From Actinomycetota bacterium (GTDB taxonomy: Bacteria; Actinomycetota; Thermoleophilia; Gaiellales; Gaiellaceae), in contig PKYN01000006.1 of the NCBI GenBank assembly GCA_003132665.1, positions 1 through 64,000 on the forward strand: 64,000 nt of DNA, read 5' to 3'. This document shows, piece by piece, positions 1 through 64,000 of this stretch. How positions within the stretch are numbered: position 1 is the stretch's first letter; each line of letters opens with the position of its first letter. A program made the position numbers and the translations under genes. The notes beneath the pieces are model-generated. The model was not told the DNA's origin and did not search any database. It saw only the letters and a list, made by a program, of their open reading frames with translations.

Positions 1-1005
1 GTGCTCGAAGGCGAACTCCGGCGAGTGCACGCCCACGATCTGCAGGCCGCCGCGGTGATAGGCGGCGTACCATGCGCGCAGGTGCGGCAGCGTGCGCAGG
101 CAGTTGATGCAGGAGAAAGTCCAGAAGTCCACCAGTACGACCTTGTGGCGCAGGCCCTTGATCGTCAGCGGCCTGTTTGCGGGCGTGTTCAGCCAGGCGC
201 TGATTCCCTGGAAGTCGGGCGCCGTGCCGAGGTCGGGCAGATTGACGCCGGGCTGCTTCGACGGCCCGGCCTTTGGCAGTCCGCCGCCGCCGCTCAGCCG
301 TGCAAGTCGATGTTCCGCCGAGCTGGACTGCTCGGTGTGCCGCTGCAGCGCGCTCGTGTAGAAGCCGAGGTCGGTCTGTAGCGTCTGGTCGAGGTTGAAG
401 ACGATGCCGACGGCGGCAGCGGCCATGATCGCCCCGAGCGCGGGCCGGAACCAGCGCCTGCCCGTGCGCAGGCGCCTCGTTACGCGTTGCCCGCCGATCG
501 CCACGAGCAGGAACACCAGTCCTGCGCCGAGCGCGTAGAAGAGCGTAAGCAAGACGGCGTCGAAACCGACGCGGTGCTGGGCGGCGAGCACCGTGACCGT
601 CGCCAGCACCGGCCCGGCGCAGGGCACGAAGACGAGCCCGAGGCTGGCGCCCAGGAGGAAGCCTCCGCCAAGCTCGCCGCCGACACGCCAGCGGCTCAGG
701 CGCGCAAACGGCGCCTCGACCAGCATTCCGATCCGCGGCACGAGCAAGGTCGCCGCGAGCAGGAAGAGCAGCGCGATCGCAACGTTTCGCAGCGTGTCCT
801 GCGGCAGCCCGAGCGCCGAGAGAAGCGCCGTCGCGCTCAGCGTGAAGACGGTAAAGCTGAGCACGAGACCGGCGATGATCGCGTACGGCCGCCGCCGCTC
901 GCCCGCCGCTCCGCCGGCCAGCACGATCGGCAGCACCGGCAGTACGCAGGGCGAGACAGCCGTGATGATGCCGGCCACGAACCCGACCAAAAGAAGTAAC
1001 GCCAC
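1..1005 (-). CDS. DipZ/CcdA-type thiol-disulfide membrane protein with thioredoxin domain (partial)
   Basis: The gene runs off the left edge; 335 codons are visible. The N-terminal ~200 residues form a hydrophobic CcdA/DsbD-type membrane domain with the two Cys-Pro/Pro-Cys signatures expected of an electron-carrying channel (SPCVLPVLP, Cys20; FVPCAGPVL, Cys129). A short extracytoplasmic linker follows, then the start of a TlpA/DipZ-like thioredoxin fold with the redox pair C299-I-N-C302 in the WTFSCINCLRTLP context. By family, such proteins move reducing equivalents across the membrane for cytochrome c maturation or reduction of exported proteins. The GTG at 1005 is the only good start after an in-frame TGA near 1036 and has a weak AAAGAA site. 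The two-module order matches DipZ rather than a plain CcdA. Confidence 0.88.
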   Translation of the reverse strand, partial: MALLLLVGFVAGIITAVSPCVLPVLPIVLAGGAAGERRRPYAIIAGLVLSFTVFTLSATALLSALGLPQDTLRNVAIALLFLLAATLLVPRIGMLVEAPFARLSRWRVGGELGGGFLLGASLGLVFVPCAGPVLATVTVLAAQHRVGFDAVLLTLFYALGAGLVFLLVAIGGQRVTRRLRTGRRWFRPALGAIMAAAAVGIVFNLDQTLQTDLGFYTSALQRHTEQSSSAEHRLARLSGGGGLPKAGPSKQPGVNLPDLGTAPDFQGISAWLNTPANRPLTIKGLRHKVVLVDFWTFSCINCLRTLPHLRAWYAAYHRGGLQIVGVHSPEFAFEH

Positions 1006-1083
1006 AGTTTCTTTAACGTCCGGCGCCGTGCCGCAATTTCAGCGGGTCGCGCTCGCTGCCGGGTTGAGCGGACCGGCCCGACG

Positions 1084-1347
1084 CTACTTCTGGCGGCGCC
1101 GGTGCTTCCCGTGGCACTTCGCGCAACAGCTTGCTTGTTTTCGCGCGCGGCCCCGATGCTTGCGCTTTCCGCCCGTCAGGAGTCGCCGGACAGTCAGGAT
1201 GGTTCCTGCGAGCGCTCCAGCCTTCGTCAGGCGCCGGGCCCGCTGTAGCCGCCGCGCGATGACCGGCCCAAACTCGTCCAGCTCCTCCTCCAAGCGGGCT
1301 CGCACGGTTTCTATCTGCGCACGGATTTGAGTCGGGCTTTGAGCCAT
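1084..1347 (-). CDS. Small basic DUF3618-like protein
   Basis: An 87-residue protein. The N-terminus (AQSPTQIRAQIETVRARLEEELDEFG) reads like the amphipathic helix of DUF3618-type proteins that accompany small holin-like membrane proteins. The C-terminus is very basic (KRKHRGRARK) with CAKCHGKH close to the end. The start at 1347 is supported by an AAGGAG site 8 bases upstream. It overlaps the 3' end of the upstream holin-family gene by 37 bases, so the two are almost certainly co-transcribed. A role in the cell envelope is inferred from context only. Confidence 0.7.
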   Translation of the reverse strand: MAQSPTQIRAQIETVRARLEEELDEFGPVIARRLQRARRLTKAGALAGTILTVRRLLTGGKRKHRGRARKQASCCAKCHGKHRRRQK

Positions 1348-1727
1348 TCGACGTTCTCCTTGCTGCTCTGGATCGCCTGTTTCGGAAGCGGTGGAACGGC
1401 CGCGCGAAGGGATTGGATGCCGATGACCACGCACGCTCCCGTGACCAGTAAGAGCAAGCCCGCCACCACGAGCGCGGCCGCCCAGCCCGGAACGACCAGG
1501 GCGAAGGCCAGCACCGCCGCGGTCACGAGCGTTGCGATCAGTAGGAACACGGTGAGAAGCGCGACCAAAAGCAGTCCGACCCCGATTGCGGCGTGTTTTC
1601 CCTTCGAGGCGAGCTCGCTCTTTGCCAGCGCGATCTCGAGCCGAACCAGCTCACGCAGGTCCGCGGCGAACTTCTTTCCGCTCGAGGCCGTCTTGTTCGT
1701 CTCTTCGTCCATCTCGGTTCTCGCCAT
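1311..1727 (-). CDS. Phage-holin-family / DUF1469-like membrane protein
   Basis: A 138-residue protein. Residues ~20-45 form a charged amphipathic segment (LRELVRLEIALAKSELASKGK). Two strongly hydrophobic transmembrane segments (about 48-75 and 80-105) and a basic cytoplasmic tail follow. This is the layout of the actinobacterial putative holin superfamily III / DUF1469 group, usually found beside DUF3618 genes, as here. Despite the family name there is no phage context. The start is ATG 1727; a second in-frame Met five codons on is possible. Confidence 0.75.
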   Translation of the reverse strand: MARTEMDEETNKTASSGKKFAADLRELVRLEIALAKSELASKGKHAAIGVGLLLVALLTVFLLIATLVTAAVLAFALVVPGWAAALVVAGLLLLVTGACVVIGIQSLRAAVPPLPKQAIQSSKENVEWLKARLKSVRR

Positions 1728-1835
1728 ACCCTAGCTCGGCGTAGGCGAAGCGTCAGTGCGGCATATCCCGCTTCGCGGAGAGGCTGCCGTAAGCATCCCC
1801 AGCCGACGCGCCAAGTAGCGTTAACCGCGGTCTAG

Positions 1836-2564
1836 ATGGGCACGACGCGCAACTACGTTGCTTTCGACATCGAGACGGCCAAGGTGCTGCCCGAATCGGT
1901 GACCGACCTGATGGACCATCGGCCGCTCGGCATCGCCTGTGCCGCCGCCGTCGTATCCGGGCAGGAGGAGCCGTTCGTCTGGCACGGGGCAAACGGCGGC
2001 GAGCCGGCGGCGCAGATGTCGCCCGCCGAGGTGCGCGCGATGATCGAGCAGTTCGCCGCCTGGGCCGATCAGGGCTACACGCTTCTCTCCTGGAACGGCC
2101 TCGGCTTCGACTTCAACGTGCTGGCGGAGGAGTCGGGCCTCGCCGAGGAGTGCGCCCGCATCGCGCTCGGGCACGTGGACATGATGTTCCACGTCGTCTG
2201 CGAGCTCGGTTATCCGGTGGGCCTGGGAAAGGCGGCGGAGGGGTTCGGCCTGCCCGGAAAGTGCGGCGGCATCACCGGCTACGACGCCCCGATCATGTGG
2301 GCTCAGGGCCGCTGCGCCGACGTGCTCGAATACAACCTCCAGGACGCCAGGCTGGCGCTTGCAATCGCGCACGAGGCCGAGCGCCGCGGCGAGCTGCTCT
2401 GGATCACGCGCCGGGGTACAACAGGGCGCATGCCCCTGGGGAAAGGGTGGCGCTCGGTCGAGGAGGCGCTGCAAACCCCGTTGCCCGACACCTCCTGGAT
2501 GTCCGACCCGCCGACTCGAGAAGATTTCACTTCCTGGCTGCCGTCCGGCTCGCTCATGGCCTGA
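1836..2564 (+). CDS. Predicted 3'-5' exonuclease, DnaQ/RNase H-like fold
   Basis: A 242-residue protein with the three exonuclease motifs of the DEDD superfamily: ExoI FDIET (Asp11, Glu13), ExoII NGLGFDFN (around residues 90-97) and ExoIII YNLQDARL (around 168-175, Asp172). Tyr precedes the third acidic motif rather than the Y/H-x3-D of classical DnaQ, so this resembles the PolB-like predicted exonuclease group. It is a free-standing soluble domain with no polymerase attached. Repair, trimming or RNA-processing roles are all possible. It is divergent from the holin-family pair and starts the + strand block. Confidence 0.75.
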   Translation: MGTTRNYVAFDIETAKVLPESVTDLMDHRPLGIACAAAVVSGQEEPFVWHGANGGEPAAQMSPAEVRAMIEQFAAWADQGYTLLSWNGLGFDFNVLAEESGLAEECARIALGHVDMMFHVVCELGYPVGLGKAAEGFGLPGKCGGITGYDAPIMWAQGRCADVLEYNLQDARLALAIAHEAERRGELLWITRRGTTGRMPLGKGWRSVEEALQTPLPDTSWMSDPPTREDFTSWLPSGSLMA

Positions 2565-2655
2565 CAAACAGCGAGATTTGCAGGATCTTGTGCCATTCGC
2601 CCTGATCCTGCGCCAATCGAGGTTCGCGCCGCGAGGCCCTGGGTATACGCGAGTC

Positions 2656-3627
2656 ATGAGACTGGGCCTACGGAGGAAAGACGAACAGCGGTCGCAGTCC
2701 GGCGGGCAGCGCGAGCGCGGCGAGTCGCCCGGCTTCGCGCGCCTTCTCGAAGGCCATCACGGCCCGGTTTCTCAGCTCGCTTTCGATCGTGCCGGAAAGC
2801 TCCTTGCTTCCGCCGGCTTCGACACCACCGTGCGGCTTTGGGACGCGGAGAGCGGCTCCTGTCTGCACGTGCTCGAAGGGTCCGAGGAGCCGATGGCCGG
2901 GGTGGCGTTCAACCCCTCCGGCGACATACTCGCCTCGGCCGGCTACGACAAGATCGTGCGGCTGTGGGATGTGAAGAAAGGGGTCGAGTCGCGCGCGCTC
3001 GAGGGGCATAAGCGTTCTGTCGAGGCCGTCACCTTCAGCGCGGACGGGCGCATACTCGCCTCCGCGGGCTTCGACAAGACGATAAGGATCTGGGACCCGG
3101 CCAGCGGCAAGCTCTTGCGAACGCTCGAAGGCCACTCCGACACCGTTGCCGGCGTCGCCTTCGATCCGTCCGGAGCGCTACTTGCCTCGGCGGGGCACGA
3201 TCGGACGGTCCGGCTTTGGGATGCGAAGAGCGGGCTAGCGAAGCGCGAGCTCCAGGGCCACACTTCGTTGGTGAACGGCGTCGCCTTCGCTCCCTCCGGG
3301 AAGCTGCTCGCGTCGGCTGGTTACGACGGCATGATCCGGCTCTGGAATCCCACCAGCGATCAGTGCGAGAAGGTGCTCGAGGGGCATACGAACGCCGTAT
3401 CGAGCGTCGATTTCAGTCCCGACAGTAGCCGGCTTGTCAGCGCAAGCTCGGACCAGACGGTACGGATCTGGGACGTTGACAGCGGCGTCTGCCTGCGCAT
3501 CGTCACAGGCCAGAAGACGAGGCTGCGGAGCGCCGTCTTCAACCCGAGCGGCGACCGTGTCGCCTCGGCCGGGCTGGACGGGGTGATCCGAATCTGGGCC
3601 GTGCCCGAAGTCGCGAAAAGCGTCTGA
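2656..3627 (+). CDS. WD40-repeat beta-propeller protein
   Basis: A 323-residue protein made almost entirely of seven WD40 repeats of ~42 residues. Each carries a GH dipeptide, a central SAG-x-D and a terminal RLWD/RIWD-like motif. Together they would close one seven-bladed propeller. A short basic N-terminal stretch (MRLGLRRKDEQRSQ) precedes blade 1, and there is no signal peptide or kinase domain, so a cytoplasmic scaffold is inferred. ATG 2656 follows a gap of 91 bases; the open frame extends upstream, but only this start gives a protein without an unrelated leader. The adjacent repeats are highly alike, suggesting recent internal amplification. Confidence 0.88.
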   Translation: MRLGLRRKDEQRSQSGGQRERGESPGFARLLEGHHGPVSQLAFDRAGKLLASAGFDTTVRLWDAESGSCLHVLEGSEEPMAGVAFNPSGDILASAGYDKIVRLWDVKKGVESRALEGHKRSVEAVTFSADGRILASAGFDKTIRIWDPASGKLLRTLEGHSDTVAGVAFDPSGALLASAGHDRTVRLWDAKSGLAKRELQGHTSLVNGVAFAPSGKLLASAGYDGMIRLWNPTSDQCEKVLEGHTNAVSSVDFSPDSSRLVSASSDQTVRIWDVDSGVCLRIVTGQKTRLRSAVFNPSGDRVASAGLDGVIRIWAVPEVAKSV

Positions 3628-3808
3628 CCAGCGCGCTTGACGCTAGCGGGCGGGCCGCTCGCCGATCTTATCCCCCGAACGGGTTACTCCGGTCTGCGCA
3701 CGCCGTAGTCCCACTACGCGGAAACGGGGACCTGGTCGAACGGCTGGTTGGCGCGGGCAGGCTCTATCCGAGGATGGACGCTGAGAGCGCTTCTCCGATC
3801 GCTTGGGT

Positions 3809-5212
3809 ATGGGCACTCGGGGTCTCGGATTGCATTGCTGGAAGCCGCTTCGGCGCGATCGCCGAGCCGCTGACCGGGGGCTGGGGAATCGTCGCGTCGC
3901 GCGTTGGTGCGTTGCTTCCACTCTCGTCGCGGTGCTGATCTCGGGCACGGCGGCGCAGAAGGCCGCCACGAGCCCCACGAGCTCAAGCTCGGGCGCCATC
4001 CATGCGCGGCCTGCGCTGTGTCTCAGCGCTCAAAGCGGCGAGTGCAAAGCGAGCGTCGCCGCCGTGAACACGAAGGCGCACAAGAAGGCGAAGAAGAGCT
4101 GCGCGACCAAGGCGCGCAAGCACACAAAGAAATGCCTGGCGCAGGCTCGCAAGAAGGCGGCGCAGGCTCGCAAGAAGGCGAAGAAGAAGCCGGACAGCAC
4201 GGCCGGGCTGAACGCGAACTCGGTTAGCACGCGCCCCGCCGGTTATGGGCCGGCGCAGCTTCGCGGCGCCTACAACCTGCCCTCCGCCGCAGCTCGCTCG
4301 CAGACGATCGCGATCGTGACGGCCTACGACAGCCCCAACATCGAGGCGGATCTCAGCGTCTACTCCAAGACCTTCTCGCTGCCGGCCTGCACTAGCTCGA
4401 ACGGCTGCTTCCGCAAAGTAAACGGGGCCGGGGCGAAGACTCCGCTTCCAAGTCCCAACGCTCTCTGGGCGCTCGAGACCTCGCTCGATGTCGAGGCCGC
4501 CCGCGCCGTCTGCACTAATTGCACGATCCTTCTCGTCGAGGCCGAATCGAGCTCGGTCAACGATCTCGTCGCCGCCGTCGACACCGCGGCGAAACTCGGC
4601 GCCGATGTGATCTCGAATTCCTGGGTAGTGAACGAGTTTCGCGGCGAGACTTCGCTCGACTCGCACTTCAATCATCCCGGAATCGCCATCACTGCCGCTT
4701 CCGGCGATGCCGGTTACGGAGTGAAATGGCCCGCTGCCTCGCCATACGTGACCGCGGTCGGCGGTACCACCCTCGATATCGACGGCTCGAATACCCGCGT
4801 CAGCGAGACCGCCTGGGAGCAGGGCAGCTCGGGCTGCTCGGCCTACGAGTCCAAGCCGACCTGGCAATCTGACGCCGGCTGCGCGCAGCGGACTGTCCCG
4901 GACGTTGCGGCTGTCGCGAATCCCGACACAGGCGCGGCGGTCTACGACTCCTACGGTTACTCCGGACAGCGCGGTTGGTTCAAGATCGGCGGCACCAGCT
5001 TGGCCGCACCGATCGTGGCGGCCATCTACGCGCTTGCCGGTAACGCGGACACAGTTGTCGCCGGCTCGTATCCCTATGCCCACGCCACCTCGCTGTTCGA
5101 TGTTTCGGTAGGTACGAACGGGACTTGCTCCTCGAGCTATCTGTGCAGCGCCGCCGCCGGCTATGACGGCCCAACGGGACTCGGAACTCCCGCAGGCGCC
5201 AGCGCCTTCTAG
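3809..5212 (+). CDS. Secreted sedolisin-family (S53) serine protease
   Basis: About 467 residues. A hydrophobic export segment (VASTLVAVLISGTAA, near residues 30-45) follows a long basic N-region. Next comes a Lys/Arg/Ala-rich spacer (residues ~85-135) and then an S53 catalytic domain. The sedolisin Glu-Asp pair is visible as E223-T-S-L-D227, the oxyanion Asp as SGD300, and the nucleophile as GGTS397. The C-terminal calcium-site pattern (DVSVGTNGT ... GYDGPTGLGTP) is present. Family members are acid-active endopeptidases; the pro-domain seems replaced by the short spacer. ATG 3809 and an in-frame TTG 3803 are both possible; neither has a clear ribosome site. Confidence 0.85.
   Translation: MGTRGLGLHCWKPLRRDRRAADRGLGNRRVARWCVASTLVAVLISGTAAQKAATSPTSSSSGAIHARPALCLSAQSGECKASVAAVNTKAHKKAKKSCATKARKHTKKCLAQARKKAAQARKKAKKKPDSTAGLNANSVSTRPAGYGPAQLRGAYNLPSAAARSQTIAIVTAYDSPNIEADLSVYSKTFSLPACTSSNGCFRKVNGAGAKTPLPSPNALWALETSLDVEAARAVCTNCTILLVEAESSSVNDLVAAVDTAAKLGADVISNSWVVNEFRGETSLDSHFNHPGIAITAASGDAGYGVKWPAASPYVTAVGGTTLDIDGSNTRVSETAWEQGSSGCSAYESKPTWQSDAGCAQRTVPDVAAVANPDTGAAVYDSYGYSGQRGWFKIGGTSLAAPIVAAIYALAGNADTVVAGSYPYAHATSLFDVSVGTNGTCSSSYLCSAAAGYDGPTGLGTPAGASAF
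4139..4180 (+). repeat. Exact 21-bp tandem repeat in S53 protease gene
   Basis: Two identical 21-base copies (4139-4159 and 4160-4180) encode two copies of a seven-residue AQARKKA-type unit within the Lys-rich spacer of the secreted protease. Copy number could vary by slippage. Confidence 0.85.
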
Positions 5213-5327
5213 CCGATTGCCGGAAAGCCGAGTGCCCGGCGCCCGGTGAGGAAAAGCGGCGCTCCCGCTTCGAGAAAAGCGCTTCGCTCGACCCTGGCTC
5301 GCCGCGACGCCAAGCTACCCTTGCCGC

Positions 5328-7211
5328 ATGCCGGTGGTGGTCGCCTCGAATCTACGCAAGGAGTTTGCCGGGACGCTTCTCTTCGAGGGCGTCTCGTTCT
5401 CGCTCGATCGCGGCGAGCGGATGGCTCTGGCGGGAGCGAACGGGGTCGGCAAGACGACGCTCTTGCAGGCTCTTGCGTCCAGGACCGAGTTGCAGGCCGG
5501 CGAGCTGGCGCTGGCCAAGGGAACGAAGATCGCCCTGCACGATCAGCGCCCGCCGCTTGAGCGCGGGCTCGACCTGCGCTCGTACATGCTCTCGGCGAGC
5601 GAGGATCTGCTCGCTGCCGAGAAGGAGCTGGCAGAGCTGGAAGCGGCAATGTCGGCGGGAACTCACGATCCGGCGACGTTGCGGCGCTACGCCGACGCGC
5701 AGGCGCGGCTCGAGCACGCCGGCGGCTACGGCTGGCGCACGAGCTACGAGGCGGCCGCGCGCGGGCTCGGCTTCTCGAAGTCCGATCTGGAGCGCCCGCT
5801 CGAGAGCTTCTCGGGCGGCGAGCTGACGCGCGCCTCGCTGGCCCGGGCGCTCGGCGCGGGCGCCGATCTGTTGCTTCTCGACGAGCCGACGAATCATCTA
5901 GACGTTGCGAGCATCGAATGGCTCGAGAGCGAGCTGTGCCGGCTGGACGCGGCGCTCATCCTGGTGGCGCACGATCGCTGGTTTCTCGAGGCCGCCACCA
6001 ATTGCGTGCTCGAGCTCGAGAACCGGCGCGGAACCTTCTTCTCGGGCCCGTGGCATGCCTGGCGCGAGGAGCGCACGGTGCGCGAGCAGCACGCGGCCAG
6101 GATGGCCGCCCGCCAGGCCGAGGACATCGCGCGACTCGAGCGCTTCGTCGCCCGCTTTCGCTATGGCACGAAATCCCGTCAGGCGCAGTCGAAGCTGAAG
6201 CAGATCGCGCGCATCGAAGCGGACAAGGTCGACGCGCCTGCGCGAGCGCGGCGCTCGCTCGGCTTCGAGTTCCTGAAGCCGACCCGCTCGGGACGGATCG
6301 TGCTGGAGGCGAAGGGAGTTGCGCTGGAAGTCGGCGGTCGCAGGCTCCTCGGCGCCGTCGACCTCGTGCTGGAGCGCGGCGAGCACGTTGCTCTCGTCGG
6401 CGCGAACGGCTCGGGCAAGACCACGCTGGTAGAGACGCTGATCGGTCGCCGCGCGCCGGCAACGGGAACGGTGCGCCTCGGCCAGAGCGTCGAGTGCGGC
6501 TTCTTCTCTCAACACACCCTCGAGCTGGACGACCGCGGTAGCGTCATCGACTGCGCGCGCTCGGCCACCGGTCTTTCGCGCGCCGATGCCCAAAAAATGC
6601 TCGGGCGCTTCCTCTTCTCAGGTTACGAAACGCAGGAGAAGGCGGTTCGCACGCTTTCGGGAGGGGAGAGAAGGAGGCTCGCGCTGGCGCTCCTCGTGGC
6701 CTCGGGCGCCAACTTCCTCGTTCTCGACGAGCCGACCAACCACCTCGACGTCGAGAGTCGCGAGGCGCTGGAGGCGGCGCTGGAGGCCTTCGACGGAACG
6801 CTGCTCATCGTCTCGCACGATCGAGCCCTGCTCGATGCCGTAGCGACGCGAACTCTGGCGATCGAAGACGGCGAGTTACGTTCTTACGACGGCCGCTGGG
6901 CCGATTACGTTCTGGCGCGAGAGCAGGCGCGCGCGCCGGCGACGCCGCAGTCGCCCCCGAAGGCGAAAAAGCCCCAACCCGCGCGAACGAAGACATCGCC
7001 GCTCGAGCGCGAGCGGCTGCGTCTGGAGCAAGAGATCGAGCGCCTCGAGATACGACTCTCCGCGCTCGAGCAAGAACTGGCCGAGGACTGGGCCGACATG
7101 GAGAAACTGAGCGCCTTTCGGACGACTCGAGCCCGAGTCGATCGCCTGCTCGAGCGCTGGGAGGCGCTGGTCGAAACCGAGAGCTCTAAGAACAGCGACC
7201 CTTCGGCGTAA
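5328..7211 (+). CDS. ABC-F family ATPase (ribosome-associated type)
   Basis: A 627-residue protein with two nucleotide-binding domains and no membrane domain. NBD1 has Walker A GANGVGKTT (residues 36-44), signature FSGGEL and Walker B LLLLDEPTNHLD. NBD2 has GANGSGKTT near 356, signature LSGGER and FLVLDEPTNHLD. The domains are joined by a charged linker, and a C-terminal coiled coil (about 565-620) resembles Uup-type tails. ABC-F proteins act on the ribosome E site or in stress-related translation control. The exact subfamily, and any link to antibiotic protection, cannot be told from this sequence. It is a monocistronic + strand gene. Confidence 0.9.
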   Translation: MPVVVASNLRKEFAGTLLFEGVSFSLDRGERMALAGANGVGKTTLLQALASRTELQAGELALAKGTKIALHDQRPPLERGLDLRSYMLSASEDLLAAEKELAELEAAMSAGTHDPATLRRYADAQARLEHAGGYGWRTSYEAAARGLGFSKSDLERPLESFSGGELTRASLARALGAGADLLLLDEPTNHLDVASIEWLESELCRLDAALILVAHDRWFLEAATNCVLELENRRGTFFSGPWHAWREERTVREQHAARMAARQAEDIARLERFVARFRYGTKSRQAQSKLKQIARIEADKVDAPARARRSLGFEFLKPTRSGRIVLEAKGVALEVGGRRLLGAVDLVLERGEHVALVGANGSGKTTLVETLIGRRAPATGTVRLGQSVECGFFSQHTLELDDRGSVIDCARSATGLSRADAQKMLGRFLFSGYETQEKAVRTLSGGERRRLALALLVASGANFLVLDEPTNHLDVESREALEAALEAFDGTLLIVSHDRALLDAVATRTLAIEDGELRSYDGRWADYVLAREQARAPATPQSPPKAKKPQPARTKTSPLERERLRLEQEIERLEIRLSALEQELAEDWADMEKLSAFRTTRARVDRLLERWEALVETESSKNSDPSA

Positions 7212-7295
7212 TGCCCTCGGAGCCGGGGGAGCGCGTACACTCGATGCGCGGTCGCTAGATGGAAGTTCCTGAAGGGACGTAAAGTTGGAGTGAAC

Positions 7296-8963
7296 ATGTT
7301 CCGAGCTGCGCTCGCCACAACCTTGTTAGCGGCACTAGCGGTGACGATCTGCACCGGAAGCGCACGCGGCGCCTTCCCCGGGAACGACGGCAGGATCGCC
7401 TTCATCAACGACCGCAACGGGACACCCTCGATCTTCGAGATGGACCCGGATGGCTCGAACGTGCAGAAGCTGGTCGTCAACAATCCGCAGGGGGGGTACG
7501 CGGTCGCCTCGCCAGACGGGAAAAAGATCCTCTTCTCGGTGCGGATCTTGACCAAGCTGACCTCCAGCTACGAATTCTGGACGATGGACTCGAACGGCAA
7601 TCACGTCGGGCGTTTCATCGAAGACACCTCGAACCGGCCCTTCGCATCGACCTGGTCGCCGAACGGAAAGAAGATCGCGTATTACCGAAACGGCAGCCTC
7701 TGGGTGATGAATGCCGACCGAAGCGATGCCCGGGAAATCACGAACGCCGACTTCAGCGGCGCCGCGCCGAGCTGGTCGAATCGAGGGTTGATCGCCTTCG
7801 ATCGCGGCGGAAGCATCTGGGTCGTGAATCCGTCGAAAGGCAAGGAGCGCCGGGTGGGGTCGGGAAACCAGCCGTCGTGGTCGCCGGACGGCCGCAAGCT
7901 CCTATTCGTAGCAGTGCCTCGCAGCGCCACGGTGAACGACGTCTTCGTGATGCGCGCTGACGGATCTGGGCGCAAGCGCCTAACCGCGACTCCGAACGTC
8001 AACGAGGTTCAGCCCACCTCGTCGCCGGGCGGCCGCTGGATCGCTTTCACAGCCGGCAAGGGCGTCTATGCGATGAGGAACGACGGAAAGAAGCTGCGTC
8101 TCGTCGCCGCCAAGGGCGTACAACCGAGCTGGGAAAAGGGGACAAACGGGATCGTCTACACCCGACGAACGGCTCGTTGGAGCGGTTTCGTCCTGCAGAC
8201 AAGCCTGGACGGGAAGCACACGCGCTGGTTGTTACGACCCCGGTTCGATGCCAGCCCGACCTGGTCGCCCGACGGTAGCGAGTTGGCGTTCACACGCGAC
8301 GGAGTCGTCTATCTGGTTGACGAGAACGGAGAGGTACCGCGCTCGACCGGGCTTCGGGGCGCCGATCCCGCCTGGAGCCCCGACGGCGAGCACCTCGTCG
8401 TCGCCTCCGGGCTCGACCTGGTGATAGCGAACAACGACGGAACCGACCCAACACCGCTCGAGCTCAAGTTTGACCCGACCAGCCCGACGAAGTACACGAG
8501 CGTCTCCGAGCCCGCCTGGACGGTCAACGCGAAGAACGAGAGCTCTATCGCCTTTACCGCTACGGACACCGCCGGCATCCGAAGCATCTTCGTGGTCGAG
8601 CTGCAGAACAGATCTCTCAAGCCGAGGGTCGGTGCGCTCGAGCCGCTCACGCTGGGTTGCGGCTCGATCGGAGCGAGCTCTCCCACCTGGGCGCCCGACG
8701 GAAGCCTGATCGCCTTTGCCTGCGATCAGTCGATTGTCATCTCCGGCAGCGACGGGAGCAATCCGCGCCCGCTAGGCCCGGCGGCGAACGCGACGCTTGC
8801 TTGGTCGCCCGACGGATCGCGGATCGTTTTCTCCAAGCAGTTCGGCGACGACTTGGCGGACCTTCACGTCATGAATTCCGACGGGACGGCGCCAATGACG
8901 CTCGACGCCGGCCCCGGCTCGAGCGATCAGCCGGACTGGCAACCGCTTCAGCCGCTTCCGTAG
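7296..8963 (+). CDS. Secreted PD40/TolB-like beta-propeller protein
   Basis: A 555-residue protein with a Sec signal peptide (ALATTLLAALAVTICTGSARGA). It is followed by a chain of PD40/TolB-type repeats, recognised by recurring WSPDG (or WSPNG, WAPDG) followed by IAF/LLF, about ten times. No other domain is seen. Such propellers usually bind proteins or polysaccharide outside the membrane. ATG 7296 is preferred because GGAG lies 5 bases upstream; a GTG six bases earlier overlaps that site. Confidence 0.82.
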   Translation: MFRAALATTLLAALAVTICTGSARGAFPGNDGRIAFINDRNGTPSIFEMDPDGSNVQKLVVNNPQGGYAVASPDGKKILFSVRILTKLTSSYEFWTMDSNGNHVGRFIEDTSNRPFASTWSPNGKKIAYYRNGSLWVMNADRSDAREITNADFSGAAPSWSNRGLIAFDRGGSIWVVNPSKGKERRVGSGNQPSWSPDGRKLLFVAVPRSATVNDVFVMRADGSGRKRLTATPNVNEVQPTSSPGGRWIAFTAGKGVYAMRNDGKKLRLVAAKGVQPSWEKGTNGIVYTRRTARWSGFVLQTSLDGKHTRWLLRPRFDASPTWSPDGSELAFTRDGVVYLVDENGEVPRSTGLRGADPAWSPDGEHLVVASGLDLVIANNDGTDPTPLELKFDPTSPTKYTSVSEPAWTVNAKNESSIAFTATDTAGIRSIFVVELQNRSLKPRVGALEPLTLGCGSIGASSPTWAPDGSLIAFACDQSIVISGSDGSNPRPLGPAANATLAWSPDGSRIVFSKQFGDDLADLHVMNSDGTAPMTLDAGPGSSDQPDWQPLQPLP

Positions 8964-9079
8964 GGCGTCGCGGGGCTACGCCGCTGCTGCACGCCGGAAC
9001 ACCGAGGGAAGGGGAGTGCGGTGATCAAGGCGAATTCGTTCGTGGCAAACAACTCACCCGAAGGGACGTCGTTTTCAGT

Positions 9080-11716
9080 ATGAGGTTTTCGCTAGGCGCC
9101 GCCGTAGCGATAGTAGGCATGGTCGTTTTCGTGGGCTCGGCGCCCGCTCGCACGGCTCTCCCCGATCAGAAAGCTGCACTCGCCGGCATCAAGCGAGGCG
9201 TCGCAAAAGGCTGGATTGAACGAGCCGATGCCGCTCGTTACCGCAACGCGGTGAACCGTGCGGCGAAGCTCATTCGCGGGTTACCGCAATCGCGGCGGGC
9301 CCCCATTGCGGCGAACCTGCACCAGGTGGCACGGGTGGCGTCGAAGCTGACCCGGGCCCGCGCCACCGCCGTGCTGGGGCAGCTTGAGATCAACAACGAC
9401 TACTTCGCCAAGCATGGAGCGCCCGCAAGACACACCGATATCACCGACGCCGACGGCGTCGTCTACCGCTACATGAGCGGTGTTGGCTTCGAGTTCCATC
9501 CGCTGGCCAACTTCGGAGCGCTGAACGCGAAGGTCACCGGAGGATCGATTGAGTTGGTGCAGCGCCTGGAGCAGGCCCTGGTTGAACGGGGCGTGAACGA
9601 GCCCGGCGGCGGCCTTGGCTGGGAGTACTACTTCGATTATTCGGGCGGGCGGGGGCCCTGGCTGTCGGGAATGGCGCAGGCGGTCGCGGCTCAGGCATTC
9701 GCGAACGCTGCGCGAGTAGTCGAAGCCGACTCGGCGAAGCTGATGGCGACGGCCCAGGCTGCTTTTCGCACGATTCCCGGCCGACTCACGCTGCAGCGCT
9801 CCTCGGGCCCCTGGATAAGGCTCTACGGCTTCAACAATCTCGCCGTGCTAAACGCCCAGTTGCAAGCGCTGATTTCGCTTCGGGACTATGCCAACGCAAG
9901 CGCCGACGGCGATGCGGCGACGCTCGCCACGGAGATGGAGCAAGCTGCGGCCACCGACCTGCGCCGCTTCGACACCGGCTACTGGACGTATTACTCGCTG
10001 CCGAGAACGCCGTCCACGCTCGACTACCAGAAATACGTCGTGCAGTTGCTGAGAAAACTCGGATCGTCGGATCCCCGGCTCTCCGACGCTGCGACCAGGC
10101 TCGCCGGCTACACGAAGCAACCTCCGGCCTTCAAGATCGCCAATGGCAACGCCGGAACGGTTCGATTCTGGCTTTCGAAGCCGGCCGCAGTAGAGATGAA
10201 GTCGGCGGCGGGCCGGACGAAGCGCGTGACGCTCTACGGCGGTTGGTACAACCTCGGTTGGAAGCTGCCCGGTCGAGCCGGCGCCTATTTCGTCACCGTC
10301 AAGGCGCGCGATTGGGCCGGAAACAGCTCATCTTTCACGGGCCTTCCGATCGTGCGCGTCGTTCCGGCGGCGAATTGGTCGGTGGTGAGCTCGGCCGTGT
10401 CGCAGACGAAGTCGGTCCTGGATGCGGCCGAAGCCGGTGTTGTTTCGCGAGCGGCCGTGGCGACGACGACTACGCCTTCGACCGGTCCGGCTTCCTTCAG
10501 CGTCGGCGCCGGCCTGGACAACGCTGCTCAAGCCTCTCTCACCACGAGCGCGAGTCTCAACACCGTTCGCCTGATCGTCAACTGGAGCCCCGGCGCCTTA
10601 GCACCCGACGCAGCCACGGTCGGCGACCTGAGCGCGATTCCCGCGACGAAGCGCCTGATCGTCGAGCTGGCGACGGTGTCTCCGCCTTCCGACGCCACTG
10701 GTCGCGCTCAGCTGGCAGCGTTCGCAAGCTCTCTCGTTACGCAGGTTCCGGGCATCAACGAGCTGATGCTGGGGCCGGCTCCGACGCTCAAGAGCGCGCC
10801 CGCTTATGCGGCTGCGCTGGCCGCGCTTCGCGACGCCGCGAAGGCCAAGGCGCCGGCGCTCGTAGTTGCCGGAGAGCTGGACGGCGCTGTATCTCCGAAT
10901 ACGACCCTCATGACATTGGCGGAAGCTATCGATTTACTGGGTCGCACGCAGCCGAGCATGGACGAGCTGGCGTTCAAGCCCGCGCCGGAAGCCGCCAGAA
11001 ACGTTTGGACGATCAAGAACTATCCGCAGCTCGTGGCGGCGCTCGACAAGGCGTTTTCCGACTCGGCCCAAAAAGGCGCGACGCTGCCGATACTCGTGGA
11101 CGGGATCGCCGCAGCAACGACCATACCGGCCGAGAAGGCGAGTGTGTACCCGACGCCGCCGGGCCCCGTGCCGGGTGTCAGCGAGAGTGTTCAGAGGAAT
11201 GCGTACAAGCAGGTTCTGCAAGGCACCGTCTGCATGCCGAACGTCTCGGGAGTGCTGTTCAACCGGCTCGTGGACAAAGCCGGCAGCGGTGCGGTGCCCG
11301 GCGACCAATCCGGGCTCTATTACGCCGACGGAACCGCCAAGACAAGCGTGAGCGACGTCGCCAAGTCTGCCGCTCTGGCCGAGCGGGGTACGCTCGACGT
11401 CTGCCCGGGCCTTCAGGCGAGTGTGGCCACCAAGACCCTCGTCTTCCCGCTCAGTTTCTCGAGTCAATCCCCGCCCTGGGTACTGCTTGCGTGCACGCGC
11501 GACTGCGCCTACCTGATCACCCTGGAGCGCGCCGACGGTAAGCCCGTCAGAGCCACGCGTGGGATCTTGCAAGCCGACGTGACCAGCAAGCTGACCCTGT
11601 CTGCAGGTGCGCCTCTCAGTGCCGGTAGCGGATATCGCCTGCGCGTACGGTTGGTCGCCAGCACCAGCCCCGGCCCGATCCGGCAGTACGTGAGCCCGCC
11701 GCTTTCGCTCACGTAG
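9080..11716 (+). CDS. Secreted protein: glucuronyl C5-epimerase-like domain + Ig-like domain + TIM-barrel-like region
   Basis: An 878-residue protein. Signal peptide 1-25. Residues ~130-345 match the C-terminal D-glucuronyl C5-epimerase family: GWEYYFDY near 179, PWLSGMAQAVAAQAF, FNNLAVLNAQLQALISLRDYA, and FDTGYWTYYSL near 295 followed by DYQKYVVQLLRKL. Residues ~350-440 look like an FlgD/Ig-type sandwich ending VTVKARDWAGNSSS. Residues ~490-750 resemble a clan-A glycosidase-like barrel (NTVRLIVNWSPG; INELMLGPAP near 558), but a clear nucleophile Glu was not found. The last ~80 residues form another beta domain. ATG 9080 is chosen because the hydrophobic signal starts there. Activity on uronic-acid polysaccharide is inferred from the family. 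Confidence 0.78.
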   Translation: MRFSLGAAVAIVGMVVFVGSAPARTALPDQKAALAGIKRGVAKGWIERADAARYRNAVNRAAKLIRGLPQSRRAPIAANLHQVARVASKLTRARATAVLGQLEINNDYFAKHGAPARHTDITDADGVVYRYMSGVGFEFHPLANFGALNAKVTGGSIELVQRLEQALVERGVNEPGGGLGWEYYFDYSGGRGPWLSGMAQAVAAQAFANAARVVEADSAKLMATAQAAFRTIPGRLTLQRSSGPWIRLYGFNNLAVLNAQLQALISLRDYANASADGDAATLATEMEQAAATDLRRFDTGYWTYYSLPRTPSTLDYQKYVVQLLRKLGSSDPRLSDAATRLAGYTKQPPAFKIANGNAGTVRFWLSKPAAVEMKSAAGRTKRVTLYGGWYNLGWKLPGRAGAYFVTVKARDWAGNSSSFTGLPIVRVVPAANWSVVSSAVSQTKSVLDAAEAGVVSRAAVATTTTPSTGPASFSVGAGLDNAAQASLTTSASLNTVRLIVNWSPGALAPDAATVGDLSAIPATKRLIVELATVSPPSDATGRAQLAAFASSLVTQVPGINELMLGPAPTLKSAPAYAAALAALRDAAKAKAPALVVAGELDGAVSPNTTLMTLAEAIDLLGRTQPSMDELAFKPAPEAARNVWTIKNYPQLVAALDKAFSDSAQKGATLPILVDGIAAATTIPAEKASVYPTPPGPVPGVSESVQRNAYKQVLQGTVCMPNVSGVLFNRLVDKAGSGAVPGDQSGLYYADGTAKTSVSDVAKSAALAERGTLDVCPGLQASVATKTLVFPLSFSSQSPPWVLLACTRDCAYLITLERADGKPVRATRGILQADVTSKLTLSAGAPLSAGSGYRLRVRLVASTSPGPIRQYVSPPLSLT

Positions 11717-11749
11717 ACGGAAAGATCGCGGCAACTCCGAAGCTGGTTC

Positions 11750-12256
11750 TCAAGAAGGCGGAGCCAGGCGAGTTTCCACGCGCGCATCCTTGGAATCGCG
11801 CCCGAGCAGAGGGCCCGGCACGCGATCGAGCTCGCTGGCGCCCGGAATACGATCGAACCCCGGGAATCCCTCGCCCAGGCTTCCCTCCAGCAACCAGTAC
11901 TCGATCGCCCGCTGTCCCTTCGCCCCAACCAGCACCAGCGCCAGCGAATACGCCTCATTGGGAGTCTCCGGCCCGATTTCTTGCGAGAAGCGCCCGCCAC
12001 TCGCATGCAGCTCGGGCTCGACCGGGAAGAGCAGGTCGCGTATCTCGAAGGCGAGCCAGACGTGGTGCCCGTGCGGGACTGGCGAGAACTCGCCCTCGAT
12101 GCGAAGGCGGCGCGCCGGATCGAGACCCTTCTCGGAAAGGAGGATGCGGCCGCTGACATCGACGTGGCTGTCGAGAAAGAGCATCCAGATTGCGGAGGCG
12201 AGGAAGAACGCCGCAACAGAGGCGACGATCAGGAGCGCGCTGGCTGTCTGACTCAT
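11750..12256 (-). CDS. Hypothetical single-pass membrane protein
   Basis: A 168-residue protein. One transmembrane helix near the N-terminus (ALLIVASVAAFFLASAIWMLFL) is followed by an extracytoplasmic beta-rich domain (~residues 30-155). No family is recognised. The start at 12256 has a strong GGAGGAGGTC site, much better than any upstream in-frame Met. It is transcribed against the preceding C5-epimerase-like gene. Confidence 0.65.
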   Translation of the reverse strand: MSQTASALLIVASVAAFFLASAIWMLFLDSHVDVSGRILLSEKGLDPARRLRIEGEFSPVPHGHHVWLAFEIRDLLFPVEPELHASGGRFSQEIGPETPNEAYSLALVLVGAKGQRAIEYWLLEGSLGEGFPGFDRIPGASELDRVPGPLLGRDSKDARVETRLAPPS

Positions 12257-12509
12257 TCGCGGACCTCCTCCGGTCTCGACTCGATAGTCCAGGGAGTTTC
12301 TACCCGTGACCGGATACCGGCAACCCCGGCCGTGCCGATCCGGCGCCTTCTCGCGTACGGCCTGAAAGCGTGTTCCCGGGAGGGCGAGACACGTATCTAC
12401 TGAATGTGCGCCTAGCTGTGGGTATCGAACACAACGCAACGTAATTAGTGATCTAGCGGCGCGTGAGTGGGGTCGAAGCTGTGAATAGCCCGGTAAAGAG
12501 GGTGCGAGC

Positions 12510-12779
12510 GTGAAGGGGCAGGGCCACTACGCGCTGTCCCGCGCGGGCAAAGTCTCCTACAAGGCTCGCAGCGGCAAGACGGTCTCATGCAGCAGCTCGG
12601 CCAACACTCCTACGACCGAGACGTTCAGCATGAGGGTCCAGAAGAGCGGCTGGGTCAAGGGTAAGTGGCGGGTGACCAAGTGGGCGGGAACGCTCAAGGT
12701 CGCCAGCGCCAAGAAGAGTGCGTCGAAATGTGGAGCCGGCTCGTATACGGCTTCTCTGATCGGAACGCTCAAGAAGTAG
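12510..12779 (+). CDS. Small hypothetical protein, possibly a truncated secreted protein
   Basis: An 89-residue product starting at GTG 12510 with a weak AGAGGG site; an in-frame TAG at 12486-12488 prevents extension. Composition is Ser/Lys/Gly-rich with two Cys (residues ~29 and ~74). The pattern SGKTVSCSSS ... FSMRVQKSGWVKGKWRVTKWAGTLKVASAKKSAS reads like the C-terminal beta domain of small exported proteins, but no signal peptide is present. It may be a 5'-truncated remnant. A strong terminator follows at 12802, so the region is probably still transcribed. Confidence 0.5.
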   Translation: MKGQGHYALSRAGKVSYKARSGKTVSCSSSANTPTTETFSMRVQKSGWVKGKWRVTKWAGTLKVASAKKSASKCGAGSYTASLIGTLKK

Positions 12780-12801
12780 CGACGCGAAGAGTCGCGCCAA
12801 A

Positions 12802-12832
12802 GAGAGCGGGGCGGTCTGGCCGCCCCGCTCTC
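12802..12832. terminator. Hairpin terminator between converging genes
   Basis: A perfect 13-bp stem (GAGAGCGGGGCGG with its complement) and 5-base loop lie between the converging genes ending at 12779 and 12889. There is no T-tract, so it may work in both directions or need a factor. Confidence 0.75.
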
Positions 12833-12888
12833 TCGCGTTGATGCGTAAGGCGCCGCTTGCTACAGCCGGCGTGAATCGAGCCGCGGGG

Positions 12889-13515
12889 CTAGTCGCCCCA
12901 GAGCCCTTTCCCCACCGGGAGTACGCGCTTCGACCCCATCCCGTTGACCACTCCTGCCGCCGAGGCGTACCAAGCGACCGCAGCGGTGACGATGCCCGCC
13001 CAGCCGCCGGCGTGGAGCCAGAAGTCTGTGCGGCCGTGAGCGACGAGGAGAAAGCCGACCGCCAGCAAAATCTCGGTGACCTCGAGCGTCAGGAACACGG
13101 CCAACGTCGCCAGGCTCACCCGGGACGCCCAGAGCACCATGTAGGTGTTGAAGATCGCGAACGCGATCAGGAACCAAGCCAGCGCGCTGTTTACCTGGGC
13201 CTTGTTCTGGAAGGCTGAGTAGAACGTGGTCTGGGTGTTGATTATCAAGACGAAGATCCCGAGCGAGAGCCAGAAGCCCCCGTAGCTCGAGAAGGCTGTC
13301 GCGCCAAAGACGTTGCGATTCCGGAACTCCCACATTCCGGCCAAAAGCTGGATCACGCCCCCATAGGAGATCGCCAGCCCAATCCAGATCCCGTCGGGGA
13401 TAAAGGTCGCGTTGTGTCCGCTCAGCATGAAGGTAGTGAGCGCGAACGCCGCCAGACCTAGCGGCGCGGGGTCGGCGACCCGCGAGAATCCTCGCTCTTC
13501 TGTCGCCTCGGCCAT
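12889..13515 (-). CDS. GPR1/FUN34/YaaH (SatP-like) acetate/succinate transporter
   Basis: A 208-residue protein with six hydrophobic segments. The family signature is at the N-terminus (DPAPLGLAAFALTTFMLS, usually N-P-A-P-L-G-L). FGATAFSSYGGFWLS matches the second conserved block. By family these are acetate/succinate-proton symporters or channels. ATG 13515 has an AAGGAGGA site 6 bases upstream, so the 17 extra upstream residues are rejected. The first Asn of the signature is Asp here. Confidence 0.88.
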   Translation of the reverse strand: MAEATEERGFSRVADPAPLGLAAFALTTFMLSGHNATFIPDGIWIGLAISYGGVIQLLAGMWEFRNRNVFGATAFSSYGGFWLSLGIFVLIINTQTTFYSAFQNKAQVNSALAWFLIAFAIFNTYMVLWASRVSLATLAVFLTLEVTEILLAVGFLLVAHGRTDFWLHAGGWAGIVTAAVAWYASAAGVVNGMGSKRVLPVGKGLWGD

Positions 13516-13636
13516 AGATTCCTCCTTGTCGTGGATCGCGGCACAACGACTGCACCGCCTGCGCAATCGTAAGCGGGCGATCGGCTGGTCAAGTTTCGCC
13601 AGAACCGCGCCCGCGGCGCCCGGAAGGCGCGAGCGC

Positions 13637-14413
13637 TCAGAGGATCTTGGAAAGGAAAGCCTTGGTGCGCTCGTGCGTGGGCGACTCGAAGAAGTGCTCG
13701 GGCGAGCCCTCCTCGATGATCACTCCCTCGTCCATCATCACCACGCGGTCAGCGGCGCGCTTGGCAAAGCCCATCTCGTGCGTGACGACGATCATCGTCG
13801 TGCCCTCGTGCGCCAGCTCCTCCATCACGTCCAGCACCTCGCCGGTGACCTCGGGATCGAGCGCGCTGGTGGGCTCGTCGAACAGCATCAGCGCCGGCTT
13901 CATCGCCAGCGCCCGGGCGATCGCCACCCGCTGCTGCTGCCCGCCCGAGAGCTTGCCCGGGTAGGTGTCCTTCTTGTCCGCCAAGCCGACGCGCGCGAGT
14001 AACTTCTCGGCGTCGCTGACGGCCTCTTGCTTGGAGACGCCGCGGACCTGAATCGGCGCCTCGGTTACGTTCTCGAGCGCCGTCTTGTGCGGAAAAAGGT
14101 TGAAGCGCTGGAAGACGAAGCCGATCTCGGTGCGCTGGCGGGAGATGTTCCGTTCGGAGTCCTCGACCAGCCTGCCGTTCTTCATCCGGTAGCCGATCGG
14201 ATGCCCGTTGACCTCGATCGAGCCGCCGTCGATCTTCTCGAGATGGTTGATGCAGCGCAGGAAGGTCGTCTTGCCAGAGCCGGACGTACCGATGATGCAA
14301 ACGGTTTCCCGCGGCCTGACGTCGAGTGACACCCCCTTGAGAATGTGCAATCGGCCGAAGTGCTTGTGCACCTCGGTCGCCCGCAACACGAGACCCTCCG
14401 GACTGGACGTCAT
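13637..14413 (-). CDS. Polar amino-acid ABC transporter, ATP-binding protein (GlnQ-like)
   Basis: A 258-residue nucleotide-binding protein with Walker [11 protein letters not shown]-loop FQRFNLF, signature LSGGQQQR and Walker [16 protein letters not shown], followed by a switch histidine (VVTHEMGFA). The lengths and motifs are those of the His/Gln/Glu type. Its ATG overlaps the permease stop as ATGA (14410-14413), indicating translational coupling. It energises the permease encoded just upstream for uptake of the amino acid bound by the lipoprotein at 15230-16066. Confidence 0.93.
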
Positions 14414-15159
14414 GATCGTCCTCGCCAACGTCCGCCGGCGCCGAATGGCCAGTCTCCGAGACGAGAGACTCCGCCACCCTCGGTCCAAACCGCAACAGCG
14501 CGCTCACGCAGCGACAGCTCGTCGCCATGCTCACTGACGGCAAGCCTGCGTTCGATCGAAGCCTGGACGATGCTCCAGATCGAGGTGAGAACGAGATACC
14601 AGAAAGCGACCGCGATAAAGGGCGCGACGTTCCCCGAGCTAGAGAAGACCTGTTCGGCGTCGCTGAAGAGCTCGTAGACGCCGATGATGTAAACGAGTGA
14701 GCTCGTCTTCATCATGTTGTTGAACTCGTTGCCGAGCGGCGGCACGATCACGCGTGCGGCCTGCGGCAGGACGATCCTCCGCATGATCGCGCCGTAGCGC
14801 ATCCCGAGCGACTTCCCGGCCTCCATCTGTCCCTTGTCGATGGAGTCGATCCCGGCTCGGATGATCTCGCGCATGTAGGCGCCCTCGTTGACGCCTAGGG
14901 CGAGGATGCCCGCGAACACTTCCTGCTTGAGAGTGAAGGCTCCGAAGCCGACTGTGCGCCCCGGGATGATGAGCCAGATGAACATGATCTGGACGAGTAC
15001 CGGCGTACCACGAAACACGAGCACGTAGGCGCCCGAGAGGAACCGCAGCGGCCTGAAGTTCGACATCCGCATGAGAGCCGCGATCAGGCCGAGGATGATG
15101 CCCAGCACCTGGGCGACGATCGAGATGTAGACCGTCGCCCAGAGTGCATGAACGAACAC
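14410..15159 (-). CDS. Polar amino-acid ABC transporter permease (HisM/GlnP-like)
   Basis: At least 249 residues with five hydrophobic segments and the EAA loop ([22 protein letters not shown]). GTG 15159 is the first standard start, but it has no ribosome site and leaves little before the first membrane segment. In frame upstream, an AGGAG at 15231-15227 sits before CTG 15222 and ATT 15219, which would add 20-21 residues reading LLITLGLVNWHLVWTR. The real start may be one of these rare codons, directly after the lipoprotein stop (15230). The C-terminus is unusually long and Gly/Arg-rich ([22 protein letters not shown]), perhaps only a consequence of overlap with the ATPase gene. Confidence 0.88.
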
Positions 15160-15229
15160 GCTGTCCGGATCGGCGATGCGCGTCCAGACGAGGTGCCAGT
15201 TGACCAGGCCGAGAGTAATCAGCAGGCTC

Positions 15230-16066
15230 CTATTTCTTCGCTAGCTTCGCGTTCTCGGCGTCGAGCATGGCCTTCTGGGTCGTGGCGGCCTGAACCGCGA
15301 CGACCTTTCCGCTCAGGGAGGCCAGATCGGTGATTCCAGCCGGGTTGCCCTTCTTGACCATGATCAGCGTTCCGACGGAGACGTAGTCGGAGAAGTCGAC
15401 CTCCTTGGCACGCCCCGGCGTATCCGAGAGGGCGCTGATGATCGCGTCGCACTTCTTCGCCTGGAGCGCGGGGATGAGCACGTCGAAGCCGGTCGTTTGA
15501 AACTCGGCCTTCTTCCCCCAAAGCTTGACGAGGGCGTTGGCGATGTCGATGTCGGCGCCGACGGTCTTGCCGTTCTCTATTGACTCCATGGGCGGATAGG
15601 TGGTGTCGCTGCAGAACTTGATCGTGCCGCCGCTGATGTTGGGAGCAGTCAGCGACGCCGGAGCAGCCGGGGGATTCGCGAGAGCGAATTGGCTGAGGCC
15701 CCAACGGCCGAGGATCTTCTGCATCTCGCCGGTCGCGTAGAGCTTCGCTATCGCCTGTTTGAAGCTGTTGCCGAGCGGATCGCCCTTGCGGGTGGCGATG
15801 CCTTCGGGCGTGGTTGCGAGCTGCTTTCCGGCGATCTCGTACTTGCCGGGGTTCTTCTTCATGTAGTAGAGGACAGGGGTGGCGTCGGCTGCATAAGCGT
15901 CGACCTTGCCGGTCTGCAGGGCGATGGCGGCGTTCGTGTCGGCCGGGAAGACTTTGATCGTGATCTGCTTACTCTTCGAGCTGCTGCCGCAGCCGGTCGT
16001 GGCCCCGACGATCAGCACGGTGACGAGCATCGCCCCCAACAGGGCGAAAAGCGTGCGTGTGCGCAT
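15230..16066 (-). CDS. Amino-acid-binding lipoprotein with circularly permuted family 3 fold
   Basis: A 278-residue protein. Lipoprotein signal 1-26 (lipobox ATTGC26). Residues 33-128 read as the C-terminal half of a family 3 solute-binding protein: AALQTGKVDAYAADATPVLYYM, then GIATRKGDPLGNSFKQAIAKL and GEMQKILGRWGL, normally the end of the protein. Residues 129-146 are an Ala/Pro-rich linker. Residues 147-278 read as the N-terminal half: TIKFCSDTTYPPME, VGADIDIANAL, FDVLIPALQAKKCDAII, DTPGRAKEVDFSDY, SLSGKVVAVQAATTQ, then stop. Both halves are complete and the frame is unbroken. AAGGA lies upstream of ATG 16066. It presumably binds a polar amino acid for the permease and ATPase downstream. 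Confidence 0.9.
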   Translation of the reverse strand: MRTRTLFALLGAMLVTVLIVGATTGCGSSSKSKQITIKVFPADTNAAIALQTGKVDAYAADATPVLYYMKKNPGKYEIAGKQLATTPEGIATRKGDPLGNSFKQAIAKLYATGEMQKILGRWGLSQFALANPPAAPASLTAPNISGGTIKFCSDTTYPPMESIENGKTVGADIDIANALVKLWGKKAEFQTTGFDVLIPALQAKKCDAIISALSDTPGRAKEVDFSDYVSVGTLIMVKKGNPAGITDLASLSGKVVAVQAATTQKAMLDAENAKLAKK

Positions 16067-16335
16067 GATTACTCGGATTCCTTTCTCGAGGACGTCGCTT
16101 GATGACGATCCGGCCGCAGGGGCGGTAGAGCGCTGTCTGCGCCTGCAGTTCTTGCGATTGGCCACGACGCCCGGAGTCTCAACGAGGGGCATTCTCCTAC
16201 GTGGACGGGAGGGAAAGCAAACAGCAACCCGTTTTGCGGGCGAAAACGCTTTCCCGCGGCCGGCTGATCGGAGTCGCGCCAACGCTGCCGGCTCTCGTCG
16301 GCCCGCGAGCAACATGCCAGCCACTACGCCGTTTG

Positions 16336-16860
16336 TCAGGCCGCGTGCCGGATGCCGGCCAGCACGGGCGACTCGTGCAGCGTGCCGCGGCCGCAGGCGT
16401 TCGTGCTCACGCGGACAGTCAGTCGGCCGCTTGCGCCCGGCGGTCGCAGTCGTAGCGCCTTCCCGACCGGGCAGGAGCTCTCGCTACCGACCGGGACGTC
16501 GCTGTAGGAGATGAGGACGCTGGCGCGACCGAGGTGCTTCAGTAGTACGCGCTTCGGAGTCGAGTTCAAGACCGCCAGCCCACCGTGTACGGCGCGGGTC
16601 GGAAGCAGCCGGTGCGCACCCATGATTCGCAGCCCCGGATAACCCTTGAGCGAGCAGGCGTCGCCCGAGTTCTCGAGCGTGACGCTGAAGAGAATCGTTC
16701 CGGCGGCTCCTTGTGAGTCGAGCAGCTTCCCCTTCAGCTGGGAGGCGGTGCAGGTGGGCGCGGCGGCCCGTGAGCTCGTTGCTGTCTGCGCCACGAGCAC
16801 GGCGATGACGATCGCGACCAGGCCGGCGCCGAGCAACGAGAGGAGTGTGGGTGATCGCAT
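16336..16860 (-). CDS. Secreted DUF4232-family protein
   Basis: A 174-residue protein with an N-terminal signal/anchor (LLSLLGAGLVAIVIAVLVAQTATS). One DUF4232 domain follows, shown by ENSGDACSLKGYPGLRIMG and a late paired Cys (SSCPVGKALRLRPPG ... STNACGRG). The function of the family is unknown; members are common exported or lipoproteins of actinobacteria. AGGAG lies upstream of ATG 16860. The 270 bases between this gene and the permuted lipoprotein hold no other gene and probably the promoter of the amino-acid operon. Confidence 0.8.
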   Translation of the reverse strand: MRSPTLLSLLGAGLVAIVIAVLVAQTATSSRAAAPTCTASQLKGKLLDSQGAAGTILFSVTLENSGDACSLKGYPGLRIMGAHRLLPTRAVHGGLAVLNSTPKRVLLKHLGRASVLISYSDVPVGSESSCPVGKALRLRPPGASGRLTVRVSTNACGRGTLHESPVLAGIRHAA

Positions 16861-17044
16861 CGCTAACTCCTATTCCATTCTCGGGGCCGCGCAAAACCGC
16901 TCAGCGTCGGGGCGATTTGCCTTCTGCAGCGCGGGTTGTGACGCGGGCTGGAGGCCCGATCACTCGATATGAAGCTCAGGAGGCCGCTCGCGTCTGCCGA
17001 TGAAGGAGAGAGAACCCCACCGTCCGGCGAGAGCGAGGAATGCC

Positions 17045-17401
17045 GTGAACCTCGATTCAAAGTCGATTATCGAAAACACCGTCGCCCACGATGTCGAGGC
17101 CGAGCGGGAGCTGCTCATAGTGCTGCGTGAGCTGGTCGCACTCGCCGTAGAGCGCCCGGGCGGCGTGGCGATCGACGAGCTGGCGCGCCGGTTGGGGAAG
17201 GATCAAGACAGGCGCAGCGTGCGAGAGTTGCTCGAGCGCGGCCGCCTGGCGCAGGAGGACGAGATCGGAACCGTCGAGCGCTTTGCGGTGGTCGAGCGCG
17301 TCTACGACGACCCCTTCGCCTACTGGCGAGCCCGCTACGTCCCGACCTCCTTCGGGTGCATTTATCTGCAAGGCCTCGGCGCCGATCAAAAAGCCGACTA
17401 G
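17045..17401 (+). CDS. Hypothetical small protein
   Basis: A 118-residue protein from GTG 17045 (GAGGA 7 bases upstream); ATG 17000 in the same frame would add 15 basic residues. The centre (LRELVALAVERPGGVAIDELARRLGKD) is compatible with a winged-helix-like segment, and the C-terminus is aromatic (FAYWRARYVPTSFGCIYLQG). No family is recognised. Its stop overlaps the stop of the converging STAS gene within a CTAG tetranucleotide. Confidence 0.6.
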   Translation: MNLDSKSIIENTVAHDVEAERELLIVLRELVALAVERPGGVAIDELARRLGKDQDRRSVRELLERGRLAQEDEIGTVERFAVVERVYDDPFAYWRARYVPTSFGCIYLQGLGADQKAD

Positions 17402-17769
17402 AGGCTGGAAGCCCGCAGGCGCGCCAGGACCTCGGCCGTTGTCGAGGCCATCGGAATGACCCGGTCGAGGCTGGTGATCTCGAAGGCCCGCACCACATCG
17501 GCGTTCGAGGCGACCACACCGAGCGCACCGCTCGATTCGCGTAGGCGCCTGGAGGCTCGAGCCAGTGCTCCCAGCGCGATCGAATCGATCAAGTCAACCT
17601 CGCCTAGATCGACCACGACCATCTCGCCGGTCTCGGAGATGGCCTCGTCGAGAGCGTCCTGAAGCCCACCCACCGAGTGCAGGTCGAGCTCGCCGCTGAC
17701 CGAAATCAGCAACTCTCTCTCGGCCAGGCGATCAATTCGAACGACCGGTCCCATGATTGACACATCCAT
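17398..17769 (-). CDS. STAS-domain anti-sigma factor antagonist
   Basis: A 123-residue single STAS domain. The phosphorylatable serine is present in the conserved loop (VVVDLGEVDLIDS63IALGAL), and LLISVSGELDLHSV forms the first strand pair. By family it binds an anti-sigma kinase (SpoIIAB/RsbW type) when unphosphorylated. No partner kinase or phosphatase is in the window. The family's usual DS-TG is DSIAL here. The start is ATG 17769; ATG six codons later is possible. Confidence 0.85.
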   Translation of the reverse strand: MDVSIMGPVVRIDRLAERELLISVSGELDLHSVGGLQDALDEAISETGEMVVVDLGEVDLIDSIALGALARASRRLRESSGALGVVASNADVVRAFEITSLDRVIPMASTTAEVLARLRASSL

Positions 17770-18011
17770 CCGGTACCCATCTCGGGCGATTTTCTATCCC
17801 GCCGATTCTCGACGGGCGCCGGCGCGAAGAGCTCGTTCCAAATGAAGCACTCCACCGCCCGGCCGCGCTCGGCGGCGCGATCCGTCGTCCTCAGTCGCAT
17901 CCGTAGCCGCCGGCTACGAACTCGGGCACTGCGTCCTAGCCTCGCATCCACCGATCGCATCCCAGTCGGCGGGTCGTCAATTGAAACGAGCTCTGAGTAT
18001 TCTTCTCGTCC

Positions 18012-19916
18012 ATGCGCGTTCAGCTTCCCGATGGATCACCGCTCGAGCTGCCCGAAGGGGCGAGGGGGCTGGACGCCGCGCGCTCGATCGGGCCGCGGCT
18101 CGCCGAGCAGGCTGTCGGCGTTCGCGTGGACGGTGAGCTACGCGACCTGCGCCTACCGCTCGCGGACGGGCAGCAGATCGAGATCTTGACCACGAAGAGC
18201 GCCGACGATCCAGGCGCGCTGACGGTGCTCAGACACTCCGCAGCGCACCTCTTGGCCGAGGCTGTGCGCCGGCTCTACCCGGGCGTCAAGGTGGCGATCG
18301 GGCCGGCGATCGAGACCGGCTTCTACTACGACTTCGACTTTCCGCAGCCGATCGCCGAGGACGACCTGGCCCGCATCGAGCAGGAAGTCGGGCGCGAGAT
18401 CTCGGAAGGGCGGCAGTGGCGGCGCGAGGAGATCGAGCGTGAGCAGGCGCGCGCGCGCTTTCTCGCCGAGGACGAGCCCTACAAGGTCGAGCTCGTGGAC
18501 GAGGCCGAAGGAACGATCTCTCTTTATACGCAGGGCGACTTCACCGATCTCTGCCGCGGCCCGCACCTGATCGACTCGAAGCCGATCAAGGCGTTCAAGC
18601 TGACCGGGCTCGCCGGCGCCTACTGGCGTGGCGATTCGGCCAACAAGCAGCTGACTCGCATCTACGGCACGGCCTTCTTCTCGAAGAAGGATCTCGACGT
18701 CCATCTCGAGCGGCTCGAAGAGGCGAAGCGGCGCGACCACCGCCGGCTCGGCACCCAGCTCGATCTTTTCCACTTCGACGAGCACTCGCCCGGCTCGCCC
18801 TTCTGGCACCCCAAGGGGATGACGATCTTCAATCAGCTCGAGGCGCTGCGCCTGCGCGAGAACGCCCGTCGCGGCTACTCCGAGGTAAAGACGCCGCTGA
18901 TCTACGACAAGGCGCTCTGGGTCACGTCCGGCCACTGGGAGAAGTTCCGCGAGAACATGTTCCTGATCCCCGTGAGCGAGGATCACGTCTACGGCATCAA
19001 GCCGATGAACTGTCCCGGTCACATGCTGCTCTTCGGCAGCAAGCTGCGCAGCTACCGCGAGCTGCCGCTGCGTTACGCCGAGGGTGCACCGCTGCACCGC
19101 AACGAGCTCGCGGGCGCCCTGCACGGGCTCACGCGCGTCCGCTACGTCACCCAGGACGATGCGCACATCTTCTGTAGCAAGGAGCAGATCGCGGCCGAGC
19201 TCGACGGCTGTTTCGACTACCTGCGCTATCTCTACAGCCTGTTTGGGATCGAGCCACGAGCCGAGCTCTCGACGCGGCCCGAGAACAAGCTCGGCGCGGA
19301 CGAGGAGTGGGACTTCACCGAGAGCGAGCTGCGTTCGGCGCTCGATCGCCACGCCATCTCGTACGCGCTCGGCGCCGGCGAGGGATCGTTCTACGGGCCC
19401 AAGATCGACCTCCACATCACCGACGCGCTCGGGCGCTCCTGGCAGATGGGGACGATCCAGCTCGATGCCCAGATGCCGGCCCGTTTCGGCCTCACTTACG
19501 TCGGCGCCGACAACCGCGAGCACCCCGTCTACGTCATCCACCGTGCCCTGCTCGGCTCCTTCGAGCGTTTCATCGGCATCCTGCTCGAGCACACCGGCGG
19601 CGATCTTCCGCTCTGGCTGGCGCCGGTGCAGGTGCGCGTGCTGCCGGTGGGGGAGGGGCACGTCGAAGCATCCCGCTTGATCGCGGAAGGTCTGCGCGGC
19701 GCCGGCTTCCGGGTCGAGCTCGACGATCGCAGCGAGTCGGTGGGAAAGCGCATCCGCGACGCCGAGCTGGAGAAGATCCCGCGTCTGATCGTCTACGGCG
19801 ACAAGGAATCCGCCGACAACCTGGCCGTGCGCGAGCGCGGTGGCGCCCAGTCTCACAAGAGCCTGAAAGAGCTCGTGATCGAACTGACTCTGCTCACCGC
19901 GATGCCAAGTGCCTGA
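18012..19916 (+). CDS. thrS: Threonyl-tRNA synthetase
   Basis: A 634-residue protein. N-terminal TGS domain (residues 1-60), then the editing domain starting at VLRHSAAHLLAEAV with ETGFYYDFD, then the class II catalytic core (MNCPGHMLLF, TQDDAHIF, YVIHRALLGSFERF) and the anticodon-binding domain. The zinc ligands Cys (MNC), His (DAH) and His (VIH) are visible. It charges tRNA-Thr in the cytoplasm. The 242-base leader shows no T-box-like motif. Length is normal and no anomalies are seen. Confidence 0.97.
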   Translation: MRVQLPDGSPLELPEGARGLDAARSIGPRLAEQAVGVRVDGELRDLRLPLADGQQIEILTTKSADDPGALTVLRHSAAHLLAEAVRRLYPGVKVAIGPAIETGFYYDFDFPQPIAEDDLARIEQEVGREISEGRQWRREEIEREQARARFLAEDEPYKVELVDEAEGTISLYTQGDFTDLCRGPHLIDSKPIKAFKLTGLAGAYWRGDSANKQLTRIYGTAFFSKKDLDVHLERLEEAKRRDHRRLGTQLDLFHFDEHSPGSPFWHPKGMTIFNQLEALRLRENARRGYSEVKTPLIYDKALWVTSGHWEKFRENMFLIPVSEDHVYGIKPMNCPGHMLLFGSKLRSYRELPLRYAEGAPLHRNELAGALHGLTRVRYVTQDDAHIFCSKEQIAAELDGCFDYLRYLYSLFGIEPRAELSTRPENKLGADEEWDFTESELRSALDRHAISYALGAGEGSFYGPKIDLHITDALGRSWQMGTIQLDAQMPARFGLTYVGADNREHPVYVIHRALLGSFERFIGILLEHTGGDLPLWLAPVQVRVLPVGEGHVEASRLIAEGLRGAGFRVELDDRSESVGKRIRDAELEKIPRLIVYGDKESADNLAVRERGGAQSHKSLKELVIELTLLTAMPSA

Positions 19917-19925
19917 GGCTCGAAG

Positions 19926-20429
19926 ATGACCGGAATGAAGGCTCTCAGGGAGATCTCCGTTTCCTCTCCCGAGAAGATCGATGAAATCGTCTGGTTCCAC
20001 GATGCGGACTTCGACACGGACGAGATATCAGTAGACGAAGAGAACGAGACTGTCACGGTTGTCTTCGACCAAGCGGTTAGTTGGTTACCAGACGATCTGG
20101 ATCTTCCTTCCCCAAAGAGCAGCGGGCACGGCTGGCTGAAATACATCCGCTTTCACGAGCTCATGCCGTTCGTGGAGTGCGAGCTGGTCATCCGACAGGC
20201 TTCGGGATTCGACCTCGGCGATGGTGAGAGCTGGGGCATGTTGAATGACGCTTCCTATGACTCGAATCGACAAGTCGTCCGGATAAGCAGCTTCATTGGT
20301 CCCAATATCGACGTGCACGTGAACGGATTCGAAGTCGCGGTCAGGATCAGCGATCGCATCCGAGTCCATCGCCATATCACGACCTGGTTCTGCATTTTCG
20401 AAAGCTCGGGGAAGAGACTGCCCGCGTAG
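19926..20429 (+). CDS. Hypothetical acidic protein of unknown function
   Basis: A 167-residue soluble protein 9 bases after thrS. It is rich in Asp/Glu in the first 50 residues (DADFDTDEISVDEENETVTVVF) and beta-rich afterwards. No family is recognised. The coding sequence is visibly richer in A/T and in codons such as ATA, TCA and GAA than its neighbours, so it may be a recent arrival inserted between thrS and infC. ATG 19926 is close to ATG 19935; the choice is uncertain. Confidence 0.7.
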   Translation: MTGMKALREISVSSPEKIDEIVWFHDADFDTDEISVDEENETVTVVFDQAVSWLPDDLDLPSPKSSGHGWLKYIRFHELMPFVECELVIRQASGFDLGDGESWGMLNDASYDSNRQVVRISSFIGPNIDVHVNGFEVAVRISDRIRVHRHITTWFCIFESSGKRLPA

Positions 20430-20562
20430 GTGGGCGTGGGGTAGCCGAATGGATTCGTTCTCGTCAGGTTTCCTGAGGGGGCGATATCGGCTACGCTTAC
20501 GGCCTGCAAGTAGGGGCACATCCGTTCCCTCACCTCCGCGGCCCAGAGCTGGCGGGGGTTAA

Positions 20563-20617
20563 ACCAAGGTGTTTGGTGAAAGAACGGAGCCGCTGCCTGC
20601 AGCGGTTTTGTCGTTCT
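20563..20617 (+). promoter_or_regulatory. Hairpin leader of the infC-rpmI-rplT operon
   Basis: Two consecutive hairpins lie in the leader. The first is ACCAA(20563-20567)/TTGGT(20573-20577). The second is a nested structure with an outer stem AGAACG(20581-20586)/CGTTCT(20612-20617), an inner stem CCGCTG(20590-20595)/CAGCGG(20600-20605) and TTTT directly after the inner stem. A strong AGAGGAGG follows at 20621-20628. The inner stem plus T-tract resembles an attenuator. L20-type autoregulation is known for this operon in other phyla; here it is inference. Confidence 0.55.
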
Positions 20618-20638
20618 GAAAGAGGAGGAAGCCCTAGC

Positions 20639-20656
20639 TTGGTGAACGCCAATTGA
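20639..20656 (+). CDS. Putative five-codon minicistron coupled to infC
   Basis: TTG 20639 or GTG 20642 lies at normal distance from the strong AGGAGG at 20623-20628 and reads five codons (start-V-N-A-N) to TGA 20654-20656. That stop overlaps the TTG start of infC (20653-20655). The infC start itself has no ribosome site at proper spacing, so infC may be translated by re-initiation. This rests on sequence layout only. Confidence 0.35.
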   Translation: MVNAN

Positions 20657-21357
20657 GACCTCGGCGACGTTATGAGCCCGCTCGCCCGTCGGTTCCGCAT
20701 GCTCGTATCAACGACGGCATCCGTACTCCGCGCGTCCGTCTGATCGATACGGACGGCTCCCAAATCGGAATCAAGACGACCGATGAGGCGCGTGAATACG
20801 CTTACGCCAAGAATCTCGACCTGGTCGAGATCGCCGCGACGGCCGACCCACCCGTGTGCCGGGTGATGGACTACGGCAAGTACCGCTACGGCGAGGAGCA
20901 GAAGGCGAAGCTGGCTCGCAAGCACCAGCAGCAGATTCACATCAAGGAGATAAAGCTGCGGCCGAAGATCGGCGTGCACGACTACGAGACCAAGAAGGGG
21001 CACGTCGTTCGCTTCCTCGGCCAGAGGGCGAAGGTCAAGGTCACGATCATGTTCCGCGGGCGCGAGACAACGCATCCGGAGCGCGGACGAGACCTTCTCA
21101 TGCGACTCGCCGAGGACGTGCAAGAGATTGGGATGATCGAGTCTCAGCCGCTGTTGGAGGGCCGGAACATGACCATGGTGCTTGCACCGACCAAGAGCAC
21201 CGGAGAAAAAGCGAAGGCCGTGCCCGAGGCGAAGGCCGAGCCCGAGGCGAAGATCAGCAAGAGCGCCGGAGAGAAAGCGAAGGCCGAGCCCGAGGCGAAG
21301 AGCAAGAGCCCGGTGACCAGCGAGCAAGCGTTAGCCGAGGAAGCCGATGGCGCCTGA
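20653..21357 (+). CDS. infC: Translation initiation factor IF-3
   Basis: A 234-residue protein. The IF-3 N-domain ([33 protein letters not shown]), linker helix and C-domain ([21 protein letters not shown] ... [16 protein letters not shown]) are complete. An extra ~55-residue Lys/Glu/Ala/Pro tail carries a repeated EKAKAxPEAK unit. The only usable start in frame is TTG 20653, since a TAG lies six codons upstream. IF-3 genes typically use a rare start codon for autoregulation; here it is TTG. First gene of infC-rpmI-rplT. Confidence 0.95.
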
Positions 21358-21386
21358 GGCGCCGGCGCGAAGTTTCGAGGAGAGAG

Positions 21387-21581
21387 ATGCCCAAACAGAA
21401 GACCCACAGCGGTGCCAAGAAAACGTTCAAGATCAGCGCGACGGGTAAGGTCGTGCGCCGTCGCGCGATGCGCAGCCACATCCTCGGCAAGAAGACTCAG
21501 AAGCGCAAGCGCGGCTTTCGCAAGCCTGAGGTCCTGGGACCCTCGCAGGCGCCCGTCGTCAAGAAAATGCTTGGAAGGTGA
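21387..21581 (+). CDS. rpmI: Ribosomal protein bL35
   Basis: A 64-residue basic protein with the L35 signature ([15 protein letters not shown] ... [18 protein letters not shown]). ATG 21387 follows GAGGAGAG. It lies 29 bases after infC and 11 before rplT in the classical order. Normal family length. Confidence 0.97.
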
Positions 21582-21592
21582 GGTAGAGCCCC

Positions 21593-21952
21593 ATGCCACG
21601 TGTTAAGCGTTCCGTACACGCGCGCAAGAAGCGACGCAAGGTCCTCGAGCAGGCTCGCGGCTACTTCGGCATCAAGAAGTCGAGCTACAAGTACGCCAAG
21701 GAGCAGGTTGACCACTCGCTCGTCTACGCCTATCGCGACCGCCGCACCCGTAAGCGCAACTTCCGCCGGCTTTGGATCATCAGGATCAACGCCGCCGCGC
21801 GCCTGGAGGGTCTCTCGTACAACCAGTTCATCTCCGGTTGCAAGAAGGCGAACATCGAGCTCGATCGCAAAGTCCTGGCAGATCTAGCGGTCAAGGAGCC
21901 GGCGGCCTTCAAAGCCATCGCCGAGCAGGCGAAGGCCGCGCTTTCAAGCTGA
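21593..21952 (+). CDS. rplT: Ribosomal protein bL20
   Basis: A 119-residue protein typical of L20 ([26 protein letters not shown] ... [23 protein letters not shown] ... GLSYNQFI). It binds 23S rRNA early in assembly and, in other bacteria, represses this operon. Its TGA is overlapped by a possible CTG start of the next gene (21949-21952, CTGA). Confidence 0.97.
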
Positions 21953-22959
21953 GCGCGGGCGACCGGCAAGCGGAGATCTTTCTGAAGCAAGCGGCGGCGT
22001 GCCGTGTAAGCGACGCCGCGACGCCGATCGCCGACCTGTGCGAGCGGCTGGCACGCGAACCGCTGGTTCGTCAGGTTGCGCCCGACTATCGGTGGAATCT
22101 CCCGCTGAGGCTGCTCGCCGCGCTTCACTACCTCGCGCTCGACGGGCGCGCGCCCGAGCTCGAGCGCGCCTACAGGGGGGAAGGCGAGATCTGGCCCGCT
22201 TTTCGTGAGGCGCTGGCACGCGAGTCGGAGTGGGTGGCGCGATTTCTGCGCGAGCAGGGGATGCAGACCAACGAGGTGCAGCGCTGCTACGGCCTCCTGC
22301 CTGCATTCCTGCTCGCCGCCGCCGAGACCGGGAAGGCGCTCGATCTGATCGAGCTGGGGCCGAGCGCCGGCTTCAACCTGCTCTGGGACCGCTACGCGTA
22401 TCGCTACCGCGACGAGCGCTGGGGCCCGGAGACGGCACCGATCGAGCTCGATGGAGAGCTTCGATCGGCGCTTCCCGTTGGGTTGCTCGCGATCAGGCCG
22501 GTCGTGCGTGCGCGCCTCGGCATCGATCTGAACCCGATCGACGTGACGAGCGCGCACGGAGCTCGCCTTTTACGGTCGTTCATCTGGCCCGGTCAGGTCG
22601 AGCGCCAGGAGCGACTCGAGCAGGCGATCGAGGTCGTGCGCGCCGATCCGCCGCGAATCGTTCGCGGCGATTACCTGGAGGTGCTCGAGCCGTTGCTGGA
22701 CAAGCGCTCCGACGTGGCGCTGACGGTCGTCTACCAGACCGCGTCGTTCAGCCATCTCTCGAGCGAGCAGAGGCAGAGCATCGAGCTGATCTTGGAGAAG
22801 GCCGGCGAGCGTGGCCCGCTAGCGTTCATCTCGGGCGAGCATCCCCCGAGCGACCCGGCCGGCTACTGGCAGCTTCGTTTCCGGCTCTGGCCGGGCGGCG
22901 AGCCGAGGATTCTCGCCCGCTTCGACTATCACGGTCGCTGGCTCGAGTGGCTCGGCTGA
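21949..22959 (+). CDS. DUF2332 family protein
   Basis: About 336 residues by this start. The frame matches the actinobacterial DUF2332 family: [15 protein letters not shown] near the start, [37 protein letters not shown] (a Rossmann-like glycine motif), GIDLNPIDV, and [18 protein letters not shown] near the end. The biochemical role of the family is not established; the glycine motif hints at a methyltransferase-like fold. No ATG, GTG or TTG exists in a suitable position. CTG 21949 overlaps the rplT stop as CTGA and gives the expected length, so translational coupling from rplT is proposed. Confidence 0.75.
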
Positions 22960-23026
22960 CGCGAGTCGGCGTTGATCCTGTCAGGAACGTGACGCCGCTC
23001 CGGACCGGGGGTAGGTTTAGGTTGAG

Positions 23027-23956
23027 ATGCCTTCTGCCCGCAGCCGCGTTGTTCGCTCTCTGATCGTGGAGCGCCTCATTCGGCGCGTGGCCACTCCAGA
23101 CGGGCGCACGATCGACGAGTACAGGCGGCGGCAAGAATCGTTGGCAAAACACCAGATCCTGCCGCGCGGTACCCGCGTCGAGCCGGTGAGCGTCGAAGGC
23201 CTGCGTGCCGAGTTCGTGCGGGCGAAGGATGTTTCCCTCAGCGACGCTCGCACGATCCTTTACTTCCACGGCGGGGGTTACATCGCCGGTTCTTGCTCGA
23301 CCCATCGCGATCTGGCGACGCGGATCTCGGCGGCTTGCGGCATGCGTGCGCTCGTCGTCGAGTACCGGCTGGCGCCCGAGCACAAGTACCCGGCCGCGTT
23401 CGAAGACGGGTTGCGGGCGTTCCGTTGGCTGAGAGAAAGGGGAGTCGCACCCGATCAGATGGTGGTCGGCGGCGACTCGGCCGGCGGCGGCCTCGCGCTG
23501 GCGACATTGCTCGCGCTCAGGGATGGAGGAGAACAGCTGCCAAAAGCCGTTTTTCTGCTTTCTCCCTGGCTCTCGCAGGTACTCGACGGAGAGTCGTACG
23601 AGACGCGCGCCGAGTTCGATCTTTTGATCGATAAAGACTTCGCCGGAGTCTGCGCCGAGGCTTTCCTGAGCGGGACGGAAACGGATCCACGCGAGTTAGT
23701 GTTGTTCGAGAAAGACCTGCACGGGCTGCCGAGCCTGCTGGTACAGGTTGGCGAGGACGAGATCTTGCTCAGCGACTCGCTGCGGCTGGTCGAGAACGCC
23801 CGCGCCGCCGGTGTCGAAACGCAGCTCGACGTGTGGACCGGAATGTGGCACGTTTTTCAGGCCTACGCCGTCATCTTGCCCGAGGCGAAGCAAGCCATCG
23901 CTGCGATCGGTAGCTTCGTGAAAGAGAAGCTAGGAGAGGCGAAGCAGCGTGGATAG
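23027..23956 (+). CDS. Alpha/beta hydrolase, hormone-sensitive-lipase type esterase
   Basis: A 309-residue protein with the HSL-family oxyanion motif HGGGYIAG (around residue 83), nucleophile GDSAGGG (around 148), acid in VGEDEILLSDS and histidine in GMWHVFQAY. No signal peptide is seen, so a cytoplasmic carboxylesterase for short acyl esters is likely. It overlaps the following RNA methyltransferase gene by 8 bases, so the two are co-transcribed. Confidence 0.88.
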   Translation: MPSARSRVVRSLIVERLIRRVATPDGRTIDEYRRRQESLAKHQILPRGTRVEPVSVEGLRAEFVRAKDVSLSDARTILYFHGGGYIAGSCSTHRDLATRISAACGMRALVVEYRLAPEHKYPAAFEDGLRAFRWLRERGVAPDQMVVGGDSAGGGLALATLLALRDGGEQLPKAVFLLSPWLSQVLDGESYETRAEFDLLIDKDFAGVCAEAFLSGTETDPRELVLFEKDLHGLPSLLVQVGEDEILLSDSLRLVENARAAGVETQLDVWTGMWHVFQAYAVILPEAKQAIAAIGSFVKEKLGEAKQRG

Positions 23957-24722
23957 CCCCATCACATCTTCATCGAACTCAAAGCTGCGTCTAGTTCGGC
24001 GGTTGCAGAGCGCAAGTCAGCGAGAGCGCTCGGGACTGTTCGTCTGCGAGGGCGAGGATCTGATCGTCGCCGGGCTGGAGGCTGGGCTCGAGCCCGAAGA
24101 GATGCTCGTGGACGCCGGCCGTCCGGTGCTCACCGAACGGGTTCCTCAGGCGACCCTCGTCGCGTCGGAGCTGCTCAGCGAGCTGTCCGAGCTGGCTCAC
24201 CCAGCCCGGGCGATAGCCGTCTTTCGCCACTCGGGGCTGCCGCTGCTCGATCCGGCGAGCGCCGCCGAGGTGGGGCTTGCGCTCTGGCGAGTGGCCGATC
24301 CCGGCAACGTTGGCGCGCTTCTCCGCAGCGCAGACGCGCTGGGCCCGGCTTTTCTCTGCCTCTCCTCGGGCTGCGCCGATCTGACCGGCTCCAAGGCGCT
24401 ACGAGCTTCGATGGGCGCCGTCTTCCGCGTTCCGATCGGCGCCTTCGACGAGGCGCCCGGACGTCGTGTTGGGCTGGTCGCCCATGGCGGCGTGCCGCTC
24501 GCCGAGGTCGATCTTTCGGGCCGCGTCTGCTTCGTGCTCGGCGCCGAGCACGATGGCTTGCCCGACGAAGTCGTGGCCGGATGCGACGAGCTGGCGACGA
24601 TTCCTCTCGCCGCGGCCGCCGAGTCGCTCAACGTCGCCGCAGCCGGGGCGATTGCCCTGTACGAACGCCGACGCAGGGCGCAGGGCGCAGCCGAGCACGA
24701 CGCGACCCCGGCCGGTCGCTGA
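23949..24722 (+). CDS. SpoU/TrmH-family RNA 2'-O-methyltransferase
   Basis: A 257-residue protein with an N-terminal substrate-binding domain (~1-95) and a SPOUT knot domain. Motif 1 is RVADPGNVGALLRSADALG, motif 2 FVLGAEHDGLP, motif 3 IPLAAAAESLNVAAAGAIALYE. It probably methylates 23S rRNA, since in many actinobacteria this gene sits between rplT and pheS, as here. GTG 23949 overlaps the esterase gene. Confidence 0.9.
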   Translation: MDSPITSSSNSKLRLVRRLQSASQRERSGLFVCEGEDLIVAGLEAGLEPEEMLVDAGRPVLTERVPQATLVASELLSELSELAHPARAIAVFRHSGLPLLDPASAAEVGLALWRVADPGNVGALLRSADALGPAFLCLSSGCADLTGSKALRASMGAVFRVPIGAFDEAPGRRVGLVAHGGVPLAEVDLSGRVCFVLGAEHDGLPDEVVAGCDELATIPLAAAAESLNVAAAGAIALYERRRRAQGAAEHDATPAGR

Positions 24723-24731
24723 CAGCGAGTA

Positions 24732-25286
24732 TCAGAACTTGACTTGCGGCGCCTCGCGGGCGGCCTCGTCGCCGACCTCGAAGAACTCACGCGGTTGGAA
24801 GCCAAGCGCCCCCGCGACGATGTTCGACGGAACGGTCTGAATCGCGTTGTTGTAGTTCAGCACCGTGTTGTTGTAGACCTGGCGCGAGGCCTGGATCTTG
24901 TCCTCGGTCTCGGCCAGCTGGGCCTGGAGCTGCTGGAAGTTCTCGGTTGCGCGGAGTTGCGGGTAGGCCTCGGCGACGGCGAATAGCTTGCCGAGCGCCT
25001 GGCTGAGGATGTTCTCGGCTGGCCCCTGCTCGGCGGGCCCCTGAGCGTTTTGAGCCGCGGTTCGAGCCTGAGTGACCTCGTCGAAGGTGCCGCGCTCGTG
25101 GGCTGCGTAGCCCTTCACGGTCTCGACAAGATTGGGAATCAGGTCGTGGCGCCGCCGGAGCTGAACGTCCACCTGAGCCCAGGCGTTCTGCGCGCCGTTG
25201 CGCAGGCGGATGAGCCGGTTGTAGAGAACGACGAGAAAGAGCAGAACTAGAGCAACGAGCCCGAGGATGATCCAGAGTGCGAGCAT
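24732..25286 (-). CDS. LemA family membrane protein
   Basis: A 184-residue protein. One N-terminal transmembrane helix ([23 protein letters not shown]) is followed by the long helical LemA domain ([31 protein letters not shown], and later [16 protein letters not shown] ... YNNTVLNYN). The function is poorly defined. No partner TPM-domain or HtpX-type gene is adjacent. It is transcribed against the translation block. Confidence 0.92.
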
Positions 25287-25330
25287 CTGCGGCGCCTTTC
25301 TGTGGCGGGTCGAGTTACCTCGCCCGTACC

Positions 25331-26050
25331 TTAACGGGCCGAGGCGATAAACACCATGTCAGGCCCTCCGTCGTACGGGCTCCGGTCGAACCAGCCGTAA
25401 CAGGCTTGGGCGGCGAATCCGCTCTGCTCGAGCAAGCCGCTCCACTCCGGTTGCGAGAGCCAGGCGAGCTCCATGCTCGTCTCGCCGTCCGGCGCTCGCA
25501 CGCTAAGGGTGAGGCGGCGCTCCGCCGCGTCCCAGTCGGCACGCTCGAAGATCTCGGGCTCGCGCTCGATCCAGCGGCCGTGCGTCTCGGCGATGTCCTC
25601 GCCGGACGGCGCGAAGACGTCGAAGACGAAGCGACCGTCGGGTCGAAGCAGCTCGCGTATGCGCGCCAGGGCGAGGCGGCGCTCCTGGTTCGAGACGAGG
25701 TGCAGAAAGGCGCGGAACGGCGAGATGGCGAGCGGGACTTTCTCCGCAACGGGCGGGTCGCGTAGATCGCCGAGGCGCAGATCGAGCAGCTCGCCGACTT
25801 CGGCCAGCCGGGCTCGCTCGCGGCAGCGCTCGAGCATCGGCGCCGAGGAGTCGACTCCGATCACCGGAACACCGGCCAGGGCGATCGGAACGGCGATCCT
25901 GCCCGTGCCCACGCCGAGCTCGAGCACCGGTCCGCCCGAACGGACAGCCTCCTCGGTGTAGAAGCCGATGTCCTCGACGACGCTCGTGTTCCAGCGGTCG
26001 TAGAGAGAGGCGATCGAGTCGTACGGACTGACTTCGGCGTGATCGTTCAT
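25331..26050 (-). CDS. Class I SAM-dependent methyltransferase
   Basis: A 239-residue protein. SAM-binding motif I is [16 protein letters not shown] (around residues 43-58), with acidic motif II ([15 protein letters not shown]) and a motif III-like [10 protein letters not shown]. The N-terminal [11 protein letters not shown] is typical of small-molecule methyltransferases, and the C-terminal strands close the sheet. The substrate is unknown. No ribosome site is obvious at ATG 26050. Confidence 0.85.
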
Positions 26051-26143
26051 CGCGGCATTCTCGCTCAGATCACGTGCACTGGGTGGATGATGGCGCTATC
26101 GTTTCGGCGTGGCGACGAAGTGCTCGGCATTCGTGTTTACCAG

Positions 26144-26246
26144 GCCCCGGCTGGCAGTCGGGGATTGGTGCTGAGCAGCCGGGGCGCCTGTCCTTGATCG
26201 TCTAGCCGGGGCCGTCTCGGTCTGTAGACCTGCGGCGAGGCAGGTC
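26144..26246 (+). promoter_or_regulatory. Structured leader upstream of pheS
   Basis: Two perfect hairpins: a 10-bp stem GCCCCGGCTG(26144-26153)/CAGCCGGGGC(26176-26185) and a 7-bp stem GACCTGC(26227-26233)/GCAGGTC(26240-26246), which ends 42 bases before the pheS ATG. They could regulate pheST, but no T-box signature or Phe-rich leader peptide was seen. Confidence 0.45.
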
Positions 26247-26288
26247 GTTGCGAAACGGTTGGCGAATGGAAGAACTAGGGTTGTGCAG

Positions 26289-27284
26289 ATGGACGTAGAG
26301 AAACTCGAACAAGAGGCGGCAAAGGCGCTCGAGCAGGCGGGCTCACTCGAAGAAATCGAAGAGCTGCGCGTGCGCTTCCTCGGTCGCTCGAGCGAGCTCA
26401 AGCTGGCGCTGCGCGAAGTGCGCGACCGCGAAAGCGGGATCAGTCTGAACGCTCTGCGCCAGAGTCTGGAGGCCGCGTTCGAGCAGAGGCGCTCCACGCT
26501 CGAGCAGGTCGAGCTTCAGCACAAGCTGATGGCCGAGCGCATCGACGTGACGCTGCCCGGCGAGCGCTTCTCCGAAGGTCACCTACATCTGATCACGCAG
26601 ATCCGGCGCGAGGTCGAAGACGTCTTCCTCGGCCTCGGCTACATGATCGTGGACGGCCGTGAAGTCGAGACCACTCGCTACAACTTCGACGGGCTGAACA
26701 TGCCGCCCTGGCACCCGACGCGCTCGCCCGGGCACTCGCTCTTTCTCTCGGGCGACGTCTTGCTGAGAACGGAGACCTCGCCCTCGCAAATCCGCGTGAT
26801 GGAGGCCCAGAAGCCGCCCGTCTACATGATCTCGCCCGGCCGCGTCTACCGCCGCGACACGCCCGACGCCACTCACAGCCCCGTCTTCCACCAGGTCGAG
26901 GGCCTGGCAGTCGACCGCGGCATCTCGCTGGCCGATCTCAAGGGAACGCTGCTGCATCTGATGCGCGCTCTCTTCGGCGAGAAGCGCGAGGTTCGCTTCC
27001 GCACTCACTTCTTCCCCTTCACCGAGCCCTCGATCGAGCCCGACGTCTCCTGCCACATGTGCGACGGTGCGGGCTGCCCGGTCTGCAAGCACTCCGGCTG
27101 GATCGAGATGGGCGGCTCCGGCATCGTCGATCCGAACGTGCTCGAATTCGTCGGCTATGACCCCGAGGAGGTCTCGGGTTTCGCCTTCGGTCTCGGGCTC
27201 GAACGAATCGCGCTGCTGCGTCACCGTGTCCCCGACATTCGTCTCCTTTGGGAGAACGACCTGCGCTTCTCGCGCCAATTCTGA
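26289..27284 (+). CDS. pheS: Phenylalanyl-tRNA synthetase alpha subunit
   Basis: A 331-residue protein. An N-terminal coiled coil (1-90) is followed by the class II core: HPTRSPGHSLF, ISPGRVYRRDTPDATHSPVFHQVEGL (motif 2) and a late FGLGLERIALLRHRVPDIR (motif 3). A Cys cluster CHMCDGAGCPVCKHSGW, seen in several bacterial PheS proteins, could bind zinc. ATG 26289 is preferred over the in-frame TTG 26259 because it gives the normal N-terminus. One base separates its stop from pheT. Confidence 0.95.
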   Translation: MDVEKLEQEAAKALEQAGSLEEIEELRVRFLGRSSELKLALREVRDRESGISLNALRQSLEAAFEQRRSTLEQVELQHKLMAERIDVTLPGERFSEGHLHLITQIRREVEDVFLGLGYMIVDGREVETTRYNFDGLNMPPWHPTRSPGHSLFLSGDVLLRTETSPSQIRVMEAQKPPVYMISPGRVYRRDTPDATHSPVFHQVEGLAVDRGISLADLKGTLLHLMRALFGEKREVRFRTHFFPFTEPSIEPDVSCHMCDGAGCPVCKHSGWIEMGGSGIVDPNVLEFVGYDPEEVSGFAFGLGLERIALLRHRVPDIRLLWENDLRFSRQF

Positions 27285-27285
27285 G

Positions 27286-29588
27286 ATGAAAGTTCCCTAC
27301 AGCTGGCTACGTGAGTACGCACCCGTTGAGGTGTCGCCCGAGCAGTTGGCCGAGCGGCTGGCCGTCACGACCGCCGAGGTCGAGCGCGTTTCGTGGCGCG
27401 GCGTCGTCGATAGCGGTGGAAACTTCGATCACTTCCGCGTCGGGCGCGTGCTCGAGGCCGGAAAGCATCCGAACGCCGATCGCCTGCAACTCTGCAAGGT
27501 CGACGTGGGCGAGGGCGAGGCGCGTCAGATCGTCTGCGGCGCCTGGAACTTCGGCGCCGGCGCCACGGTCGCGGTCGGGCTGCCCGGCGCGATCGTTCCG
27601 GGCGGCATGAAGCTGGAGAAGGTCAAGCTCCGAGGCAGCGTCTCGGAAGGAATGATCATGTCCGAGCGCGAGCTCGAGCTGGGCCAGGATCAGTCGGGCA
27701 TCATGCTGCTGCCGGAGGACTGGGAGCCCGGCGCGCTCCTGGCCGACCACTTCGCGCTGGGCGAGGCGATCCTCGAGCTCGACGTGACCGGAAACCGGCC
27801 CGACCTGCTCTCGGTCTATGGTCTGGCGCGCGAGATCGCCGCTCTCTACAAGCTCGAGTTGGCGCCACCACCGGGGAGCGATCCGGAGCAGGTGGCCGAC
27901 GAGCCCGTGCAGGTTGCCGTAGAAGACTTCGTCGGCTGCCCGCGCTACGTCGGGCGCCTCTTCCGCGACGTGAAGATAGGCCACTCGCCGCCCTGGCTGA
28001 AGGCGCGCCTGAGCGGCGCCGGCATGCGCCCCATCTCGAACGTGGTAGACGTCACCAACTACGTCATGCTGGCGCTCGGAAACCCTCTCCACGCCTTCGA
28101 CCTGGAGCGCCTGGCAGGCGGCAGGCTGATCGTCCGCCGCGCGCGCCCCGCTGAAGAGATGCGCACCCTGGACGGCGTCGAGCGCAAGCTCGATCCACGC
28201 GATCTGGTCATCGCCGACGCCGCGAAGCCGATGGCGATCGCCGGGATTATGGGCGGCGAGGAGAGCGAGGTCGCCGACACGTCGAGCTCGATCTTACTCG
28301 AGTCGGCCAACTTCGAGCCGATCGGCATCCTCGACAGCTCGGAACGACTGAAGCTGAGAACCGAAGGCTCGAACCGCTGGGAGAAGGGCGTCGATCCCTA
28401 TCTGGCCGGGCAAGCCGCCGAGCTGGCGACCGAGCTGATCGTTCAACTCGCGGATGCGCGCTGGGTCGGTCACACGGACATTCAGGGCGAGCTGCCCGCG
28501 CGTCCGGTCGTGCGCTTCCGGCCCGAGCGTGCCGACGAGCTGATCGGAATCTCGATTCCCGCCGACGGAGCAGCGCGGCTTGCTCGAGCGCTTCGGCTTC
28601 GACGTGGCGAAGGACTGGACGGTAACCGTCCCGACCTTCCGCGCCCGCGACGTGACACGCGAGATCGACCTGGTTGAGGAGATAGCCCGCGTCCACCTGG
28701 ACGAGGTTCCGTTCTCGCTTGCCGGCGCGCCGCGCGATGTGGGGGCGCCTAACCCGCGAGCAGCGACTGCGCCGCCGCATCGAGGACGCGCTTTGCGGGA
28801 TGGGCTTCGTCGAGGCCTACACTTACTCGCTCGTCGACAGCGATCCCGACCCGCGGGCGATCCGCCTACCCGATCCGCTCACCGCCGAGCACGCCCTTCT
28901 GCGCACGACCATCCTCGGCGGGCTGATCCGCTCGCTCGAGCGCAACCTCGACGCCGGAAACGAGCAGCCGGCCCTGTTCGAGATCGCGCACGTCTATCTA
29001 CCGGGCGATCAGGAGTTGCCCGACGAACCGGTTCGAATCGCCGGCCTGAGCTGGGGCGGCTTCGCGCGCGCCAAGGGCGCTGTCGAGACGCTCTACCGGG
29101 TTCTGGGCGCGCCCGAGCCGAGCTTCGAATCGACCGGACAACTGCCCTTCCTGCATCCGCATAAGGTCGCGCGGGTCGGCGAAAACGGCTGGGTCGGTGA
29201 GCTTCATCCCGAGCTTGCCGAGGGGGAGTGGGGGGCCTTTGAGCTCGACCTGGCGAGCTTGGCCGAGGTCGCCCGGGACGTCGTCGTGTATGCGGACGTC
29301 ATCTCCTTCCCGGCGGTAAAGCAGGATCTTTCCTTTGTCGTGGCCGAAGAGGTGCCCGCCGGCGAGATGATCGCCGCGGCGCGCGAGGCGGCCGGGGCTG
29401 ACTTGCGCGGGATGGAAGTAGGCGACGTTTATCGGGGCTCTCAGCTCGAAGAAGGCCAGAAGTCGATCACCTTCGCGGTCGCCTTCCAGTCGTCGGAGCG
29501 GACGCTCTCGGATGCCGAAGCGACCTCGCTGCGAGAGAAGGTCGTGCACGCTGTGGCGGAACGCTTCGGCGCGACGCTGCGCAGCTAG
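27286..29588 (+). CDS. pheT: Phenylalanyl-tRNA synthetase beta subunit, interrupted by two single-base frame breaks
   Basis: Reconstructed product of about 766 residues. Frame 1 (27286-28566) encodes the OB-fold tRNA-binding domain (PNADRLQLCKVDVGEG) and the B3/B4 region (LEDV-type NRPDLLSVYGLAREIA, ISNVVDVTNYVMLALGNPLHAFD). An extra G at 28567/28568 moves reading to a second frame (LLERFGFDV ... LVEEIARVHLDEVPFS). An extra T at 28719/28720 moves it to a third (PARRAMWGRLTREQ onward) that runs to TAG 29588 and includes the C-terminal anticodon-binding-like domain. All segments join perfectly on removing one base at each point. As PheT is essential, sequencing error is likelier than real loss. 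Confidence 0.9.
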
Positions 29589-29595
29589 CGTTTTT
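29574..29595 (+). terminator. Possible intrinsic terminator at the pheT stop
   Basis: A short stem ACGCT(29574-29578)/AGCGT(29587-29591) is directly followed by four more T (29592-29595). It overlaps the stop codon of pheT. The stem is only 5 bp, so the call is weak. Confidence 0.4.
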
Positions 29596-29638
29596 GGCTT
29601 ACAGACAGGGGTCGCGCCTACTTCTCAGCGTGATACCT

Positions 29639-29650
29639 GCAAACGTTTGC
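29639..29650. promoter_or_regulatory. Palindromic operator 1 upstream of GH6 gene
   Basis: Perfect 12-base palindrome GCAAACGTTTGC, LacI-family-like (central CG, A/T-rich arms). An identical copy lies 57 bases downstream. Confidence 0.7.
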
Positions 29651-29695
29651 CGAACCCGCTTGACTCTAAGAGCCAAGAATGAGACGCTGGACGCC

Positions 29696-29707
29696 GCAAA
29701 CGTTTGC
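29696..29707. promoter_or_regulatory. Palindromic operator 2 upstream of GH6 gene
   Basis: Second exact copy of GCAAACGTTTGC. A TTGACT at 29660-29665 between the two copies could be a -35 element, but no matching -10 was found. The regulator is not in the window. Confidence 0.7.
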
Positions 29708-29728
29708 TGACGTTCTAGGGGAAGTCTG

Positions 29729-29740
29729 GCAAACGCTGGT
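29729..29740. promoter_or_regulatory. Degenerate third operator-like site
   Basis: GCAAACGCTGGT keeps the left half (GCAAACG) of the palindrome but not the right. It lies 28 bases before the GH6 start codon. Confidence 0.4.
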
Positions 29741-29767
29741 TGGAATGGGATGAAAGGGGATTTTCGT

Positions 29768-31027
29768 ATGCACAAGACACGACGTACGACCCTGCTCGTT
29801 GGCCTCGTCGCACTGGCATTGGGATTGCTGCCGGTTCTGGCCGGAGCGGGAGCGTGTAACTCGAAGAGCACCTTCTACGTGCCGAAGGCCGACACGGGTG
29901 CCACACAGCAAATAGTGAGCCTGATCAGGCATCACGACTTCAAGAACGCCGCTTTGCTCCAGAAGATGGTCGGCAAGGGCCATGCCGTGTGGTTCACGAG
30001 TGGGACCGCGGCCGAGGTGCAAAAAGCAGTGAAGAAGACGATGCGCCAGGCACACGCCAGGCACGCGGTGCCGGTTCTCGTCGCCTATGACATTCCCGGT
30101 CGCGACTGCCAGCAGTACTCGGCTGGTGGCGCTCTCGATGCCGCCAGTTACGCGGCCTGGATCGATGGGTTCGCCAAGGGGATCGGCTCCGACAAGGCCA
30201 TCGTCATTCTCGAGCCCGACGGGCTCGGTTTGCTGCCGTCGAACTGCGGCGGCCCGAAGGTTGGATATCCGTTCAGCGACGCCGATCGCTACCTGGAGTT
30301 GAACGGTGCAGTTGACAGGCTCGGGCTGCAGCCGAACGTCAGCGTCTATCTGGACGCCACGCACAACGGCTGGCTGAACGTCGGCGACGCCTCGCAGCGG
30401 CTCGTGAACGCCGGTGTGAACCGCGCCGCGGGCTTCTTCTTGAACGTCTCCAACTACCAGTTCACGAGCAACCTCGTCCAGTATGGGACATGGGTCTCCA
30501 AGTGCATCGCCACGGGCAGCTATGCCGGCTGTCCCAACCAGTACTGGAACGGCGGCGATAACGGAACCATGATCGCCAGCCTGCTCGGCGCATGGACGGG
30601 CGTGGCACTGAGCCCGTACGGCGTGTGGAGCGATACGGCAACGGATCCGGCTCTCAACACGTCCGGATACAGCGGTCGCTTTGGAGGCGTGGTGCCGACA
30701 ACCCACTTCGTCATCGACACCAGCCGGAACGGACTGGGGCCGTGGGACTACAGCGGCAAGTACCCGGATGCGGGCACCGCTCAGGACTGGTGCAACCCGC
30801 CAGGCCGTGGCGTCGGCATCGCGCCGACCACGAATACCGGTAACGCTCTGGTCGACGCCTACCTCTGGGTGAAGGTGCCCGGCGAGTCGGACGGATCGTG
30901 CAATCGCAGCGTCGCCGGCTCGACGACCGACCCCGAATGGGGCGGCATAGTCGATCCAGCGGCGGGGGCATGGTTCCCGCAGCAGGCGCTGCAACTGGCG
31001 CAGCTGGCGAATCCGGCTCTGCACTAA
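29768..31027 (+). CDS. Secreted glycoside hydrolase family 6 (cellulase-type)
   Basis: A 419-residue protein. Signal peptide (TLLVGLVALALGLLPVLAGAGA), then one GH6 domain. Signature 1 is VLVAYDIPGRDCQQYSAGG, containing the Asp-Cys pair; signature 2 is IVILEPDGLG with the catalytic-region Asp; YLDATHNGWLNVG and HFVIDTSRNGLGPW complete the active-site loops. Cellulose or related beta-1,4-glucan is the usual substrate; endo or exo mode cannot be judged. No carbohydrate-binding module is attached. ATG 29768 has AAGGGGA at good spacing; ATG 29750 precedes that site. Regulated probably through the GCAAACGTTTGC palindromes upstream. Confidence 0.92.
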   Translation: MHKTRRTTLLVGLVALALGLLPVLAGAGACNSKSTFYVPKADTGATQQIVSLIRHHDFKNAALLQKMVGKGHAVWFTSGTAAEVQKAVKKTMRQAHARHAVPVLVAYDIPGRDCQQYSAGGALDAASYAAWIDGFAKGIGSDKAIVILEPDGLGLLPSNCGGPKVGYPFSDADRYLELNGAVDRLGLQPNVSVYLDATHNGWLNVGDASQRLVNAGVNRAAGFFLNVSNYQFTSNLVQYGTWVSKCIATGSYAGCPNQYWNGGDNGTMIASLLGAWTGVALSPYGVWSDTATDPALNTSGYSGRFGGVVPTTHFVIDTSRNGLGPWDYSGKYPDAGTAQDWCNPPGRGVGIAPTTNTGNALVDAYLWVKVPGESDGSCNRSVAGSTTDPEWGGIVDPAAGAWFPQQALQLAQLANPALH

Positions 31028-31038
31028 GAGGGGGATCG

Positions 31039-31074
31039 GATTGCGCGGCGGGAGCTCGCTCTCGCCGCGCAATC
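31039..31074 (+). terminator. Strong hairpin terminator after GH6 gene
   Basis: A stem of up to 16 bp (GATTGCGCGGCG extended by GGAG) with a CTCG loop, starting 12 bases after the GH6 stop. It contains one G-T pair and lacks a long T-tract. Confidence 0.8.
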
Positions 31075-31140
31075 TCCTTCGCTCGCGGACGGGCCGGCGA
31101 TTCCCCCAGCCGTGCGGCCGGCGCTAGTCTCTTTCGAAGG

Positions 31141-32046
31141 ATGGATGAACTGACCGTCGCATTGCTGCAGCTTCGCAGTCCGGGCGCCGATCCCGATCTC
31201 GCTCTGAGCGAGGGAGAGAAGGCCTGCCGGGAGGCGGCGCGACTTGGTGCCGATCTAACGCTGTTCCCCGAGATGTGGCAGATCGGTTACGCGTCGTGGG
31301 ACGATCGCGAGGATGCCCGCAGAGCCTACGCGGCGCTCGCGACCGAGACCGACGGTCCGTTCGTCAGTCACTTCAGCGAGCTTGCCCGGGAGTTGGAGAT
31401 GGCGATCGTCATCACCTATCTCCAGCGCGGGCGCGGAGAGCCGCGCAACGCGGCGACCGTGATCGACCGGCAGGGGCGGAAAGTGCTCACCTACGCGAAG
31501 GTGCACACCTGCGACTTCGACATCGAGGCGTTGCTCGAACCCGGCTCGGACTTCCCCGTCGCCGATCTCGAGCTGAAGGACGGGACGGTGCGCGTCGGGC
31601 TGATGATCTGCTACGACCGCGAGTTCCCGGAATCCGCGCGCGTGTTGATGCTGGGCGGCGCGGAGATCATCCTCACCCCAAATGCCTGCCCGCTCGACGA
31701 TGATCGGATAGGTCAGTTTCGCGCTCGCGCCTTCGAGAACATGGTCGGCGTCGCGATGGCCAACTACGCGACCCCCGATCCTCTCTCGCCCGGGCGCGAC
31801 GCCTGCAACGGACGCTCGGTGGCGTTCAGCGGCATCTGTTACGGCATTCACGGCCACATCGAGCACAAGCTCGTCGAAGCCGGAGAGGAGGAGGGCGTCG
31901 TACTCGCGACGTTTGACCTCGCCGCTCTCCGCGGCTATCGCAGGCACCAGACCTGGGCCGATGCGTACCGCAAGACGAGCACGTACAAAGCGCTCGTCGC
32001 CGATACCCCGGCCCCGATCTTCAAGCGGCCCGACTCTCGCCGCTAG
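31141..32046 (+). CDS. Nitrilase-superfamily carbon-nitrogen hydrolase
   Basis: A 301-residue protein with the catalytic triad of the superfamily: Glu44 (LFPE44MW), Lys120 (YAK120VHTCDF) and Cys157 (MIC157YDREFPE). It is a soluble single-domain amidase of the N-carbamoylputrescine/omega-amidase-like group; the substrate cannot be assigned. It is monocistronic between the GH6 terminator and two small genes on the opposite strand. Confidence 0.9.
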   Translation: MDELTVALLQLRSPGADPDLALSEGEKACREAARLGADLTLFPEMWQIGYASWDDREDARRAYAALATETDGPFVSHFSELARELEMAIVITYLQRGRGEPRNAATVIDRQGRKVLTYAKVHTCDFDIEALLEPGSDFPVADLELKDGTVRVGLMICYDREFPESARVLMLGGAEIILTPNACPLDDDRIGQFRARAFENMVGVAMANYATPDPLSPGRDACNGRSVAFSGICYGIHGHIEHKLVEAGEEEGVVLATFDLAALRGYRRHQTWADAYRKTSTYKALVADTPAPIFKRPDSRR

Positions 32047-32354
32047 CGCAGCCCGAAGCGACGCAGAAACTCGGAGAGAGAGACGCTCGGCGCGAGCGGC
32101 CGTTTCTTCTCGGGCGGAATCGCCTCGAGCTCCTCGGAGGTCAATTTCAGCGTGACCCGCCCGGAGACGATCTCGGACAGGTACTCACTCGGTATGTAGC
32201 GAGGCGGAGCCGAGTTCGCGCGAACGACGATGCCGTTGAAGATGTCCTTGGTGGGCTCGCCGCGAACGGCTCCGATGCGCCCAACCACGGCTCCGTCCGA
32301 GGAGAGAGCCTGCCAGCCGCGCCGGATCGGCAGCCAGGAGACGGGCTCGCTCAC
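32043..32354 (-). CDS. Small PRC-barrel-like protein
   Basis: A 103-residue protein. WLPIRRGWQALSSDGAVVGRIGAVRGE ... FNGIVVRANSAPPRYIPSEYLSEI has the strand pattern of PRC-barrel/DUF2171-type domains (a quality-of-surface beta barrel). A 4-base GTGA overlap with the upstream gene indicates coupling. The function is unknown. Confidence 0.65.
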   Translation of the reverse strand: MSEPVSWLPIRRGWQALSSDGAVVGRIGAVRGEPTKDIFNGIVVRANSAPPRYIPSEYLSEIVSGRVTLKLTSEELEAIPPEKKRPLAPSVSLSEFLRRFGLR

Positions 32355-32740
32355 AGCGAACGACCTCGGAGTCGCCAGATTGGCCCCTGCGTCTCGAACG
32401 GACGCCTCTGGGAGAGTAGGTCGAGCACGCGCAGGCGCCCCTCAACCTGACGCTCGTCGAGCAGCTCGAGGCAATGCCGGGCCATCGGAGCTGCGGCTCC
32501 GTAGCCAAAACGGTGTCCGACTCGGAAGCGGAAGGCGGTTCTGCCGTCGCAGCGCTCGGGATTGAGCGGCGAGACGAGCAGCAGGGCGGGATGATAGGAC
32601 TCGTCACCGAGGAGCTCGACCTCGACGAGCAGGTCGCTCCAGTCCTCGCTCAAGCCCTCGAGTAGCTCGTCCCAGGCCTCAACCAGTGTTTGCCCGGCTT
32701 CGCGCTCGGAAAGACCGTTAGCTGCTGAATTCTGTTCCAT
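32351..32740 (-). CDS. Hypothetical protein
   Basis: A 129-residue soluble protein. The acidic N-terminal half (AWDELLEGLSEDWSDLLVEVELLGDE) and basic C-terminus show no family I recognise. It is the first gene of a two-gene unit with the PRC-barrel-like gene (GTGA overlap), divergent from the dehydrogenase operon. The 59-base gap holds both promoters. Confidence 0.6.
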   Translation of the reverse strand: MEQNSAANGLSEREAGQTLVEAWDELLEGLSEDWSDLLVEVELLGDESYHPALLLVSPLNPERCDGRTAFRFRVGHRFGYGAAAPMARHCLELLDERQVEGRLRVLDLLSQRRPFETQGPIWRLRGRSL

Positions 32741-32799
32741 TCCTCACTACTTCCCGTAGACGCGCAGATGCTCACGCCCAGGATATCCAGTACGAAAGC

Positions 32800-33771
32800 A
32801 TGACAGAGCTCGATTTCATGACCTCGCCTCAGAGCGGCGAGCTCGGTCGCTTCCTCCAGCAGATGCTCTTGATCAGGTATTTCGAGCAGCAGGTCGAAGA
32901 GCGCTACCGGGACGCCGAGATCCCCGGCTTCGTTCACGTCGCGATCGGCCAGGAGGCCGTGGCAGTCGGCGCCTGCGCCGCGCTCGCGCCCGGCGACGTG
33001 ATCACCTCGACGCATCGCTCCCATGCGCATACGCTTGCCAAGGGCACGCCGGCTCGGGCGGTCATGGCCGAGCTCTACGGCAAGGTCGAGGGCTGCTCGC
33101 GTGGGCGCGGCGGCTCGATGCACCTGTACGACGTCGAGCGCGGGAACCTCGGCTCGAGCGCGGTCGTGGGCGGCGCGCTCGGTATCGCCACCGGTGCCGC
33201 GCTTGCGTTCTCGCTGCGTTCCGAGCCCCGCGTCGCGCTCGCCTTCTTCGGCGACGGCGCCACCGCCTCGGGACTCTTTCACGAGTCGATGAACCTGGCT
33301 CAGCTCTGGAGGCTGCCCGTTGTCTTCCTCTGCGAGAACAATCGCTGGGCCGAGTCGACGCCGCTCGCTCAGCACTCGCCGATCGCCGATCTCACCCAAC
33401 GGGCGCAGGCCTTCGGGATGACCGCGCTCGAGGTGGACGGGCAGGACGTGGAAGCGGTCTATCGCGCCACCGCCGAGGCGCTCGCTCATGCGCGCTCGGC
33501 CGCGGGCCCGGTCTTCGTGCTGGCCGAGACCTACCGGCTCGCCCCGCACAACGTCGGCGATCAGCAGGAGTATCGCGACAAGGAAGAGTACGAGCTGACT
33601 CGCTCGACCCAGGACCCGATCGCGAAGCTGCGCGAGCGGCTCGCTCTATCGGACGAGCGCTTCGCTGAGCTGGAGCGCGAGGCCGAGGCCGCGGTCGCCG
33701 ACGCCGTCGAGTTTGCTCGTCACGGCACCGACCCCGATCCGCAGACGCTGCTCGAGGACGTATATGCCTGA
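32800..33771 (+). CDS. Thiamine-diphosphate dehydrogenase E1 component, alpha subunit
   Basis: A 323-residue protein. The TPP motif is FFGDGATASGLFHESMNLAQLWRLPVVFLCENN (residues ~150-182), and the THRSHAH stretch and GRGGSMH are typical of pyruvate/acetoin/branched-chain E1 alpha. It decarboxylates a 2-oxoacid with E1 beta. The substrate is not certain: AcoA-like features such as GCSRGRGGSMHLYD fit acetoin or pyruvate. It overlaps the E1 beta gene by 8 bases. Confidence 0.92.
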   Translation: MTELDFMTSPQSGELGRFLQQMLLIRYFEQQVEERYRDAEIPGFVHVAIGQEAVAVGACAALAPGDVITSTHRSHAHTLAKGTPARAVMAELYGKVEGCSRGRGGSMHLYDVERGNLGSSAVVGGALGIATGAALAFSLRSEPRVALAFFGDGATASGLFHESMNLAQLWRLPVVFLCENNRWAESTPLAQHSPIADLTQRAQAFGMTALEVDGQDVEAVYRATAEALAHARSAAGPVFVLAETYRLAPHNVGDQQEYRDKEEYELTRSTQDPIAKLRERLALSDERFAELEREAEAAVADAVEFARHGTDPDPQTLLEDVYA

Positions 33772-34756
33772 GACTAAAACCCGGTTCAGTTATCGCGAGG
33801 CCGTACGCGACGCCATGTCGCAGGCGATGAGGCGCGACCCCGACGTCTTCGTCATGGGCCAGGACATCGCCGAGCACGGCGGCTCGCAGAAGGTCACGCT
33901 CGGCATGCTCGAGGAGTTCGGGCCCGACCGGGTGCGAAACGCGCCGATCTCGGAGATGGCCTTGACCGGCGCGGGAATCGGCGCGGCGATGCTGGGCATG
34001 CGCCCGATCGTCGAGATCATGTACGAGGACTTCCTCACGCTGGCGATGGAGCAACTCGTCAACCACGCCGCCAAGGAGCGCTACATGTCCGGCGGACAGC
34101 TGAAGGTTCCGCTGACCGTGCGCACCCAGGGTGGCGCCGGCTGGTCGTCCGCGGCTCAGCACGGGCAGCAAACCGAGGGCTGGTTCGTCGGCGTACCCGG
34201 GCTGAAGGTGGTCTATCCATCGACGCCGCGCGATGCGCGCGGGCTGCTCTGGTCGTCGATCTACGACGACAACTGCGTCGTCTTCTTCGAGCACGTCCAG
34301 CTTTACAACCAGCGCGAAGAGCTGCCCGAGGAACTGGAGCCGATTCCGCTCGGCAAAGCGCGGATCGCCAGAGCGGGCGAGGACGTGACCGTGGTCGCAA
34401 CCGGGCCGCTCGTGCCCGAGGCGCTGGCGGCGGCCGAGCAAGCCGAACAGGACGGAATCTCGGTCGAGGTCGTCGATCCGCGCACCTTGCAGCCGCTCGA
34501 CGAGGAGGCGATACTCGAATCGGTGCGAAAGACGAGTCGCTGCGTGGTTGCACACGAAGCGGTACGGAGGATGGGATTCGGAGCGGAGGTGGCGGCGCTG
34601 GTGCAGGAGAAGGCGTTCGATTGGCTCGATGCTCCGGTCGAGAGGGTCGGCGCCTGCTTTTCTCCGCTTCCCTTCGCGCCCTCGCTCGAGCGTGCCTGCA
34701 TACCGCGCCGCGAGCAAGTGTACGCCGCGATCAAGCGCACGGTTGGGAGCGAGTGA
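33764..34756 (+). CDS. Thiamine-diphosphate dehydrogenase E1 component, beta subunit
   Basis: A 330-residue transketolase-like pyrimidine-binding subunit: FSYREAVRDAMSQAMRRDPDVFVMGQDIAEHGG, then RVRNAPISEMALTGAGIGAAMLGMRPIVEIMYEDF and GGQLKVPLTVRTQGGAG. The C-terminal domain has VVDPRTLQPLDEEAI. Pairs with E1 alpha. Its stop overlaps the GTG start of E2 (GTGA, 34753-34756). Confidence 0.93.
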   Translation: MPETKTRFSYREAVRDAMSQAMRRDPDVFVMGQDIAEHGGSQKVTLGMLEEFGPDRVRNAPISEMALTGAGIGAAMLGMRPIVEIMYEDFLTLAMEQLVNHAAKERYMSGGQLKVPLTVRTQGGAGWSSAAQHGQQTEGWFVGVPGLKVVYPSTPRDARGLLWSSIYDDNCVVFFEHVQLYNQREELPEELEPIPLGKARIARAGEDVTVVATGPLVPEALAAAEQAEQDGISVEVVDPRTLQPLDEEAILESVRKTSRCVVAHEAVRRMGFGAEVAALVQEKAFDWLDAPVERVGACFSPLPFAPSLERACIPRREQVYAAIKRTVGSE

Positions 34757-35997
34757 CCGTGCCCAGCGAGATCAAGCTGCCGCGCCTGGGCCAGGGAATG
34801 GAATCCGGCGTGGTCACGAAATGGCTGAAGAGCGAGGGTCAGGCGGTCGCGAAGGGCGAGCCTCTCTACGAGCTCGACACCGACAAGGTCACCCAGGAGG
34901 TCGAGTCGCCGCTTTCGGGCGTGCTGCTCAGGATCGTTCTGGCCGAGGGAGAGGCTCCGGTAGGAACGACGATCGCCTACGTCGGCGAGGAGGGCGAGCA
35001 GGTGCCCGAGGCCGCCGCCCGAACGACGCCTGTCAAACCTGAGCCCGAGCCAGAACCCGAGCCCGAGACCAAACCGGAGCCTGCCTTCGAGCCCGTCGCG
35101 CTCCGACCCGCGGCGTCGCTCGACGGCGCCGAGCCGGACGGGCGAACGAAGGCCTCTCCGCTTGCGCGCCGGCTGGCGCGCGAGCGCGGTCTCGATTTGG
35201 CGAGAATGGCGGGCAGCGGCCCCGAGGGAAGGATCGTCGCCGAGGACGTAAAGCGCGCCGTGTCCGCAATGGCTGCTCCTTCGGCTTCTGCGGTCGGCGC
35301 CGCCGGGGCGCCGGGGCAGGTCGAGCGAATCCCGCTGACGAATGTTCGCCGCACAATCGCGCGCCGTCTCACCGAGGCCTGGCAGGCGCCGGCTTTCCAG
35401 CTCACCAGCTCGGCCGACATGAGCGAGGTGCTGGAGATGCGAGCGCGCCTGCGCGAGCGGGCTCAGCCCGGTGAGCGACCCGCGAGTGTCGCCGACTTCC
35501 TGACCAGGGCCTGCGCACAAGCTCTCATTCGCTACCCGGGCGTAAACGCGCTCTGGCTGGCGAATGCGATCGAGATCCATCACTCCGTGGACATCGGAAT
35601 CGCCACGGCGACCGATCGCGGGCTGATCGTGCCCGTGTTGCGCGGCTGTGAGCGTAGGAGCCTGTCCGAACTAGCCGAGGCCCGTAGAGACCTCGTTTCG
35701 CGCACACTCGACGGCACGATCGGTCTGGAGGAGCTCGAAGGAGGCACCTTCACCATCTCCAACCTGGGCACCTTCGACGTCGAACAGTTCGTCGCGGTGC
35801 TAAATCCGCCCCAGGTCGCGATCATCGCCGCCGGCGCGATCGTCGAGCGACCGGTAGCGCGCGCGGGCGAGGTCGCTATCGCACCCGTTCTCACTCTCAC
35901 GCTCACCTGCGATCATCGCGCCGTCGACGGCTCGGTCGCAGCCGAGTTCCTGGCCGCGGCCAAGGGCTTTCTGGAAGAGCCGGGGCTGATGCTCTGA
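34753..35997 (+). CDS. Dihydrolipoamide acyltransferase (E2)
   Basis: A 414-residue protein. One N-terminal lipoyl domain with the lipoylated lysine in DTDK45V. A Pro/Glu linker (KPEPEPEPEPETKPEP) precedes a peripheral E1/E3-binding domain (SPLARRLARERGLDLARMAGSGPEGRIVAEDV, residues ~137-168). The C-terminal catalytic domain has the CDHRAVDG active-site motif near residue 383. GTG 34753 overlaps the E1 beta stop; GTG 34759 is an alternative. It transfers the acyl group from E1 to CoA. Confidence 0.94.
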   Translation: MTVPSEIKLPRLGQGMESGVVTKWLKSEGQAVAKGEPLYELDTDKVTQEVESPLSGVLLRIVLAEGEAPVGTTIAYVGEEGEQVPEAAARTTPVKPEPEPEPEPETKPEPAFEPVALRPAASLDGAEPDGRTKASPLARRLARERGLDLARMAGSGPEGRIVAEDVKRAVSAMAAPSASAVGAAGAPGQVERIPLTNVRRTIARRLTEAWQAPAFQLTSSADMSEVLEMRARLRERAQPGERPASVADFLTRACAQALIRYPGVNALWLANAIEIHHSVDIGIATATDRGLIVPVLRGCERRSLSELAEARRDLVSRTLDGTIGLEELEGGTFTISNLGTFDVEQFVAVLNPPQVAIIAAGAIVERPVARAGEVAIAPVLTLTLTCDHRAVDGSVAAEFLAAAKGFLEEPGLML

Positions 35998-36356
35998 TGC
36001 CGGAGCGAATGCCCGAGAATGGCGTCAAGGTCTGGTACCGGGTGCGCGACCTGGCCGCTGCTCGCCTCTTCTACGTCGATCTGCTCGGGTTCGAGGAGAC
36101 CTACCACGATGCCGAAGGATGCTGGGCACGGCTACGGAACGGATCGATGGAGATAGGTCTGACCGAGGGCGCCCCCGAAGAGGGAGGAGTGGCTGTGATC
36201 GACACCGCCGACGTCAAGGCCGAGGCCGAGCGGTTACGCGCCTCCGGAGTCGAGGTAGGTACCGTGCTCGAGCTACACGGGAAGATCAGGCTGCTCGACG
36301 TCTTCGATCCGGACGGCAACCGCATCCAGCTCGTCGAGTCGCTCGCCGGAGACTAG
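35997..36356 (+). CDS. VOC-family (glyoxalase-like) protein
   Basis: A 119-residue single VOC module pair (KVWYRVRDLAAARLFYVDLLGFEE ... VFDPDGNRIQLVES). The last motif with Glu is the usual metal ligand position. It starts within the E2 stop (TGATG). A role in detoxifying or editing a metabolite near the dehydrogenase is inferred from position only. Its stop shares CTAG with the converging amidotransferase. Confidence 0.85.
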   Translation: MPERMPENGVKVWYRVRDLAAARLFYVDLLGFEETYHDAEGCWARLRNGSMEIGLTEGAPEEGGVAVIDTADVKAEAERLRASGVEVGTVLELHGKIRLLDVFDPDGNRIQLVESLAGD

Positions 36357-37057
36357 ATCATCGCCAGCCAGCGCTCGAACAGGGTGCGCGCAAGCGCTCG
36401 GATCGACGATTCGCTCGCGGCGAGGTCGGCCAGCATCTTCTCCGCCGCGCCGGGACCGCTCAGCCGTTCCAGCGACTCGGCATAGGCGGGCACCTCCAGC
36501 CACTCGCTCACGAGCTCGGTCGAGACCTCGAGGTGACACTGCAGGCCGTAGGCGCGCCGACCGGCGCGAAAGATCTGATTCGGATAGGCCCGCGAGGAGG
36601 CCAGGAGGGTCGCGCCGGAGGGCAGGTCAAAGGTGCAGCTGTGCCAGTGGAAGGCGGGCAGCGTCTCGGGCAGCCCGGTCGTGACCGGGTCGGCGCCGGC
36701 AGAAGAAGTCAGGGCGATCGGGAGAACGCCGATCTCGGGCGCTGCGCCGGTGTAGACGCGGGCCCCGAGCGCGTCGGCGAGGAGCTGTGCGCCGAGGCAC
36801 ACGCCCCAGAACGGCTTTTCTTCCGCGACCAGCTCGGTGATCGCGCGCTTCTCGCCGGCGAGCCAGGCGTGGCGATCCTCCTCGAAGGTGTCCATCGGCC
36901 CGCCCATCGCGACGAGCGCATCGAAGTCGCGCCAGTCGGGAAGCGCTTCGCCGTCGTCGAGCTCGACGCGGACCAGCTCGGCGCCCAGCCCACGCAACAC
37001 GTCCTCGTACTCGCCGGGCGGTTCGCAGGCGATGTGCTGAAGCACGAGGATGCGCAT
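36353..37057 (-). CDS. Class I glutamine amidotransferase-like protein
   Basis: About 234 residues. The nucleophile elbow is GVCLGAQLLADALG and the catalytic His-Glu is in GLQCHLEVS. FHWHSCTFDLP is a conserved substrate loop of the GuaA-related free-standing group. No synthase domain is attached. ATG 37057 gives a typical start (MRILVLQHIA); ATG 37084 would add nine residues. It is inserted on the opposite strand between E2/VOC and E3. Confidence 0.85.
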   Translation of the reverse strand: MRILVLQHIACEPPGEYEDVLRGLGAELVRVELDDGEALPDWRDFDALVAMGGPMDTFEEDRHAWLAGEKRAITELVAEEKPFWGVCLGAQLLADALGARVYTGAAPEIGVLPIALTSSAGADPVTTGLPETLPAFHWHSCTFDLPSGATLLASSRAYPNQIFRAGRRAYGLQCHLEVSTELVSEWLEVPAYAESLERLSGPGAAEKMLADLAASESSIRALARTLFERWLAMI

Positions 37058-37162
37058 CTCTCGCTTTGTCCGGTCGCTCGGCATCGGTCTTCAAAGTTAT
37101 CGGCCGCGCGGGTTCCGCCGCGGTTAGGATCGAAGGGTTAGCGAGCAGAAGGAAGGACTGCC

Positions 37163-38560
37163 ATGGAATGTGACGTCGCCGTCCTTGGAGGCGGACCGGG
37201 CGGCTATCCGGCCGCGATCCGCGCCGCACAGCTCGGCGCGAAGGTCGTCTGCGTCGAGAGCGAAGCGGCGCTCGGCGGGGTTTGCCTGCGCGTGGGCTGC
37301 ATTCCCACCAAGACCTGGGTCGCGACGGCGCGCGCGATCAAGGAGATCGAGGAGAGCTACGAGAACCTCGGTATCCGCATCAGCGAAGCCAGTCTCGACT
37401 TCGCGCAGGCGAACGCCTGGAAGTCGAGCACGGTCGAGCGGATGACGAGCGGCGTTGCGACGCTGTTCAAGGCAAATGGAGTCGAGCGCGTAAAGGCCTT
37501 CGGCCGCTTCACGGATCCGCACACGATCGCCGTCGAAGGCGGCGAGGAGATCTCGTTCTCGAGCGCGATCGTGGCCACCGGCTCGCATCCGGTCGTTCCT
37601 CCCATCCCCGGCATCGATTCCGCGCGCTGCGTCGATTCGACCGGCCTGCTCGCGCAGACAGAGGTTCCGCCGCGCCTGCTTATCCTCGGCGGCGGCGTGA
37701 TCGGTTGCGAGTTCGCTTCCATCTTTGCCCGCTTTGGCTCCAAGGTGACGATCGTCGAGCTGCTCGAGCGCCTGCTTCCGATGGAGGACGAGGACGTCTC
37801 CACCGAACTGGCGAAGAGCTTTCGCCGCCGCGGCATCGAGCTGCGGCTCGCTACGGCCTGCAGCAAGGTCGAGGAGGCCGGCGGAGCGCTCCGCGTCCAG
37901 CTCGCGGGCGACGAGACAATCGAAGCCGAGCTGATGCTCGTCTCGGTCGGGCGGGCGCCGAGCGTCGAGGGCATCGGGCTGGAAGCGGCCGGGGTTTCCT
38001 TCGATCCGAAGCTCGGCATCCAGACCGACGAGAAGCGGCGCACGAATGTCGCTCACATCTACGCCGCCGGGGACGTGGCGGGGCATTGGCAGCTCGCGCA
38101 CACGGCCTTCTACGAGGCCGAGATCGCCGCCGAGAACGCGACCGGGCACGAGACCGTCGTCGGCGAGCGAACCGTCCCGCGCCCGATCTACAGCGAGCCC
38201 GAGATCGCCGCGGTGGGCCTGACCGAGGCCGAGGCGCGCGAGCGTCACGGCGACGAGGTCGTAACCGGTCGCTTCCCCTGGGCGGCAAATGGACGCGCAG
38301 TGATGCAGGGCGATACGACAGGCTGGGTGAAGACCATTCACGAGAGCCGCTACGGCGAGCTGCTGGGCCTGGTCGTCGTGGGACCGCACGCGACCGAGCT
38401 GGTCGAGGTCGGGCGGGTCGCTATCGACGCCGAATCGACGATCGAGACCCTCTCGCTGGGAATGACGGCGCATCCGACTCTGAGCGAGGCGATAAAGGAG
38501 GCCGGCCTTGTCGCTCTCGGGCGGCCCGTGCACGTGGCGAGCAAACGGAGGGCTCGCTGA
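37163..38560 (+). CDS. lpdA: Dihydrolipoyl dehydrogenase (E3)
   Basis: A 465-residue flavoprotein. FAD site GGGPGGYPAA at the N-terminus, redox disulfide C41-L-R-V-G-C46, NAD site LGGGVIGCEFA near residue 174, second FAD motif IYAAGDVAG and the C-terminal dimer-interface base HPTLSEAIKEA. It reoxidises the lipoyl group of E2. The first glycine motif reads GGGPGGYPAAI where GGY-A-A-I is usual. The divergent amidotransferase separates it from the E1-E2 genes. Confidence 0.94.
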   Translation: MECDVAVLGGGPGGYPAAIRAAQLGAKVVCVESEAALGGVCLRVGCIPTKTWVATARAIKEIEESYENLGIRISEASLDFAQANAWKSSTVERMTSGVATLFKANGVERVKAFGRFTDPHTIAVEGGEEISFSSAIVATGSHPVVPPIPGIDSARCVDSTGLLAQTEVPPRLLILGGGVIGCEFASIFARFGSKVTIVELLERLLPMEDEDVSTELAKSFRRRGIELRLATACSKVEEAGGALRVQLAGDETIEAELMLVSVGRAPSVEGIGLEAAGVSFDPKLGIQTDEKRRTNVAHIYAAGDVAGHWQLAHTAFYEAEIAAENATGHETVVGERTVPRPIYSEPEIAAVGLTEAEARERHGDEVVTGRFPWAANGRAVMQGDTTGWVKTIHESRYGELLGLVVVGPHATELVEVGRVAIDAESTIETLSLGMTAHPTLSEAIKEAGLVALGRPVHVASKRRAR

Positions 38561-38666
38561 GGGACTCGGCTCTCGCGTCCGCATGGCGACGGAGATCTCA
38601 TGTTTGGTTCCGGCCCGCGTGTTTTTGAGAGCGACAAAGCTCGTTCGCAGCCGATAGGGTACGGGC

Positions 38667-39818
38667 ATGCGCAGAGGCTCCCGATCCCGCACTGTCAGGC
38701 CGCTTGTCCGAGCTGCCCTGGAATCGATAGAGCCCTACGAAGCGGGCAAGCCGATCGAGGAGGTCGAGCGCGAGCAAGGCGTAAGCCGCGTCGTGAAGCT
38801 GGCTTCCAACGAGGGACCGTTCGGCCCTTTTCCGATTGCTCGCCAGGTGCTGGCGACCCAGTCCTACGAGCTCAACCGCTATCCCGACTCGGGCGCCTAT
38901 CAGTTGCGCACGGTGCTGGCCGAGCGCCTGGGCGTTGACTTCGACGAGGTCGCGCACGGCGCAGGCGCCGACGGTCTGATCAGCCATCTCTCGCTGGCGC
39001 TGCTCGAGCCCGGCGACGAGGTGGTTTTCGGCTGGCCTTCCTTCACGAGCTACATGCTCAGCACGATGAAGATGGGCGCCACTCCCAAACCGGTGCCGCT
39101 TCGAGACCATCGCTACGACCTCGAGGCGATGCTCGCGCAGGTCGGGCCGCGAACGAAGATCGTCTACATCTGCACCCCGAACAATCCAACCGGGACGATG
39201 ACCGCTCGCGAGGAGCTGGACGCTTATTTCGAGCGCGTCCCCGGGCACGTGCTGACGGTCATCGATCAGGCTTACTTCGAGTACATCGAGGAGCCCGACT
39301 ATCCCGACGCGATCGAGGAGTACTTCAAGCGAGGCAAGCGCGTCACCACGCTTCGATCCTTCTCCAAGATCTACGGATTGGCCGGCCTTCGGGTGGGCTA
39401 CGCGGTCGCGTCGAAGGAGATCTGCGCCGCGATTGCCAAGGTGCGGCCGGCTTTCGACGTCTCTTCGACCGCCCAGGTGGGAGCGATCGCCAGCCTGACC
39501 GGCGACGACGCCGAGGCCGAGCTCGAGCGCAGGCGCTCCTACAACACGGTCGCGGTCGCCGAGCTCGGACGCATTCTCAGAGCCTTCGGGCTGGAGACCG
39601 TCGGTCCGGCGGTAGCGAACTTCCTATACGTCGATCTCGGCTTGGACAGCCGCCCGTTCTTCGAGCAACTGCTCGCGCAGGGTGTGGTCGTTCGGCCGCT
39701 GCACAGTTTCGGCGCGCCGTCGGCGATTCGAGTCACCGCCGGCACCACCGAAGAGCACGCGCTTCTGCGCCAGGCGCTGCAGGTCGTGAGGCCCGGCGGA
39801 CACAGCCTGGCGGGCTAG
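38667..39818 (+). CDS. hisC: Histidinol-phosphate aminotransferase-type enzyme
   Basis: A 383-residue fold-type I PLP enzyme. The Schiff-base lysine is in RSFSK234IYGLAGLRVGY; YICTPNNPTGT and the Asn-Asp/Tyr pair (VIDQAYFEY) bind PLP; LASNEGPFGPFP opens the substrate site. Family members transaminate imidazole-acetol phosphate or aromatic amino acids (ArAT), so the role is not settled by this sequence. No other his gene is nearby. The 3' end of the coding sequence is part of a GC-rich repeat. Confidence 0.9.
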   Translation: MRRGSRSRTVRPLVRAALESIEPYEAGKPIEEVEREQGVSRVVKLASNEGPFGPFPIARQVLATQSYELNRYPDSGAYQLRTVLAERLGVDFDEVAHGAGADGLISHLSLALLEPGDEVVFGWPSFTSYMLSTMKMGATPKPVPLRDHRYDLEAMLAQVGPRTKIVYICTPNNPTGTMTAREELDAYFERVPGHVLTVIDQAYFEYIEEPDYPDAIEEYFKRGKRVTTLRSFSKIYGLAGLRVGYAVASKEICAAIAKVRPAFDVSSTAQVGAIASLTGDDAEAELERRRSYNTVAVAELGRILRAFGLETVGPAVANFLYVDLGLDSRPFFEQLLAQGVVVRPLHSFGAPSAIRVTAGTTEEHALLRQALQVVRPGGHSLAG

Positions 39819-39878
39819 GACGCCGCAAAGGCCTCACGGCCTGGCGGACACAGCCTGGCGGACACGGCCTCGCGGGCT
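39795..39878. repeat. Short GC-rich repeat at and after the hisC 3' end
   Basis: The 19-base word GGCGGACACAGCCTGGCGG occurs at 39795-39813 (inside the hisC end) and 39843-39861. A diverged third copy at 39857-39878 overlaps the second. The offsets are 48 and 14 bases. This suggests local duplication by slippage or unequal exchange. Confidence 0.7.
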
Positions 39879-40172
39879 CGGGCGCGGCCCGGCGGACGCA
39901 GAACCGCCGCCTGAAGACGCTGCAGAAGGGCAGGCCTTGGCCTCGGCGCGGAGTTCTGCGAAGACGGAAGATCGAGGAATGACGATCGTCGTTTCTTGAT
40001 GTCGGCTTCAAGACAGTAGAATTCCCCGTATCCACGGCTTAACCGGTGGCCGTGGAGAGGTGTTGAGCCGGTACCGCTTCGAAGATCGCGTGAAAAAAGC
40101 TAAGAGCCCGAAGTTCTCTGTAGCGTCTGCGGCGAATGCCGTGGGCATCGCCGGGCGGCGAGGCGGGGTGAC
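39819..40172. other. Intergenic region between hisC and peptide ABC operon
   Basis: 354 bases without a convincing gene. The left part holds copies of a GC-rich repeat. TTGATG (39996-40001) and TAGAAT (40017-40022), 15 bases apart, could be a promoter for the ABC operon. The GTG start of the first permease (40173) has a GGGGTGA site. Confidence 0.5.
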
Positions 40173-41159
40173 GTGACATCGCCCGAAATGATCGAGCGCG
40201 GCGACAACCTCGTCGACGAGATCAACGCTCCGGACCTCTCGGAGATCGTCGGGCGAGGACCGTGGGAGCTCTTCTGGATGCGCCTCCGCGAAGACAAGGT
40301 CGCGCTCGTCTCCTTCGGCGTCATCGTCGCGATCGTTCTTATCGCGATCTTCGCTCCCTTTATCGTCGACGTGCTCGGTCACCCACCGAACGCGCAGTAC
40401 CCGAACACTCTCAACGACGTCGGCACGCCCGTCACCGGCCCCTCGGCGGACTTCCTGTTCGGGGTCGACAAGGTCGGCGAGGACGTCTTCTCGCGCGTGG
40501 TGTACGGAGCGCGCGTCTCGCTGGAGGTGGCGCTGTTCTCCACCGCCATCGCGGTCTTCGTCGGAGTCATCGCCGGCATGGTCGCCGGTTTCTATCGAGG
40601 GCTGGCCGACACGCTCATCTCGCGTTTCATCGACGTGATGCTGGCCTTCCCCGTACTCCTACTGGCGATGGGCGTCGCCTCCGCCTGCGCAATCGGGAAC
40701 GGCTGCCTGAACGGATTGATCAAACCGGGGGTGCCGACGGTCGTCGCGGTGATCGCCATCATCAACTGGACCTACATCGGGCGCATCATTCGCGGTCAGG
40801 TCTTGTCGCTTCGCGAGAAAGAGTTCGTAGAGGCGGCGCGCGCGAGTGGTGCGGGTGACGTGTCGATCCTGTTCCGCGAGATTCTGCCCAACCTCGTTGC
40901 GCCGATCGTCGTCTACACGACGCTCGTGATTCCGCAGAACATCTTGCTCGAAGCGGCGCTCTCCTATCTGGGAGTGGGCGTCGGCGTGCAGCAGGCGAGT
41001 TGGGGACAGATGATCTCCGACTCGACGCAGTACTTCAACATCGCTTGGTGGTACTTCACCTTCCCTGGCGCCGCGCTCTTGATCACGGTGCTTGCTTTCA
41101 ACCTTCTCGGGGACGGCATTCGCGACGCGCTCGATCCGAGGACGGTGGAAGTGACATGA
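40173..41159 (+). CDS. Peptide/nickel-type ABC transporter permease (DppC/OppC-like)
   Basis: A 328-residue protein with an N-terminal OppC-type segment, about six membrane helices and the permease EAA loop (EAARASGAGDVSILFREILPNL). The extracytoplasmic stretch after helix 1 (VGTPVTGPSADFLFGVDKVGEDVFSR) is the OppC family signature. First gene of a five-gene operon: permease, binding protein, permease, ATPase, ATPase fusion. Confidence 0.92.
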   Translation: MTSPEMIERGDNLVDEINAPDLSEIVGRGPWELFWMRLREDKVALVSFGVIVAIVLIAIFAPFIVDVLGHPPNAQYPNTLNDVGTPVTGPSADFLFGVDKVGEDVFSRVVYGARVSLEVALFSTAIAVFVGVIAGMVAGFYRGLADTLISRFIDVMLAFPVLLLAMGVASACAIGNGCLNGLIKPGVPTVVAVIAIINWTYIGRIIRGQVLSLREKEFVEAARASGAGDVSILFREILPNLVAPIVVYTTLVIPQNILLEAALSYLGVGVGVQQASWGQMISDSTQYFNIAWWYFTFPGAALLITVLAFNLLGDGIRDALDPRTVEVT

Positions 41160-41184
41160 AAAACAACCCGCAAGGAGGAATCGA

Positions 41185-42951
41185 ATGAACGGTTGCAGTA
41201 ACCAGTCTCGTCGCCGTTTCGGGCGGCTGCGTGCTGGTTCGCTCGGCGTCGTCACGGTGCTCTTGTTAGGCGCTCTGGCGTTCACCGTTACCGGCTGTGG
41301 GACGAAAGCGAAGAACACGATTACCGTTCTTTCGGCCGGCGATGTCGACTATCTGGATCCAGGCCTCGCTTATTACCAGTTCTCGTACGAGGTCCTCTAT
41401 CCGGTAGATCGACCCCTGATCAGTTACAAGGCCGGCAGTACGGACTACCAACCGGATATGGCGGCTAGCTTGCCGACCGTCTCCGACGGTGGCAAGACTT
41501 TCACCGTTCATCTCAGGACGGGAGTCAAGTTCGCTCCTCCGGTGAATCGCGAAGTGACGTCGGCCGACGTGAAGTACGCGATCGAACGCGGGTTTGCTCA
41601 AAGCGTTCCAAACCCATATGCAGGTGTGTATTTCGGGACGCTCGTCGGAATTCCGACGACGTCTCCGGCGACACCTAAGGGCCTCGACATCCCGGGAATC
41701 GAGACCCCCAACAAGTCCACGATCGTGTTCAAACTGACTAAGCCCTCGGGCGTTTTCGTCGGCGCTCTCTCGCTGCCTCTGACGGCGCCAGTGCCCGAGG
41801 AGTACGCGAGCAAGTTCGACAATAAGAAGCAGTCCGACTACGGCTTCCATCAGATCGCCTCCGGTCCTTACATGATCAAGAACAACAAGGCCGGAACGGT
41901 CACCGGTGTGGGTTACGTAGCGAAGCAGAAGATCACTCTCGTTCGAAACCCGAACTGGGATTCCAAGACCGACTTCCGCCCGGCGAAGGCCGACGAGGTC
42001 ATCTTCTCGGAGGGTTTCCAGGACTCGACCGTGCTGGCTAGGAAGATCCTGGCCGGTACGGGCGACGTGAACGGCGATACGCCGATTCCGGCAACCGAGA
42101 TGCAGTCGATCATGGCCAACTCGAGCCAGAAGAAGCAGCTCTTCTTCACGCCCGTGTCGGGAACTCGCTTCATCCCGCTGAACATGTCAAAGCCACCGTT
42201 CGACAACATCGACGTGCGTAAGGCAGTGGCTTACGTCCTGGATCGGGACGCCATGCGAAAGACTCGCGGCGGCATTCTGTCCGGGAAGATCGCAACCCAC
42301 TTCATCGATCCAGGCTTCGGTACGCATGGCTTCGACCAGTCCGGCGGGTTCGGCTTCGATCCGTTCCCGTCCCCTGGTTTCAAGGGCGATGTCGCCAAGG
42401 CCAAGGCTGAGATGAAGAAGGCGGGCTTCCCGTCCGGCATGTACACGGGGCCGACGCTCACCATGGTGGCGGACAACGTGCCGCCGGGATCCGATACGGC
42501 CAAGGTAGTCGTCAACAGCCTCGGCAAGATCGGCTTCAAGGTGAATCTCATCGCACAGGCTCATGCCACGATGTACACGGACTTCTGCAACGTGCTGAAG
42601 GCCGAGCCGAACATCTGTCCGAATGTCGGTTGGCAAGCTGACTTCGCCGAGCCGGAGACCCTGCTCGACGCGACCTTCAACGGGACAGCGATCATTCCGA
42701 GGAACAACTCCAACTGGCCGCAGTTGAACGATCCGGCCATCAATGCAGCAATGGCCAAGGCGAAGGTGATCGTCGATCCGCTCAAGCGCTATCAAGCTTG
42801 GGGCAAGATCGACGAGATGATCACCAACACCGCCGCGGCTGTTCCGTGGCTGTGGGAGAACTGGCCGACTCTCTTCTCGTCACGAGTAGACCCCGCCCTC
42901 CAGCTCTGGAACGGCGGTTCTCCTGACGTGGCCTTCATGTCAGTGAAGTAA
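41185..42951 (+). CDS. Peptide/nickel-type ABC transporter substrate-binding lipoprotein
   Basis: A 588-residue family 5 solute-binding protein. Lipobox FTVTGC near residue 35, then LSAGDVDYLDPGLAYYQFSYEVL, DVKYAIERGF and the late RYQAWGKIDEMI typical of DppA/OppA. ATG 41185 follows AAGGAGGAATCG. It delivers substrate to the two flanking permeases. The specificity (peptide, sugar, metal) cannot be read from sequence. Confidence 0.92.
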   Translation: MNGCSNQSRRRFGRLRAGSLGVVTVLLLGALAFTVTGCGTKAKNTITVLSAGDVDYLDPGLAYYQFSYEVLYPVDRPLISYKAGSTDYQPDMAASLPTVSDGGKTFTVHLRTGVKFAPPVNREVTSADVKYAIERGFAQSVPNPYAGVYFGTLVGIPTTSPATPKGLDIPGIETPNKSTIVFKLTKPSGVFVGALSLPLTAPVPEEYASKFDNKKQSDYGFHQIASGPYMIKNNKAGTVTGVGYVAKQKITLVRNPNWDSKTDFRPAKADEVIFSEGFQDSTVLARKILAGTGDVNGDTPIPATEMQSIMANSSQKKQLFFTPVSGTRFIPLNMSKPPFDNIDVRKAVAYVLDRDAMRKTRGGILSGKIATHFIDPGFGTHGFDQSGGFGFDPFPSPGFKGDVAKAKAEMKKAGFPSGMYTGPTLTMVADNVPPGSDTAKVVVNSLGKIGFKVNLIAQAHATMYTDFCNVLKAEPNICPNVGWQADFAEPETLLDATFNGTAIIPRNNSNWPQLNDPAINAAMAKAKVIVDPLKRYQAWGKIDEMITNTAAAVPWLWENWPTLFSSRVDPALQLWNGGSPDVAFMSVK

Positions 42952-42957
42952 GTCGAG

Positions 42958-44037
42958 TTGACGCAGCCGATCAACAACGAAGCATCGAACGCCCCTCGGC
43001 CGAACAGGCCGGGGGGCGGGCTGCGCTCGTCGGCCGCCGACTATGCACGGACGGCGAAGGGCGTGCTCTTCTCGTCGATGTTCCGCTACATCGTGCGCCG
43101 AGTCATCTGGGGAATCCTGATGCTCCTCGTCGTCAGCGCACTCACCTTCGTCATCTTCTATCTGCTGCCGGCGGGCGACCCGGCCGCCATCAGGGCCGGG
43201 CGTTATGCGACTCCGGCGCGCATCGCGCAGATCAGGCATCAACTCGGCCTCGATCGCCCGGTTTACTACCAGTACTGGGTCTACATGAAGGCCCTCGTCG
43301 TCCACTTCGATTTCGGTACCTCGTTCAAGACCAACCTGCCCGTCGGGGGTGAGATCTTCCGGCGCCTGCCCGTTACCTTCTCGGTGGCGATCGGAGCCGT
43401 GATCATCTGGGTGGCGATCGGGATTCCCGTCGGCATCATCTCTGCGATCAAGCGCCGCTCGTGGCTCGACCGGGTGACGATGGGCGGGTCGCTCGTCGCC
43501 ATCTCGGCGCCCGTTTACTGGCTTGGTCTGATCGCACTTTTCCTCTTCTCCAAGGATGTCGGCGTCATCAAGGTGTTCGGCGGCTCGGGCAGCTACGTGC
43601 CCTTCTTCCAGGATCCGGGCGCATGGTTTTCGTCACTCATTCTTCCTTGGTTCGTCCTGGCGGCGGCCTTTACGGCGTTCTACGCGCGCATGGTGCGCGG
43701 GAACTTGATCGAGACGATGAACGAAGATTTCATTCGCACGGCGCGTGCGAAGGGCCTGTCCGAGCGGCGCGTTGTCTTCCGCCACGGCCTGCGCGCGGCG
43801 CTGACACCGGTGGTGACGATGGCCGGGCTCGATATCGGCACGCTGCTCGGCGGCGCCGTCCTCACCGAGACGGTGTTCAACATCCCCGGCATCGGCCGGC
43901 TCGCATACGACTCGATCATCGGCTCCGACCTCCCGATGATTCAAGGCACGGTTCTGTTTGGCGCCTTCTTCATCATCAGCGCCAATCTGATCGTGGACGT
44001 CCTCTACGCCTTCCTCGACCCGCGCGTCCGCTACTAA
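42958..44037 (+). CDS. Peptide/nickel-type ABC transporter permease (DppB/OppB-like)
   Basis: A 359-residue protein. The typical OppB start MFRYIVRRVIWGILMLLVVSALTF lies 40 residues in; the translated N-terminal extension from TTG 42958 is Pro/Asn-rich. Later motifs LGLDRPVYYQYWVYM and EAA loop (RTARAKGLSERRVVFRHGLRAAL) confirm the family. TTG 42958 is 6 bases after the lipoprotein stop; ATG 43078 is a possible internal start but lacks a ribosome site. Confidence 0.9.
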   Translation: MTQPINNEASNAPRPNRPGGGLRSSAADYARTAKGVLFSSMFRYIVRRVIWGILMLLVVSALTFVIFYLLPAGDPAAIRAGRYATPARIAQIRHQLGLDRPVYYQYWVYMKALVVHFDFGTSFKTNLPVGGEIFRRLPVTFSVAIGAVIIWVAIGIPVGIISAIKRRSWLDRVTMGGSLVAISAPVYWLGLIALFLFSKDVGVIKVFGGSGSYVPFFQDPGAWFSSLILPWFVLAAAFTAFYARMVRGNLIETMNEDFIRTARAKGLSERRVVFRHGLRAALTPVVTMAGLDIGTLLGGAVLTETVFNIPGIGRLAYDSIIGSDLPMIQGTVLFGAFFIISANLIVDVLYAFLDPRVRY

Positions 44038-44058
44038 CGAACAGCCAGGATCTCCGAG

Positions 44059-45135
44059 ATGACACCAGAACCGCCAGCTTCCGATAACGCTGCCGCCACG
44101 TCGCGCGAGACGTCGAAGTCGTCCTCCGCGCTGCTCGAGATACGCGATCTGCACGTGCACTTTCGAACCCGCGACGGTGTCGTGCATGCGGTCGAGGGCG
44201 CTCAGCTCTCGGTGGAACGCAGCCAGACGCTCGGCGTCGTCGGCGAGTCGGGCTCGGGCAAGAGCGTGACGGCGATGACCGTGATCGGTCTGACGCGGTT
44301 TCCCAACGCCACGATCAGCGGTGAGATCGAGTTCGACGGAATCGACCTCGTGAATCTGCCCGACAACCAGATGCGAAGTGTGCGCGGGCGCCGGATAGCG
44401 ATGATCTTCCAGGATCCGCTCTCCTCGCTGCACCCCCTCTACAAGGTCGGCTGGCAGATCGTGGAGGCGATCCAGACGCACGAGGACGTCTCGACGAGCG
44501 AGGCGAGAACGCGAGCGATCGAGGCGCTGCACGAGGTCGGGATACCAAGTCCCGAGAAGCGAATCGACAGCTACCCGCACGAGCTCTCCGGAGGTATGCG
44601 CCAGCGCGTGATGATCGCGATGGCTCTCGTGCTCAAGCCGGACGTGTTGATCGCGGACGAGCCGACGACGGCGCTGGACGTGACCGTGCAGGCGCAGATT
44701 CTCGACCTCATCCGAAGGCTGAAGGACGAGTACGGGACCGCGGTGGTCATGATCACCCACGACCTGGGTGTCATTGCCGAGCTCGCGGACGAGGTCGCCG
44801 TGATGTACGCGGGCCGTGTGATGGAGAAGGCGCCTCGAGAGGTTCTCTTCACCAGCCCCGAGCTTCCGTACACGTGGGGACTGATGCGTTCGATTCCGCG
44901 CCTGGACGCGCCGCGGCCCGACCGCCTCGACTCGATCTCGGGCATGCCACCTAGCCTGATCAACTTACCCCCGGGCTGTCCCTTCCACCCGCGCTGCCCC
45001 TATGTGATGGACGTCTGCCTGACGAAGGAGCCCGAGCTGAAGCAATCCGAGCCCGGCCATCTGGTCTCCTGCCATCTGGAGATCAAGGAGAGGCAGCAGA
45101 TCGGCCGCGACCTTCAAACCCAGTACAGGAGCTGA
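44059..45135 (+). CDS. Peptide/nickel-type ABC transporter ATP-binding protein (DppD/OppD-like)
   Basis: A 358-residue protein. A ~25-residue Ser/Ala-rich N-terminal tail, then an NBD with Walker [10 protein letters not shown], signature LSGGMRQR and Walker [13 protein letters not shown]. The C-terminal oligopeptide-transporter extension has [16 protein letters not shown], a Cys pattern found in these ATPases. A 24-codon open frame follows, then the paired fusion ATPase. Confidence 0.93.
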
Positions 45136-45139
45136 GCCG

Positions 45140-45214
45140 ATGAATGCCGTCCAGCTCCCGCACACCGATCGACCAAGCCGGGCCACCGCGCAGCTCGTAG
45201 GAGACGAGTCGTGA
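45140..45214 (+). CDS. 24-residue open frame, likely remnant N-terminus of the following ATPase
   Basis: ATG 45140 has AGGAG 8 bases upstream and reads MNAVQLPHTDRPSRATAQLV, then GDES, then TGA, which overlaps the GTG of the next gene (GTGA, 45211-45214). Its composition resembles the Ser/Thr/Ala tail found at the N-terminus of the paired ATPase (44059-45135). It may be what is left of the original ATPase start after a DUF805 sequence arrived, now acting to couple translation. Confidence 0.5.
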   Translation: MNAVQLPHTDRPSRATAQLVGDES

Positions 45215-46620
45215 CGCTCTGGGCGGTACTCACGTCGTTCAAGGGCCGGATCAATCGCCTCGACTACTGGATCAAGGGCGCCATACCTCTGGGCTTCGTG
45301 GTTCTTGCTCCGGTTGTCGTTCTTACGATCTTCGGTCATGACGACGCGGCTCTGGTCGTGTTCGGGGCTCTTGCCCTCGCTGCGCTGTGGCCGATGCTCG
45401 CCGTCACAGTCAAGCGTCTCCACGATCGCGACCATCCCGGCTGGCATCTCGCTCTCCAGCTATTCCCGGTCTTCGGTCAAGCCTTTGCCATCTGGCTTAT
45501 CGCCGACGTGGGCTTTTTGAAGGGCACCTACGGTCGCAATCGCTTTGGCGACGACCCGAGCGGCGCCTTTGCCGATGTGGTGCTCGAGGTCAGCCCCGAC
45601 GCTCTCATCACAGTCGGCGGGCTGACCAAATACTTCGCCCTCACGCGCGGAGTTCTCGTAAGTCACGAGCTCGGCCAGGTGCACGCGGTCGACGACGTCT
45701 CGCTGGAGGTGAAGCGAGGCGAGACGCTCGGGCTGGTGGGTGAGACCGGCTGCGGGAAGTCCACTCTGGCGCGGGTCGTAACTCGCCTGATCGAGCCCAC
45801 GAGTGGGCGGATCGTGTTCGACGGCAAGGACATCACGGCCTGGTCGCGGCGGCAGCTGCGCCCGCTCAGGCGAGACATGCAGATCATCCTCCAAGACCCC
45901 TATTCGGCGCTCAATCCGCGCCGTCCGGTAGGCGCGATCATCGGCGAGCCGCTGCGGATACACAAGCTCGGCTCAAAGAAGGAGCGGCGGGCTCGAGTGC
46001 GCGAAGTGATGGAGTTCGTCGGGCTGAATCCCGAGCACTACAACCGCTTCCCATACGAGTTCTCGGGCGGGCAGCGGCAGCGTATCGGCGTCGCCAGGGC
46101 GATCGTGACCAAGCCCAAGCTGATCCTGGCCGACGAGCCGGTCTCGGCGCTGGACGTCTCGATCCAGGCGCAGGTCCTGAACCTACTCGAAGATCTGCGC
46201 GACGAGATGGGCCTGACGCTCCTTTTCATCGCCCACGATCTCTCGGTCGTGCGCCACGTCTCCGACCGCATCGCCGTCATGTACCTGGGCAAGATCGTCG
46301 AGCTGGCGCCGCCCGAGACGCTTTGCTCGCATCCCAAGCACCCGTACTCCGGCGCCCTGCTGTCGGCGGTACCGGTCGCCACAGCCGATGCCGAAGAGGC
46401 GCGCAGCCGGCGCATCATCCTGCACGGCGATCCGCCTAGCCCGGTCGAGCCGCCGAGCGGCTGCCGCTTCCACACCCGTTGCCCGAAGGCGCAGCCGCTC
46501 TGCAGCGAGGTCGAGCCGCCGCTGGCGGCGAAGGGCCTACCGGAGCAGTTTGCGGCCTGCCACTTCCCGCTGACCGAGGAAGAGATAGAGCGCGCCATCC
46601 TGCGTCCGCGCGAGAGCTAG
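45211..46620 (+). CDS. DUF805 membrane domain fused to DppF/OppF-like ATPase
   Basis: A 469-residue protein. Residues ~1-115 are a DUF805 domain: FKGRINRLDYWIKGAIPLGF, with hydrophobic helices at ~25-42, 50-65 and 80-98, and the family motifs VKRLHDRDHPGWH and GTYGRNRFGDDP. Residues ~135-469 are a complete OppF-type ATPase: Walker A GETGCGKST, signature FSGGQRQR, Walker B LILADEPVSALD, and the C-terminal CRFHTRCPKAQPLC block. The fusion puts an ATPase directly on a membrane anchor. GTG 45211 overlaps a short frame. Last gene of the operon. Confidence 0.92.
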   Translation: MTLWAVLTSFKGRINRLDYWIKGAIPLGFVVLAPVVVLTIFGHDDAALVVFGALALAALWPMLAVTVKRLHDRDHPGWHLALQLFPVFGQAFAIWLIADVGFLKGTYGRNRFGDDPSGAFADVVLEVSPDALITVGGLTKYFALTRGVLVSHELGQVHAVDDVSLEVKRGETLGLVGETGCGKSTLARVVTRLIEPTSGRIVFDGKDITAWSRRQLRPLRRDMQIILQDPYSALNPRRPVGAIIGEPLRIHKLGSKKERRARVREVMEFVGLNPEHYNRFPYEFSGGQRQRIGVARAIVTKPKLILADEPVSALDVSIQAQVLNLLEDLRDEMGLTLLFIAHDLSVVRHVSDRIAVMYLGKIVELAPPETLCSHPKHPYSGALLSAVPVATADAEEARSRRIILHGDPPSPVEPPSGCRFHTRCPKAQPLCSEVEPPLAAKGLPEQFAACHFPLTEEEIERAILRPRES

Positions 46621-46767
46621 CCGACGCGGCCGATCCGCGGCGCCGGCGACCGCAGGGCTGCTCTCCGCACTACCAGTGCGCCTTCACATCCGTACGGCCG
46701 CCGGCATCCACGGCTTGACCGCCTCGAACGTACATCCCTTCCGGAAAAGGCTCTAGAGTCAGTTCTC

Positions 46768-47721
46768 GTGGCCAGACGGCGATCGTGGACAACCTCGGAG
46801 CTCGCGGAAGGTGTGCGCGCGGGCGACAAGCGCGCGCTTGCGCGGGCCCTGAGCGTGGTCGAGCGTGGGGGCGAGGAGGCCGAGCAGCTTGTGCGCGAGC
46901 TTCATCCCTCGAGCGGTGCCGCGTACACGATCGGCGTCACCGGGCCGCCCGGGGTCGGAAAGTCCACTTTGATCGGAGCGCTGGTCACGCACGTACGCGC
47001 TCTCGGCCGCAGCGTCGGCGTGGTCTCGGTCGATCCCTCCAGCCCGTTCAGCAAGGGAGCGCTCCTCGGCGACCGGATTCGCCTGAGTGAGCACTTTCTC
47101 GATCCCGAGGTCTTCATCCGCTCGATGGGCACGCGTGGGCATTCGGGCGGGCTGGCCGAGGCGACGCTCGAAGCCTTGCTCGTGCTCGATGCGGGCGGTC
47201 GCGAGCTGCTCTTCGTCGAGACGGCCGGCGTGGGGCAGAGCGAGGTCGCGATTGCGGGGCTGGCCGACACGGTCGTGCTGGTGTTGATGCCCGGCTCGGG
47301 CGACTCCGTACAGGCGCTCAAGGCCGGCGTGATGGAGATTCCGGACGTGATCGTGCTCAACAAGAGCGACCACGCGAGCGCCGCGACCACCCTTGCCGAG
47401 CTCAGACAGGCGGTTTCGCTGGGGGCCGGGGCCGGACCGCCGATAGTCAGCACTCGGGCCAGCGACGGAAACGGCGTCGACGTGCTCTGGCAGACGATCG
47501 AAGAGCATCGCGAGGCGCTGGAGCAGAGCGGGGAGCTCGAGCTGCGCCGGCGGGAGAACCTACGCCGCGAGCTACTCGACCTTGCGGCCAGCCGCATGCG
47601 CCGCGAGCTCGAGCGAGCCTGCGCCGACGATCCCAAGCTCGACGAGCTGATTAACGCCGTCGCCGAGAAGCGCCTGGATCCGCTCAGCGCGGTGCGCGAG
47701 TTGAGAGCCCGCCTCGGCTAG
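46768..47721 (+). CDS. meaB: MeaB/ArgK-type GTPase (methylmalonyl-CoA mutase chaperone)
   Basis: A 317-residue G3E-family GTPase. P-loop GPPGVGKST (residues 59-67), then VVSVDPSSPFSKGALLGDRIRL, the Mg/switch motif MGTRGHSGGLA and G4 VLNKSDHA. By family it protects and reloads adenosylcobalamin-dependent methylmalonyl-CoA mutase. The mutase itself is not in the window. The start is GTG 46768. Confidence 0.92.
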   Translation: MARRRSWTTSELAEGVRAGDKRALARALSVVERGGEEAEQLVRELHPSSGAAYTIGVTGPPGVGKSTLIGALVTHVRALGRSVGVVSVDPSSPFSKGALLGDRIRLSEHFLDPEVFIRSMGTRGHSGGLAEATLEALLVLDAGGRELLFVETAGVGQSEVAIAGLADTVVLVLMPGSGDSVQALKAGVMEIPDVIVLNKSDHASAATTLAELRQAVSLGAGAGPPIVSTRASDGNGVDVLWQTIEEHREALEQSGELELRRRENLRRELLDLAASRMRRELERACADDPKLDELINAVAEKRLDPLSAVRELRARLG

Positions 47722-47750
47722 CAGCCTGCCCGGCGCCGCAGCGGCGAGCG

Positions 47751-48914
47751 CTAGTTGGCACCGGCTTCGATCAGGCCTTCGCGCACAGAGTCGACGTCGG
47801 GTTGGACCTTGCCGGCAGAGAGGTGCTTCGAGCGGGCCATCAAGGCGAGCGTGCCGGCGCCGGCGGCGACCGCAAGGGCGAAGAAGACGCCTCCGGGAAG
47901 CCTGGTCAAGAACTCGACACCGGCTCCGACCAGCGCGGCGCAGGGGAGTGTGATCAGCCAGGCGATGACGATGTTGCCGGCCACGCCCCAGCGAACGGCT
48001 CTGAGCCGCGAGCCCGCTGCACCCGCGCCGAGCACGGAGCTCGAGACGGTGTGCGTGGTGGATACCGGGAAGCCGAAGTGAGCGGTCAACCAGAGCACGC
48101 TTCCGGCAGTAGCCTCGGCGGCGAAGGCGCGCGGCGGCTCGAGCTTCGTGATCCGCTGACCGACTGTGCGGATGATTCGCCAGCCGCCGGCATAGGTACC
48201 GAGCGACATCGCCGTCGCGGCGCCGATGATCACCCAGAGCGGAGGTCGGCTGAAGCTCGCGTCGAGGTGGCCGGACGCGACCAGTGCCAGGGCGAGGATG
48301 CCCATCGTCTTCTGAGCGTCATTGGTGCCGTGGGTGAAAGCGAGCCAGCCCGACGAGAGCGGTTGTAGCCGCCGGAAGAAATGATTGACCCGGTCGGGTC
48401 GGCGCTTCCGGATCAGCCAGAGGAGGATCAGCATCAAGAGCGTGGCGGTCGGGATCGCGAGCAGCGGTGCGAGTAGCGACGGCGCCAGCACCTTTTCGTA
48501 CAGCCCCTTCCAGATGACCACCCGGGCTCCATTCATATGCAGGCCGAAGGCGGAGATGGCCGAGCCCAGCATCCCTCCGATGAGCGCGTGGCTGGAGCTG
48601 GACGGGAGACCGAGGTACCAGGTCGTCAGGTTCCAGACGATCGCTCCGATCAACCCCGCGAGAATGATCTTCAAGCCCGACTCGCCGACGAACAGCTTCT
48701 CGTTGACGATGCCCTTGGCGATGGTGGCCGCGACCTTGAAGGAGATGAAGGCGCCGACGAAGTTGAGCGCCGCGGCCCAGAGAACGGCGACACGCGGCGA
48801 GAGGGCCCGCGTCGAGACGGCGGTTGCGATCGAGTTGGCGGTGTCGTGGAAACCGTTCGTGAAGTCGAACAAGAAGGCGATCGCGACAACCGCTACGAGT
48901 GTGGCCCAGAGCAT
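47751..48914 (-). CDS. pit: PiT-family inorganic phosphate transporter
   Basis: A 387-residue protein with the two PiT signature repeats: FDFTNGFHDTANSIATAV near the start and SSGWLAFTHGTNDAQKTMGI in the second half. About ten membrane helices. It imports phosphate with cations. ATG 48914 shares a base with the stop of the upstream DUF47 gene (TGATG), so the two are translationally coupled. Confidence 0.94.
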   Translation of the reverse strand: MLWATLVAVVAIAFLFDFTNGFHDTANSIATAVSTRALSPRVAVLWAAALNFVGAFISFKVAATIAKGIVNEKLFVGESGLKIILAGLIGAIVWNLTTWYLGLPSSSSHALIGGMLGSAISAFGLHMNGARVVIWKGLYEKVLAPSLLAPLLAIPTATLLMLILLWLIRKRRPDRVNHFFRRLQPLSSGWLAFTHGTNDAQKTMGILALALVASGHLDASFSRPPLWVIIGAATAMSLGTYAGGWRIIRTVGQRITKLEPPRAFAAEATAGSVLWLTAHFGFPVSTTHTVSSSVLGAGAAGSRLRAVRWGVAGNIVIAWLITLPCAALVGAGVEFLTRLPGGVFFALAVAAGAGTLALMARSKHLSAGKVQPDVDSVREGLIEAGAN

Positions 48915-49534
48915 CAGCTGTTCTTGACGACGATATTGCCGATCAGGTGCGCAGCGGTCTCGGCCGAATCGATTGCCGCCTCGAGAGCCTCGAAGATGTC
49001 CTTCCACTGGATGATCAGCCTCGGCGAGACCTTGTCGTCTTCGAACAGCGCCCCGATCGCGTCGCGGAGGATCGCGTCACCCTCGTCCTCGAGTTGCTTG
49101 AGCGCGACGAGTTGTTTCGACACGCCGCGCAGCCCGCGCAGTCCGCGCAAGGCGTTCGCCAGATGCTCGGTCGAGCCGACCAGAATCCGGCACTGCTCGA
49201 TCGCCTGTTCCATCGGGCTTTCGATGTGGTAGATGTCGATCAGCTCGGAGGCGTCGTCGAGATAGTCGACGACGGTGTCGATCGCGCTGGCCAGGGAGTA
49301 GATGTCCTCGCGGTCGAGCGGCGTGATGTACTGCGTGTTGAGGAGCCCGATGATCTCGGCGGTGATGTCGTCGCCCTTGTGCTCGAGGTCGGTGACCGCC
49401 TTCTGGCCGATGGTCGTATCGGGAATGTTGCTGAAGCGCTTCTGCACGAGCCGCGCCGCTTCGAGCGCGTTCTCGCCGGCTCGAGTGAAGAGGTCGTAGA
49501 ACTCAGCTTGCCGTGGGACGAGAGAAAAGCGCAT
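48914..49534 (-). CDS. DUF47 (PhoU-like) phosphate transport accessory protein
   Basis: A 206-residue all-helical protein: LVPRQAEFYDLFTRAGENALEAARL, DLEHKGDDITAEIIGLLN, and TPLDREDIYSLASAIDTVVDYLDDAS. This family is usually encoded next to PiT and helps control it. ATG 49534 has an AAGGAG site; an upstream Met 11 codons earlier lacks one. Confidence 0.92.
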   Translation of the reverse strand: MRFSLVPRQAEFYDLFTRAGENALEAARLVQKRFSNIPDTTIGQKAVTDLEHKGDDITAEIIGLLNTQYITPLDREDIYSLASAIDTVVDYLDDASELIDIYHIESPMEQAIEQCRILVGSTEHLANALRGLRGLRGVSKQLVALKQLEDEGDAILRDAIGALFEDDKVSPRLIIQWKDIFEALEAAIDSAETAAHLIGNIVVKNS

Positions 49535-49608
49535 CTCTGACTCCTTGGTACGAGTTGCCGTCGGCACTCACGCTAGTAGAGAGGTGGCGAGCGCGGGTTA
49601 CGAACCGG

Positions 49609-50295
49609 TTACAGAATCGCTACGGGCGTCTCGTCGGGCTTCGCGACCTGGAGAATCAGGCGATAGCCGACGCCCGGAGTGGTGCGGATGCGGAGCTCGG
49701 CGGCGTCCTCGAGCTTGTCGCGCAGCCGCTTCACATTGACGTCCACCGAGCGATCGCCGCGCACCATGCTGTAGCCCCAGACCTTGCGGTATATGACCTC
49801 CCGTGGCACGGTCTCGCCCACTGTCTCGGCCAGCGCGAGCAAAACGCCGCGCTCGCGCTTGGTGAGTCGTAGGGGCGCCTCTCGCCAGCTCGCCTTTCCG
49901 CTGGGAGAGACGATTCTGAGGTCGCCGAGCTCGAGCGTCTGCGAGGCGGGACGGCGGCCGTGCCGGGCGGCATTGCGCACGCGGGCGAGTAGCTCTCGAT
50001 CGTCCATCGTGCCGTCGAGCACCTCGTCGGCGCCGGCGTCGAGAAGCTCGCTGACGCGGGTCGACGAAGAGGATCGGAGCCAGACTACGAGTGCTCGTCC
50101 GGGATAATCCCGAAGCATCCGCGTCAAAAAGTAGGGATCGTCGGAGCGCGGATGGAAGACGATCACGTCGAACTGCTCGCAAAGCAAGAGGTGCTCGGCC
50201 TCGCCGCTGTGGCTCTTGACCGTAATCTCGCAACCGCCCGCGCTGAGCGCGCTATCGAGCCGATCGGCGTCCTCGGCCAAAACCAGGATGCGCAT
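49609..50295 (-). CDS. OmpR-type response regulator with degenerate receiver
   Basis: A 228-residue protein. The receiver domain (1-~115) has the first acidic pair (VLAEDADRL), but the strand that should end in the phosphorylated Asp reads FDVIVFHPRS, with no Asp. The C-terminal winged helix is normal (LTKRERGVLLALAETVGETVPREVIYRKVWG ... RSVDVNVKRLRDKLED ... TTPGVGYRL). No histidine kinase is nearby. Position next to DUF47/PiT suggests control of phosphate genes. It could act without phosphorylation. Confidence 0.87.
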   Translation of the reverse strand: MRILVLAEDADRLDSALSAGGCEITVKSHSGEAEHLLLCEQFDVIVFHPRSDDPYFLTRMLRDYPGRALVVWLRSSSSTRVSELLDAGADEVLDGTMDDRELLARVRNAARHGRRPASQTLELGDLRIVSPSGKASWREAPLRLTKRERGVLLALAETVGETVPREVIYRKVWGYSMVRGDRSVDVNVKRLRDKLEDAAELRIRTTPGVGYRLILQVAKPDETPVAIL

Positions 50296-50376
50296 ACCGG
50301 CAGAGTATCGCCTGGCGAGCGGCAGAGACCGGGGGTGCGCGCGCCCGCAAGCTCTTCGTCAACTCTTAACGACGGC

Positions 50377-50396
50377 TCAGGCTCTTTTAAGCCTGA
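50377..50396. promoter_or_regulatory. Palindrome between response regulator and following gene
   Basis: The arms CAGGCT (50378-50383) and AGCCTG (50390-50395), with matching T/A outside, form a 7-bp dyad separated by 6 A/T-rich bases. It lies between divergent starts at 50295 and 50447. It could be an operator or a small hairpin. Confidence 0.35.
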
Positions 50397-50446
50397 TCAG
50401 AAACCATGGCAAGAGGTAGCTCGATCTCGGCGAAAGAGGATGTGAA

Positions 50447-50662
50447 ATGCGGCGACGTGGCGAGGATAGGTCCAGGTTCAACCCGGAGCAACTACAACTC
50501 GAGCTCTCTGTGCTCGCGCTCGAGCGGCAGAGAATGCGTGAGTCTGGAAGCTCGGGCGCGGTGCTGGAGACGAACAGGCTGGAGATCGGGCGCCGCCAGT
50601 ACGAGCTTTCCGCTGCGCTGATTCAGCGTCACCTCGGGCACCCCGTCGAGCGCGCCGCCTGA
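50447..50662 (+). CDS. Small helical hypothetical protein
   Basis: A 71-residue product from ATG 50447 (AGAGGA upstream). The central QLQLELSVLALERQRMRE and NRLEIGRRQYELSAALIQRHLG suggest two helices, perhaps a small coiled coil. No family is recognised. Confidence 0.5.
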   Translation: MRRRGEDRSRFNPEQLQLELSVLALERQRMRESGSSGAVLETNRLEIGRRQYELSAALIQRHLGHPVERAA

Positions 50663-50759
50663 GCTGTCCCGGCGCCGAGCGTCGGCGCGGCCGATAGTCT
50701 CATCCCATGCATCGCGATTGCGGCATCCTACGGCGCCCGTCACCGGGCTGGAGCGTCGA

Positions 50760-51077
50760 ATGAGCAGCGAGCTGGAGAGCTTCTTCGCCGAGATTCCGGC
50801 CCGAGCCGCTAGTAAGGATCTGTCCGGAGTGCGGGCCACCTACGCCTTCGTGGTGGTCGATGGCGGAAAGTCCTGGACGGTTCGCATAGAAGGGCAGGAC
50901 GTGACGGTACGGGACGGTGTCGAGGAGGACGCCGATTGCACTATCTCGGCCTCCGAAGAAACCTTCACCCGCCTACTCGATCACAAGCTCGGGGTCATGT
51001 CCGCGTACATGAGCGGAAAGCTGAAGCTGAGCGGCGATCTTGGCATGGCGATGCAGCTGAACAAGCTGATTCCCTGA
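50760..51077 (+). CDS. SCP2 sterol-carrier-like protein
   Basis: A 105-residue single SCP2 domain. The pattern YAFVVVDGGKSWTVRIEGQDVTVRDG, ADCTISASEETFTRLLDHKL and the closing MSGKLKLSGDLGMAMQLNKL is characteristic. It binds an unknown lipid or is an inactive carrier module. ATG 50760 has GGAG at 7 bases. Confidence 0.85.
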   Translation: MSSELESFFAEIPARAASKDLSGVRATYAFVVVDGGKSWTVRIEGQDVTVRDGVEEDADCTISASEETFTRLLDHKLGVMSAYMSGKLKLSGDLGMAMQLNKLIP

Positions 51078-51479
51078 ACGGCTAACGACCGTTCCAACAG
51101 AACTCGAGCTGCGCGCGCACGGTCTCTTCCGCCGCGCCGGACAGCAGAGCAGGAGAGCTCTTGCTGGTCGAATGCTCTTGGCTAGGGAGAGAGCTCCGTC
51201 CTGACATCCCTCGAACGAGTGATGTCAGCGCGATCCTGTCCCTCGAACGAGGGATGTGAGACGACAACGACCTACAAGGGTCATACAATTACGCTTCTCC
51301 CCCCACGGTAGGAGCTAGCCAGTGTCGTGCCTAGTTCGTCCGGCGGCGGAGGAGCACGAGATCGTTCGCCGCATGGACTCGTATCGCCGCAGGAAAGACC
51401 GGCCTGGAACCGGTGTGAGGACGAGTGCGCTCGATTCCTCGTCGCGAAGTCCTCTCGCCTGCGGCGGGTGGAGAGCGTG
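51078..51479. other. Intergenic region with palindromic repeats
   Basis: About 400 bases before the GGDEF/HD-GYP gene (less if its alternative GTG 51327 is used). It contains a 26-base imperfect palindrome and its partial copy. I see no gene here; short frames on the minus strand have no coding features. Confidence 0.5.
51202..51257. repeat. Palindromic repeat pair upstream of the GGDEF/HD-GYP gene
   Basis: TGACATCCCTCG/CGAGTGATGTCA (51202-51227) is a 26-base near-perfect palindrome with a central AA. The word CCCTCGAACGAGxGATGT recurs at 51208-51225 and 51240-51257, 32 bases apart. The layout suits an operator or paired hairpins. Confidence 0.65.
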
Positions 51480-53699
51480 ATGGGCGAGGGGCCCATGCCG
51501 CTCGGCGAGGAGATCCGTGCCGATCGTCGCGATGCTTCTCCGCTCGTGGCGGAGATGGTGCTCTTGCTCGTGCTCGCCTACGTGCTGAGCTTCTGGCTAG
51601 CGCTGAACGGATCGATACTCAGAGAGGGCGTTTTGCTGGGAGCGCTGGGACTTGCCGGCAGCTCGGGTGTTCTCGCCGTGCGCAGGGCTCCGAGGTCGGC
51701 GCGGACTATCTGGTTGGCGGTTCCGATCTTCTGTCTCCTGCTGGCGGCGGGTGAGTCGGGTCGCCTGCTGGCGGGTCATTTGGACGCGAGCACCGGCGCG
51801 CGCTGGCTTCCGGCGGGAGCGCTTACGTTGGGCGCTTACTCCCTGCTCGCGCTCGCGGCGTTGCGCCTTCTGGCCGGTTCGTCGCTCATCGCCTGGTCGC
51901 TCGGGTTGATCGACTCGGCGATGGTTGCGCTGGCGGCCTCTGCTCCCTGGTACACGATGTACATCTCGCCGCGGATAGGCGATCACGGCGGCTCGGCTCT
52001 TCTTCCGCAGCTCATTGTTCCCGTGGCGGCCGCGGTGACGCTGGTGTTGGTCTGGCTTTCGAGTCGGGCCGCGCCGAAGGCGGAGATCTCGCAGTTTGTC
52101 CTCGTCGAGGCGATCGGGGCCGGATTCGCCGGCGCCGTCTTTGTCTCTCGCCACCTGTTAGGAGGCGGGAGCATGGCGCCCGTTCACGGCGCTCTATTCG
52201 CGTCGGCGCTTCTCGTCGTCGCCGCCGCGGAGCTGACCGGCAGGTCGGCGGGCGTGCACCGGAGTAGCCGTTTCAGCTTTGGGATGGCGAGGATGGCCGT
52301 TGTCTTCGTGGCCTTCGCCGTCTCGCTCGCCTACGCCGGGCTCGCGTTCCGGCGCGGAGATCAGCTCGGCGGGTTTGCCATCACCAGCGCCGTCTCGATA
52401 TTGCTGGTCTTTCGCCTGCTGGTGCACTCGCTCGAGCGCCACCATCATTCCGTTCGGCTCGAGGAGGCGCTGCACGAACAGGAACAGCTCGCGGTCATGG
52501 ACTCTCTGACCGGGCTTTACAACAGGCGTTTTCTCGATGCCGAGCTCCAGCTCGAGCTCGATCGGAGCGCCAGGTCACATGCGCCGGTTGGCGTGCTTCT
52601 CTGCGATCTCGATCACTTCAAGCAGATCAACGACGAGCACGGGCATCTGGTAGGAGACAGCGTGCTGCGAGAAGTAGCGCGCCGGCTGCTCAACGCGGTA
52701 CGAAACGGCGATCTAGTCGCTCGTTACGGCGGCGAAGAGTTCGTTGTGCTGCTGCCCGACGGCGGCAAGGAGAAACTGAGAGAGATCGGCGAGCGCTGCC
52801 GCCGAGCCTTCGAAGTGGCGCCGTTCCAGCTTCCCCAAAACGAAGAAGCACTCGTGACCATCTCGATTGGCGGCGCCTGCTGGCCCGACGACGCGAACAC
52901 GCCGCGGGGTCTCGTGGGGGCCGCGGACGCCGCTCTATATCGCGCAAAGGCGGCCGGACGAAACCGGATTTGCCTGAGCGATGCCGGAGAAGGCGAGGGC
53001 GCGGGCCCCTTGCCGATGCCGGAGATGAGTAGTGCGCCCGAGCAGGCAATGCAATCAGGAGCAGAGCCCTGGCTGGGTCTTTCCTCGCTGCGATCGGCGG
53101 TGACCGGTGAGGGAATCGTGCCGCTCATAGGCTCGCGGGACGACGTCGTGCCGATGGAACGCTGGGCGGCGCTGGTGGCGCGCGCGCTTGGCCTGGACGA
53201 GGCGGCACAGCGGCGCTGCGCGCTGGCCGCTCGCTATCACGACGTTGGCAAGAGCACGCTCCCGAAGGCGATTCTGAGCAAGGACGGTCCGCTTTCCATC
53301 CTCGAGTGGGAGCTCGTCAAGGAGCATCCGGAGATGGGCGCCACCCTTGTCGAGCTGACGCCCGAACTGGCCGGCATCGCGCGCATCATCCGCGAGCACC
53401 ACGAGCGCTACGACGGCCGCGGTTATCCGCGGGGAAAGAAGAGCGAAGAGATCTCGACCGAGGCGCGGATCATCGCCTGCTGCGACGCCTGGGAGGCGAT
53501 GCGAAGCGAACGAGCTTACGCCGCCGCGAGAACGGCGAGCGAGGCGCGGGCGGAGCTTCTCGCCGGGCGCGGCACTCAGTTCGATCCCGAGGTCGTCATG
53601 GCCTTCCTGATGTTCGACGAGGGCGACTTCGAGGGCGCGACAAAAGCCCTCGACGATCTTTCGGCGAGGGCCGGTATACGGCTACCGAAGGAGTACTAG
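51480..53699 (+). CDS. Membrane GGDEF plus HD-GYP cyclic-di-GMP protein
   Basis: A 739-residue protein. About eight membrane segments occupy residues ~20-310. A GGDEF domain follows with intact active site RYGGEEF (R415-F421) and an upstream inhibitory-site RNGD. Then comes an HD-GYP-type domain with H587-D588-V-G-K, HPEMGATLV and HHERYDGRGYP. Both catalytic signatures look intact, so it could make and degrade cyclic di-GMP, or one domain may be only regulatory. GGAGAG lies upstream of ATG 51480; GTG 51327 is an alternative adding 51 residues. Confidence 0.88.
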   Translation: MGEGPMPLGEEIRADRRDASPLVAEMVLLLVLAYVLSFWLALNGSILREGVLLGALGLAGSSGVLAVRRAPRSARTIWLAVPIFCLLLAAGESGRLLAGHLDASTGARWLPAGALTLGAYSLLALAALRLLAGSSLIAWSLGLIDSAMVALAASAPWYTMYISPRIGDHGGSALLPQLIVPVAAAVTLVLVWLSSRAAPKAEISQFVLVEAIGAGFAGAVFVSRHLLGGGSMAPVHGALFASALLVVAAAELTGRSAGVHRSSRFSFGMARMAVVFVAFAVSLAYAGLAFRRGDQLGGFAITSAVSILLVFRLLVHSLERHHHSVRLEEALHEQEQLAVMDSLTGLYNRRFLDAELQLELDRSARSHAPVGVLLCDLDHFKQINDEHGHLVGDSVLREVARRLLNAVRNGDLVARYGGEEFVVLLPDGGKEKLREIGERCRRAFEVAPFQLPQNEEALVTISIGGACWPDDANTPRGLVGAADAALYRAKAAGRNRICLSDAGEGEGAGPLPMPEMSSAPEQAMQSGAEPWLGLSSLRSAVTGEGIVPLIGSRDDVVPMERWAALVARALGLDEAAQRRCALAARYHDVGKSTLPKAILSKDGPLSILEWELVKEHPEMGATLVELTPELAGIARIIREHHERYDGRGYPRGKKSEEISTEARIIACCDAWEAMRSERAYAAARTASEARAELLAGRGTQFDPEVVMAFLMFDEGDFEGATKALDDLSARAGIRLPKEY

Positions 53700-53717
53700 A
53701 GCACCAAGGAGCGGGCG

Positions 53718-54083
53718 TTAGCCCTTGCTGCGCCTGTCTTCGACCTCACGCCGCTCGGCACCGTTGGATCGCCGCTCGGCGACGACCGGAGCGGTGACCG
53801 TCTTTTCGGGCTCCGGCTCTTCGGGCAGTGCCTTGCGATGGAGAGCGGGATCGCCGTTGCCGTTGGTGTCCTTGGCGGTGTCGTCGAGGAGGAGACGTGC
53901 GCGCGCGAGTCGTTTGCGCTGGGCATGCGCCTGCGCAAGCGATTGACGCGTTGCTTCGAGCCGTTCTGAGAGTTCGGCTATCTGGTGCTCGAGAGCTTCT
54001 TGGGCGCTGCGCAGAGCTTTCGCATCGAGCAGTCCGAGGAGTTCGTCGAGCTGAACGAGCTGCTGTTCGAGATCTGTTGCCAC
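53718..54083 (-). CDS. Coiled-coil hypothetical protein
   Basis: A 121-residue protein. Residues ~1-65 are a continuous heptad-rich helix (EQQLVQLDELLGLLDAKALRSAQEALEHQIAEL). The remainder is a charged, disordered tail (EEPEPEKTVTAPVVAERR). No family is recognised. It is convergent with the GGDEF/HD-GYP gene. Confidence 0.65.
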   Translation of the reverse strand: MATDLEQQLVQLDELLGLLDAKALRSAQEALEHQIAELSERLEATRQSLAQAHAQRKRLARARLLLDDTAKDTNGNGDPALHRKALPEEPEPEKTVTAPVVAERRSNGAERREVEDRRSKG

Positions 54084-54230
54084 AACTTGCCTCCGCAGGA
54101 GTCGGTCCAGCGCGGAATCGGGGGGACAGCGATCTTATCGCCGGTTTGCGCGATCGCCATTAATTCCTATCCCTGAGTCGAGGGACACGGCGCGAACTTC
54201 GGGGCGCCGGCGGGAAAGGAGAAAGCCCGC

Positions 54231-54938
54231 TCAGTTCTTTGCTTGCCGGGCCTCGAGCTCTTCGAGGATCGCTCGGGTTGCCGTGGCTCCGACGCGCGTG
54301 GCGCCGGCGTTCATTGCGTCGATCAGTGCGTCGAGGGTACGGATGCCGCCGGCGGCCTTTACACCGATTCCGGGCGAGACGCTTCGACGTATCAGGCGCA
54401 GGTCTTCGAGCGTGGCGCCCGAGGGAGCGAAGCCGGTTGAAGTCTTGACGAAGTCGGCGCCCGCCTCCTCGCTGAGGCGGCAGCCGAGAATCTTCTGCGC
54501 CTCGTCGAGATAGGCGTTCTCGAGGATGACCTTGACCAGCGCGCGGCCTGCGGCAACTTCGACGACCGCCTCGATATCGGCTCGCACCTCGTCTACCGCG
54601 CCCGAGCGGAGGCGGCCGATGTTCAGCACCATGTCCAGCTCCTCGGCGCCCTCCGCGATCGCCCGCTCGGCCTCGAACGCCTTCACGGCGCTCGTCGAGG
54701 AGCCGTGCGGAAAGCCGATCACGGTGCTCACCTTCACGTCGGAGCCCGCAAGCAACTCGTGGGCCTGCACTACGTCGCAGGGCTTGACGCAGGCCGAGGC
54801 GACGTCGTAAGCGCGCGCCAGCTCGCAGCCGGCACTGACAGCCTCGCTATCGAGCTCGGGCCTGAGCAGCGAGTGGTCGATCGTCTTGGCGACCTGCTCG
54901 CGGGTAAGCGTCTCGATGCTGAACGGTTCGCCGGTCAT
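54231..54938 (-). CDS. deoC: Deoxyribose-phosphate aldolase
   Basis: A 235-residue class I aldolase. The Schiff-base lysine is in ADFVKTSTGFAPSGATLEDL, and the proton-relay lysine in GVKAAGGIRT; IDHSLLRPE and TVIGFPHGSS are family blocks. It cleaves 2-deoxyribose-5-phosphate to acetaldehyde and glyceraldehyde-3-phosphate in deoxynucleoside salvage. No other deo gene is adjacent. Confidence 0.93.
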   Translation of the reverse strand: MTGEPFSIETLTREQVAKTIDHSLLRPELDSEAVSAGCELARAYDVASACVKPCDVVQAHELLAGSDVKVSTVIGFPHGSSTSAVKAFEAERAIAEGAEELDMVLNIGRLRSGAVDEVRADIEAVVEVAAGRALVKVILENAYLDEAQKILGCRLSEEAGADFVKTSTGFAPSGATLEDLRLIRRSVSPGIGVKAAGGIRTLDALIDAMNAGATRVGATATRAILEELEARQAKN

Positions 54939-54981
54939 CGCGAGTCAGAATAGCGAGGTTGGTGCAACCCGACAAAAGCAG

Positions 54982-56313
54982 CTAAAAAATGGAGGGTAAA
55001 TCCTCGATGGCGACTACTCTTCCCCGCGAGTCGTAGCCGACCAGTTTCGCCGGAAAATCGATTTTTGGCGCGAGTACGACGAAGGCGTTGTCCTTGAACG
55101 GCACCGGCCAGCGCTCGCCATTATTGAGGAAGAGATCGATACGGGAGATGGCGTCACTGGCAATACCTGAGATGAGAGCCGATTGAGCGCCGCCAAAACC
55201 GGAGACAGACGGGGCGAGCGGGTAATCGAAGAGACTGGCGCATCCTCCTCCTCCGCCGCGTGCGGCGCTGATCGTCGCGATGCAGATGGCGTTATGCCTT
55301 CCAACCAGCGAGATGACTACGCGGGCGTGATTCCCGGGATCAGGCTGAAGGACTCGCGCGAACGTGATATTGGGGCCATGGTAGAGCGAGGAGCGAGGAA
55401 CGCCTGCTTGGTGGAGTGAGAGACCGCGCGGTTCGCGTTGAATGAGCCACGCGATTAATCGGCGCAGAGGTTTGCGGTCGATCCGAGTAGGTCCGTAGTG
55501 CGGCTTCTTGAGCGATAAAGACGGGACCCGACAAAGAGAGCGTCGAAACGGCACGGCGATTCTGGCTCTCGCGGCGCCGATCGCGAAGACCCGGTCGACA
55601 ACGCTGCAGAAAGGTACGTGCCGGCGAATGAGCAGAAAGGCTTGGCCGCCGGTGAAGACACGCTGAGTCTTCCCTCCGGCTTTGAGCTCGACGGCAGAGA
55701 CGTTGGCGGCGGCGAGACCGAAGCTCGCCGAGGCGTCCTGAACGCCATTGAAGAATCCGTCCGGCCTCGCCGGGCGCTTGACATGAGCCTTTCCGAACGC
55801 CGCATCGACCATCACAACCGCCGCCGGCGCCTTCGCCTGTTCGAGCTCGAGGCGAGGAACACAACTCATGTACGGACCGCCTGAGATGCCGTCGGCCACC
55901 AGCCGTAGGCAGATCTCGTCCCCGGAGCGGAAGCCGAACAGGCGGAAGGTCGCGCCGTCGGCGCGCGTCACGATCAGCCTGCGCAGTTTCGTCCCGCTGG
56001 GGAAGGAGGCCCAGGAGCGAGCGTTTGCCTGTTGGAAGGCGCGCTGCTCGGTCGACGAGGCGGGGGAGCCCGGTTTACCCGAGAGCCAGCCGGAAAAGCC
56101 ACCCAGAGTCGCCGCCAAGGCGACTCCAAGTGCGAGCATCAGAGCCGCGATGACTGCGGCGATGAGCAGGGCGCGGCGCCCGCGCAACCACGCGCCACGC
56201 TCGAGCGGCTGCTCGAGCGCACGCCGGAGTACGTCTTCCCAGTTGGAATCGTCGCGCGGATCCTCGAGCGCTGATAGGCGCTCGGCCAGGAGCGAATCGC
56301 CGTGTCGTGTCAT
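54982..56313 (-). CDS. Hypothetical membrane protein paired with ECF sigma factor
   Basis: A 443-residue protein. A cytoplasmic ~45-residue N-terminus, one membrane helix (LLIAAVIAALMLALGVALAATL) and a large extracytoplasmic domain with six or more Cys. Its start overlaps the stop of the ECF sigma gene (ATGA, 56310-56313). The layout is that of an anti-sigma factor, but no zinc-binding anti-sigma motif (HxxxCxxC) is seen, so this is an inference from gene order. Confidence 0.7.
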   Translation of the reverse strand: MTRHGDSLLAERLSALEDPRDDSNWEDVLRRALEQPLERGAWLRGRRALLIAAVIAALMLALGVALAATLGGFSGWLSGKPGSPASSTEQRAFQQANARSWASFPSGTKLRRLIVTRADGATFRLFGFRSGDEICLRLVADGISGGPYMSCVPRLELEQAKAPAAVVMVDAAFGKAHVKRPARPDGFFNGVQDASASFGLAAANVSAVELKAGGKTQRVFTGGQAFLLIRRHVPFCSVVDRVFAIGAARARIAVPFRRSLCRVPSLSLKKPHYGPTRIDRKPLRRLIAWLIQREPRGLSLHQAGVPRSSLYHGPNITFARVLQPDPGNHARVVISLVGRHNAICIATISAARGGGGGCASLFDYPLAPSVSGFGGAQSALISGIASDAISRIDLFLNNGERWPVPFKDNAFVVLAPKIDFPAKLVGYDSRGRVVAIEDLPSIF

Positions 56314-56786
56314 TTCTCTGCCCCTTCTCGGTCGATGGCGGCGAGCAGGTCGGCCCGCGCCTGGGCGAGCGTGGCGGCGACGGTGCCCTCGCTGATACCG
56401 CAGGTCTCGGCGATCTCGTCGTAGGAGAGGTCGCCGAAGTAGCGCAGGAATACGACGAGTCGTCGCCGCGGTGGGAGCGAGCGAATGGCGTCGACAAGGT
56501 CCGGGTCACGCTCGGGCTCGAGGAAAGCCTCTTCGAGTGAGGACTCGATTAGGGCGAGATCCCTTGGCACCGCGGCGAGCGCGAGCCTGAACGCTATTCG
56601 CCAGACCCAGGCCTCGAGTGATCCGGTTCCTTGGTAAGTCTCGCGCCGGCGAAGCGCCTGCGCGAAGGCGTCCTGCACCACATCTCGCGCCGGTTCGCGC
56701 CCCCCGGCAACGGTCGCGATCACGTTGCGAAAGGCGACGTACCGGCGCCGGTAGAGCTCCTCGATCTCTAGCTCGCTTGCTCCCAC
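56310..56786 (-). CDS. ECF-type RNA polymerase sigma factor
   Basis: A 158-residue protein. Region 2 (EELYRRRYVAFRNVIATVAGGREPARDVVQDAFAQAL) and region 4 (LPPRRRLVVFLRYFGDLSYDEIAETCGISEGTVAATLAQA) are both complete, joined by a short linker. It presumably drives genes responding to an external cue sensed by the paired membrane protein. ATG 56786 is the first Met. Confidence 0.9.
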   Translation of the reverse strand: MGASELEIEELYRRRYVAFRNVIATVAGGREPARDVVQDAFAQALRRRETYQGTGSLEAWVWRIAFRLALAAVPRDLALIESSLEEAFLEPERDPDLVDAIRSLPPRRRLVVFLRYFGDLSYDEIAETCGISEGTVAATLAQARADLLAAIDREGAEK

Positions 56787-57038
56787 TACTCGTTCCGAGG
56801 GTGATTAAGCGCAGAATCTTTATCAGCAGGCCGCCGCGACCGACCTGCGCGGGCGCGGCTCACAGAACGCTATCCCATGGCCTGTTCGCCTCGAACACTG
56901 ATCACAACCACGGTCAGCCGAGTGCGCGTCTAGGAGCAGACGAGACACAAGCGCCGAAGGCGCGCAGGCTCGTACAGACGCTGGTAATACCGCGAAAAGT
57001 CTTCGTCGGCTTAGCCGACGGACTTTTCGCGGGACCTA
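56787..57038. other. Non-coding stretch between ECF sigma start and tRNA-Trp
   Basis: Besides two hairpins (56951-56963 and 56990-57032) I see no gene here. It should contain the promoter of the ECF sigma gene (minus strand). Confidence 0.4.
56990..57032 (-). terminator. Long hairpin directly after tRNA-Trp
   Basis: A 19-bp stem interrupted by a two-base TT bulge, loop TTA: CCGCGAAAAGTC plus CGTCGGC pairing with GCCGACG plus GACTTTTCGCGG. It lies 7 bases beyond the tRNA 3' end on the minus strand, so it probably ends tRNA transcription. Confidence 0.6.
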
Positions 57039-57111
57039 CAGGGGCGGAGGGACTCGAACCCCCAACCCCCGGTTTTGGAGACCGGTGCTCTACCAGTTGA
57101 GCTACGCCCCT
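57039..57111 (-). tRNA. tRNA-Trp (anticodon CCA)
   Basis: 73 nt. Acceptor stem AGGGGCG/CGCCCCT, D-arm GCTC...GAGC, anticodon stem CCGGT/ACCGG with loop CTCCAAA (anticodon CCA), and a T-arm with TTCGAGT. Discriminator G; CCA is not encoded. The usual secE-nusG neighbours are absent. Confidence 0.95.
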
Positions 57112-57283
57112 AGGGTTCGCGCCGAGGATTCTACTTACGACGGGCTTGCGCTATCGCGAGAAAGCAGTGACCAGCACCGAGATCGTCCGCAGCGAACTCC
57201 GCTTACGAGGACGGCGAGCCCGCCCCGATTCTGGGAGCAGCGAAGAGCGAGTGCCGCAGGCGCAGCGACCGCTCGGAAAGAAA

Positions 57284-57340
57284 TCCGACGGGAATCGACA
57301 GATTCTCGTCGCTCAATCGCCAGATTTTCGTCGGTTGAGG
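57284..57340. repeat. Tandem related hairpins upstream of the FliA/WhiG-type gene
   Basis: First hairpin CGACGGGAATC(57286-57296)/GATTCTCGTCG(57301-57311) with a 4-base loop. A second half-copy, CGCCAGATTTTCGTCGG, follows at 57318-57334, framed by CTCAA(57312-57316)/TTGAG(57335-57339). The sequence class is shared with the hairpins at 56990 and 58368. Confidence 0.55.
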
Positions 57341-57376
57341 TAGGGGAAAGGGGGGTGGACCCCGTATTCTTGAAGT

Positions 57377-58165
57377 GTGCCCGCTGAGGACGTCCTCTCC
57401 CTTTGGCGAAAATACCGCGCGAGCCGCGATCGCCAGCTGCGTGACCGCCTCATCTTGACCTACGCGCCGCTGGTCAAGTTCGTTGCCGGTCGCCTCGGTT
57501 CGGGGCTGCCCGCCCACGTCGACGAGGGCGATCTGGTCTCTTACGGCCTGCTCGGCTTGATCGGTGCGATCGAACGTTACGACCCCGATCGCGACGTCAA
57601 GTTCGAGACCTACGCGATCGCCCGGATCAAGGGCTCGATCATCGATGAGCTACGGGCGATGGACTGGGTTCCGCGCTCGGTGCGAGCGCGTGCGCGTGAT
57701 ATCGAGCGGGCGATCGGCGAGCTGGAGGCGCAGAGCGGCCGGGCGCCGAGTGAAGAGGAGATCGCGGCGAAGCTGGGCGTGAGCCAGGACGAGCTGGGCG
57801 AGAACCTGCTCGAGATCTCGCGCTCTTCGATCGCGGCGCTGGACGAGCTTTGGACGGTTTCTTCGAGCGGCGGCGACCAGGTCGCGCTGATCGACACGAT
57901 CGAGGACACGCAGGGTCCGGAACCGCAGGCGGCCCTCGCGCAGACAGAGATGCGAGAGGCACTGGGCGAGGCGATCGCACGCCTACCCGAGCGCGAGAAG
58001 CTCGTGGTCACGCTCTATTACTACGAGGAGCTGACGCTGCGTGAGATCGGCGAAGTGCTGGGAGTGACGGAGTCGCGCGTATCGCAGCTTCACACCAAGG
58101 CGATCCTGCGCCTCAAGGCGCGCCTCGGTGGCGCGCAGACGCGCGCTGCGCTCGAGCGCAGCTAA
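57377..58165 (+). CDS. FliA/WhiG-type RNA polymerase sigma factor
   Basis: A 262-residue sigma-70-family protein. Region 2 (LILTYAPLVKFVAGRLGSGLPAHVDEGDLVSYGLLGLIGAIERYDPDRDVKFETYAIARIKGSIIDELR), region 3 (PRSVRARARDIERAIGELE) and region 4 (LPEREKLVVTLYYYEELTLREIGEVLGVTESRVSQLHTKAILRLK) match the flagellar/sporulation class. No flagellar genes are in the window. GTG 57377 has no ribosome site; TATTCT at 57365-57370 only six bases upstream suggests leaderless transcription. Confidence 0.92.
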   Translation: MPAEDVLSLWRKYRASRDRQLRDRLILTYAPLVKFVAGRLGSGLPAHVDEGDLVSYGLLGLIGAIERYDPDRDVKFETYAIARIKGSIIDELRAMDWVPRSVRARARDIERAIGELEAQSGRAPSEEEIAAKLGVSQDELGENLLEISRSSIAALDELWTVSSSGGDQVALIDTIEDTQGPEPQAALAQTEMREALGEAIARLPEREKLVVTLYYYEELTLREIGEVLGVTESRVSQLHTKAILRLKARLGGAQTRAALERS

Positions 58166-58168
58166 AGA

Positions 58169-58195
58169 CGGCCGGAAATCTTCGATTTCCGGCCG
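58169..58195 (+). terminator. Hairpin after the FliA/WhiG-type gene
   Basis: A perfect 12-bp stem CGGCCGGAAATC/GATTTCCGGCCG with loop TTC, starting 3 bases after the stop. No T-tract. Confidence 0.65.
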
Positions 58196-58470
58196 CGGGA
58201 ACAAAGAAGAGCTGAGCGCGCCTTCGGCGCTTGCTCAACTTCTGGTCCTACATGCGGATCGAGCTTGTTCGAGTTGCTTTGCGGAGCTCGGATTGTGCTG
58301 GGGATGGCGTTTGTGAGCCGCGCCCGCCATGTCGGTCGCGGCGGCTAAGAGCAAAGACGGCTTTCGACCGACGAAAGTCGCCAGACTTTTGTCGGCTACA
58401 TCACCTCAGCCGCATTTCCCACGGGCTAGGCTCTAAGATCGCAGACGCAATCGGTCCAGGAGGAGAGCGC
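58196..58470. other. Intergenic region with two further hairpins
   Basis: TGAGC-GCGCC-TTC-GGCGC-TT-GCTCA (58213-58237, with a TT bulge, extended by AGAAG/CTTCT) and CCGACGAAAGTC(58368-58379)/GACTTTTGTCGG(58384-58395). No gene is seen. The start of the EF-G paralogue at 58471 has AGGAGGAGAG. Confidence 0.55.
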
Positions 58471-60525
58471 ATGCCCGTTGTCGAGCCCGGTAAGATTCGT
58501 AACCTCGCTGTCGCAGGTCATCGCGGTACGGGGAAGACGTCGCTGATCGAGGCGCTTCTCTTTCAGTCCGGCGCGACGACGCGACTTGGAGCGGTGGAAG
58601 CGGGAACGACCGTCTCGGACTGGGACGAGGACGAGCACAAGCGCCAGCTCTCGCTGCAAGCCTCGATCTGCCATGTGCTCTGGAGCGGGAACAAGATCAA
58701 CCTGATCGACACGCCCGGCGACGCCGGCTTCCAGGGCGACCTGCTGGCGGCGCTCAGGGTTGTCGAGGGCGTCATGCTGGTCGTCAGCGGCGTGATGGGA
58801 ATCGAGGTGCAGACCGGCCGGATCTGGAAGCGCGCCGAAGAGCTCGGCCTTGCGCGCTGCCTGGTCGTCAACATGCTCGACCGCGAGCGCGCCGACTTCT
58901 TCCGCGTTCTCGCCCAGCTCCAGTCGCAGCTCTCGCCTCATTGCGTCGCCGTTCAGATTCCGATCGGCGCCGAGCACGAGCTCAGCGGCGTCGTAGATCT
59001 CTTGCACCTCAAGGCCTATTCGAGCGCCGGCGCAGCAAAGGAGACGGTCGCCTCGGAGATTCCCGCCGAGATCGCGGACAGCGTCGCCGCCGAGCGCGAA
59101 AAGCTCCTCGATGCCATCGCCGAGACCGACGAGGCGCTGATGGAGCGCTATCTGGAGGGCGAGGAGATCGGCGGCGAAGAGCTGGCAAACGCGCTCGAGC
59201 AGGCCGTCTTGCGCGGCGAGCTGTTCCCGGTCGCCTGCGCGGTCGCGACCAAGAACCTCGGCTCGACGGCGATTCTCGATCTCGCCTCCGAGTGCATGCC
59301 CTCGCCCGAGGAGAAGGGCGCTCCCAGCGGTCTCGACGGGATCGGCTCGGGCGCGTTCGTTTTCAAGACTATCGCCGACCCCTTCGCGGGGCGCATCAAC
59401 GTCTTCCGCGTCGTCGGCGGCGCCGTCAAGTCCGACTCCACGCTCACCAATCCCCGCACGCGCGGGAAGGAGCGCGTGGGCCAGCTCCTGCTCATGCAGG
59501 GCAAAGAGCACACCAGCTCGGATGCGATCGGCGCGGGCGACATCGCCGCGGTGGCCAAGCTGAAGGACACGCAGACCGGCGATGCGCTGCTCGATGCCGA
59601 TCGCCAGGTCGAGCTGCCCTCGATCGGCTTCCCCGAGCCGGTGATGAGCTTCGCGATCACGCCCAAGGCCAAGGGCGACGAGGAGAAGATGGCCTCGGCG
59701 TTACGCCGCCTGGCCGAGGAGGATCCGACGCTGCTGCTGCGCCGCGACCCGCAGACCGGCGAGCAGCTCCTCTCGGGCATGAGCCAGATGCACGTCGAGG
59801 TCGCGGTTGAGCGGCTCAAGCGTCGCTTCGGCGTGGAAGTCGAACTGCATCAGCCGCGCGTGCCCTATCTCGAGACGATTCGCAAGGAGGCGCGCGGGCA
59901 CGGTCGCTACAAGAAGCAGACCGGCGGGCGCGGACAGTTCGGCGACTGCCACATCGAGATCGAGCCGATCGGCGCCGACGAGGAATACGAGTTCCTCGAC
60001 AAGATCGTCGGCGGTGTCATTCCGCAGAGCTTCCGGCCTGCGGTCGACAAGGGAATCCGGGAAGCGATGCAGCGCGGCGAGCTGGCCGGGGCGCCGGTCA
60101 AGGGCGTTCGCGTGCGCCTCGTCGACGGCAGCTATCACACCGTCGATTCCTCCGAGATGGCGTTCAAGATCGCCGGCTCGATGGCCTGGAAGCAGGCCTA
60201 CGAGCAGGCCGACCCGGTGGTTCTGGAGCCGATCATGGAGGTCGAGGTGACCGTTCCGGACGAGGCCGTAGGCGCCGTCAACGGCGATCTGAACTCTCGC
60301 CGCGGCCGCCTGCAGGGAATGGAGCCCGCGGGCGGTATGACGACGATTCGGGTCGAGGTGCCGATGGCCGAGATACTCACTTACGCGCAGTCTTTGACCT
60401 CGCTCACGGGCGGTCGCGGCGACTACCACATGCAGTTCCTGCGCTACGAGGAAGTTCCGTCGCACATCGCCCAGAAGATCGTCGAGCAGGTTAAGAAAGA
60501 GCGCGAAGAGGAGCACAGCCACTAG
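58471..60525 (+). CDS. EF-G-like translational GTPase (second EF-G type)
   Basis: A 684-residue protein with all EF-G domains. G1 is GHRGTGKTS (G16-S24). G3 reads D80-T-P-G-D84-A-G-F instead of DTPGHVDF, so the catalytic-loop His is Asp. G4 reads N134-M-L-D137 instead of NKxD. Domains III-V (HQPRVPYLETIRKEARGHGRYKKQTGGRGQFGD, PQSFRPAVDKGIREAM, RRGRLQGMEPAGG) are intact. Such proteins accompany the canonical EF-G in many actinobacteria; their exact duty is unclear. Confidence 0.9.
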   Translation: MPVVEPGKIRNLAVAGHRGTGKTSLIEALLFQSGATTRLGAVEAGTTVSDWDEDEHKRQLSLQASICHVLWSGNKINLIDTPGDAGFQGDLLAALRVVEGVMLVVSGVMGIEVQTGRIWKRAEELGLARCLVVNMLDRERADFFRVLAQLQSQLSPHCVAVQIPIGAEHELSGVVDLLHLKAYSSAGAAKETVASEIPAEIADSVAAEREKLLDAIAETDEALMERYLEGEEIGGEELANALEQAVLRGELFPVACAVATKNLGSTAILDLASECMPSPEEKGAPSGLDGIGSGAFVFKTIADPFAGRINVFRVVGGAVKSDSTLTNPRTRGKERVGQLLLMQGKEHTSSDAIGAGDIAAVAKLKDTQTGDALLDADRQVELPSIGFPEPVMSFAITPKAKGDEEKMASALRRLAEEDPTLLLRRDPQTGEQLLSGMSQMHVEVAVERLKRRFGVEVELHQPRVPYLETIRKEARGHGRYKKQTGGRGQFGDCHIEIEPIGADEEYEFLDKIVGGVIPQSFRPAVDKGIREAMQRGELAGAPVKGVRVRLVDGSYHTVDSSEMAFKIAGSMAWKQAYEQADPVVLEPIMEVEVTVPDEAVGAVNGDLNSRRGRLQGMEPAGGMTTIRVEVPMAEILTYAQSLTSLTGGRGDYHMQFLRYEEVPSHIAQKIVEQVKKEREEEHSH

Positions 60526-60534
60526 GCTGGAGCT

Positions 60535-61158
60535 ATGCGCATCACGCGCAACGAATCATCCAGACCTTGTGCAATCTGCGGACGGCGGCTGCTGATGGGC
60601 GAGCAGTTCAGCCGCTTCTCGCCTGGAGGGCGCGACGAGCTGGTCGAAGTTTGCCCCCTCTGCTTCGAAAAGGCGATCGATCACGGCTGGTCGAGAGAAG
60701 GGGCGCCGACGACGCCGACGCGCGCCGAGACGCAGCGAAAGCGCGGCCTTCTTTCTTCTCTCTTCGGGATTGCCCGCGGCGAGATGGAGGAGACGGTGCT
60801 CGCCGAGCCGATTCTGCGCCGCCTGGGCAGCGATGAGATAGTCGTGGTCGAAGCGGCGGACGTCTTCAACACGAGCCCGTACCGGCGCACGGTCGGTGGC
60901 GTGGCGCGCAGTCTGGGCGAGCCGCATGCGAGCATCGTGGCGCTCTCGGGAGCGAAGGCGGAGTTCGTGCTGACCGTCGCCTGGGATCTCTCCTGGTACC
61001 AGTACCGCATCTCGCTCGACGCCGCGCAGCAGGTGAGGCTGGTCGAGCGCGGGCACGAGCTGCAGGAGCTGAAGCAGCCCTACACCAACTGGAACGCACG
61101 GGTCGAAGAAGACGGCCGCGTGGTTCCGGACGTCGCGCGTATCGACTCGCTCGGCTGA
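60535..61158 (+). CDS. Zinc-ribbon-containing hypothetical protein
   Basis: A 207-residue protein. CxxC...CxxC near the N-terminus (PCAICGRR ... VCPLCFEK), a small zinc ribbon, is followed by a basic linker and an alpha/beta domain (IVVVEAADVFNTSPYRRTVGGVARSLG). No family is recognised. It is 9 bases after the EF-G paralogue and probably co-transcribed. Confidence 0.7.
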   Translation: MRITRNESSRPCAICGRRLLMGEQFSRFSPGGRDELVEVCPLCFEKAIDHGWSREGAPTTPTRAETQRKRGLLSSLFGIARGEMEETVLAEPILRRLGSDEIVVVEAADVFNTSPYRRTVGGVARSLGEPHASIVALSGAKAEFVLTVAWDLSWYQYRISLDAAQQVRLVERGHELQELKQPYTNWNARVEEDGRVVPDVARIDSLG

Positions 61159-61214
61159 GCGCGAAGACGCGGCGCGCTGGCATTGTCGCCAGCTACTCGT
61201 AGAATGCGAGGAAG

Positions 61215-61418
61215 ATGATCTACTGCGTGATTCCACCCGAGCTCGCCGACGATCTCTTCGACAGGATGGTCGAGTACTACAAGGACAATCCGAGCGTCAC
61301 GGTGATCATCGATCGTCGCGGCGGAAAAGAGTCGGCAGAGCGGGCCGCCGTGAAGAAGCCCGAGGAGAAACGTCGGGCGCGTATTCCGGGCACCTTCCCT
61401 GAGATCAGCGCTCACTAG
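61215..61418 (+). CDS. Small conserved-looking hypothetical protein
   Basis: A 67-residue protein from ATG 61215 (GAGGAAG upstream): MIYCVIPPELADDLFDRMVEYYKDNPSV, then a basic tail. It is a compact alpha/beta sequence, function unknown. Its position between the zinc-ribbon gene and the CutA/Nif3-like gene suggests a common unit. Confidence 0.65.
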   Translation: MIYCVIPPELADDLFDRMVEYYKDNPSVTVIIDRRGGKESAERAAVKKPEEKRRARIPGTFPEISAH

Positions 61419-61465
61419 ATCGCGCAGTCAGGCGCGGCAACCCGGGTTCGGCTGAGGGCGCGTGT

Positions 61466-61801
61466 ATGGTGCTCGTCGTGAGACGCAAGCTGGTTGTCTT
61501 CGTTCCCGTTTCGGCGCTGGAGAGCGTGTGCGAGGCGCTTTTCGCCGCGGGCGCGGGGCGAATCGGCAACTACGATCGCTGCGCCTGGTACACGGTGGGC
61601 ACGGGGACATTTCTCGCCCGCGAGGGGGCGCGACCGCAGGTGGGAGAAGTCGGCCACGAGCAGCGCGTAACCGAGTACCGCGTGGAGACCGTCTACCCGA
61701 GCGAGCTGGAGGCCGAGGTCGTGCACGCGCTGCGCGAGTCGCATCCCTACGAGGAGCCGGCCTTCGACATCTATGAGCCGGTGGAGGCCGCAAAGTGTTG
61801 A
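61466..61801 (+). CDS. Nif3/CutA-like small alpha-beta protein
   Basis: A 111-residue protein with the ferredoxin-like arrangement of the C-terminal insert of Nif3/YqfO proteins: KLVVFVPVSALESVCEALFAAGAGRIGNYDRCAWYTVGTGTF, and RVETVYPSELEAEVVHALRESHPYEEPAFDIYEP. The HPYEEPAFD motif is characteristic. It overlaps the RNase H gene by 7 bases. Confidence 0.8.
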   Translation: MVLVVRRKLVVFVPVSALESVCEALFAAGAGRIGNYDRCAWYTVGTGTFLAREGARPQVGEVGHEQRVTEYRVETVYPSELEAEVVHALRESHPYEEPAFDIYEPVEAAKC

Positions 61802-62205
61802 AGGCGCGCCTCTTTACCGATGGCGGTTCGCGAGGTAACCCGGGCCCGGCCGCCTACGGTTACGTGCTCGAAGATCCGGCCGGGACGGTGCTCGATGCAC
61901 GCGGCGAGGCGATCGGAGTCGCAACCAACAACGTGGCCGAGTACAGCGGTCTCGTGGCAGGGCTGGCGAAAGCGGTGGAGATCGGGGTGGCGGAGCTGGA
62001 GGTCGTCTCGGACTCGGAGCTGATGGTGCGCCAGATGAGGGGCGACTACCGGGTCAAGAACGAGGGGCTGAAGCCGCTGTTTCAGAAGGCGAGCGGGCTT
62101 GCGGACAGAATCGGCAAGGTGAGCTACCGGGCGGTGCGGCGCGAGCACAACAAGCTGGCCGACCAGCTGGTGAACGAGGCGCTGGACGCCGCGAACGGTC
62201 GTTAG
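61795..62205 (+). CDS. rnhA: Ribonuclease HI-type protein
   Basis: A 136-residue RNase H fold: Asp in FTDGGSRGNPGPAAYG, Glu in AEYSGLVAGL, Asp in VSDSELMVRQM and the last Asp in NKLADQLVNEAL. It removes RNA from RNA-DNA hybrids. The length matches the compact actinobacterial type without the basic protrusion. GTG 61795 has GGAGG upstream and overlaps the preceding gene. Confidence 0.92.
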   Translation: MLKARLFTDGGSRGNPGPAAYGYVLEDPAGTVLDARGEAIGVATNNVAEYSGLVAGLAKAVEIGVAELEVVSDSELMVRQMRGDYRVKNEGLKPLFQKASGLADRIGKVSYRAVRREHNKLADQLVNEALDAANGR

Positions 62206-62223
62206 CGACTCGCCGCTCCGGGC

Positions 62224-62229
62224 TATACT
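62224..62229 (+). promoter_or_regulatory. Probable -10 element of tRNA-Gly
   Basis: TATACT lies 9 bases upstream of the tRNA 5' end. No clear -35 was found at 16-18 bases upstream. Confidence 0.4.
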
Positions 62230-62238
62230 TGGCCGCAC

Positions 62239-62312
62239 GCGGATGTAGCTCAGTTGGCTAGAGCGTCTGCTTGCCATGCAGAAGGTCGAGGGTTCGAATC
62301 CCTTCATCCGCT
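62239..62312 (+). tRNA. tRNA-Gly (anticodon GCC)
   Basis: 74 nt. Acceptor stem GCGGATG/CATCCGC, D-arm, anticodon stem TCTGC/GCAGA with loop TTGCCAT (anticodon GCC), and T-arm with GGTTCGAATCC. CCA is not encoded. Its 3' end abuts the stop codon of the integrase on the opposite strand, typical of an attachment site. Confidence 0.95.
62281..62312. other. Putative attachment site (tRNA-Gly 3' end)
   Basis: The T-arm to the 3' end of tRNA-Gly is the usual crossover region for tyrosine integrases of this kind. The second copy, expected at the far end of the element, is outside the window. Confidence 0.5.
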
Positions 62313-63698
62313 TCAAGAAAGCCCCGCTCCGGCGGGGTTTTTCTTTTCCTCCGTCATGGCAGGCACATGCTCCAGGTCGCTGCTAGTGCCCATTCGTGCC
62401 CATTCGATCGCCCGATCGTAGGCTTTCAGGTGTGGGCCGGACAGTCGCTCGCGTCGCTTCGTCGCCTGCGCGTACGCCTTCAGCGTGAAGCGGGGGTCTT
62501 CGTGTCCGAGCTGCGAGGCCGTGTAGCGAATGTCGTCTCCGCAGGCGCAGCGGAGACTTGCGTACGCCCTCCGCAGGCCGTGGAAGCCGATCGCAGCGAT
62601 AGGGGCGATCCCGTCCTTTGCCAGCCTCTCGTTCGCCGTCACGATCGCCGGGCCGAGCACGTCGCGCCGGAGGTTCGATGGGTTGTTCTTTCTACCGGTC
62701 GGGCTGCAGAGAACGAGGTCGTCGGGCTTCGTGAACCTCGACTCTGCCCGCCACAGCACCAACTCCTCGCGAAGCGAGTGGGGGAGGTCGATCGACCTGG
62801 CGGCGGCGGCAGTCTTGCCGCTGACGACGTGCAGCGTGCCGATCGCGAGGTCGACGTGCTGCCAGCGCAGCGCGAGCGCCTCTCCGATCCGGAGCCCTGC
62901 GCCGGCAAGCACGGCAAGGAGAACGCGGCCGACTCCGAGGCCATCATCGCCCTTCGCAGCGTCGAGCAGAGCGCCGAGTTGCTCAGGTTCAACCCAGGGG
63001 CGGTTCGGTCGCGTCGACTTCAGGCGCCGACGCTTGCCGCTCGCGGGGTTCGAGGGGATAAGGCCGTACTCGACGGCCGTCTCCAGCACCTGCGCGAGAT
63101 CCGAGAGGGTGTGATTAACGGAGTTCGCCGAGAGACCAGTCGCGCGGAGCGCTTCGATCTGCCGGCTGAGATCGCGAGCCTGAGCATCGTCGCCTCGGTT
63201 TCTCGCCTTCCTGCGCTCCTCGACGAGGGGCTTCATCGCCGCCTCGCGCTCCGGCCTCCTTGCTTCGATCCCCTGCCGCTCCTTGACCTTCGCCACCTTG
63301 TAGCGATCGACCGCTTGAACGTCGATCTCGGAAAGCTTCATGTAGGCGAAGTAGGGGAGCAGGTGATTCGAGAGGCTCCAGTGAAGATCCGCGATCGACT
63401 TCGCTGCAAGCCCTTCGGCCTCCCTCGCCGCGAGCCACTCAGACGCGAACACGTGGAAGGTCGGCTCTTCCTTCGGCTGCTCGATCGCGTGCTTGGTCTC
63501 CGGTGGGCGCCAGATCCCGCGCCGCACGTCGGCGAGCACGTTTTTGAGCTCGTCTTCGGCTCGCTGGCGATTCCAGCCATCCTCAGCCGATCCGAGCGTG
63601 ACGTATTGTCGGGCGCCGCAAGCGCGGAAGCGCAGCGCAAAGGTGCGCCCACGCTTGCCGGTGCGCTCGAGCACCTGGCCGGTTGATTGCCTGCTCAT
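62313..63698 (-). CDS. int: Tyrosine integrase of an integrated element
   Basis: A 461-residue protein. N-terminal arm-type DNA-binding domain, SAM-like core-binding domain (~75-215) and catalytic domain with R270 (AGAGLR270IGEAL), K295, H373-x-x-R376 (GFHGLRR), H399 (QLGHED) and Tyr409 (TLKAY409AQA). The last codons (EEKKNPAGAGLS) are the reverse of the tRNA-Gly terminator. It recombines at the tRNA-Gly 3' end. Its ATG overlaps the stop of the next gene (ATGA). Confidence 0.93.
   Translation of the reverse strand: MSRQSTGQVLERTGKRGRTFALRFRACGARQYVTLGSAEDGWNRQRAEDELKNVLADVRRGIWRPPETKHAIEQPKEEPTFHVFASEWLAAREAEGLAAKSIADLHWSLSNHLLPYFAYMKLSEIDVQAVDRYKVAKVKERQGIEARRPEREAAMKPLVEERRKARNRGDDAQARDLSRQIEALRATGLSANSVNHTLSDLAQVLETAVEYGLIPSNPASGKRRRLKSTRPNRPWVEPEQLGALLDAAKGDDGLGVGRVLLAVLAGAGLRIGEALALRWQHVDLAIGTLHVVSGKTAAAARSIDLPHSLREELVLWRAESRFTKPDDLVLCSPTGRKNNPSNLRRDVLGPAIVTANERLAKDGIAPIAAIGFHGLRRAYASLRCACGDDIRYTASQLGHEDPRFTLKAYAQATKRRERLSGPHLKAYDRAIEWARMGTSSDLEHVPAMTEEKKNPAGAGLS
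62319..62347 (+). terminator. Intrinsic terminator of tRNA-Gly
   Basis: CCCCGC(62322-62327)/GCGGGG(62332-62337) with loop TCCG and a T-rich run (62338-62347). It lies inside the 3' end of the integrase coding sequence. Confidence 0.88.
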
Positions 63699-64000
63699 GG
63701 TTTCTCTCCTTTCAGTAGTCGGGGTCCGGGTTGGAATCCACGTCGGCCGGGATTGGTTGGCGCGAGTAATCCGAGCTCACGAGCGCGTCGTATCCAGTCT
63801 TTCGCCATGCTCTCGGTCACATTGAAGCGCTCGGCGATCTTGCGATGAATGCCCCGCTCGCCAGCTTCAGCGAGATCAAGGCAGAGTCGAGCGACCTCGC
63901 GATAGTGGCTGATGGGTCGGGGCGGACGCCCTCTTTTCTGCGGCGTCGCTTTACGGCCAGCCTCTCGCTCCTCGTCTGAGGCTGCGATGACGGGTACGTC
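63695..64000 (-). CDS. HTH-type protein of the integrated element (partial)
   Basis: 101 C-terminal codons are visible; the 5' end lies beyond base 64000. The visible part contains a basic stretch (KATPQKRGRPPRPIS) and a helix-turn-helix-like segment (IHRKIAERFNVTESMAKDWIRRA). Its TGA (63695-63697) overlaps the integrase ATG (63696-63698), so the two are translationally coupled. It may be an excisionase or a control protein of the element. Confidence 0.7.
   Translation of the reverse strand, partial: DVPVIAASDEEREAGRKATPQKRGRPPRPISHYREVARLCLDLAEAGERGIHRKIAERFNVTESMAKDWIRRARELGLLAPTNPGRRGFQPGPRLLKGEKP

Follow-up and report, generated by a model that had tools for sequence, protein, structure and literature searches.

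Can an amino-acid-binding protein of family 3 exist in nature with the second half of its domain ahead of the first, and is such an arrangement a single oddity? The question is raised by one gene in a 64,000-nucleotide stretch of an Actinomycetota contig (the window). We read its product as an amino-acid-binding lipoprotein of family 3 (type II, GlnH/LAO-like) that has undergone natural circular permutation, with a probability of about 0.92 for this reading as a whole. It is the best explanation of what is observed: the segment order, its conservation in the genus, the normal order in the same operon of sister genera, purifying selection and retained binding positions. The gene and its importer partners are laid out as follows.

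15230–16066, minus strand: circularly permuted family 3 solute-binding lipoprotein gene (278 aa plus stop)
15989–16066, minus strand: signal peptide and lipobox cysteine, residues 1–26 (...GATTGC), conserved in four genus mates
15683–15970, minus strand: residues 33–128, second half of the normal domain, now first (profile 177–278)
15629–15682, minus strand: residues 129–146, Ala/Pro-rich linker from old C- to old N-terminus, fast-evolving
15233–15628, minus strand: residues 147–278, first half of the normal domain, now last (profile 39–176; SBP_bac_3)
14410–15229, minus strand: importer permease, start codon uncertain (BPD_transp_1, 100 bits)
13637–14413, minus strand: importer ATPase (ABC_tran, 125 bits)

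The receptor gene runs from an ATG at 16066 to a TAG at 15230–15232, and AAAGGA is found 5' of the ATG. The original prediction had these coordinates right; we add that the strand is minus. It also described a normal signal peptide and lipobox ahead of the permuted domain, with permease and ATPase genes directly downstream, and both descriptions agree with our results. The signal peptide is MRTRTLFALLGAMLVTVLIVGATTGC, its lipobox GATTGC ends in Cys26, and residues 1–26 are kept in the four genus mates. Only eight residues tether Cys26 to the family 3 domain. The permease gene follows without a gap (78.9 bits against TIGR01726, cut-off 42.2), and the ATPase gene comes next, a position that it also holds in genus mates and in normal-order relatives.

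Known SBP_bac_3 members usually have one linear N-to-C order, which is a description of those members and not a requirement of the Pfam model. The window protein does not follow it. Pfam SBP_bac_3 (PF00497) matched in two stretches with 108.1 bits against a curated cut-off of 26.4. We then used a normal-order profile of 279 positions, built only from 25 normal-order relatives. Profile positions 177–278 matched residues 30–130 (i-E 4e-38) and positions 39–176 matched residues 141–277 (i-E 6e-65). The domain is covered exactly once (profile 39–278), with the junction at 176/177 and no loss or repeat at the cut. Against the same profile each of the 25 normal proteins forms a single block, and four genus mates give the identical reversed two-block pattern; residues 33–128 are 75–100% identical across these mates. 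None of 1000 shuffled versions of the mature protein matched the profile at E ≤ 10. A phmmer comparison with AncQR (4zv1) aligned query 147–265 with chain 10–129 and query 31–122 with chain 137–230. The predicted order of second half before first is thus borne out by two partial matches, reversed and making up exactly one domain. Because the blocks are reversed, we class the protein as a permuted variant and not as an ordinary SBP_bac_3 member. By profile the linker spans about residues 131–140, compared with 129–146 in the original prediction.

The position of the cut had been misjudged. It had been placed at the crossover between the lobes; we find it inside lobe 2. It is flanked by the helix after SGKVVAV (helix 263–276 in the model) and the strand ITIKVF (strand 36–40 in the model). 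Aligned with the normal relative G035, it falls after ...AENKVLKKHGK and before AQITIKIYPAD..., that is, between a helix and the next strand, and therefore within lobe 2.

Structure prediction with AlphaFold2 used an alignment of five permuted proteins and the separate halves of normal relatives. The model is confident (mean pLDDT 88.3, pTM 0.82), including the linker residues, and is close in quality to a control model of the normal-order relative G116 (pLDDT 89.1, pTM 0.81). Once rotated, its secondary-structure elements equal those of G116 one for one. In sequential comparison with Foldseek and VIA-align, mainly residues 140–276 match amino-acid-binding proteins (Z about 10–12), whereas the normal-order control matched 222 of 226 residues of 4zv1 (Z 28.9). 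A part-only sequential match is expected of a permutation, but it is not a whole-domain superposition. On this modelling, one two-lobe domain with its old termini joined by the linker is predicted.

A search of close genomes for the same order and for an unpermuted ancestor had been suggested; we found the same order in the five other genomes of the genus and unpermuted relatives in sister genera. In total, 6 of 6 genus genomes have the permuted order. Five carry a complete gene (71–99% protein identity), and the sixth, G005, has the same order with an assembly gap within the gene. The other matched homologues in the family (103 genomes) and the order (129 genomes) are normal, and the normal-order relatives inspected have the same SBP-permease-ATPase operon. 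Within the family, permuted and normal versions are 60–74% identical. In trees of rotated sequences the permuted genus is nested among genes of normal order, with G116 and the G035 group next to it. Its five rows form one clade in two such trees (support 92/94 and 99/95). Trees with only two genus rows leave the exact joining unsettled, with both rows within one fully supported group.

The linker, as far as sequence resemblance can tell, retains traces of both old termini. SQFAL before it matches the normal C-terminus (..SQFALKK), the stretch APASLTAPNISGG resembles normal N-terminal spacers, and APASLTAPNISGGTIKF resembles spacers such as IQAPASVKSAGSLVF. The permuted gene could have arisen from a normal gene that was duplicated in tandem and in frame; copy 1 would then have lost its first half while keeping the signal peptide, and copy 2 would have been truncated after its first half. 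These steps are inferred, and no half-way gene of this route was found in the window genus. Elsewhere, a 1016-aa frame (L141:1795–4845, minus strand) encodes a permease together with two SBP_bac_3 domains in tandem, an arrangement that trimming could turn into a permutant.

The case described in the original prediction is not unique: we found five more permuted lineages, in two other Actinomycetota classes. The census covers Actinomycetota only. In a phylum sample of 396 genomes, three genomes of another genus matched unbroken through the permuted order and define a second lineage. This lineage is cut at the crossover from lobe 1 to lobe 2 (site A, profile 139–141/143–145) and occurs in 23 of the 69 genomes of its order, across several families; the other members are normal. 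Its complete copies that we inspected have permease and ATPase genes downstream, and the fragmentary contig G791 ends too early to tell. In a rotated tree the 23 genes form one weakly supported group beside normal relatives. The window genus is cut at a different place, site B (176–178/177–178). The permuted genes outside the window genus are:

L090:6567–7433, L091:6369–7235, L092:3481–4347 and L096–L115: second-lineage permuted SBP_bac_3 lipoproteins, from the class of G1102, G1098 and G834
L138:2556–3512, plus strand: G1102 permuted SBP_bac_3 gene, cut 141/147, site A
L140:2382–3281, plus strand: G1098 permuted SBP_bac_3 gene, site B, cut (with G1119) 173/181–183
L144:781–2241, plus strand: G1119 permuted SBP_bac_3 gene, site B, cut (with G1098) 173/181–183
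L139:2729–3652, minus strand: G834 permuted SBP_bac_3 gene, cut 171/179, site B
L155:1390–2595, minus strand: G1231 permuted SBP_bac_3 gene, third class, cut 175/181, site B

The G1102, G1098, G1119, G834 and G1231 genes each encode a lipobox, and a permease gene adjoins the permuted gene in all four flanks checked (G1102, G1098, G834, G1231). The G834 and G1231 lineages are represented by one genome each. In three of these loci a divergent normal-order SBP_bac_3-like gene immediately precedes the permuted one (L090:5412–6431, L138:1104–2375, L140:1253–2257).

Two candidates were rejected. In G112:C73 the apparent permuted match ran through a stop codon, and the gene is a normal one with a chance upstream extension. 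G880 is a tandem-domain fusion. A scan of plasmids for permuted genes gave only one long match, an Enterococcus receptor/permease fusion that probably has tandem domains, and otherwise partial matches.

A tree built from 36 rotated proteins contains seven changes of order, of which well-supported branches force six. Bootstrap trees of the same proteins have 6–8 changes in 90% of cases. We are therefore highly confident that the order of family 3 binding proteins changed independently at least six times in Actinomycetota. Reversal to the normal order is possible in principle and unlikely. Every cut found falls at one of two places in lobe 2; this concentration may partly reflect search bias, because the queries carried those cuts. 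That the at least six permutations always used two neighbouring places in lobe 2 and were kept for an advantage of starting or anchoring the chain at lobe 2 (in folding, tethering or docking) is a tentative idea that we doubt somewhat more than we favour, and the advantage is untested.

As a rule, natural circular permutants are recognised only among deeply diverged proteins. In the present case the two orders occupy the same operon in sister lineages, at 60–74% identity in the family of the window genus and at about 73% for G834, so ancestor and product can be compared directly. The most recent case is G834, whose genus mates G824 and G832 have the normal order at about 73% identity. Six separate permutations at two places, the cut chosen by biosensor engineers apparently being at one of the two, would be a natural experiment on which chain orders the fold tolerates, and the same events can bear on whether the anchored lobe matters for permease docking.

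Both halves of the window protein are under purifying selection. Between distant genus pairs dN is about 0.07–0.19 and dS about 0.3–0.97 in the halves, giving a dN/dS of about 0.2–0.3 in each; linker dN between the more distant pairs is 0.30–0.88. Residues D154, Y157, F194, S211, R219, T263 and D61 align with LAO D11, Y14, F52, S69, R77, T121 and D161. All seven are invariant in the genus; D61 lies in the first segment and the other six in the second. The LAO contact numbering, in part general background, is supported by the titles of mutant entries.

Natural permutation in family 3 was not described in any paper that we found; the search was limited to open-access papers, and absence from them is not proof. 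The original statement that permuted members are not commonly described overlooked two precedents. One comes from Treponema pallidum: its glucose-binding lipoprotein TpMglB-2 (Tp0684), of type I, is circularly permuted in nature, and its authors proposed the class ‘Type Ic / Cluster Bc’ for it (PMC4990184). Like the window protein, it is a natural permuted binding lipoprotein in an ABC importer gene cluster. Unlike it, TpMglB-2 has the Type I glucose-binding fold; the window protein is SBP_bac_3, type II, and does not meet the Type I (sugar) criterion of sequence and fold. In TpMglB-2 the permutation affects the strand order of the N-lobe and adds a fourth crossover, whereas the cut of the window protein lies in lobe 2. 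The permuted part of TpMglB-2 hardly matches normal proteins (13% identity). Its authors suggested a link with membrane anchoring, to which permutation would be an adaptation (PMC4990184). Many normal relatives of the window protein are anchored as well, so anchoring alone does not explain the permutation here. Among normal-order relatives (L042 and L037 versus L038, L039 and L044) some have a lipobox, with a tether of about 19–33 residues, and others seem to have none, G116 and G035 (both near relatives) among them. Since lipobox presence varies in this way, anchoring has changed often in the protein's family.

The other precedent is engineered. A LAO-BP permutant was made by cutting one of the two linkers between the lobes and joining the old termini through (GGS)4; the resulting cpLAO-BP biosensor (after Okada 2009) still binds lysine, with a sensor affinity about 36-fold weaker (PMC5087393). 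Its cut, in one or the other of these linkers, corresponds most closely to natural site A. It belongs to the same family as the window protein and likewise has its old termini joined by a linker; it differs in being man-made and in its cut, which in the window protein lies at another loop (site B). With ordinary family 3 proteins (SBP_bac_3, type II / cluster F; GlnH, LAO, ArtJ) the window protein shares the sequence family, both lobes, the amino-acid contact positions and the role of lipoprotein or secreted receptor of a one-permease importer. It differs in its circularly permuted segments and in having the N-terminus and lipid anchor on lobe 2. Across the boundary of their two domains, tandem proteins of the GlnPQ type (6h30; G880) also run from second half through linker to first half. 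They have two complete domains fused to a permease, whereas the permuted protein is one domain.

Could the order be an error or a relic? A misjoin that swapped the halves of a normal gene deserves consideration, as these are metagenome assemblies and assemblers can be confused by tandem duplicates. We regard it as practically excluded by independent assemblies. Order, frame, signal peptide and junction are the same across species with 71–99% identical proteins, sampled by at least two projects (fen and Chersky), and the second permuted lineage spans 23 genomes, including one that consists of a single contig. A decayed remnant of a tandem binding-protein fusion has some background in the tandem domains of the second lineage's class (G880) and of GlnPQ (6h30). 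Open frames in all intact copies and a dN/dS of 0.2–0.3 in both halves led us to reject a pseudogene, and besides the receptor gene no other SBP_bac_3 gene was found in the genome (2.15 Mb, 77.5% complete); a non-functional remnant is accordingly highly improbable, if a little less firmly dismissed than a misjoin.

Two further rivals accept the permuted gene as real and question what its product does. Some family members are sensors (e.g. 3h7m), and the permuted receptor might serve sensing instead of transport. With permease and ATPase genes directly downstream in every genus mate and in the inspected normal relatives, we give this only a slim chance. The chance is barely larger for a domain-swapped dimer, in which the two segments of a chain pair with their counterparts in a partner chain and do not close on themselves, and we consider that very unlikely too. 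A new inter-segment linker can favour swapping, and AlphaFold2 monomer runs cannot exclude it. Because the AlphaFold2 alignment contained fragments of normal relatives, the packing of the two halves is only a prediction and a swapped dimer is not excluded. Against it, the linker is modelled confidently in the monomer; both native termini of the fold lie on lobe 1, and the engineered LAO-BP permutant, as a fusion, binds ligand (PMC5087393).

Most likely, then, the window protein works as amino-acid receptors of this kind ordinarily do, except that its anchor is on the other lobe. Its roles in binding and transport are inferred, without experiments. The short tether would anchor the mature protein at lobe 2 instead of lobe 1, the lobes would close on an alpha-amino acid (not specified further), and the receptor would pass this amino acid on to the homodimeric permease of the neighbouring gene, as its normal-order relatives would. 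Docking on this permease is an inference from gene order. As a permuted receptor of soil bacteria, with function inferred and not shown, the protein belongs to a phenomenon wider than had been claimed.

The gene neighbourhood is kept in the genus: ThrRS, a protein that we take to be a STAS protein from our own reading of its sequence, a DUF4232 protein, the binding protein, permease, ATPase and a Gpr1/Fun34/YaaH-family membrane protein. In the window the gene for this last protein follows the importer operon at 12889–13566 on the minus strand.
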